Shown here one piece after another: positions 1-64,000 of a stretch of 64,000 nucleotides of DNA. A program made the translations under genes and the position numbers. The stretch is taken from positions 39,696,706 through 39,760,705 of the forward strand of contig NC_079223.1 in NCBI RefSeq assembly GCF_029633865.1, given 5' to 3'. How positions within the stretch are numbered: position 1 is the first letter of the stretch; each line of letters opens with the position of its first letter. The stretch comes from Lampris incognitus. Taxonomy: Eukaryota; Chordata; Actinopteri; Lampriformes; Lampridae. The notes beneath the pieces were generated by a model. It was not told the DNA's origin. It saw only the letters and a list, made by a program, of their open reading frames with translations, and made no database searches.

Positions 1-549
1 ATTTATCCATTACTTAGCTAATCCCAATAGTCAGAGGGGGAATCCCATTCTGTGGCCTGGTTGAGGATGACATTTGGCAAAGTTTATGTGGGCCATAGGA
101 TCTAATCTTTGCTACCCTTATCCATTCACCAAGATATCATCAGATATGTCTGATGTTTAAAATGTGCCATCTGCAGGTGATGTGCGAGGCCCAGGTATCC
201 GTTTCAAGCACAGTTGGCCAATTTCACCAAAGTCTATAGTGAGGTAAGGTGGGGATGAAGAATGACCCATATAAAGAGACAGTACACACAAACAACAAAC
301 ATATACTCATTTTTTTAAATTTAATTTATATTTTCCCCGTTAATTTATACATTTTCTCAAGTCTGGATGCCTGTTAAGCGACGACATGCTGGATTGTGCA
401 AAATCTGGTGAGACTAAATGGTCCTGATGTCAGCGACATGTCAGGAGTCAGCGGGATTGAAAAAAACTGATGCATGATGCTCTGTGTTTTCCGATCCACT
501 GTGAAAGGATTTTAAAATTCATTGAGACAAAAAGAATCCTAAATCTTAC

Positions 550-2866
550 CATTCCTAGTTGCGGAAAGAGACTGAAAGACACAGGAATCATTAGGCCCAG
601 GGTTAATACGGCACTCAGATGACGTATAGGAGTGACCAGCAAAGGGTTCCTCTTGAACCTTGTCCTGTTCATGAGCAGTCCATTAGATACACATTACATG
701 GGATGATGTGTTGGTAGCACCTTGTGCTTCATTTTCTCTAAAATCTTTGGAACCCAGGTAGGTGGATTTATCAGTTATTTGTATGACCAAAGAGGAAAGC
801 CACTACCAGTCTTCATTTCTTAAGTACAGTCTTGCTCAGCATGCAGCACTCATGCAAACAACTAAGCAACACACAGAATATGATGTAACAACAACCCCAT
901 GTGTCCTTTTTTTGTGTGGATTTTTTCTCCCCAATTGTATCTGGCCAATTATCCCACTCTTCCGAGCCATCCCGGTCGCTGCCCCACCCCCTCTGCCAAT
1001 CCATGGGGGGCTGTAGACTACCACATCCCTCCTCTGATACACTTGGAGTCGCCAGCTGCTTCTTTTCAACTGACAGTGAGGAGTTTCGACAGAGTGCGTG
1101 GGAGGATCACACTATTCCCTCCACTCCCCCCCCGAACAGGCACCCCGACAGACCCGAGGAGGTGCTAGTGCAGCGACCAGGACATATACCCACATTCGGC
1201 TTCCCATCCACAGACACGGCCAATTGTGTCTGTGGGGATGCCCAACCAAGCTGGAGGTAACACAGGGATTTGAACTGCCGAACCCCGTGTTGGTAGGCAA
1301 TGGAATAGACAGCTACGCTACCCGGATGCCCCAACCCCATGTGTCTTGATGCAGGGAAAGCACTCACAAAGGGACCTGATTCCCATGTTTAAAGAATGAT
1401 GCACTGGTGAATGGTTACATAAAAAGAAAGCCACTTCATTTTGTCATTGTATTCTTACGACAAATTATATTCTTACAACAAATTTGCTCTCTGCATTTAA
1501 CCCATTCTATTGTAAAGGGGCAGTGGGCAGCCGCAGTGCCATTGCCTTGGTCAGGAACACAGACCGGAGTATTAACCCTAACATGCATGTCTTTTTGATG
1601 GTGGGAGGAAACCGGAGCATCCAAAATAAACCCACACAGACACGGGGAGAACATGCAAACTCCACACAGAAAGGACCTGGGATGACCTGGGGTTCGAACC
1701 CAGGACCTTCTTGCTGTGAGGCAACAGTGCTAACCACTGGGCCACCGTGCAGCCCTAAAGGATATCTAGCTATGCCATCACAAAACGACGGGATGTCAAA
1801 GGGTTGAGATTGCAGGTAAATCATTGGGGTTATCAAATGGGTGTTTTCTTTCATAGTATTTCATTGAGTAAGGCTTATGCAACCATCAGAAGACTCAAAA
1901 ATAACTTCCGGTATCCTCAAAACATTCCCATCTACATCAAGTCTCAGCAGTGTTAAGTACTATACTCATACGACACTGGATATGGCACTTGGGTTTAGAT
2001 CTAGTTTACTACCTCATGTCTAAAACTTACTCTCCTTGCTGCCCGTTTTCACAACAATTGGATAATAGCACAGCTGATGCTACTGGCATGAAGCAGCCAG
2101 CTCAGAAGCTCACAAACCAGGCTTTAAAAAAGGCATAGGCACCAATAGGGAATAGATAGACATGGGAAAAATGTCCATACTTTGGACACCAAATATTGTC
2201 CGTCGTTTTTGACCAAAGCCACTAGCTGTTCTTGTGGTTGCATCAGAAGCTTGATCACCACCTTGATGCCTGACCAGAAATCCCTGACTCCAAACCAGTA
2301 CACCAATATGGAAATTACTGGTACAAACAAAAACGCCAGAAAATACACCACCAACACAATAACACACCAGTAACCACCTAACGAACAAACCAAAATAACA
2401 ACAAACCAGCAAATGTGCCAAGTTAATATGTCACATAAATTTACACGTACGGGCGTTAAGTATAATCAGCCTATGGCCTAAATACATCTGTTAAAAGTTA
2501 TTTAGAGGCGCCCGGGTAGGGTAGCGGTCTACTCCGGTCTACCAACACAGGGGTCAGCTGTTCGAATCCCCATGTTACCTCCGGCTTGGTTGGGCGTCTC
2601 TACAGTCACAATTGGCTGTGTCTGCGGGTGGGAAGCCGGATGTGACGTGTAGAGTAATTGTCCGAGTACAATTGAGGAGAAGAAAAAAAAAAAGGGGGGG
2701 GGAATCAAGGGGAAAAAAAGCACAACAGAGGAAACTCACCTCATTAAAAACAGCATTAAAAGATTGGGAAGAGCAGCTGATGTACCCAGCAATGCCACTC
2801 TTGATACTGCAGTTTCTCTTATAGCCTGAGCGAACGAAAAAGAATGGTCAAATATTCCAAACTGGT

Positions 2867-2899
<33 letters not shown>

Positions 2900-4967
2900 C
2901 ATTTAGTTCCTTGACCCTTTTTCTTACCTTTTCCCCTGCCGCTTTAGAAATCCCAACAGAATTCCCATTGGAATCAAACACCTGGATCCCCTTCTCCAAC
3001 TCCTCATATCTGACAGTGTACACACTGAAGGAAGCCAAAGCAGCTAGAGGGAGTTACACAACACTTTTAGTGTGTGTGTGTATGTGTGTGTGTGTGTGTG
3101 GGGGGGGGGTGGGGGGTCATACCTGCTTACCTGCTAGAGGGACTGGTAATAGTGATCTCAGGAGAGTCAGGAGCGGTGCACTGCTTATGCCAAGTTGGCG
3201 AATGATTATTTGTGGAACTGCCTATAACATCAAGCATATTAATCTTTTTTTGGGGGGGAAATTATTGATTTTTCACATTTAATTACCCCCATCAGCCTTG
3301 CAAAGCCAGCCTAAATCTTACGAGCGCTACCCCCCCCCATGTTAAATTAGTTTCAATATGATTTGTATAGCGTTTATATGAAGCAACAAATTCAATTTCA
3401 CACAGCTCTCAGTAAGGAATCAAGCTGTACACACCCCTGCACATGTTGAACAGGAGACTGATCCAGCCACCATTACAACTTGGTTTAAAGACATCTTCTT
3501 GCCCTAGTGGAGGAAGATAATAACATGAGATACAGATAATGCAAAACAGAACCATCTGGAAGCCTGAGATAAATAAAAACCGTTAGGGAGTATTTAAATT
3601 AGGCTGTCTTCTGTTGGTTTTAAATATGTAAATAACTCAACTGTGTGATAGGCTGGTTTAAGATTTAGCAATTCACAGCAAAGACAGCCCTCTTTTATAC
3701 TTTGCTTACTGCAGGCAAGCCAGTCCCCCCTACATCTTGGCATCAAATCCACCCAACCCCATCTACCAGACAAAATAAATATCATTAATTTTCTTTGAAT
3801 ATATTAGTTCTTTAAAGTGGTTGGATTTACCTGCTCTGAAGAAGAATTTCTATTTGCATAGTTGAATCCAGCGCAGTAACTCTGCATCATAAACTGCAAG
3901 AAAGCAATTCTGCCATTAAGGGAAGGACACAGTTTCATGGTATTTAGTGTTTTAATAAATAGGATAAATAACCTACCTGCCAAAACAATGCTGATTTTAC
4001 AGTAGCATGTGGCAAAAAGCTGCCAACAACCTGAAAAATAAAGATTATTTTTATAAACACACCATACAAAACCCGGTGGTTAATGTTGTGGTCAAGTATT
4101 TGTCATTATTGGTCATCTGATGAGTCACTTACCAAAGGGGATGCAAATGGCAAAAAAGCTGAAAAAAAACATTTGTGATATTCAATATGGTAGTATAATA
4201 ATAATAATAATAATAATATATTAAATTAAAAATTCAATGACAACAATTTAAATGTTGATCAATCAACACGATGACTGTGTCGTATTACTACGTTCATTTA
4301 ACACTACTTTGTTGAACGAACTTCTACTTTGCAATTAAAATTACTGTACCTGGGGGACGGAAAATTAATGGAAGAACATCCCCAGAGTCAGAATGTATAG
4401 AAGACTGTAAAACACATTTCATCACATTACATCAATGAGAAGAACCTGTAAAACAACCCACTACATTAAAGCAGTCATTAAAAAATTATAACAAATGTAA
4501 AAATACTGTAAAACTTTGCTTCAAGAAAACAGACACACACACATTCACACCTAGGGGCAATTTAGTATGGCCGATTCACCTGACCTACATGTCTTTGGAC
4601 TGTGGGAGGAAACCGGAGCACCCAGAAGAAACCCACACAGAAATGGGGAGAACATGCAAACTCCACACAGAGGATGACCTGGGATGACACACCAAGCTTG
4701 GACTACCCCGGGCTCGAACCCAGGACCTTCTTGCTGTGAGGTGACCGTGCTAACTACTGCGCCACCGTGCCACCCCCCAAGAAGACAAAAAAAAAATAAC
4801 ATCCCAAAATAAAAATGTGTAATTCAAAAACAAACTTGTTTAAGCTATTCCATCCATCCATTATCCGACCCACTTATCTTGCTCTCAGGGTCGCGGGGAT
4901 GCTGGAGCCTATCCCAGCAGTGACTGGGCGGCAGGTGGGGAGACACCCTGGACAGGCTGCCAAGCCA

Positions 4968-5052
<85 letters not shown>

Positions 5053-6145
5053 AGGACAATTTAGTATGGCCGATTCACCTGACTTACATGTCTTTGGACT
5101 GTGGGAGGAAACTGGAGCCCCTGGAGGAAACCCACGCAGACACAGGGAGATATGCAAACTCCACACAGAAGATGACTCGGGATGACCCCCAAGGTTGGAC
5201 TACCCCAGGACTCGAACCCAGGACCTTCTTGCTGTGAGGCGACCGTGCTAACCACTGCGCCGCCCTGTTTAAGCTATTATTTAAAATGTTTCAAGGATTT
5301 CAATGTTGCCCATTGTGATCTACCATACCAAGGAATCACTTAAGATCACTCAGGCAGGGGTGGGCAACATGATCCAGAAAGGGCCGGTGTGGGTGCAGGT
5401 CTTTGTTCCAACCAAGCAGTTACACACCTGAGTCCACAAATCAAGGCCCTTAGCAAAGACTACTGGTTGACTAATAGGCGTGTAACTGCTTGGTTGGAGC
5501 AAAGACCTGCACCCACACCGGCCCTTTCTGGATCATGTTGCCCATCGCTGACTCAGGGTAAATGAGGGGACATTCACACAGCTCATTTGTGTTCAGTTGT
5601 TTCGTTTCTCATCCAACGTACTAAGGAAAGGGTCCACTCATCTCCATCCTAGAAAATGAGACAAAAAGGTTTTTGTAAATCTGTGCAAGCTTGATAAACT
5701 GACAGCTGGAGGGGCTGCGTGGGGTTTGAGCATTTCAACATCAAGACTTACCTTTTCCTCTACTCCCACTCCACCTTCCAGAGCTGAGCGGGCCTTCCGT
5801 ATTTCAGCCTGAGGAAAAGACCCTCCCAGTTAAACACCGGATGGATTTGGCTCATCACACAACATTGGCTAACGGTAATGGCTTTACTTACACTGGAGGA
5901 GAGCAAGCAAGTTGGATCGAGGAGGTTGAACCAGACGCGTAACCGACTAAGGAATGACTGAAACATGAGTAAAGGTACAACTTCATTCAGCTCGTCTCCA
6001 AAAACACCACTAACACACAAAAAACAAGCCATAGATATCAAAACAATGTCGTGCAACTGTCAATGTCACGTTGTTCTGCGCAGTGCATGCAATGGAGGTA
6101 CGGTACCTGGCCCTCGTTTTTCCAGTACAACAAGTTAGGATCCAT
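550..6145 (-). CDS. sfxn4: sideroflexin-4, C-terminal exon not placed
   Basis: Mitochondrial inner-membrane protein of the sideroflexin family; in vertebrates SFXN4 is linked to iron-sulfur cluster and complex I biogenesis. Exons from the start: 6107-6145, 5892-5957, 5752-5808, 5622-5648, 4350-4404, 4133-4158, 3977-4030, 3831-3893, 3435-about 3497, 3131-3221, 2928-3043, 2740-2825, 550-664. All join in frame (286 codons). The start is MDPNLLYWKNEGQ, followed by SFLSRLRVWFNLLDPT, matching human SFIRRFLQWTELLDPT. Later stretches include ELEKGIQVFDSNGNSVG and LMIPVSFSLFPQLG, both in the human order. Hydrophobic segments lie in the second half. The acceptor at 3043 (not 3024) was chosen because it keeps frame and family length. 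The short C-terminal exon below 550 could not be identified and may lie left of the window. Identity is strong, and is supported by the prdx3 neighbour as in other vertebrates. Confidence 0.9.
906..1331 (-). repeat. SINE family B, full-length tRNA-derived copy
   Basis: Copy of a roughly 430-bp dispersed family in this window (here called B). Read on the minus strand it begins with a tRNA-like head that has an A-box-like TAGCGTAGC and a B-box-like GGTTC segment, and ends in an AATTGGGGAGAAAAA-type tail. It is flanked by an exact 14-bp duplication, caaccccatgtgtc, at 892-905 and 1332-1345. It sits in sfxn4, between the 550-664 and 2740-2825 exons. Other copies: 2505, 8419, 17133, 54317, 63327. 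Confidence 0.88.
1427..1755 (-). repeat. SINE family A2 (tRNA head, AATAAAG-type tail)
   Basis: On the minus strand the element opens with a tRNA-like head (GGTGGCCCAGTGG A box, GGTTCGAACCC B box) shared with family A. Its 3' end differs, running into a segment like CAATGACAAAATAAAG. A second copy lies at 19656-19996. The head shared between A and A2 points to tail exchange between SINE families. Confidence 0.75.
2505..2702 (+). repeat. SINE family B, internally deleted short copy
   Basis: This copy has the tRNA-like head and the AATTG-plus-purine 3' tail of family B but lacks roughly the middle 230 bp, so it is about 198 bp long rather than 430. Both ends are present. It lies next to the sfxn4 exon at 2740-2825. 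Confidence 0.8.
2868..2900 (+). repeat. poly(A) run in a short sfxn4 intron
   Basis: About 31 adenines sit between the sfxn4 exons 2740-2825 and 2928-3043, that is a T run in the sense strand of a 102-bp intron. A (GT)n/G-run stretch follows at 3069-3116 in the next intron. Confidence 0.85.
4531..4777 (-). repeat. SINE family A, copy lacking its 3' third
   Basis: The minus-strand head (GGTGGCGCAGTAG, GGGTTCGAG) and body are those of family A, but the copy ends at the internal CA repeat and lacks the GATAAGCGG...(ATGG)n end. It lies in an sfxn4 intron, about 70 bp from the next copy. Confidence 0.8.
4850..5265 (-). repeat. SINE family A, full-length copy with (CA)n core
   Basis: Full copy: tRNA-like head at the right end, body, an internal (CA)n run at about 4971-5048, and a (CCAT)n tail at the left. 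It has an exact 13-bp target-site duplication, tgtttaagctatt, at 4837-4849 and 5266-5278. Family A copies also occur at 4531, 14285, 14836, 18066, 27931, 29110, 32300 and 39330. The CA/GT tract is present at the same internal place in several copies. Confidence 0.9.
5355..5550. mobile_element. fold-back MITE, hAT-like
   Basis: A 196-bp element made almost entirely of two inverted arms of about 75 bp. The ends are CAGGGGTGGGCAAC and its near-complement GTTGCCCATCGCTG. Flanks are a 7-bp direct repeat, actcagg, at 5348-5354 and 5551-5557. The CAGGGGTG-type end and a duplication of about 8 bp fit the hAT superfamily. No coding capacity. It lies in an sfxn4 intron. Confidence 0.85.
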
Positions 6146-6550
6146 TTGAACAGCCTGTAAGATTTCTACCGTAAAAACTCAGTGAACTCCGGTCTCCAAT
6201 ACGCCTGGTATCCAAGGCGAAGCTCACGCGTTCAGGGTCAAGTTCTATTTACAAATCCCTTCCGCAACCACCCACGTGGCCAATGACTTTGCGGATTGTT
6301 TTGGAGCATCATGTTGCTTCGTATAGCGCAAATGCGCATTAATCTGGCCATTATTCTTATGTTCATATTTAAAAAAAAAATCAATTTGGCGATATTTTAC
6401 ACATCTATATATGTTATATTTCATATGATTAAACAACGTCGATTTTCAATTCGATTAGATGGTAAACTGCAGACTCATGCTGCGCAGCCCGCCCACGAAG
6501 CGTGATGATGCGCACGAACACAGCAAACCTGCCCGCTGTCATAATCCAAG
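6146..6550. promoter_or_regulatory. shared sfxn4/prdx3 bidirectional promoter region
   Basis: Only 405 bp separate the two divergent start codons. The interval holds CCAAT at 6280-6284, the GC palindrome GCGCAAATGCGC at 6326-6337, and further TGCGCA-type sites near 6480 and 6514. TGCGCA/GCGC repeats resemble NRF-1 sites, common in promoters of nuclear genes for mitochondrial proteins. Both flanking products are mitochondrial. Promoter role is inferred from position and motifs. Confidence 0.7.
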
Positions 6551-9500
6551 ATGTCAGCCACCATCGGAAGACTGTTGAAGACCTCTGTAAGTGCGAACAA
6601 AACGTTATCGTGGAAAGTTTTGCAGTGGACGCGTATTGCTGTTGTTTTGAAATAGTGTTGATTTTGGCCACCGGGGTTACGTATGCCCACCCGTCTGTGA
6701 GCCGTGACAGAGGTCGACGAACGGCGCAAACGCGGTTGATAATAGGGTCGAGTAATATCTCCGCGGGATGCGTGTTGTGAGGTTCGTTTGCGTGTCTTAA
6801 GGCCAGCTGGATTTACGCACCGGATTTGAATTTAGTATTCCGCAGTTCATTTCGGTTGATTAAATAATCTATTTGTTTTTCGTGAAAATTGAGTAATAGT
6901 TGGTCTGTACCCCGATTCATACTCTTGCTCAGATGGTGGCGGTATTACATCAGAAAGTTGTTAGAATAAATCACAATTCCCCCCCCTGCGAGTTCGTGGC
7001 TCGCCTCAAGAGGGCGACATTTTTCGAGAGTTTTTATGACGTTTAATCGATTATGAAGGTTATTCGTGTGATTGACTACGGATGTTTATTTGGCCCATTG
7101 GTCTTTTTTTCCATATCTTGCAGTATAAAAGTCAAAGAAGAGTTTATCTGTACTGTCGAGAGAAAATCACACCAACCACAGCAAAACTAATGGCGCTAAA
7201 GAAAACGCCACAACCAGACTAACAAGAATAGGAAAATCGTCTCTAGTCCTTCATATTTTCATTTTTTCAGTTAAGGGCCCTTTATCTTGAAAAGCCTGCT
7301 TTAACACGTTGAAGTCCTGCAGTTTGCAGCCCCCGTTTCAAGTCGTCCTTCGACGTTCTTCTGATCCATGTGGCCCGTGTGTGAGGCTGAATGGGTTCAG
7401 CCCTCAAAAACTAACTGTTGCAGTGAAATAGCCTAATATACTTAAGCACACTATTGATGTCGATTTTCAATGTTTACTTTAAAATGAGTTTATAATCAAA
7501 TTAAAGCAGTCTGTGTTTAGTCCAGTGTGTGACCTTTTTTAAGTTAGATTCTAAATGACATTTAGGACCAATTTTACTTGGCAGAAAAGAAGAAAAAAAT
7601 GAACCAGATAAAGTCAATGCCGCCCTCTCACATAGAATTTTAAAGTTGCCCCAACTCACTTTTTAATTGTGGGTGTTTGAGTTTCAACCTATGTTCTATG
7701 TACCTGTGTATGTGTTACTCCATAGGCAGCCATTTAGACTTTAAATTGCCTCTATGTGAAGCCTTTCTTTAATGAATAAATGCCATTCAGATGGCATCTC
7801 TTAGCTTCTACCTTGAGGGTGAAATGGCAAATTGTTAAGTGACCTTACTGGAACCTGCCACTGACCTGAATGATCACACATTATCATCATTTGAATAAAT
7901 ATGTGGATTGATAACTCCCATTGTCTAGGCCAAGGTTGCAGCAGGAGGACTGAGAGTTGCAGCATCCTGTCCACATGGCGGCTCTGTGAATAGTACTGCA
8001 AGAATACTCTCCTGTCCCACACTTCAGAGAGCCTTATTCTCAACCAGTATGTATGATGTCAAAATCAAAAACTAAATTCATATTATTCTCAGGAGTTCTG
8101 TTTATGCTTTTTTTGTGAGATTTTTTTCCTAGGAGCCCCCACCACCTCTCGAACAGTGGTATCTGTAAAGTCTTCTGGGTCTGACTCCAGGCGAATGTAC
8201 AGAGATAATCATAACTCTGGTGTGCATTAGACAGACTATGGGAGGTTTGAACTAGGCTGTCTTTTCCTGTTTGGGCGACATTTTGATTTTTTTTTTATCG
8301 AAGAAGTAAGGAAAAGGTTTACTGGTTTCAGTGCAAAATGCTTTATTTCTACTACAGCATGAGAAACCAACTCAAAAGAAGGAGGTTGAGTCAGTTTACT
8401 TAAAAGTGTAACATACTGAGAAGCTTAGCGGTCTATTCTGTTGCCTGCCAACATGGGGATCGCCGGTTCGAAGCTCTGTGTTAGTATGTCCCTACAGACA
8501 TACTAATTGGCTTTGTCTGCAGGTGGGAAGCCGGATGTGGGTATGTGTTGTGGTCGCTGCACTAGTGCCTCCTCTGGTCAGTCAGGGCACCTGTTCAGGG
8601 GGGTGGGGGAACTGGGGGGACTAGCCTGATCCTCCCACGTGCTATGTCCCCCTGGTGAAACTCTTCACTGTCAGGTGAAAAGAAGCGGCTGGCGACTCTA
8701 CATGTATCGGAGGAGGCATGTGGTAGTCTTCAGCCCTCCCAGGATCGGCAGAGGGGGTGGAGCAGCGACCGGGATGGCTCGGAAGTGTGGGGTAATTGGC
8801 CAGATACAGTTAGGGAGAAAAAAAAAAGGGGGGGGGTTATAAAAAACAAAATAAAATATAAAACTAAGGATCTGAGCCTTGTGTGGGTGCTTTTCTCACA
8901 CTGAATACTGGCATCTTGTTCCTCTCTTACTTGAATTGACTACTGTTACCAGAACCAAAGTACAGTGCATGGGCTACCTATTGGTTATATGTATCAGTGT
9001 AAGATATTTCACACATATGTCTTGGCAATAAGCCACTATTAAATATGTTCTTCTTAACTCTTGTCAGACACTGTCAGATTTGCCCCTGCTGTCACTCAGC
9101 ATGCGCCTGCTTTCAAAGCCACGGCTGTCCACGATGGGGAGTTCAAGGAGCTGAGTCTAAATGACTTTAAGGGCAAATACCTCGTTCTTTTCTTCTATCC
9201 ACTGGATTTGTGAGTATTGAGGCCTCATAGTGAAATTAGCAAAATGCGGTGACCTGCAGTGAAAGTTATACTAGCTTTTCTTGCACTCTGCATGCTTTAA
9301 TTTGACCGACTTTGTACTTTTACAGCACCTTTGTGTGCCCAACAGAGATCATCTCATTCAGCGACAAGGCCAGTGAGTTCCATGACATTAACTGTGAGGT
9401 GGTGGGAGTGTCTGTTGACTCTCACTTCACCCACCTGGCTTGGATTAACACACCGCGCAAGGTATGTGTTCTCACCTAATCGATGGATAACGGACATGCC

Positions 9501-12314
9501 GTTAGCCTCAACTCAGTCTCGAGCTGTTTCTGTTCTGATTTGTGGACATAAGTGGAACCATCAGTGCAAGTCTTTCCTTTTCGTTATGATTATTCTATTA
9601 GTATTGTTGTTGAAGTACAACTCAGTCTTGTATTCTTTAGAATGGAGGCTTGGGCAACATCCACATCCCTCTGCTTGCTGACCTTAACAAAGAGATTTCA
9701 AGAGACTATGGGGTACTTCTGGAGGGTCCAGGCATTGCACTGAGGTATGTACAACATATTGTGTATAAAAAAAATCTATACTGTTCAAGGAATTGAAAAT
9801 AACGATATATTCTAATTTCACCATTTAAATTGTTATATCAAATTGAACAGCATATTAATAACAATAATAAACTTTATGAAGCTTTTTTATGAAGATTAAA
9901 ATCACCAAGAATAAGCACCCTGTCATATTTAGGCATGACAATTGATAGATGCTCAGAAAACTCAGAAATAAAATGAACTGAATTAGGGGGCCTATACATT
10001 AAGATGTAGAGTAAAGGAGGAGTGCTAGTAATTAAGAAACTTAAAACCTCAAAGGAGGTAAAATTACCAAAAGTAACAGGATGGTACTTAAGAACTAACT
10101 TATAAGAAACAGCTAGGCCACCCTCTCTTCCTGAGAGCCTAGGAATATGAAAATATGCAAAGTCAGGGGCCCTAGCCTCAGTCCGGGAAACAGTGTCCTC
10201 TGGGGACAGTCATGTCTCAGTAATCATAAGAAAGTTCAATTTATTAGAAACAATTAAATCATTAATGATAAAGGACTTATTACCAAAACATCTCATATCA
10301 GAGTCCAAAATTGTTTGGTGTCAAAGCAGAGTGAAAAGCAACAGGATTACAGAAAATATGACATAAATTGCAGATATTTGCTCCAGATATTAGATACGTC
10401 ATGTGGATGAGTGGCCCGGTGCCTAATAATATGGGGAAAACTCCTGGTGAGAGGGTTAATAATGAGGCCAGTGGGGGGAACTAGCAGGCAGAACAGTACT
10501 GTGGGGTGCCACCATAGGCGGAAGTGGAGGTTCCGGGAGCAAAGTGGATTGTAAACAGTCAGTCTCGTGGAGAGGACTGTACCGCATGCTGCAGGTTGGC
10601 CGCAAGCATCCGGCTACCCAGCCTGTTGGGGTGGACTCCGTCAGTTCTGAATATGAAGAGGGAGAAACGATCCCAAAACCGATTAAAATTGTCAATAAAA
10701 TCTATATTGTAAGCTCTGCAGCCGGAGATGAGCCATGTGTGGAAACTGAGGAAATGCCCTGCTCCACAGGCCAGTGTTGGAGTAGGACTGGAAGTAAAAA
10801 CACTTTCCACAAGGATTTAAAAAGCTGAAAAGGTCATTAAAATCCTTTTTGGTCAATTCAGACAGCTGACAAGCTGCATCGTTTGTCCCCACATGAACGA
10901 TAACTCAATTGGTGGAGGACGGGAGTAAGCACAGCGGCCCTGAGAGCTTATCCATGGTATCAGGGGCTGTGGCTCCAGGGAAACAGTGTGTGGCTGTGTT
11001 GATAAAATGGATGTTCCTGATTATGGAATCCCCAACTGTTAATGTAGCTGGGGAGAAAAGGGAACGAGGTGATATCGATTGTGGGTTCTCATGGCAGGAG
11101 AGTGCATGATCCACACTGTGTGTTGAAATCATTGACTGAGGATGGGGTGTCCGAGCAAGCGAGTGTTGTGACGAGGCAGCGACATCACCTCTGAGAATGG
11201 ATTTCCCTCCCGGCTCGGGGTAAGGAAGATTTCGAGAGCGTCTAATCATGGTCTCTTTCAGGATCTTATGATGGGAAGAGGAGGTCATTACCCAGGATGA
11301 GGGCTGTTTTTTTGGCTTCACAGTGGGATGGCGAGCCACCTGAACACTGCTAGCTACTAGGGGGGAAGCTGCAGTGTTGGCCAGTGCCATTTTCACAGAG
11401 GGGTCCGGATCAGGACGCGTTGAGACTGCAGGAACATCAGGTGTGTGGACTGGAGTGTCGTCAGACAGGGTCGCGTAGCGGTTGGAGAGGCTTAGGCGAG
11501 GGGGTGTGACATCCCAGTCCAAGCCTCTGTTGTGACCGCGGACCACCACTTCACCCCAGGATGACTGGTAGTTAAGTGTCGAGCAGGAGGAAAGCCATGA
11601 AAAAATGGGGGAGGTCCCACAGAACTATGTCCTGGATGTTTGCACTGAGAGAGGAAGTCCATTTGGACTACCCACAAGCCACATCCATGAAGCTGGTCAA
11701 AAGGGAGTCTTTCTTATGGAGTTTATCAGAAAGCCATCGAACAGCCTCTTCAAGGTTGGCAGTCTTTCTGTTTCCTTTCTTGAGTCCACACACAGTCCTC
11801 ACAGTGCCAAGTTGGCATAATTGTTTTGGTTAGCTTAGCCAGAGGCTAGAAACAAGCTACATACAGCCCCAGCACAACAGAATCGGAGACTTCAGTGCGA
11901 TCAAGTTAGTGCAGGAGTCGATGATTGAATAAAATCTGTAAATTAATAGAGGCAAACCATAAAATCAAATAAAATAATCCAGTGGTCCCAGTTAGTTTTT
12001 AAAAGTTGTTATTAAAAGTTAAAAGCAAGCAGAGCAACAAACAAACTGTAAGCTGGGAACTGGAACCGTAAAAGTAGTGGGTGGATTGTTCAGATAAGTA
12101 TGATATGGTGTTTGGAAACTACACATCTCAACTCTTCCAACAGTCCCGCCACATACGGAATCACCACTGGTTTACGCTTAGGCAGCTGTTGTCCTTCTCC
12201 TCTCTTCAATTGGCTGGTGCACTGTTTGGGCGTCTTCTTGGATTTGACAAACGCCCGGATGAACTGATTCAGCTTTCCGTGATTTCCTTACCTGGATTAT
12301 TGAGCATGCATAAA

Positions 12315-12372
<58 letters not shown>

Positions 12373-12652
12373 CACAAACAGGCTTGTACTGTCTCATAAA
12401 GAATTTACTTGACTCACTGGATTACTTTGCTCCTTATTTGTTGAGCACTTTCTCTACTGTTGAGTGTTTCTTTTAACTAATTTATCAAGGTTTGGTGCAG
12501 AAGAGTTGAAGTGAGCTATACGCCTGATAAGAATGCTACCTCTAGTCCAGAGATGCCCAAAGTGTGGCGCGTGCATCCCCTGGGGTGCTCAAGCTGCCTC
12601 TAGGGGGTGCACGAGAGGTAAAATGTGATGGTGGTGTAGCTTAGTTTAGGAG

Positions 12653-12715
<63 letters not shown>

Positions 12716-13816
12716 ATGTATGTATGTATGTATGTATGTATGTATGTACGTGCGTACATCTGTCCTTCGATTTTCTCGACAACTGTTCACTCGATCAACT
12801 TCCTGCGCGGTGGGTGTATTACTGGGGACCAGGGGAAGCGCCGTGTCAAGCGTGAAGGCATTTGGATGTGCGGTTCTTGAAAAAGCTGAAAGCATCAATA
12901 CCGAAGGCCGAGCATTCGGGCCGTTTTGAACAGGCACTGTTCAACGGTGCAGTAATTTCATTGCTGTTTAAGTGGTGGATCGTGTGTAACTTTTTTGCAA
13001 TTTTGATTCAAATTACTGGCGTTCTAATTTCCGTAACTGCTATGTTATGTATGGTTAATTATCATTTAAACTTGACGCAACTTTTCTTTAATACAGCTGA
13101 AAATATGACGGCATTTTCCCCCCAAGTCCTCTCCTGATGGGCCTATCCACCTCTGAGCCTGTGTGTGTATCCTCGCCCTTGATGGCTACATGCGGCTATA
13201 AATAGGCTTTGTTGCATTTTTTTTGAAGGTGTGGGGGATTGGAGGTGCGTCAACCCGGTTGGGATGTAGAACGGGTTGTGTTGCCTAAAAAGTTTGGGAA
13301 CTACTCCCGCTATTACTGCTACAATTAATATTTCTGTTGTCATTTGCTTCAGAGGCCTGTTTATCATTGATCCAAATGGCATAGTGAGGCACATGAGTGT
13401 GAATGACCTGCCAGTTGGGCGCAGTGTGGAGGAGACCCTGCGTCTGGTGAGGGCCTTCCAGTTTGTGGAGACCCACGGGGAAGTGTGCCCAGCGAGCTGG
13501 ACCCCAGACTCTCCTACGGTAAGTTTTTACAGCTTGTCCCACAGCATGTCTGTGGGATTTATGCTTCCTGTTGTCATTTCATTCATTTTAGTTTTCTACC
13601 CAGTTTATTTTAATCTTGTACAATGAACAATTTGCACTTTTTTCAACATCTGGAATGAATATGAGTTAAATACCATTGTGCTGCCAAATAATGTCATTTC
13701 GCAGTAGCCCTTTTCTCCGTGGGGGAAAACCTCATTGGTAAGCTCATTTGTTGTTTGCTTTCTAGATCAAGCCGACCCCTGAAGGTTCGAAGGAGTACTT
13801 CGAAACCGTCAACTGA
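6551..13816 (+). CDS. prdx3: peroxiredoxin 3, mitochondrial thioredoxin-dependent peroxidase
   Basis: Typical 2-Cys peroxiredoxin that reduces hydrogen peroxide in the mitochondrial matrix, recycled by thioredoxin-2. Exons: 6551-6586, 7929-8046, 9068-9209, 9326-9461, 9641-9744, 13353-13518, 13766-13816, joining to 250 codons (human about 256). Residues 1 to about 52 ([12 protein letters not shown]...ALFSTS) are a basic, Ser/Thr-rich targeting sequence. The peroxidatic cysteine lies in FTFVCPTEI, the resolving cysteine in HGEVCPASW. The GGLG loop and C-terminal YF (SKEYFETVN) that make eukaryotic enzymes sensitive to over-oxidation are both present. The exon 2 acceptor at 7929 was chosen by frame; one 6 bases downstream would also keep frame. 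Intron 5 (3.6 kb) is almost wholly transposon sequence. Confidence 0.96.
6587..7928 (+). other. prdx3 intron 1
   Basis: About 1.3 kb with no coding exon or repeat family that I recognise. It is AT-rich after about 7080. Short ORFs here have no family resemblance. Confidence 0.5.
8419..8836 (+). repeat. SINE family B, near full-length
   Basis: Plus-strand copy in prdx3 intron 2: tRNA-like head with AGCTTAGCGG and CGGTTCGAA, the family body, and an A/G-rich tail (GGGAGAAAAA followed by G's) at about 8814-8836. The first few head bases look lost. Confidence 0.82.
9848..12060 (-). mobile_element. CR1/L2-like LINE copy: ORF1 esterase and endonuclease kept, reverse transcriptase missing
   Basis: On the minus strand this is the 5' half of a non-LTR retrotransposon. 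ORF1 (about 11820 down to 10560) has the SGNH-esterase motifs in order: [31 protein letters not shown]2 begins near 10400 with apurinic-endonuclease motifs (ITETWL near 10220; [10 protein letters not shown] near 9900). Just after that last motif the sequence runs into ATAAAGTTTATTATTGTT, which looks like an L2-type 3' tail, so the reverse transcriptase appears to have been removed internally. ORF1 is spread over more than one frame, so the copy is not functional. It fills most of prdx3 intron 5, in antisense. Confidence 0.75.
12238..12376 (+). repeat. Penelope-like 3'-end remnant followed by (CA)n
   Basis: The stretch GATGAACTGATTCAGCTTTC at about 12257 is shared with pieces at 16951 (inverted), 31525 and 49605, which belong to a Penelope-like retroelement end. 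A (CA)n tract of about 55 bp follows at 12318-12375. Broken relic. Confidence 0.55.
12548..13311. mobile_element. probable hAT-type non-autonomous element with internal (TCTG)n
   Basis: The left end CAGAGATGCCCAAAGT and the right end AAAAAGTTTGGGAACTAC are imperfect inverted repeats of the CAG(N)GTTCCCAAACTTT type found in hAT elements. Inside are a (TCTG)n tract at about 12655-12713 passing into (TATG)n to 12745, and no transposase. The exact right edge and the target duplication are not clear. It lies in prdx3 intron 5, just before exon 6. Confidence 0.5.
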
Positions 13817-13857
13817 GGACACACTTCACAACTCTTACTAAAAACCGGTTATCTTAC

Positions 13858-13933
13858 AATAAATGTAACTGTGTGCTGTCTCCCTAATAGTTTATGAAAT
13901 ACATCTGCATCTGTCCATATTCACCTGAATAAA
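13858..13933 (+). terminator. prdx3 polyadenylation signals
   Basis: Two AATAAA hexamers follow the prdx3 stop codon, at 13858-13863 and 13928-13933. Either could direct 3' end formation. The second is followed by a T/G-rich stretch. Confidence 0.7.
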
Positions 13934-14284
13934 ATGTTCTTTACATAGTTGAAAGTTGTACTGCTTGTACTCATTTCTTGACACTAAGCAGCTCATGTTG
14001 TGCTGCCATTGTTCTTCGGTTGATGTCAAGGGTTTCAATTCAGACTGTTGAAACTTGTCATATTCGCAATGAGGTACATGCTAGACATGAACCTTGGTAA
14101 ACTGACCACGATTGTGGTCTAAAAGCCTGAGTTTGAAGATGGTGCACATGGGTTGTGGTTGTACTATAGTTAAGTCAAATTGCATCTCCAGCACTATTTT
14201 CAGGTACTAATTGTAATGGTCTTTGACAACCTTAATAGTTTTCTTGACCTTTGACCGCCTCAATTTTGAAAACTATATTTTAGT

Positions 14285-14626
14285 GGTACGTGCGGTCGCC
14301 TCACAGCAAGAAGATCCGGGGTTCGTACCCCAGGGGTTGTCCAACCTTGGGGGTCATCCCAAATTGTCCTCTGTGTGGAGTTTGCATGTTCTCCCCGTGT
14401 CTGCGTGGGTTTCCTCTGGACTCCCACAGTCCAAATACATGTAGGTCAGATGAATCGGCCGTACTAAATTGTCCCTAGGTGTGTGTGTGTGTGTGTGTGT
14501 CGGCCCTGTGATGGACTGGCAGCATGTCCAGGGTGTCTCCCCGCCTGCTGCCCAATGACTGCTGGGATAGGCTCCAGCATCCCGCGACCCTGATAAGGAT
14601 AAGTGGCTTGGATAATGAATGAATGA
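14285..14626 (+). repeat. SINE family A, full-length apart from the first head bases
   Basis: Plus-strand copy between prdx3 and tm9sf3: head with B box GGGTTCGTACC, body, (GT)n at 14479-14500, then GATAAGTGGCTTGG and an (AATG)n tail. Flanked by the 9-bp repeat atattttag at 14276-14284 and 14627-14635. Confidence 0.85.
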
Positions 14627-14835
14627 ATATTTTAGATGGACAACTAGAACTTGTCCCTGTTGCGGTTACATGTTTGCAGTTCTGGACAATAATCATTCTT
14701 ACCTTGTACTCCCAACACCGTAAAACCAAATCAGCCAGCTGAGCTCCAATGCACTTTTTAAATTTTTTTTCCACACCTTGCTGTAATGCACAAGTACAAT
14801 TTGTACATCTTTTTGCTTTCATTGTCCACATGAAG

Positions 14836-15210
14836 GGCGGCACGGTGGCGCAGTGGTTAGCGCGGTTGCCTCACACCAAGAAGGTCCTGAGTTCGAGGCC
14901 CAAGGTAGTCCAACCTTGGGGGTCATCCTGGGTCCTCTGTGTGAGTTTGCATGTTCTCCCCGTGTCTGCGTGGGTCTCCTCCGGGTGCTCCGGTTTCCTC
15001 CCACAGTCCAAAGACATGTAGGTCAGGTGAATCGGCCGTACCAAATTGTCCCTAGGTATGAATTTGTGTGTGTGTCGGCCCTGTGAGATGGTCTGGCAGC
15101 CTGTCCAGGGTGTCTCCCGTCTGCCGTCCAATGACTGCTGGGATAGGCTCCAGCATCCCCGCGACCCCGAGAGCAGGATAAGTGGTTCGAATAATGGATG
15201 GATGGATGTT
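14836..15210 (+). repeat. SINE family A, complete copy
   Basis: The best-preserved head in the window (GGCACGGTGGCGCAGTGG A box, GAGTTCGAGGCC B box), body, a short GT stretch, GATAAGTGGTTCG and an (ATGG)n tail. Exact 9-bp flanking repeat cacatgaag at 14827-14835 and 15211-15219. Same orientation as the previous copy, 200 bp away. It ends just before the tm9sf3 polyadenylation site. Confidence 0.9.
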
Positions 15211-15250
15211 CACATGAAGCACACTTACATGACCCCTGTACATAAACATG

Positions 15251-16857
15251 TTTATTTTGTTTCTTTTTACAGCAAGTTAATATGCATGTTCAAAATGTCT
15301 CATTAGACATTGTTGGTACACAACATGAGGTGCCAAATCAACTTCAGTGGGGGGGGGGGGATTGAAAATTAGAAAAAAAAGGCATTGCCACTTCTCATAC
15401 ATGTAAGGTACATACTGTATTTACACAAAATGGAAAAAAAAGCATTTGAAATACTCTGAAGCACTGCATGTGATTACGAAAACATTTAGCTAAGTGTACA
15501 TGAGTTTCACTTTGTACAGTATGTTAGCAGGAACAAAGCAACCGCCTCGTTCCTTCTGACATTCACTATGTTTTTTTTAGGTTAGGCAACAAAAAAAAAA
15601 AGACTGGCGAGGGAAACAGCTCACCAGGAAGACGGCGAGCCTTTAAAGCTTTAAATAATATGATAAAGAAATAAAAATGTGTTCATAAAAGCTATGAAAA
15701 TGTTTATGCTTATAGGTTGATTCAAGAGCTGCTTACAAGTAGGGAAAGTGAATTTAAAAATAAAGTGAAAAAAAAAGACACCAAACAAAACGGACTTTGA
15801 AAGGATTTGGTGAAGATTTCATGCAATTTCAGGCAAGATGTAACAGAGCCACCAGCTGCACCCCAAGCACCAAAAAAAAAGACAAAAAAATATTTGCTTT
15901 TAACTTTGGAAAAAAAAACAAACAAAAAAAACCCTGTAGTAAATCTGTACAACGAAAATACATTAGGGATCTACATCTAAAGGTACATTATTAAGGTTAT
16001 ATACACTTTTCCCCTCATCCATATATTATCTTTACAAGTAGACTTCATTCAAACCCAAACATTAAGAAAACCGAAGACTCAACAGGGAAAATGGGATCAC
16101 ACCAAACATCCATTTAAAACTATCTGTTCATACTGTACCTCAGCGGTCGATCAGTCCCTCTTTTTTTTTTCCATTTGTACAGTAAACTACAGCAGGACTA
16201 AAATCTCTTCCTCGACTTGAATGGATTGCTACCGTAACAAGGGAAGCTGAATTGTCAAAAGAGGGGAATGATTCGGAGCGAATCGAGAGCTTGCGTACGA
16301 CCCATCGTTGCCGCAGGAGTAAATTCAGACAACCTACTGTATCCTGTGATGATGTCATTTAAGGTGAAGCAGGAGACCAAAATACATTAGTGATGATAGC
16401 AGAGTGGACTTAGTAATACAAAATAGAATCAAGTCAACATACGGCCACAAAGCCAACTCTCCCAATATTCTAATACAATAGAACAAAGGCTTCCCATACA
16501 CTTATGCCTCTTCACTGAAGAGAGCTAAACTATTCCATCATAAAGATCTATGTTCTCTGGTCTCAGGTGGGACTGGATTGGAAAGAAAAGCCACGTTATC
16601 GTTTAACATTTGCTCCCAACGTTTGTCGGAAAGCAATCCATCATAAAAACAGAACCGATGTTTGAGGTCTTTCCTCACAATTGCTCATTTTGCGGCGTCG
16701 AAATTCGTAGTATGGAAAACATTGTACAAAGAGAGATTCTGCAATCACTTTGCAAAATACAAGAAAAAAAAAAACCAATGACTTGTGCCCGCCGCTTCTG
16801 CTAGCATACTCCTGGGGGAGAGCCATAGATATCCATCCTTGTGTTGCTGTTTCCACC
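15251..16857 (-). other. tm9sf3: tm9sf3 3' untranslated region and poly(A) signal
   Basis: The minus strand carries AATAAA (plus TTTATT at 15251-15256) about 1.6 kb after the tm9sf3 stop codon, at the edge of a SINE-free AT-rich stretch. A 3' UTR of this length is plausible for TM9SF3. The end is inferred from the hexamer only. Confidence 0.6.
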
Positions 16858-19800
16858 TTAGTCAATTTTCACATTCGTGTAGATCTTTCTCACAAAGGCA
16901 CTTGTTCCCATATAACCAACGGCACCTATTAAAACAAAAACAGTATTCTTAAGTGATCAAAGGAAGTTGAATCAGTTCATCTGGACACAACGTTTCATAA
17001 TTCATCTAAGTGACCTCTTCAGTCTCAACTGACTGCAGGTATCCCCACCCTTATAAACAATACAGTAGCATAACGACCGAAACCAACGATCGGTTTCATA
17101 TGCAAATTGCCGTGAGCATTAACTAGAGCTTTTTTTTTGTGTGTTTTGGAACCCCCCCCTTTTCTCCCCAATTGTATCCGGCCAATTACCCCACTCTCCG
17201 AGCCGTCCCAGTCGCTGCTCCATCCCCTCCGCTGATCTGGAGAGAGCTACAGACTACCACGTCTCCTCTGATACATGTGGAGCTGCCAGCCACTTCTTTT
17301 CACCTGACAGTGAGGAGTTTCCCCAGGGCGACGTAGCACGTGGGAGGCTCACGCTATTCTCCTCAGTTCCCCCTCCCCCCTGAACAGGTGCCCTGACCGA
17401 CCAGAGGAGGCGCTAGTGCAGCGACCAGGACACGTAACCACATCCGGCTTCCCTCCTGCAGACATGGCCAATTGTGTCTGTAGAGATGCCCTTCCAAGCC
17501 GGAGGTAACAGGGGGATTCGAATCGGAGAGCCCTGTGTTGGTAGGCAATGGAATAGACCACTACGCTACTCGGACGCCCATTAACTACAGTTTTAAAGAC
17601 GATGTGTACTATTCAGAGGATTTGGCAATGTTTGCAATCACAGCATTGGAAGACGGGGACAGATGTACTCTTAGCCCCCCCCCAATCGGTTCAGGGATGG
17701 TCATTCCCTCTTCACATAGATGGCCTCTTTGACTCCCCGTTCAAACCAGTGTTCCTCCCTATCCAGGATGTGCACATCCTCATCCTTGAAAGAGCGGCCA
17801 CTGGCCTGTAGATGGGTGTAGACTGCCGAGCTCTGGCCTGACATGTTAGCTCTTCTGTGTTGTGCCATCTTCTTGGCCAGCGTCTGTTTCGTTTCCCCAA
17901 TGTACAAGCCATGGCAATCCTCCTGGCACTTAAACGGTGTATACTATATTGCTCTGTTTGTGCCGGGGGACTTGATCTTTGGGTTGGACTAATTTCTGGC
18001 GTGTGTGATCTTGAGCATGCATAAAGATATTCTTAAGTGACATTTCAGTAGCTCAACAACCAACGATGGCCCTGTGATGGCCTGGTGGCCTGTCCAGGGT
18101 GTCTCCCCGCCTGCCACCCAATGACTGCTGGGATAGGCTCCAGCATCCCCGCGACCCTGAGAGCAGGATAAGCGGTTTCGATAATGGATGGATGGAACAA
18201 CCAAGGATGTCATCTGTTGAGATCTTTTTTTTCCCCTTTTCTTCTTTAGTCAAGAGCGTTAAAATTTCAACGTTACATAGACGATTAGTCAGCATGCTGT
18301 AAATGCTAGGGCTATTGGTGACAACAGAAACAGTGTGTCAACCGTTTCTGTTGTCACTGATAGCCCTACACCACTAATAAATAGCTGCAGAACTCACCAC
18401 ACATGATTCCTAGGGCAGTACTGAAAACAGCCATGTAACCAAAGTAGAAGGATGTCTGGAACAGCCCGTACATTCTAACAGAGTGATACAAAACAGGATG
18501 ACATAGGTTTTACTTTTCTGATATTTCTTTGGGAAAACTGCACTTACATATTTCATCTTACTGACATGAAAAAAAGAAAAAAAAATATGGAAAGGATGCC
18601 CAAAACTCACTTTGTTTTGAAGAAGTAGTAGTAAAAGGAGTACATGTAAACGTAAACCGCAGTCGATGCAGCAGAGAGGAAGCTTGTCCACTGCCTGGAC
18701 AAGGAAAAAAGTGAAACACAAAAAATTCAGTCACTAAACTCTATACAGCACCAATCTTGCCTCACTATTGACTATTTCCTTGTAGTAAAGTTGTGGAATG
18801 CTCCGACAGATTTCCTGAGCTCTCGATATGAAAAAATCCCACCCTTAAAGAATCTGAACCAAGACATCTACTTAGAGTCAAGATAAAGGGGGATTTAAAC
18901 AGGGAGAAATGCATTGGATGACTAGTACTTCATTTTCACGTCTGATTACTCCAACAGTGCATCCCAAGAAAAAATTTACAGTCCAACACTAAACCATAGA
19001 CATACATGGTGCATACTCACCATCTGTAGTCTTCAGCGTTCAGCAAGAAGTATGTACATACAATGGTGACGCACACGGTCACAATACAGAGGATAACCAG
19101 GACAAGCATCATGAAGCCATAGACATAGTAGATCTTGTAGGCCCAAAAAGATGTAAAGATAAAGTACCTGAGGAGTAGAGAGTAGATTAAATAAAATAAT
19201 TGCAATTGCATCACTAACTTACATTATATCACCTTTACGACCTGATATGCTGGTCTACTACACCTGAGAATGGACTTACATTTCAATGAAAATGGAACCA
19301 AAGGGAAGAATCCCTCCAAGGCAGACAATGACAGCTGGCTCCATGAACCTGTAAGATCACAACACCTTCAACACCATCCCTGAATCAACATGAACCAATA
19401 TACCCTCCCTGAGTTTTAAGACTTTTTTTTTTTACCTTCTACACCTCTAGGTAAGGATACATGAAATAGTGTTTTGGTCTGACCCTGGCCTAAGGTCATT
19501 TCTACCACTTAACTACACTCACCATTTATTGTCAGGTTATTTATCGTTAGAGGAACCAAGTACGCACACATCCAGAAAATATTAAGGTGCAAGACAAAAA
19601 CTGCAAAACTAGAAGGAAGGAGCAAGGTCTGCACACTAAATTGAAAGGAAGAAAGTAAAGCCACTTTATTTTGTCATTGTATGGTTACAACGAAAATTGT
19701 TTTCTGCATTTAACCCATCCTACTGTATAGCAGCAGCGGGCAGCTGTAGTGCCCGGGGACCAACTCCAGTTCTTCTTTCCATTGCCTTGCTCAGGGGCAC

Positions 19801-22800
19801 AGACAGGAGTATTAACCCTAACATGCATGTCTTTTTGATGGTGGGAGGAAAAGGGAGCACCTGGAGGAACCCACGCAGACACGGGGAGAACATGCAAATT
19901 CCACACAGAAAGGACCTGGGACAGCCTGGGGTTCGAACCCAGGACCTTTTTAGTGTGAGGCAACAGTGCTAACCACTGGGCCACTGTGCCACTCCCAAAA
20001 ACCAATTTATTGGCAATGTTTCAGTCAGTCAGATCTTAGGTGTGTTCTGTGTCACTTTGTCTCCCTGCAATTATTACCCACCAAATGTATGACTTCTGCA
20101 CCATTGTTGTACTTGGCCTTTGTGACCCTAACACAGATGGTGAAGTCACACCTACCATTTCTTCTCAGGGATTGGCCGTGGCACAGCGTTAACTCGGCAT
20201 GGAAAGTTGGGCTGGCCAGACAGATTCCTCCCCAAAATTGTTCCGACAAGGTTCAGCGGCAAAATGACAAAGAAGCAGATACAGCAAACAGCAACCTGTA
20301 GAAAGACAAAACATAAACAGAATATTTAATAATTGTTTACAAGATTCAACCCGCACCCCCAACCGCAGACGTTTTACCATTTCTAGTTAATATGAATGTC
20401 TATTGCTTGTCTCACTCAACACCCCCCAGAATGAGTTTAAGTACACCACTTATATTCGTTGATAGCAGTGTCCCATTATTTTTGTCACTTAAAATAGTGG
20501 GCCAGTTTGAAAATACTACATATAAAATCAAACTCAGATTAGAAGCATATTCACAACATATGTATGTAGAAGTTAAGATGTCATTAGTTCACACAAACCC
20601 ACAATGAGTTAAGCGAAAACACTATATCATGTATTACATGACGTTACTGTGACAACAGTGCATTTCTCGTGCACAGATAAATCTTTTGAGTCAACAGTAC
20701 TCACCATGGTGCCAAATGGGATGGCTCTGGAGGCATGGTAGTAGATGGCGATGAAGTTGATGAAGAAGGCAGTCCCACACACCATGGCTGGGATCAGGAA
20801 GGCCCCAATGAACATTTGCTTGATCCATCGTCTGCCTGCGTTTTCAAAACGAATCATTTATATCACAATTTGGCAGGGGGAAAATTAAGTTCTACTACAA
20901 CACTTACTGAAAATATATAATCAACATGTTTAATCATTCACTAACACATATCCCAAGACACCTCAATCAGAGAATTTGGCTCCCCACCATTTTCATTACC
21001 TCCTTGTTTTGCATACAAGCTTCCCCCGAAGTAGCCATTGACAGGGGATGTTGCAGCATACACAAATATTGCTGTGCTCAGCATGGAACCTCTCCTACAG
21101 AGACATGTTTATTACATGAGTATGGCTCTATGAATTCACCCATTCTCCACAATATAGTTTACTTTCCAGGCATTGCTGCCCATGAAATGAAACTTCATTG
21201 GAATTCTTTTTCACAGGAAACTCACATGTTTCATTTTACCATAGATTAAGAAAATACATATGAACAGACCCCTTCATAGACAGCCACATTTAATGTCGGG
21301 TCTGTTTTTCCCCAGGATACACCTTGCAAATACCTCAGTTGTCTCATTGCAATGAGCTAATTCTCTTAATAGAATCAAACAACAAATTCTCTTGAATAAA
21401 TTTTCTTGTATAAAAAGGTTTTTGTATTCCTTTTCTTTGCACTAAAAAAAACAAAACCTAACATGAACTGCCCTTATCATGAAAAGGTAAAATAACATAC
21501 AAAGTTGCATCCCCAGGTACCCATTACTCACTCTGTGTAGAGATCCTCAATCATAGCAACTATGATAACAATGAGAGACACTGAGAAGATCTGGCACCCA
21601 GAACCGATCAAAGAGGAGAAGATCATGGGATGGCTGGACGGCCGGAATACATCTCCATGTACCTGTTTCCACCCATACTCATCTCCCAGATCTCTGTCCT
21701 GTAGAGAGCAGTGGACAAGGGCGGGGGGGGGGGGGGTCCAAGTTTAGAGCATTTATTGGCACATTTTAATCATGAAATACAGAAGGGGAAAAAAATCCCA
21801 CACACATTCAGCAGATAAGATACAAACCCAAAGGGGGCTTACAAAGAAAACTTGACAAAATGAAATAAAATAGCAATCCTAAATTCAAATATCTTTACTT
21901 TAAAGTGCAGACTTCTTTTTCTATGAAACATTACCATGTCATCCATTTCTTCCTCTTTGCTATATCTTGCATAATCCTTTCGTAGTGTTCTCATCAAAAT
22001 CATGGACACCAGACCCACTAGGAAAATGACCATCATGAAGGAGTTGAAGATGGAGAACCAGTGAATCTACAAAAAACAAAACAAAAACAAAACAGAAGCC
22101 TTAGGAACAAATGTTGAGAAATATATACTTTCTAGGTTCATTACATTTAGGGCACTTTTACACCTGCTGTGGTCTATTTGGTTGAATCAAACTAAAGTAA
22201 TTGCCTCCTTGTAGCAGTTTATTTGGGTAGGTGAGAATGCCTTGATTGTGCACACCAAACATCTGCACTTTGGTCCACATAAAAGAGGTGCCGTTTGAGC
22301 AGTATAAGTACAAAAGCCATTCAGATCAACTCTGACTTCCATCCATCCATTATCTAAACCGCTTATCCTGCTTGTTTCTGATGATATATTATCATTGCCT
22401 CATTACATAATTATTCTACTTTTCATTGACTATCGGTAGACTTAGTCACAAGCCCTGTTACGAATAGTAGCAACATTTCCATCAAAATATTATGCAAATT
22501 TGTAGCAATTTTTTTTAAAAGTAAAAACGAAAAATAACAATTTAAAAAATGCGAATCAAATGCAATCTGCATTTCTGTTGGCTGGTTGTAAGTGAGAAAA
22601 TCTCCCTGCACAGAGGACCACAGCTGTGTTTACATCAATTTACCATTTTTAAAAATGAACCTTTGAAAAGCTGACAAAATAACATGTGAACAATATGTAC
22701 CTGCATCATTATTGTTGCACGACTTAACAGCCTCTCTGTGCACAGGGCACGACAAGGATGTTAACTACCAGGGGAATGAAACTGAGCTTTCAAAATTTGA

Positions 22801-25800
22801 CCTTCTTGCCAATGAAGACGTTACCATTTCCATGAATGTCAGCTGTACCAGATCATAGTCCACATTGTCCACATACAAGGATGGGGAAATGTAATGGACA
22901 AAACAATGACTGTTGACTATCTCCTATGTCAACATTTGTTAAAAATGTCTATCTCCATCACCCTTTACCGCACCTTCTCTTTATCGACACACTAACCTTT
23001 CCACCTCAAACAGGCATGAACAAGTTTGATAATATAGTTTGTATTGAAATTTGGCCCTTCCATTCTGTGTTTGTCATTCTTGAAACATAGCTTATATAAT
23101 TAAGGAAATTATTACTAAGAAATACAAATAAGAGTTGACAAGACTTACTTGCTAGGGATAGTCAAAAATCTAGAATAAAATCCAAACCTTGGTTGTTAAA
23201 TCAATATTGCTAAAGGCCACAGACAGAACCTTGTAATTAGCTTCTCACTCTAAATAAGACAGAAAAGGGCAAACTTACTCTGTGCTGAAAAAAAGATGGA
23301 TCGAGGTACTTGTCAAATCTGTCTTCAAACTTCACATCTGACTTCTTCCACTTTACCTGTGATGGGAAAGGTTTCTCAGTCATTAGAAAGTGAAACATTA
23401 TTGGATATAGCTTTCAATTTTTCTCATGTGCTAAGTGTTTTTGCAATCACTATTTTTTTTTTAAATTTTACAATTTAATACCACATACTCTGTATGTGAC
23501 CCATCACACATGACACATTAAAACCATAGTGGTCATTGGAACATAAAGTAGGCACTGCAAGGGTAATTCAAAACTCACAGAGTAAGACATAGCAATTCTT
23601 GTGTTTGGCACAAGCTTCACTTTGCCTTCGCTGGTCAAATTGACATCAACAATTCTGTTTCCATTGAAACCAATTTCCAGTTTCTTGTAAGTCCACAGGT
23701 AATGATCCTCTCCATTTTCATCTGCTTCACCAACAATACCTAGAGAAGTGAGATTGGCATGCGGTTACAAATTTAAGCTTCAGAAAAGGGGAGAAATTGG
23801 TCAGCGCTGCAGAATTGTTGTGGGTCGATGAGCTACACATCCACATACAAAATAGTCATGGTAAATAAAACTGAGTAAACTACACCACTTCTGATTGCTT
23901 CTAATATGATGTGCTCATTGGTTACACTGAAAAACTATCACATCCCTAAGAAACCGGACATGCGGTCAAAGTGTATATTGATTTATACCAAATAAGCCAC
24001 AAGCTTGCAGTGATACTGCATTCAAGTAGTTTGACTAAGAGCCCACACCACACCCAATGTCTACAATAAGGTTACAAAGTGAATGTCTGAGCAGCTTTAG
24101 GAGGGGCTAAATCGTACCACACACCACTATGCATGTGAGCTGCAACGATCATATCTATAGTGATATAGTTACCAAGAGTCTGCATTCATACAGCACCATA
24201 AATATACTATTTAAGTGTAGAGTAACAAAAGTTTACGAAATACCCAAGGTTAATATCAATATCCCCTGTTGTGCCATCACTTGTTTGATAAACCAGTATT
24301 CTTTGTTTGCTAAGGACAAATGGCCATGGCCATTCCATAAGTGACAACTGAGCCAACCTCTCCAGCTTTAAGGGATCATGACTCTGAACATCAGTCTGAC
24401 TAGAACGTGACTGGTATCATTGCAAACGTTTGGTGTCAGTTAATGAGGTTACAGATATGCAAAGGGACAATGACACTCATGTCATTGTCTCCAACAGTCA
24501 AAATTAGAATGGCAAGTCGTCACCTCTCAATGGCATGCCATTACGACATAAATCCATCAATACTACCCCAAATCACAGGACAATTTACGAGAAGCAATTT
24601 GTATACACCTGCAAAATAGTATTTGTAAAAACAATACCACTAACAATCACAATAGTAATCACGCTTAAAATACTTCTGCAACTACTTCTAAAACAGTAAT
24701 ACTTCTGCTTATTATCACATTTATCAGTATAACATTCAAAAAGAAATGCTTAGCATCTTTACCCCAGATAGGTAGATCGTCAATGTACATTTGGTACCAG
24801 TAGTGATTCTTTATAGCGTAGACAAAGGCATCCCGTTTTGCTTTGTCCAACTCAATTTCACAGTATGTTGTTTGCAAGACTTCCTCTACAGGGAAACAGC
24901 AATACAGTTGTTATTTCAAATTTGATCATTCATATAAGCACAACACAATTAGCAGGGTGGGCATTTGGGTGAAAGTGAATTTAGGATTATAGCTAACCGC
25001 AACTAACTACAAACTAAAGACAATTTCTTCTCCTCATCAATTAAAATGTGCTCAAAAAGTCATTTAACATCATGTGACGATTAAATACCTTTGAACTTTA
25101 TGTCCAGGCCGCTGAACTCGAGCTCCACTCCCTGGAGAGCCTCTCCAAGTGTTTCATGGTAATGGCTGATGGTCTTCTTCGTGCCCACACAGAAGGGCAA
25201 AGAGAAGTACTTGTACGTCTCTTGTCGGTTGTGGTATGGCCCTACTGTATTCATCCATAAAACCACCTCCTCTTTATCTGTGTACTAAAAAGTAGACACC
25301 GAAGTACTTATTGGAATGTGACACCTGTTATGCTAGTCTTGCTGGTTACATCTCGGCAGTGACAGAAGTGACATTATGGTATTACATTACTAGCTGGCCA
25401 TTTCCACTTAAAGTAAAAAACGAAAACGAACATGTTAAACGAGACGTAAGGCGGTCAAATCAATACGTGCATACGGACAACGGGTGGACATTGGCAATAA
25501 CTACAAAAAGCTTCAACTATGACCTTAGATATTGTCTATGTTACCATGAGGAAGACTGTTCGACTTTAAAGCTCGTTTCCAGCGCATCGAGTATAAATCA
25601 GCGTTTCGATAAGTCATTAACGGGGGGAAACATTGCGTGCAGAAAGCTGTTGTGTCTTAAATACCCTTTATTTCTTCAGTTGAGTGAAATTGGAGAGACG
25701 TGAACCTTCGGGAGGCCCAAACCCAGTTAGGATCAAATCTAGTTTAACGTAGTTAACCAGTTAGTTGAAGACTAGTCAACTCGGTACAAGACTACCGCTG

Positions 25801-26379
25801 GTTTCACCTCTTAACCTCGCCGGTGCTTTTGTAAGAGCAGAACCACGGATAACTTCTTTTATTAAGATTTCCGAGTTTCTTATAACGACGTTAAGGATCT
25901 TAAGCAGCTGGCTAACCCAGTTGTAGCTTCTTCCGCCGGTGCTCAGCGCAAGCTGCGGACAGCACTGTGGAGGAGACTTGCTAACTAGCGAGCAAGTTAG
26001 CTTCACTACGCTTGCCCCTATGCACTAGAGCCGATCAGTTGTAGCTAGCTAGCTGGCTGGCTGGCTGACTAACCGCGGCTCACCCCGACATACAGCCAGT
26101 TACCAATTAGCTTGTACCGTTCTCCAATATAGCTAACGCTGCATTACACGCATCAAATATTTCTGTGTATAACTAGCCGCCACGGCTAACGTTAGCACGT
26201 CACACTGGGAGCACAGACGTCCATTATTTCCAGCACACGCAAAGCTCCCCCCTTTTCATTCGGCCTCAAATCTCTTGTCTCACCGTGTGTTCGTGTTCGT
26301 CCGCGACGATAGATGACAACAACGAAGCCGTTATGAGGAGTGACACCGCGACTGCAACCTTCCACCGGGAAGACCCCAT
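16858..26379 (-). CDS. tm9sf3: transmembrane 9 superfamily member 3 (nonaspanin)
   Basis: Nine-pass endomembrane (Golgi/endosome) protein. Coding exons from the start: 26284-26379, 25089-25284, 24763-24885, 23579-23739, 23279-23356, 21935-22066, 21532-21698, 21000-21094, 20705-20835, 20156-20295, 19280-19348, 19021-19167, 18611-18694, 18398-18474, 16858-16925. They join to 587 codons; human TM9SF3 is about 589. Residues 1 to about 26 are a signal peptide ([20 protein letters not shown]). A lumenal domain follows to about residue 220 ([40 protein letters not shown]). The rest is nine membrane segments, e.g. [15 protein letters not shown] and [16 protein letters not shown]. It ends in [11 protein letters not shown], with a KxD/E-type C-terminal signal known for Golgi retention of TM9 proteins. 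The MGSS start was taken over an upstream ATG because it begins the signal peptide. Confidence 0.97.
16951..18035 (-). mobile_element. Penelope-like retroelement fragment with GIY-YIG region
   Basis: The minus strand from about 17910 to 17700 reads as the GIY-YIG endonuclease part of a Penelope-like element ([20 protein letters not shown], then [20 protein letters not shown] and GVKEAIYVK). The left end, 16951-17110, carries the terminal sequence also seen at 12257, 31525 and 49605. It is split by a family B SINE at 17133-17579. Broken relic in the last tm9sf3 intron. Confidence 0.8.
17133..17579 (-). repeat. SINE family B inserted in the Penelope-like fragment
   Basis: Full-length minus-strand family B copy. 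It is flanked by an imperfect 15-bp duplication (attaactagagcttt at 17118-17132, attaactacagtttt at 17580-17594), so it landed inside the older Penelope-like relic. The nesting gives the relative order of the two insertions. Confidence 0.88.
18066..18196 (+). repeat. SINE family A, 5'-truncated
   Basis: Only the 3' third of family A is present, from GGCCCTGTGATGGCCTGG through GATAAGCGGTTTCG to the (ATGG)n tail. 5' truncation with an intact tail is what LINE-driven retroposition leaves. Confidence 0.82.
18307..18368. repeat. short perfect hairpin in tm9sf3 intron 14
   Basis: Two 25-nt arms (18307-18331 and 18344-18368) around a 12-nt loop. If transcribed from the plus strand the stem pairs throughout, two pairs being G-U. 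It starts with TAGGGCTATT and ends with the complement, and has TA at both ends, so it may be a tiny mariner-type MITE. It lies 29 bp downstream of the exon 14 donor in the sense of tm9sf3. Confidence 0.7.
19656..19996 (-). repeat. SINE family A2, second copy
   Basis: Same organisation as 1427-1755: minus-strand tRNA-like head (B box GGTTCGAACCC at about 19930), shared body, and a CAATGACAAAATAAAGTGG-type 3' end at 19660. It lies in the tm9sf3 intron between exons 19280-19348 and 20156-20295. Confidence 0.78.
22067..23278 (-). other. tm9sf3 intron 5 (and introns 3 and 4 beside it)
   Basis: The stretch 22067-23278 is AT-rich intron. I see only a short (CCAT)n scrap of a family A tail at 22340-22375. 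Introns 23740-24762 and 23357-23578 hold no repeat or gene that I recognise. Confidence 0.5.
25285..26283 (-). other. tm9sf3 intron 1
   Basis: About 1 kb with many GCTAGCTAAC-like short motifs (25890-26200) and no repeat family or exon that I can recognise. The CpG content rises towards exon 1, which fits a promoter-proximal intron. Confidence 0.5.
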
Positions 26380-26700
26380 TGTTTTCTGTAAAAGTGTGCA
26401 GAATGATTCGGGGGGGGGTGTTAGCTTCGAAGGGCTAGCCCACCTTCTTCCTGGTTGTGACAGAGGCAGTTTTTTAGGGGGATGCTGTCGTACGCATGCT
26501 CTCGTTCGTGAAAAGCGTCGCGGCCGCTCATCGCGCACGCCTGGGATTGGCCGACATTTGTCACGTGGATTCACTTCGCCACTCGCGCTAGAGAGCGGGG
26601 GAGAAAGCGGTGAGCAGCGGCAACGGCGTCTCCGCACGTCGTCCGCAACCTTCAGCCACGTCATCTGACTGCCAAATCGAGTTGCGCCTCACCCTTGACA
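26380..26700 (-). promoter_or_regulatory. tm9sf3: tm9sf3 promoter region
   Basis: CpG-rich sequence directly upstream of the signal-peptide ATG. It has an inverted CCAAT (ATTGG at 26546-26550) and an E-box TCACGTGG at 26561-26568, with GCGCACGC and GCGGCCGC nearby. The E-box resembles the core of CLEAR elements found at lysosome/endosome genes; that link is speculative. A short family A tail scrap (CCATCCATCC) follows at 26741-26795. Confidence 0.55.
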
Positions 26701-27536
26701 CGGGCTTTTCACGCGAACACGACCGGGAAGTTCAAGAAATCCATCCATCCACTGTCCAAACCCGTTTATCCCGCTCTCAGGGTCGCTTCTTAGTTGGAGA
26801 GATACGCGATTGAAATCGATGCCTCCGAGCGGGCTCGAAACATTACGGGAATAACTTTTAACGTTGTTGTGTGGCGCATTCACCTGGCCCCCAGCTCTAG
26901 ACTTTGTCTATGGGCTTAACGATGTCTTTGCTTGATTGGAGACCGTAGGCGGTGTTCTTGAACTTAAGAATTGCTGCGTTACGAATTTATAAACGGTGGG
27001 CATGCGTCACATAAGGCAATTAAACAGCATAGACCCCGGTTGAAGTGCGTGCCTCTGCAAAACCATTAATTCCAGTGCATCCGCGCACCGCCTAGTGGTC
27101 ACACCTCACCTCTCTTCCACCGGTGACTGGTTGTAAAACTTGGTGACCCCCCCCCCCACGGCTTCCTGAGCATCGAAGGATCTGTGTTGTTTCTAGTTAA
27201 TATTAACAGGAGTGGTTGAATGATGACGATTGAAACAAAGCAAACGACTCACCGCCCCCACCCGCCGCGTTCTGCCTTCAGAAACACCGGGGCCGTCTGA
27301 ACCGTCTGTGATTGTAAAGCTTTACAGCGTAGCTTGCCAAAAGGTGCAGCAACAGCGCCGAACAACCGAGGGCACTCAGAGACAGCAATGTCGGAAAATC
27401 AACTGTAGCTCATTCTTTTCTTTTTGGTAGTCTTGCTTGCTTTGGTTTGCTGTTGTCATAAGCATTCCCGAATGATAAAAGCCAGTATTCAACGAGAATT
27501 ACAGGTTGCACCTTTTTTTCTGCTACATTTACATAG

Positions 27537-27694
27537 TGTAGCGAATTCGGGGGGACAACGCAACCACAGGAACTGCCGCGGCCGGGAAGCGAACCCGTAT
27601 CGCCCGCACCGCAGGAGATATCGCTAACCGCTCGACTAAAGGGTCAAACTCGCGAGCCAGCGGCCAGCGTGTCTTCCTATCCATGCACGTTACA
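27537..27694 (-). repeat. LTR-like single copy with tRNA-like core
   Basis: A 158-bp unit bounded by TGTAAC... and ...GCTACA on the minus strand. Its middle has GACCCTTTAG, CGAGCGGTTAGCGAT and a GGGTTCG B-box-like segment. The first two are shared with the terminal repeats of the miniature element at 44708-45080. No clear target duplication. It looks like a solo terminal repeat of a related family; a tRNA-derived SINE is the alternative. Confidence 0.5.
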
Positions 27695-27930
27695 ATATAT
27701 TTACATTTTTGCACATAACTCAACTATTCTTAATTTGTAGCTGTTCTGAATTTTATGATTAATAATAATAACTTTATTTTTAAAGCACTTTTCTAAAAAA
27801 AATGTTACAAAGTGCTTTACAAGGAAATAAAACCAGACAAGGCAAGAATAAGAGTAAGACCAAACAAGTAAGAGTAAAAATAAAAACAGTATAAATAAAC
27901 AGTATTTTTAGTGGTCATTTGTTTTTCTTT

Positions 27931-28258
27931 GGCTTCACAGCAAGAAGGTCCTGGGTTCGAACCCCGAGCCTTGGGGGTCATCCCAGGTCATCCACTGTGT
28001 GGAGTTTGCATGTTCTCCTCGTGTCTGCGTGGGTTTCCTCCGGGTGCTCCGGTTTACTCCCACAGTCCAAAAGACATGTAGGTCAGGTGAATCGGCCACG
28101 GTAAATTGTCCCTAGGTGCGAATGTGTCAGCCCTGTGATGGACTGGCGGCCTGTCCAGAGAGTCTCCCCGCCTGCCGGCCAGTAACTGCTCGGAAGGGCT
28201 CCAGCATTCCACAACCCTGACTGGGATAAGCGGCTTGGATAATGAATGGATGGATGGA
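27931..28258 (+). repeat. SINE family A inside the L2-like LINE
   Basis: Plus-strand copy with B box GGGTTCGAACCC, body, GATAAGCGGCTTGG and (ATGG)n tail at 28245-28258. The CA tract is absent here. The A-box end is eroded. Confidence 0.82.
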
Positions 28259-29109
28259 AATATCAAACATTTGTAAAAGCTTTCATAAAAAGAGACGTTT
28301 TAAGACGAGATTTAAAAGAAGCTAGAGACTTCGTTTGTCTTAGTTCAACAGGAAGAGAGTTCCATAGTGTGAAGGCTCTAACAGCAAAAGCCCGATCACC
28401 CTTTGTGAAAAAACGAAACCTTGAAATAAGCAGCAGGGCCCCATCTGTGGATCTTGATGGTCGAGGGGGCATATGCCAGGTCAATAAATCAGAAATGTAT
28501 ATAGAAGCAAGATCATTTAACGTCTTAAAAGTGAGCAATAAAATTTTAAAATCAGTTCAAAATATCACAGGGAGCAAGTGTAGGGAGGCAAGCACAGGAG
28601 CAATATGGTCATGCCTCTTTGTCCTGATAATGAGCTGAGCAGTGGTGTTTTGTACCAACTGCAGTCGGTGGAGGGAGCCCTTGCTGATACCAGAATAAAG
28701 TGCATTACAATGGCCAAGCTGCAACTTTTTGCAGATTGGCAATTAATAAAAATGACCTAATTTTGGAGATTAGCTTGAGCTGGAGAAACATGCAGGACAT
28801 GTTTTTTCTGCATGGAGGACATGCAGGTGGCTTGGGTGACAGAGGAAGATGCAGAGGACAGGAAGAAATTGAAACAGGAGCAGCTGAAATTAGTAGTAGC
28901 AGCAGCAGCAGCAGCAGCAGTAGTAGCTTGAGCTGTAGAAAGCATGACTGAATAACATGTTTGATTTGATTATCAAAACCGAGGTTAGCATCGAACATTA
29001 CTCCAAGATTCCTGGCGGCCTGCATAAGATTACCTGACAGACCACCAAGATAAGTAAAAAAAAAAAGGCTGATGGAATTTTCAGGATCGAACAGAATGAC
29101 CTCAGACTT

Positions 29110-29230
29110 CCATCCATCCACCCATTATACAAATTGCCTATCCTGCTCTCAGGGTTGCTGGAGCCTATCCCAGCAGTCATTGGGTGGCAAGTAGAGAGAC
29201 ACCCTGGAAAGGCCACCAAGTCATTACAGG

Positions 29231-29272
<42 letters not shown>

Positions 29273-29501
29273 AAACCTAGGGACAATTCAGAACGGCCGA
29301 TTCACCTGACCTACATGTCTTTGGACTGTGGGAGGAAACTGGAGCACCCGGACCCGGAGGAAACCCACGCAGACACAGGGAGAGCATGCAAACTCCACAC
29401 AGGGGATGACCCCCCCCCCTCGGTTGAACTACCCCGGGGCTTGAACCCAGGACCTTCTTGCTGTGAGGCAATTGCGCTAACCACTGCGCCACTGTGCTGC
29501 C
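29110..29501 (-). repeat. SINE family A inside the L2-like LINE, complete
   Basis: Minus-strand copy with (CCAT)n at its left, (AC)n at 29234-29270 and the tRNA-like head at right. Exact 13-bp duplication tgacctcagactt at 29097-29109 and 29502-29514, so the site was LINE sequence when it landed. Confidence 0.9.
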
Positions 29502-30381
29502 TGACCTCAGACTTATCATTAAATTTGAGAAAATATTCAGACATCCAGGATTTAATGTCGGAGAGGCAAGTTGTGAGATTTGCTAGCACTCTAGGATCTG
29601 TGGTACTGGTATGTTATAACTGAGTGTCGTCAGCATAAAAATGGTAGCGCACATCGTGACTTTGAATGACTTGGCCAAGGGGCAGCATGTATATAGAAAA
29701 GAGAAGGGGGCCAAGAACCGAGCCTTGAGGGACACAACTCAACTGAGCCACCAAGGAGTTAGAGCTACCCAGAAAAACTTCTGTTGGTGAGGTAAGAGTG
29801 TAATAAGCTAAGAGTTGAGCCCTTGATGCCAACCCAAGTCTCTAAGCGATGTAAGAGGATGTTGTGATCAACTGTGTCAAAGGCACAGTTGAAGTTTATT
29901 AACAGCATTTTGGTTGAAGACTTTTGTCGAGACCTTTGCTGTCATGATCTGAAATAAATGTATTTCGAGCACATTTTGTCACCTAAAATACCTTTTATAC
30001 CCACCTTTCATATTTTTCATATATAGAGAATCTTCAGTCTTTCTGTGACCTTTATGACCAAAATGTCACATGGTTTTCTGTTTTGGAGTTGCTTAGCTTG
30101 CAGCTTTATAGGACAGACTAGTAATGGATTGATTTCTTATTGATGGGGTTTCCATGTATTAACTCCAATAACAGTGTACGGATTTTAAAAAAGTGAGGTT
30201 TAAAAATGCTTGCAATGACATTCTCTGGTTAAAAGTCAAAAAAGAAATGTGATTCCTTTATGAGAATCCTTACGTATATGTCATATACATAGGTATATGT
30301 CATATATATTTCAGCTATTGGATGCATTTTCCTGAGATGTTACCCTCTTGTATTTTCAGGCTGCATATCCAGTAACATAGA

Positions 30382-30500
30382 TGTCAAGTCAAGTCAATTT
30401 GATCTGTATAGCCCAATATCACAAATTTGCCTCAGTGGGCTTAACAGCAACACAACATCCTGTCCTTAGACCCTCTTATCGGATAAGGAAAAGAGGTGAT
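30382..30500 (+). repeat. dispersed repeat sharing 3'-end sequence with 43083-43200
   Basis: GTCAAGTCAATTTGATCTGTATAGCCCAATATCACAAAT and the following ACAGCAACACAACATCCTGTC recur near 43083-43200. A shorter match starts at 37935 (GGTCAAGTCAAGTTGC). This is a common fish repeat end, probably LINE-derived; I cannot assign the family. Confidence 0.6.
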
Positions 30501-30746
30501 TATAATTTTACAATAATGTCCATTAAAGACAAAGAAATGGGGGGAACATTTGAATTTCAAGTTTAATGAGATGCATTCAGTGCTGTGTCCTTCCCTGGAA
30601 TCTGATCAGTATTCCTCCAGAGACATCCGTCCTGCATTACAATGACTGCACAAACTGCCTGTTGAGGAAATGACAAGACATTTTGTTAAACTGTACTAAA
30701 GTTTGCAAGCAACAGATTTCCCAGCAACAGACCTAGTCAAGATATC

Positions 30747-36557
<5,811 letters not shown>

Positions 36558-38151
36558 GATCAGATGGGGGGTCAGTCACTCGTTTCCTCAACATGATATG
36601 ACAAGTTAAGTACTGATGTACTATCTTATACCAAGTCGGGCTCACCTTGAGATAGGTTTTATAATAAACTGAGTTGTACAGTAGTTTACTTAGTTGTTGA
36701 TTAACAAGAGCTTTCGAGGGTTATTAAAAAGTGGTTTGTTGAGGAAATGAGGTCGCGGCGCTGGCTAGTTTATTAAGGTCGCACCGACGTCGCTTGGGTC
36801 CGAGGTCCGTTGCCCGAACGCCGCGCTAAGGCCGACGCTACCTTAAAACCGCAGCGAACATTGATCAGTATTGTTAACCCGTGTCTGAACCGCCTTTAAA
36901 ATGTCAACACATTCTGTATACTGCCATTTTCTTAAGGGTCATTAAACCTCTAAATTAAAGCAACTTAATTTCATTTTAAACCCCAAATCTACTTTGCACG
37001 AAGAAACAACCCGTCATTCATCACAAACTTTGTGACTATCTGGGTTTTTCCTCTTCACAGTGCAGAAAGATTGTAACCAGTGGACAACACTCGTTTTTAT
37101 AAACCTGTTTATAACTTCCGGGTCAAACATGACCCTAAAACACTCTTAGTACCCTAGTGGTGTACAGCTTTCATGGAAATATGAACACAAAAAAAAAATT
37201 GTTTCACTTTTTCTAACGTCGGGGTCACTCTGGGAAAAGTCATCAAATTTCAGGTTGAAAAAAAGATAATTTACCTGAAGCAAAAACCTGTTTATAGACC
37301 CGATTTTAACCTCTTAGTACCCTAGTGGTGTACAGCTTTCATGTAAAGAGAAAAAGTTTCTCTTTTTCTGATGTTGGGGCCACTAGGAAAAGTCAAATTT
37401 CAGGTTGAAAAAAATATCATTTAGAGTCCTTTCTCTGCTGTTAAACACTGTTATGGGTCATTGTTTTGACCCGTAGACAACAGAAGAGTTAATTAGCCCG
37501 ACAAACTAAACCAAACACACATGCAGCCCAATGCTCACAAGACTACTTAACGGTTTTTGACTTGGGAACATATGCACACAGGTACCATTATATTTGACGT
37601 AACAGAGAAGATTTGCCTAAAAGCAAGTCAATACCTGAATGACTGCTTTAGGGAATGCAAATTTGTAAAATGACATTTATGACACTTATTTCCTTCATAT
37701 ATTTGTTTATTTTTTCTTTTGCTCAAGCACAGATCAGTAGTTATACCTTGTCATTGCAGCCCCTCAAATTATACATTGCACATCACAAATTTTGAAATCC
37801 GCTTGCTCACACTCGTCTTTGAAAGTATTGTTGCACTGAATGTGGTGCGAAACATCCGGGAGCTTGTACAATGAATGTAAAAAAAAAAATGCAGAAAATA
37901 TTCATACACGCATCAATAAATGTGAAGCTGCAGGGTCAAGTCAAGTTGCATTTTATATAACGCTTTTCTAGCTGCAACAGCTACTCAAAGTAGCACTAGA
38001 ATATTGCATATATATATAAACCTACAATGAGAAGAAATTTGAATTACATTTTTGGGCATTTCAGTATTCCAGAGATCTAGTATTCCAACACTCACAGAAA
38101 ACCAGTTTTCTTTTTAATTTATTTAGAAGGCTAGAGTGGACAAGAGATAAT
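36558..38151. other. spacer between mocos 3' end and abhd12-like 5' end
   Basis: CpG-rich sequence up to about 36860 probably holds the abhd12-like promoter. A diverged direct repeat lies at 37103-37429. A scrap of dispersed repeat starts at 37935. The mocos 3' UTR should run down from 38151. I see no other gene. Confidence 0.55.
37103..37429. repeat. diverged tandem duplication, two units
   Basis: Unit 1 (37103-37286) and unit 2 (37287-37429) both start CCTGTTTATA, share TCTTAGTACCCTAGTGGTGT and ACAGCTTTCATG, then CTTTTTCT, GGGGYCACT and AAATTTCAGGTTGAAAAAAA. Unit 2 is about 40 bp shorter. Function unknown. Confidence 0.85.
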
Positions 38152-40882
38152 TTAGCAAGAATTATCTGCCACTGGCTGTATAACAGAACCAACAGAGAGA
38201 GTCATGGCCTCAAATGAGTTCTCTTGAAAATGATGGTTCAGGTACACACCGAAGGTCACCTAGGCATTCATAAAAGCAGAAAAAGACAGAGTTAGCACTC
38301 TTTTCATGGACACAAACTTCACCAACACACACACAAACAAAAGACTGCATGCACATGTACAGGCACACAACCTCTACCTTGGTGCAGCAGTAATCATTTT
38401 GGCTAACCTTCCCAGTGCGACAGGCAGAAAGAGACAACAGCAGTTCTTTGGTCTTCCTCCCTGTGCCCTGGTCAACCCCAATCATTTGGCATCTTTCACA
38501 TCGACCTGCAACCTTCGGGTTATTTTCAGGAAAAATCCATTAATTTTTGAAACCATATTTGTTTTCAATGCTTTTGATCTTGTCGATTGCTTATCTCAAA
38601 CAAAGTGTGACCTCACCTGGAATCGAGTGTTCCCAACAATCAGATCTGACCAATTGTCTTCATCAAATGGCTCCACACCGGTGACGACTAAATTGGCTCT
38701 AAAGCGACTTATGAGCTTGTCTGTGTCAAGAAGCTGATGGTCATTAGAACATTCCTCTCTGTTTCTTGGCGTTGGGGGGGAAAAACAAACAGCGGTGACA
38801 GTGAAAGTTAAATCCGTTAAGTTCATTTGATCACAGACCTGATCTGCTCTGAGCATTCAGGCATCAATGTGCATTGAGGTTTTTCAGTAGAACGTCACAT
38901 CTTGACGAAATACACATACCTGCTGCTCATATGTTTCTGAATGAACTCCACACTGGTGCGGTTGATCATGAGATACTGAGCTTCATTGACCAAGGACAGG
39001 GCAGTGGATGTGGCCCCTGTCAAAGAAAAAAAGTGTTTTTTAATATATCTTAGTCATCTGTACCACTTCCTGGTTTAAATGGCCTCCATCCTCAAGCAGC
39101 ATGCAAGTTAAGCGCCACCGCAATACAATGGGTGGCAATGTCACAAAATGCCGACATGTAAAATCAATATGATGGTTTGTATTACAGTATAGATATCATT
39201 CCAGACAGATTAATGCCTAGAAAACCAATGTAAATTTTAGGCTCTGAGTGCAGAGCCGAATAACCCTTGATTGCAACATCACATTAGCAAAAGAGCGCAA
39301 GAGGCAAACCCACAAACAGTATGTCATATATCCATCCATTATCCAAACTGCTTATCTTGCTCTCAGGGTCATGGGGATGCAGGCGGGGAGACACCCTGGA
39401 CAGGCCGCCAGACCATCACAGGGCCCACACACACACACATACTATAGGGACAATTTAGTACGGCGGATTCACCTGACCTACATGTCTTTGGACTGGGGGA
39501 GGAAACCAGAGGACCAGGAGAAAACCCACCCAGACACGGCAAGAACAAGCAAACTCCACACAGAGGATGACCCGGGACGACCCCCAAGGTTGGACTAACC
39601 CGGGGTTCAAACCCAGGATCTTCTTGCTGTGAGGCGACCGCGCTAACCACTACGCCACCGTGCTGCCCTCAAGTGTTAGCTTTTACAAGGAAATTCTACC
39701 CAAAGGACAGATCTGTTAAGTGCTCATGACTTATGAGCATATTTTGAATACTGCAGGGAAGTAAGTATGTCATATATATTTCTGTCAAATTGGAAAGGTC
39801 ATGTGTGACAGACAGGTCCCAGATAGAGATAAGGGCCGCATTTTTGCCATGGCCCTTGTCTCTTCCAACGTGTTATGTATACCTCCATCCGGCTTCCTTT
39901 TCATGTCTCTGATAAAATGCGGACTTTGCCTGATGAGGCGGCAGGGCTCTCCAAGGAACTCTGAGAGCCACGCGGCGGCTTCATCCCCGCAGTCGACGGT
40001 CTGCACCCTGTGGGAAGGAGGAGGATGGTGCTCAGGGAGTCCCTGAGGACTGCAGGCTTCCCCACGTTTGATACTTCTGACAGTGTCTGCTATTTAGTGC
40101 TACATCTAATCCCAGAGACATGGAGCGAGTAGCTTTTCTTTTAACTTGTGTCCTGTCCTGTCATACTGATGTCTGTCCAGGCTGATCCAGAATATATTGT
40201 TTATTTCGGGACAGAAAATGTGAGATATTAGGTATTTGATATGCATTAAAGAGGCAAGGCCTTTCACCTGCCAGACTGTATTAAAATTACAAAGCTAAAT
40301 CAACTGAGCAAAGCACAATATGCTTATACAAGCTAAACTGCAGAGTGCAAGTGATATGACACAGTATATCCTGAAGCTTCAAATTTGTTATTCAGTTCTT
40401 TTTCTGAAAATGCCAACTCACCTGTCACCGCAGATCCTACTTTGACACAACTCTTGGCTGGTGTGCAGCTGAGTATTGTTTTCTAGGGGAACTGAAATGG
40501 TATCCATCCCTGCGGGGGGAGGGGGAGGAGGCTCCATCAGGGATCAATTATGGCAGAAAATATATTTGACTTTGGTAAAGGGCTTCATTTATCAGCAAAA
40601 GAATGTTGATACACTTTCACACCTGGTGTTTGCAGAAGCAATTTGTTTGAGTCCAGGCGGACTTGTGGGTGAATAAGGCATAAGCGTGGCTCTCTCTTCT
40701 GACTAAGGCACACTCCATTTCCATTCACTACCATCCAACCTCTGTCATACAAAAGACCCAAAGGTCCTACTGGCCAGTCATGGACCTGCATGAACAACCT
40801 CACAATTTAAATGTAACAACGAGAGCAAGAGAGACAGAGAGAGAGACAGAGAGACAGACAGACAGAGACAGACAGATAGAGT

Positions 40883-40916
<34 letters not shown>

Positions 40917-40921
40917 GAGGT

Positions 40922-40958
<37 letters not shown>

Positions 40959-43609
40959 CAGAGACAGAGAGACAGAGAGAAGGGGGGGTGACTCTAACCT
41001 CAAATGCCCCACATGATTTGATAGGATATATATAGATGTTGGTCAGAGTGTTAGCCTCCCCATGGTTTCTTGCATCTTCATCTTCCTCGCTGCCTCCACA
41101 TGCACTCCATGATGGTACTACAGGATTATGTCTCTCATCTACCTGGTCAGTTGTACGGTTAGTGACTTTAATGGGAGGATCTTGGTTGAAGTTTTGGGTT
41201 TGATTCAGTTTCTGCATTCTGTCTTGGTTCACTTTCACTGGTTTCTCCACAAAGCAATCAACAACAAAGCTCAGGAATTTTTGACAGTCTTCAAAGGTTG
41301 ACATATAGCCAAAGGACACCCGCACAGATCCCGTTGGTTGGCCATCCACCAGGTCTATGCTGTCTCCACACACATGGCCAGCCTCAAAGAGAAAAGGAAA
41401 CATTACCGTCTCAGCGAAGTAGCAATATTTCTTATTTCAGCTCTACCATGCTTTTCTTCGTCCTTGTCGTCTCACCTGTAGATTTCTCTTAACCTGTTGA
41501 TTGGTCATACCAAGGAAGAACTGGCAGGCCCCGGTGTTGCAGAAGCATCCCGTGCGCACATGAATATCATAAAGACTAGCGAGTTTATCCACCTGAGGGG
41601 AATATGATAATCAAGTTGTTGAATTATGCACAAGCACGGCACAAGTATGCAGTAATTATGGCTGAAACCGAAACAAAGCCTGTTCCCCAAGTGCACCTGA
41701 GAGTATCCAATCATTTGTCCATGACAGTCCATCAGGTTGAAGTTAAGGATTGCGCCTTGTGTGTTTGGACTCTCAAACTGGCCTTCGGTGTAGATCTGAG
41801 CCACTGGCCGCCCGTTGCCATGGCAAAGACTTGACAGCACCGTGTAAGTGTAGCGTGCTAAGCCAAATGTGTGCAGCTGGATGTTGTCCATTCCCCCTGA
41901 AGCCAAAGAGGGGATAAAGAAAGGATTGTTCATGTATCCTTGAAGCTGAAAATCATGAAACTCCAACAATAATTTGACAAGTTCCTTAGTTTCACTGCAA
42001 GCAGTCTTCGAGCAGACTACCTGTGATCTTGTACAGAGCATCAAAACTGTGATTAAGGGCGATGATGTCCAAGAATGATATGGTTCCATCTTCAAATCTT
42101 TATTAGGAGAGAGGTAGATGTAATATTAGAGAGCAACCCGGCAGCCATGACTACAGTGTTTTTATCACTGACATCCCTGAAATTTGATACCAAGAATATT
42201 TCAGACACACATATAAATGGACTGAATAATATTTCACCTGTCAGAAATATTTGCTGTTTGCACGTAATAATCCTCTCCTGCAAGATATGCTGCTGCTGTA
42301 CCGCCACCAAAATAAGCCTTCTTTAATATGGCTGCCGTGTCGTTGCGGATCAGAAGGGCGCCTAGACCAGTAGGGAAACCAAACATCTTGTAGAAGGAGA
42401 TGGGAATAAAATCAGCAGGGCACTCCTGTAGGTCTAAAGGGGAGCAGCTGACAAGAGAGGCAGCATCGAGTAGCACAAACCAGCGGCCCGGGTGGTCACA
42501 GGCCGGGTAGAGCCGTCTTGCCTGGATGCCTTTCACATGGCTTAGGGGATACTTTCTGCCAGAGAAATTGCTCTGCGCCGGATAACAGAAGAGGTGTGGT
42601 GTCTGGCAACCACGACCTCTCCCTGAAGCCCCTTCCTTGGCTGTGTTTTCCACTTCATGCGGTGACACTGGGAGGAGAGCTACACCCTGCTCAGAGGTCA
42701 GCCCTCTGATGCCAATCACTGACGTATGGTTGTCAGTGAGGTAGCTGAAATGACTCCCGGCCTGGCCTGCAGTCCGGGACCTCCACGGAAAGCTCAGAGC
42801 AACTAATTTGAGAGCCTCGGTACAACCAGAAACGAAAATTACGGAGTATTCCTCAGGGGTGGTGTTGAAATGTTGCAATACCCTGCAAGAAAATGACTTT
42901 ATTACTCTACTTGCTTAACCCTGGCAAACGGCCATACACAGATACCCACAATGGCAGAAAACAACAACAGACTTTTTTTTCAGCCGAAAGGAAACGTGCG
43001 TTACCTGTATCTGACACGCTCCACAGTGTCATGTGTCAGTCTGCTGCTGGGGCTACGGCTGTGGGGGTTACCTATTGGTAAAGGTCAAGTCAAGACAATT
43101 TTATTTGTATAGCCCAATATCACAAATTACACATTTGCCTCAAGGGGCTTTACACAGCAACACAACATCCTGTCGTTATATCCTCGCATCACAACACAGA
43201 GGTTTAAAAAAACACATGTAATAAACAAAAAAGAAAGATACAATACAGTTAATACAGGTTAGGTTGACCCTTATGAGTGACCCCCATTTCTCACCGTATA
43301 CATTTCTTGAGATGTCCTGGCAGAAATCTCTCACCAGTGACTCTGGGTACAGGGTTGCTGCTGCATGGTCCAGATACGTTATTCCTGTTTATATTTTCAT
43401 TTTACCAGAAATAAAAATAAAAACGAGCATTTGTATTGCATAACAGCGCACGATATTTGTGTGACACCGCTTTGCCATCACTTCTCACAGGATTTACCTT
43501 TCAGCCGTGTGAACTCCTGAGCTATCAGGTCCCGCAGGTCTCTGGAATAACCGTAGCGGCTCCAGACTTTCTTGAAACTCTCAAAGGTGCAAAGTGTTGG
43601 GAAATCCAT
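38152..43609 (-). CDS. mocos: molybdenum cofactor sulfurase
   Basis: PLP-dependent enzyme that moves sulfur from cysteine to the molybdenum cofactor, activating xanthine dehydrogenase and aldehyde oxidase. Exons from the start: 43498-43609, 43295-43384, 43005-43071, 42238-42882, 42021-42097, 41697-41896, 41476-41592, 40999-41382, 40623-40785, 40422-40509, 39883-40007, 38920-39016, 38617-38764, 38408-38512, 38152-38259, in frame to 841 codons (human 888). The aminotransferase-V domain fills residues 1 to about 480, with the PLP lysine in PISFYKMFGFPTG and the cysteine loop RTGCFCNTGACQ. A linker follows, then the MOSC N-terminal barrel (NIYIYPIKSCGAFE, GLLYDRGWMVVNGNGV) and the MOSC domain with GRCERCQMIGVDQGTG. 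The acceptor at 38512 was preferred over 38505 because only it keeps frame. Confidence 0.97.
39330..39668 (-). repeat. SINE family A in a mocos intron
   Basis: Minus-strand copy between mocos exons 38920-39016 and 39883-40007, with (CCAT)n at left, a short CA run and a clear tRNA-like head at right (GGTGGCGTAGTGG). No convincing target duplication. Confidence 0.82.
40815..40985. repeat. GA/GACA simple repeat filling mocos intron 8
   Basis: About 170 bp of (GA)n and (GACA)n, which is CT/TGTC in the sense of mocos. The intron is only 213 bp (40786-40998), so nearly all of it is pyrimidine-rich repeat. Confidence 0.9.
43083..43200 (+). repeat. dispersed repeat, second copy of the 30382 type
   Basis: GTCAAGTCAAGACAATTTTATTTGTATAGCCCAATATCAC followed by TTTGCCTCAAGGGGCTTTACA; this resembles the 3' end of a fish LINE. 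It starts 11 bp upstream of the mocos exon 3 acceptor, in intron 2. Confidence 0.6.
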
Positions 43610-44707
43610 GGCAGTGCCTCGCCGCGATCTCTGCAGGGGACGCCGTTTTTATTCGCAGGGCCCTTCACCGCTACAGTGGTTTACAGAGACTGACTTAGTC
43701 GATGACAAGGTCCAAGTCCATCCAAACTAACGTCCCCACCAAGTCCCCGCTACACATCACGAGTTCGACTCGCAAGCATTTTCCTCGCATTTATCCGATC
43801 CGCCGGCCAAGAAACAGGAAGGCGTGCTGTGCACGGGTCGTTGAGGAAAACGGCAGGCATGACTTTGCCGAAACAAGTTAAAGGTTGAGAAAGTGGAATT
43901 GCGTAGGGCGTGCGGTGTCGAATTTGGTATCCCCTCCACCTAATATGCATCCCATAGTTCCGCGGCGTCGCGGGAACGCGCATACGTCCTCTTAAAGCGG
44001 GCCATGCCATGCCCGCGTTTCCGTTTCACGCAAGGAAATGAAAAATGGCTTCATTTGGACTTTTTTTTTTTTACCTCGTTATTTTTTAGCTCGTCATCTT
44101 GATTTTACACGCAACGTAGCATACCGAAAGCATAAAGCTCTTCCAGTCACGGTTTGTATGCTTTTGGTACTTTGTCTGTAAAACCAGAAAAAAAAGATAA
44201 TCAAAAAAAATAGTGAAAAAATTACGTTTTCCCATATGGCCGCGGGTTCGAGTTTATATAGGAAACATATTCTATTTGGGATACGAAATTTGGCATCACG
44301 TACAGGCCTTGATTGAGACATGGGATGATGAAAAATAACACCACAGAGCTGCAGGAGTTATAACCGACGTCCGTTGTGTAACTAACGGCAAGCAGAAGAA
44401 ATTGACGTTGTTGCATGGGCTCAGAAACAGCTCACAAACGAGGATGGATAAATTGCACTTTCAAATGTAAACCATTATGTTGATTGCATCTTCCACATTG
44501 CAATCAGCTGAAGTAATTTGCAGATGATTACTTTGTGCTCGGCCGCTATCAGCGTTTACTTTACCTCTTACTGTCATCTGTGGATTCTGTCTGCCGAATG
44601 GACAACTGATTACAACAGAATAAGCTATCTGTTAGCTTATACCGTCTTCTCTTTATCCCCTGTCTCGGCGATAGTGAGGAGACTAGCTTTGACCTTGACG
44701 TTGAAAT
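43610..44707. other. mocos upstream region
   Basis: CpG-rich from 43610 to about 44030 (GGCGTCGCGGGAACGCG near 43965), which probably includes the mocos promoter. Beyond that it is AT-rich with no gene or repeat that I recognise. Confidence 0.5.
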
Positions 44708-45080
44708 TGTAAACTACTAATAAGACACGTTAGCCCCTAGCTAACGGATCTGACCCTTTAGCCGAGCGGTTAGTGATGTCGCCTTGTGGTGCAATACACC
44801 TCGTATCGAATCCCGCACCGGGCAAGAAAATAACCCGTTACATTGGTGGCAGCGGTGGGATCCGGAAGTGTGCAGATCCTCAGAAGCCTCTTCGGAGCGC
44901 GGGAATAACAAAGCGCGAGGGCGCGCTTCCGGGGAGGGCGACGACTGTAAACTACGAATAAGACACGTTAGCCCCTAACTAACGGGTCTGACCCTTTAGC
45001 CGAGCGGTTAGCGATGTCGCCCTGTGGTGCAGTACACCTCGTATCGAATCCCGCACCGGGCAAGAAAATAACCGGTTACA
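44708..45080. mobile_element. miniature LTR-type element (TRIM-like) with tRNA-like terminal repeats
   Basis: Two direct repeats of identical length, 135 bp (44708-44842 and 44946-45080), each TGTAAACTAC...GTTACA, about 5% apart, surround a 103-bp interior. The interior starts TTGGTGGCAGCGGTGGGAT, in the place of a primer-binding site, and ends purine-rich (GGGGAGGGCGACGAC), in the place of a polypurine tract. No coding capacity. Each repeat contains a tRNA-like stretch with an A-box-like TAGCCGAGCGGTTAG and a B-box-like GTATCGAATCCC. I see no target duplication. A tandem pair of SINE-like units is the alternative. Confidence 0.62.
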
Positions 45081-45279
45081 CTAACGTTAGCTGTAGCCTA
45101 GCAACGGCATGAACGCCGTCAGCTAGCGCGTGTGGCAGCGTCACGCGGCGTACACGCGTGCACACGCTTGGTTTAAGGGTTTAAATATCACAGCACCAGT
45201 CTTCATGATAAGAGTCACGCTCAGTAAACCCGTTGATATCTGTTTTAACACATTTTTAAATTTCAGATGGTCAAAAAAA

Positions 45280-45345
45280 CCTCCCGGATTGGATTTGCTG
45301 CTGTCCGGGAGACTGGGGCCAATTCCGGGAGGGTTGGCAACCCTG
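45280..45345. repeat. hAT-like terminus with subterminal hairpin
   Basis: CCTCCCGGATTGG at 45280-45292 pairs with CCAATTCCGGGAGG at 45319-45332, followed by GTTGGCAACCCTG at the outer end. This matches the end design of common fish hAT-type MITEs. The other terminus was not found. Confidence 0.5.
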
Positions 45346-45512
45346 ATCGTGATGGTTGTAGTAGTAGCTGTACTGCAATAAGTATAGAATTTAGCAGGAG
45401 TAGCTTGTTATCAGAAGAAGTCTAATATTAAGTGTGAAGTGTGTGACAAAATGTGTTTTGTGTGACAAAACTGTTGCATACTATGTTCTTGAAGTCATTG
45501 AGCTGTTACTTG

Positions 45513-45514
<2 letters not shown>

Positions 45515-45588
<74 letters not shown>
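45515..45588. repeat. (GT)n microsatellite
   Basis: About 37 uninterrupted GT units in the mocos-pcbp4 spacer. Both strands give long meaningless ORFs here. Confidence 0.95.
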
Positions 45589-45591
<3 letters not shown>

Positions 45592-45649
45592 CACATGACA
45601 CATTTCTCACTCAGGGAAAGCGTCCTTTCAAACAGTTTTCTTAGCTGTC

Positions 45650-45790
45650 TGTGAATGTTCTCATTCATCCAGGTCATGGTTATCCAAAGGAATTGAATCG
45701 AGTGCAACTGGACTTGGTATATATCCGTGAAGACGTTTTGCCTCTCATCCAAGAGGCTTCATCAGTTCGTGCCTTTCTCACTAGACCAAG
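45650..45790 (-). repeat. Penelope-like 3' end, second subfamily
   Basis: On the minus strand GGATGAGAGGCAAAACGTCT, ACGGATATATACC, then ATTCAATTCCTTTGG, GACCTGGATGAATGAGAA. This is the end sequence of another Penelope-like group common in fish. Broken relic without coding sequence. Confidence 0.55.
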
Positions 45791-48300
45791 CTAGTCTGAG
45801 TTTTCTTAGCTATTTCATTTTTATCCATTTTTTTCATAGTTGGCTAATCTTGCTTTTACGCAAAGGGTAAAAAAGATTAAACTGTTTACAATAAACTGCC
45901 ATGAAATGAAAGGATAATGTAGTGCCTAAATTATCTCAAGCTCCATATCAGTTTCTGGGAAAACTTTGTCCAGTATTATGGATGGCGAGATCTTTTAGCA
46001 GCTTTGCTGTTGTACTCACTTTGGGGGCAGTTTTAGTATTTTCTTTTCTTGTTTTGAGACGTTTTCCTTTTCCTTTTCATGCCCTCCCAGACACCCCCCC
46101 CCCCACACACACATACACAACAAAAACTCATTGACTTTATATCAAAAAGTGCATCAGCGAGCACAACGAAATATGCAAAGAGTCTATAGCAAAGTTCATT
46201 GAACTTAGTTGAGGTAAATATTTGTGGCCTGTTGATTTAGGTGTAGAAAGGCCAGTGCACTTGGTCTGAGAGACTGCCATGAGGCTCACAGCAGCCGTCA
46301 TTGTCTCCGTGCAATGCACTGAAAAGTAATTAAATATGCCACTTATGCTTCGCTGATTGTTTTCTCTCAGAATTTTGAAGCTCAGCTGAATACATTTTTT
46401 TTTTCAGTGCAGAAGGGCTGCATTGTATCCTCGCCGGCCTCATTACCAGGGCGTTGGGGTGGGGGAGGGGCAGGGGCAAAGAGGGGACGAAGCACCCCAT
46501 GGAGACATTGTGCTTAAAATGACTGAACACCTCAAACAGCACATTGTCCTCCCTAGTCCTCAATTAGTCCTGCGTTATGTGTCATGGCTGTCTTGTGTAA
46601 AGCACTGATTTCTTACAAAGGGGTTTATTTTTAGAGAAAACCTGACCTCGTGCAAGCAGGAAGCTATCTGAGCATGATCATCACGGCAGTCACATAGGGT
46701 TGTTAGTCACAGAGCTACATCAGTTAAGCAAACAAAAGCCCCTTTTTTCCAGGCAATGTCTCCGTGTTTATTTTTGGCATCTGCCAAAGGATAGACCTTC
46801 CTACTTGTGTTGTGCTGTCTGCGACTGCAGCCAGTTCTACCCTTGTTGGACAATATCCGGTTGAGGGTCCACTTTGCCCTGCCCTAAGGCCCCTCCAGCT
46901 AGTGGATCTCTGCTGAGGAACGCCTCTTTCGTGGCACTGACAGGGAGAATTAGGCAAGAGATGCGGGTTCACTTGCCCTCCATAGGGGCTTATCTTGGAC
47001 TAAGCTGAGGGACTAATAGCAAAGCCAGTCTCACTCCAGCCGGTCTGAGGGCACAGGGAGCCATCTGTCCACTCTCTGTGCAATAACCGACAACAAAGGC
47101 GGCAAACATTTAATACGGACTGTAAACTAAAGGGCCATTCATTCAGAGGATACTAAGGCCAAAGAAGAGGAAAGAGTTTTCTGCTATAGAAGGTTAGTAT
47201 TTTATACGTATCATTCTTGTTCCACTACAGGCCTCTCCGCCACACATGGGACTTAAAAGGATCAGGTGCTGTACCGCCTGTTTGCACTGGAAATAAACTT
47301 ACAGACTAGAATAAAATTGGGCTTTCAGCCAGACATTGGGCTGCCCTTTGATTTAACAAGTTCTTGAACAGTGAATCCACTTGCAGAGTTGTGATTTACG
47401 GGTACATGTACTAGTTTTAGGCTCGACTTGCAAGAACTGGCAAAGCTGTGAACTGATCGTTTCTCCGTTGTCCGTCATAATGTAAAAAATTTGAGCTCGC
47501 ACACTTAAGGTAAGGCACTGATAGTGTAGGTCCAAAATGTTGAACTCAAAAATGACGTATTTGAGAGGATTTTTACAGCCTGTTAGTCCAGACGCGTCAC
47601 AAGTCTGCAGTTCTGAGCGCTCTAAACTCTCTTGTTGCAGACAGGAGACAATACCCTGATGCCAGGCAGCATGCTATGCTAATGTATGAGATCAGAAATA
47701 CTAGCTATGACCGGAGTATTACTGTGGAGGAGCTAGCAGTATGGGCTAGAAACTGGTTAGTAATAATGAGATATATTAAAAAAAAAGAGGAAAATATCTC
47801 ACAGTTTGAAACCTACAACGAACGCTATTACAAAATTTATGCAACACATGTTGGAAAACTGTTCGATTCTCGACTTAAAAGACCAGTCCTAAGCTTTTTT
47901 TTTAAAAAAAAACATTATTATAAGCTAGTAGTATTATGAGGATATAATCACTTTATTTTCCTATAATTTATTATTCCCTCCTTTTTTTCTTGTTAAATCC
48001 CATTACGTTTTCAAATGAAACGACAGGAGGTCAGATGCAAGTAATCCACTTTCATATTGTTCCCCGACACAAAACAAACCAAATGTTCTTTCGCACGGAT
48101 TTGTGTCCTCGTCATTGTCTACTGCACATTAGTGACCGTCTTTGTTATGAAGGGCTGGGTTTGATCATCTCTATGTCGTGTAGCCTCGGCGGGCGCCGAG
48201 CTGAACTTGTGTTTTGTCCTTAAGTCTTGGGCGGGGGGCTGACACGCTGGAGGTGACAGAAATGGGTCAAAAGAGTCTTAGCATTAACCAAACAAATCCT
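45791..48300. other. gene-free spacer
   Basis: About 2.5 kb, AT-rich, with C and T runs at about 46086-46100 and 46393-46410. No exon, RNA gene or repeat family that I recognise. Confidence 0.5.
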
Positions 48301-49100
48301 TGTCTATAGGATTAGATTGTGGGGTTGCTGGTTATTCGACGCATATACTCCCAACGTTGTAAAGACACCCGGGAGGGGGACTGGTCGGGGGGCTCCTGTC
48401 AGCGGCCAGGCCCGCAAACCCGTCCAAATTCTGGCGGTAATTGTTTGGATTTGGCTAATTTCCTCGGCTCTGCCTGGGCTTTCCAATTGAAGCGTTTGGC
48501 TGTGAAAACCCACATTTACCTCCGGAAACCCACGTGCGCCTCCATCTGCAGGCACATCAATCAGTATAATCACATGTCGTGTTATCCCCGCGGAGATCTG
48601 TCTGGCTATTCTTGCAGCGCAACGACAATGCATGCTAGTCTCGTTGTATTAATAGCTAATCTAATCCAGTGGCACTGGCCACGTTGGAGTCCAAACTGTA
48701 CTCATTCTCTGGTCTGTTTTTAGGTGTGGAATGGCGGCAGAGGGTTCTCTGTTCATCGGCGTGCGTGAGTATCTGAGGTGACTGAAGGTCGTGCGTTACG
48801 AACGCCGCGCTTAAAACGCCGGCGTGTTGAGGAGGGTCGAGTTCTGGATTAACCGGGGAGCGCCTCGTACACGTCCAGAGCTCCGTCCGCCTGTGACGTC
48901 ATCACGGTTTCAGGAAGCGTTTCCATCCCTTTGTTTTTCCCGCAAACAGATCGTGGCCCAGTTTTCGTGTGTTTCCGCACACTTCACTAGGCCCGAGAGC
49001 CGGTGGACACGGACTATCACACAACGTGTAACTGTTGTAACAGACGGTCGTAGTTAATCCCTTTAATATGTAACGCACATTACCCAACATTTTTTTTTAC
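48301..49100 (+). promoter_or_regulatory. pcbp4: probable pcbp4 promoter / 5' exon region
   Basis: CpG-rich block about 1-1.8 kb before the first coding exon. It contains a perfect CRE palindrome TGACGTCA at 48894-48901 and GC boxes near 48230 and 48370. A non-coding first exon of pcbp4 is expected here but its donor could not be fixed; a GAATGGCGGCAGAGG stretch at 48728 is one candidate. Confidence 0.45.
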
Positions 49101-49604
49101 ATTTTTTTAAAATTTCTAATTTTTTCCCCCCATCAACATTACTCATGAATTCTTGGCAAGGGATTTGTCAGACATGCAGAGCTTATGGGAACCACGGTGT
49201 TTACTGGGACAAACGGTAGATTGTTAAAGCACTTCCTGGAAACATGGGGATGTAATAGGCAGTGTGATCTCCGTCCTCATGACTTCCCTCTGTGTTAACA
49301 TGCCTTCCACTCGGCTCAGTGGCTGTCCTTTTTTTTTGAGAGAGAGAGAGAGACTGGAAACAGAGCGACATTGTGTGGCGTCAGAATGATATTAAGAGTC
49401 TCCTTTTATTCGCAGTCACACAGATGTCACTTGATCCTTGGCACTGTAGAGAACAAGTGGCTGCCTTTGTTGCTCATTTAGTCTAAGTTAAATCACTCAA
49501 GTCTCATTTAGCTGGAACTGGAAACAATGTCACATGATGTGACGATTAAACACCTAACATTAAAGCTCCGCTGAGCATCAGATAATTAATTCTGAATCAG
49601 GTGT

Positions 49605-49685
49605 CTTTATGCATGCAGGTAAGAAAAATCAAAGGAAGTTGAATCAAAGTATGCAGATGAACTGATTCAGCTTTCTTTGATTCTG
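49605..49685 (+). repeat. Penelope-like end remnant forming a hairpin
   Basis: AATCAAAGGAAGTTGAATCA and its near-complement TGATTCAGCTTTCTTTGATT face each other around 18 bp. The right arm equals the terminal sequence seen at 12257 and 31725. It lies upstream of the first pcbp4 coding exon. Confidence 0.6.
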
Positions 49686-50090
49686 AATCAGTTATAATGA
49701 TAACCTTTTCCTTGTCATGTGTCTAGATACAGTAAACTTCAAAGCCAAAGCTGTTCATTGCTTGGCATGTCCAAAAAGTAATGCTCCTTTATCATCCACA
49801 AAAAAGAAAAAGGCGTCCAAGGGATTTGTATTGCTTGTTTTTGACTGATTACGTAAATAAATATCAGCCCTGTCCCGTGATGAAATTGCCTGCTACGTTT
49901 ACCGTATCAATATTTTAGACTATAATTGATTGAACCATCTGGAATACTCAAGCACTTGTTATGCATGCTGAAGATGTCTCAATGTGGGATTTGTTGTTAC
50001 TGTTGTCTCTCTTTCTTTTTTTTGTTGCTTTATTTGCAGAGTTGTAAATTTGAAGATCTTAAATCATTCCGAACATCTGAAAAGGAAGAA

Positions 50091-61835
<11,745 letters not shown>

Positions 61836-62845
61836 CACTGTACGTGCTATGATTTCTTTTTTTGTGTCTAGTCAATATGGACAACTGTTGTATTTCTAGT
61901 GTCATCGTCAGACAACAATAGTGTATTTAAGTCTGGACTATACCAACGTCTACTGTCCTAAGTACCTGTAGCTAGTAAACTGTGACATAGTAACAGCTAA
62001 TTTACATAAACCAGGACAGTGTTAGTACCAGGCTTTCAGGGTAATAAAGATACTGATGAATGATGATGTAATAGCATGTCTGTAACAAGTAAAGTTAACT
62101 GTTAACTGAAGCAGGTTGACATCCCAAGATCCCCTTACAGACATGTGCAACAGTTCATATGGACTTCTCAGGGTTATAGTAGCATCATAGAAAATGTTAT
62201 TTTTCTAATGGATGGTGTTTTATGGAGGTTTACGCAATTATTTGCTCCGTTTCCCAGTAAAACATATTTTCCGCAATGCAAACAAAGAAAAAAAAAAGGA
62301 CTTACTTTTGTATGTGTGTTTAGTTTTGTTAGAAATACATGCTAGTGTTACATGCTCGGAAAGACTGTTGGCAGCAGGCATGAAAGCATTGACTTGTAAA
62401 GTAAAATGCATTTCTGTTAACAAGGGTTGGTCCACTCCTCTGTGCTCCCCTGTCATAATTCCTCCTTTCCCCCACTAGGCTCTCATCAATGGTAACAGGC
62501 TTGGGTGTTCTGTAGTAGCGCTGCACAGTTGCAGCTCTGATGGGATTATCCTAAAGCCACATTGGATTCTAGTGGATTTGACTCTACACAATTATGCTGT
62601 AGAGTGGGACTGGAATAAATAACTTATTTTCTGTCTCTTTATGTTAGCTTTTTTTGTTTTTCTTGGATCTAAATGAGTGGAATAAGTCAACTCTGCTCTG
62701 CAGACAGTGTCTGTCTCTGGCACTGAACATTTATTGTAAGAAATGTATGTTTATTAATGTGTTTTTTTTGTGTTTTTTTGTGTGGTGTGGGTCTACCCCA
62801 AACAGTCCAGATTTGTAATATTTGCTACATATGGAATGACCTTAA

Positions 62846-62851
62846 AATAAA
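62846..62851 (+). terminator. pcbp4: pcbp4 polyadenylation signal
   Basis: AATAAA about 1 kb after the pcbp4 stop codon, preceded by AT-rich 3' UTR and followed by a T-rich stretch. Another AATAAA lies near 62615. Which is used is not known. Confidence 0.6.
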
Positions 62852-63326
62852 TAGAACTTTTTATATAAACCAGTTGGTTGCTCTCTGACTGTGTTGGAAT
62901 TGAAATATCACACTGCAAGGATCCCCTTGACCCAAAGTTCCGATGCAGTTATTATGGAGGACTGATGATGCAAAACAAATTTTCACTCTGATATTTTTGT
63001 CAACTCATAGAGCATACTAAGTTGGGGCTATTTTGGTCAAAACAAACATACTCTTGCACCAGGAAATAAGTAATATTTTTAAGTATATTAGTTCCCAAGG
63101 CATGCTGTACTTGTAGACAAACAATGATCATGATAGTCAGTTAGTATGACTTTTTTTTAATACATAAATAATATATGGCTAGTAAAATCTTTTAAACTGT
63201 ATGTGTTTGATATGTCTATCACCATTCTCCTCTCCAAAAAGCTTTCTGGAGCTGAACACTTATATTTGGAAGTCACAGTAACTGGACAAACAATGTTCTC
63301 ACTTTCAGTTACATACAATTTCACAT

Positions 63327-63748
63327 GTTTTTTTTGGGGGGGGGGATTTCCCCCCCTGTTCTCCCCAATTGTATCCGGCCAATTACACCACTCTTCCGAG
63401 CCGTCCCAGTCGCTACTCCGCCCCCTCTGCCAATCTGGGGAGGTCTGCAGACTACCACACGCCTCCTCTGATACATATGGAGTCGCTAGCCGCTTATTTT
63501 CACCTGACAGTGAAGAGTTTGGCCAAGGGGGACGTTCCCCCTCCCCCCAGAACAGGCACCCCGACTGACCAGAGGAGGCGCTAGTGCAGCGACCAGGACA
63601 CATACCCACATCCGGCTTCCCACCTGTAGACATGGCCAATTGTGTCTGTAGGGATGCCTGACCAAGCTGGAGGTAACACGAAGATTTGAACCGGCGATCC
63701 CTGTGCTGGTAGGCAACGGACTAGACTGCTACGCTACCCGGACGCCCG
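63327..63748 (-). repeat. SINE family B, full-length
   Basis: Minus-strand copy in the spacer after pcbp4, tail (G run, then CTCCCCAATTG) at the left and tRNA-like head at the right. Flanked by a 13-bp duplication with one difference: tacaatttcacat at 63314-63326 and tataatttcacat at 63749-63761. Confidence 0.9.
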
Positions 63749-63761
63749 TATAATTTCACAT

Positions 63762-64000
63762 TTAGTTAATGGAGTTTATATTGTAAATAATTACTAAAAA
63801 CTCAAATTCAATATAGACACTGGTATCTAAGCTAGAGATTGAATGGCTGCAGTGACAACAGTATCCCCATCATGAACTCTAATTTTGATGACTCCACAAC
63901 AAAGGCAAATGTAGCACTTAGCGTATTATATGTTACGGAAAAAAGTAGATTAACTTGGAGCTACCTTACACATCAAGTAAAAATTCAACACACCGCAAGG
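63762..64000. other. spacer at the right edge
   Basis: No gene or repeat recognised. The interval 62852-63326 is also plain spacer. Confidence 0.5.

Follow-up and report, generated by a model that had tools for sequence, protein, structure and literature searches.

Helenus elements are TRIMs that carry tRNA-derived sequence in their LTRs, and they have been described from fungi, animals and one plant (Kojima 2024, PMC10886601). They were named there as the tRNA counterpart of plant Cassandra. Animal Helenus families make 4-bp target duplications and have been assigned to Gypsy on the similarity of their primer sites, with tRNA-His, -Leu or -Lys as the primer in vertebrates (PMC10886601). The fish hosts listed for them are Ostariophysi, sturgeon, paddlefish and coelacanth, and the zebrafish family LTR-11_DR comprises 5575 LTRs and 2618 interiors and forms tandem arrays (PMC10886601). 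Pol III transcription of Helenus is put forward without experimental validation (PMC10886601). The terms Helenus and retrotransposon also occur together in a butterfly genome paper and in a meeting report that cites PMC10886601. LTR-11_DR is named nowhere else in the literature we searched, and among the listings returned by wider literature searches we recognised no other tRNA-bearing TRIM.

We analysed a 64,000-bp stretch of the Lampris incognitus genome (the window) and conclude with high confidence that positions 44708-45080 hold a TRIM-type non-autonomous LTR retrotransposon of the Helenus type whose LTRs contain a tRNA-derived module (Table 1). This kind of element is already described and already reported from fish; it is not a new kind. 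The preliminary description knew of no such family, a gap that Helenus fills (PMC10886601), and its suggestion that a tRNA counterpart in fish would parallel Cassandra agrees with how Helenus, known from fish, has been presented. Like Helenus, the element is a non-coding TRIM of a few hundred base pairs with A and B boxes in its LTRs and a primer-binding site matching a tRNA 3' end; like the animal families, its own family has 4-bp duplications, solo LTRs, tandem arrays and thousands of copies. Its likeness to Helenus families such as LTR-11_DR is judged from their published description rather than from consensus letters. According to excerpts of PMC7215508, Cassandra is likewise a TRIM with a gene bearing a Pol III promoter in its LTRs and with tandem LTR-interior arrays. 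Unlike Cassandra, whose LTRs contain 5S rRNA sequence, the window element has a tRNA-like module. No Rfam match of any kind reached the gathering score in the window, and no 5S match appeared at E <= 10 in 44600-45200.

Table 1. Features of the element, and of a related LTR, by position in the window.
Feature	Position	Strand	Details
5' LTR, family A	44708..44842	+	135 bp, TG...CA
A-box-like motif, 5' LTR	44759..44769	+	TAGCCGAGCGG, LTR position 52
B-box-like motif, 5' LTR	44803..44813	+	GTATCGAATCC, 2 mismatches to GGTTCGANTCC
Interior, non-coding	44843..44945	+	103 bp
Primer-binding site	44844..44861	+	18/18 to tRNA-Leu-AAG 3' end + CCA
Purine-rich stretch before 3' LTR	44931..44945	+	imperfect PPT, 12/15 purines
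3' LTR, family A	44946..45080	+	135 bp
A-box-like motif, 3' LTR	44997..45007	+	TAGCCGAGCGG
B-box-like motif, 3' LTR	45041..45051	+	GTATCGAATCC
Solo LTR, related family (B)	27537..27694	-	158 bp, TG...CA, flanks ATAT/CTAT (3/4)

The window copy is 373 bp long, and the architecture first proposed for it, two 135-bp TG...CA repeats about 5% apart around a 103-bp interior, proved exact to the base. Its LTRs differ at 7 of 135 positions (94.8% identity; five transitions and two transversions), and both start with TGTAAAC and finish with GTTACA. GC content is 54%, and the observed/expected CpG ratio is 1.23, compared with 0.52 across the whole window. No stop-to-stop open reading frame of at least 90 amino acids overlaps the element. 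Predicted RNA folding was not clearly better than that of shuffled sequences (z of -0.47 for the interior, -1.28 for the 5' LTR and -0.34 for the tRNA-like part). Exact pieces of the element had no match in viral_contigs or genome_contigs, and a similarity search of phages and plasmids with the element also found none. When the literature was searched by sequence letters, element pieces went unmatched, and only the tRNA-Leu 3' end gave matches.

Other features of the window include two long open minus-strand Tc1-type transposase frames, at 32713-33804 and 57043-58095 (363 and 350 amino acids from stop to stop), with the Pfam domains HTH_Tnp_Tc3_2 and DDE_3. A frame with a class-V aminotransferase domain, which we take to be perhaps molybdenum cofactor sulfurase, lies on the minus strand at 42234-42914, about 1.8 kb from the element. 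A reverse transcriptase and a KH domain were found as well.

We searched the 1.48-Gb assembly (537 contigs) with the 373-bp unit and scored the best 40 of 1,972 first-look candidates, all of which were at least 95% identical over at least 371 bases. Apart from the window copy, 39 were fetched with 200-bp flanks; dropping L045, which shares its flanks with L044, left an independent set of 38. The unit aligned end to end in 36 of the 39, and the remaining three lacked only the final 1-2 bases. All 39 keep the 135/103/135 layout within a few bases (LTRs of 133-139, interiors of 102-104), but, having been chosen as best matches, they do not show how complete the copies of the genome are in general. 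Raw divergence between the two LTRs of a copy has a median of 5.2% (range 2.2-8.9%) in the 38.

The number of copies in the genome is large. Allowing up to two mismatches, a 27-base LTR-end pattern occurs at 9,417 places and the junction of LTR end and primer site at 2,699, with no place found for either reversed-pattern control. Assuming two LTR ends per full copy, these counts suggest that there are approximately 2,700 full copies and some 4,000 solo LTRs, an estimate that is rough because the two patterns differ. To sample copies by position, we took the first 30 exact LTR ends along contig C1; three were the second LTR of an element already counted and were removed, which left 27 distinct loci. 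Thirteen are LTR-interior-LTR, 12 are solo LTRs (one of them, L084, with a truncated start), one is LTR-interior and one is LTR-interior-LTR-interior-LTR. Such tandem arrays occur in both of the families described here (L048:4452-5043; L078:1501-2210; L106, 1163-1756 on its reverse strand); the first sign of the L048 array was that a primer site immediately follows the 3' LTR of L017. The many copies of constant layout and the solo repeats that the preliminary description expected of a TRIM family are both present. Among the copies examined, the full ones being best matches, we saw neither differing end points nor a restriction to A-tailed, SINE-like monomers, the two patterns it took to speak against an LTR-type element.

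Within the window only the two LTRs of the element match the complete 135-bp unit; a relative on the minus strand, at 27606-27676, matches 71 bp of it. A profile built from the two LTRs alone found this one further place in the window (E 8e-12). The match lies within a solo LTR of a second family, here called family B, which has the A box TAGTCGAGCGG and the B box GGTTCGCTTCC 43 nt apart; a primer site is not present directly after it. With this 158-bp LTR as the query, we scored the best 40 of 1,147 candidates (41 places) and analysed 30 loci, L049-L078. A script called 10 of these paired, the partner LTR lying at 109-122 bp, and the other 20 solo; two calls are doubtful, namely L051 (paired, with a fragment as partner) and L074 (solo, followed by letters like the end of a family B interior). 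L078 belongs to an array. The A box is found in 27 of the 30 LTRs and the B box in 29 at up to two mismatches, with 26 pairs at a spacing of 43. At L062:1320-1657, a solo family B LTR with an ATAC duplication is followed by family A interior letters, and here a family B LTR seems to have inserted into the interior of a family A copy.

A primer-like start to the interior had been proposed, and the site holds up well. It begins one base past the 5' LTR and, against 17 human tRNAs, matches Leu-AAG at every position, with the runner-up at 15. It is the single such site in the window at up to three mismatches (0.05 expected), and it is exact in 30 of the 38 family A copies. The family B primer site, TGGTGTCAGAAGTGGGAT, which 8 of the 10 paired copies contain in exact form, presumably corresponds to tRNA-Leu-CAA, whose end it matches at 18 of 18 positions. 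A purine-rich interior end had also been proposed. The stretch before the 3' LTR is mostly purine, but the tract is imperfect: in family A, GGGGAGGG is followed by seven mixed bases, CGACGAC, before the LTR. In most of the 10 paired family B copies, a purine run such as GGAGGGGGG precedes TAG.

A primer site and a purine-rich end would also be present if the element had arisen by internal deletion from a single autonomous LTR element, with LTRs still common to both, and some TRIMs do arise in this way (PMC10886601). We consider this origin improbable. The LTR is just 135 bp long and contains the tRNA module, and Kojima argues that long sharing of LTRs with a helper is unlikely for the class (PMC10886601).

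Target-site duplications of 4-6 bp had been predicted, and those of 4 bp were found, if not at the window copy itself, where the flanks AAAT and CTAA disagree. An exact 4-bp duplication flanks 20 of the 38 independent family A copies; 30 of the 38 agree at three or more of the four bases, and eight at two or fewer. Over all 39 copies there are 21 exact 4-bp duplications, compared with a mean of 2.07 and a maximum of 7 in 2000 shuffled pairings, and no exact 5-bp or 6-bp match. In the positional sample, exact duplications flank 6 of the 13 full copies and 5 of the 12 solo LTRs; these are raw counts without a shuffle comparison, and the ends of truncated LTRs were extrapolated. Family B has exact 4-bp duplications at 19 of 30 loci (7 of 10 paired and 12 of 20 solo; shuffled mean 5.3, maximum 13). 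The middle bases are TA in 19 of 19 exact family B duplications and in 11 of 20 from family A, where CTAG occurs five times.

These features bear on whether the locus could instead be a chance tandem of a tRNA-derived SINE or of two SINE monomers. The A and B boxes at a spacing of 43-44 are indeed shared with tRNA-derived SINEs, and seven other SINE-like heads with boxes 44 nt apart lie in the window, at 1744, 14846, 17568, 19983, 29491, 39657 and 54328. However, the LTR-interior-LTR layout, the TG...CA ends, the primer-binding site and the 4-bp duplications of the genomic copies examined are those of an LTR-type rather than a target-primed element. The window copy has no A-rich tail, and solo LTRs occur with the same ends and with duplications. 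Nor are the copies one duplicated locus; their flanks differ, except for L044 and L045. On the layout, the duplications and the solo LTRs, we reject a SINE identity and regard it as extremely improbable.

What sets this TRIM apart is the module within each LTR. Boxes resembling the A and B boxes had been noted at tRNA spacing in each repeat, and we recovered both in both repeats, 44 nt apart. Such a pair arose in 1 of 20,000 simulated 135-mers of equal composition. Compared with the same 17 human tRNAs, the module of the window LTRs has modest similarity (best local scores of 16 and 18); shuffled scores average near 10, and none of 300 shuffles reached the observed values. An assignment to a single best tRNA was dropped as unstable, the choice being His for family A and Gly for family B. 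ARAGORN and Rfam found no tRNA at the element, a negative that says little because they also missed the tRNA-SINE-like heads of the window. On the same searches, and with the same weakness, we rejected identity with a tRNA gene or a 5S gene. The A-box match is present in all 76 LTRs of the 38 family A copies, and the exact form GTATCGAATCC was counted 57 times across them. The 30-base block that contains the A box is identical between families A and B at 28 of 30 positions; both of the nearest 10-base steps upstream have 6 of 10, and the step before those has 9 of 10. At the level of motifs, the LTRs thus appear to contain a Pol III promoter.

TTTT is the canonical Pol III stop, and on the plus strand it is absent from all 38 family A copies and all 30 family B LTRs; any Pol III transcript would therefore lack an ordinary stop within the element. 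The first TTTT at the window copy lies 162 bp downstream. For the window element the absence is unremarkable, as 67% of simulated sequences of like composition also lack TTTT. The lack of TTTT in the copies examined is one of the observations that fit a Helenus-like element in which the tRNA module is a relic and transcription is now by Pol II; two departures from the canonical B box in family A, and the failure of ARAGORN and Rfam to recognise a tRNA, fit this reading too. We consider it unlikely, though it deserves more weight than the other alternatives. Against it stand the retention of the A box in all 76 family A LTRs examined, the conservation of the surrounding block between the families and the near-canonical B box of family B. 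In addition, AATAAA, ATTAAA and TATAAA are all absent from the window element, though it has two AATAAG and three AATAAC.

A Helenus-type element with a Pol III promoter suggests the following cycle. In tRNA genes Pol III initiates 12-18 nt before the A box, and by this rule transcription would start slightly upstream of the 5' LTR's A box. The packaged transcript would be a short RNA that reads through the primer-binding site and the interior into the 3' LTR. At the observed site, tRNA-Leu would then prime minus-strand DNA. Reverse transcriptase and integrase would be supplied in trans by an autonomous LTR element, probably Gypsy, following PMC10886601. Integration would generate the 4-bp duplication observed on sister copies, and recombination between LTRs would leave the solo LTRs that we find.

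Insertions lie closer together than expected. Among 89 insertions derived from the first 100 exact LTR-end places on contig C1, 12 gaps are 3 kb or shorter, compared with about 2 after random shifts of up to 25-300 kb; one gap, of 156 bp, may be a single element with a deleted interior. None of 2000 shifts reached 12 at any of the four ranges. The excess over this density-preserving control is about five- to six-fold. Of 68 loci with wide flanks, five were set aside because they were second LTRs or lay next to another locus. At 20 of the 63 that were left, a further piece of family A or B, in some cases a fragment, lies no more than about 1.5 kb away. The piece at L051 is the same one that was counted as a partner LTR among the family B loci. 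Neighbours are oriented the same way in 14 cases, head-to-head in 10 and tail-to-tail in 8. Upstream targeting by the Pol III machinery was rejected on the lack of upstream bias in these orientations.

Ty1 and Ty3 target Pol III genes, and self-seeding by copies of an element would be a version of this. New copies might land preferentially within a few kb of resident copies, with Pol III factors on a resident LTR attracting the integration complex, but we regard this as distinctly doubtful. Tolerant neighbourhoods explain the clustering equally well, and permissive surroundings or local duplication are the likelier account.

Within the literature searched, Helenus is a retrotransposon class that rests on one 2024 survey, and the raw sequence and genome-wide copies reported here support it. 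Two families with different primer sites co-exist in this one genome. If Pol III drives Helenus-type copies, they would add up to a large collection of Pol III sites and offer a ready system in which to learn how LTR elements without genes borrow a helper.
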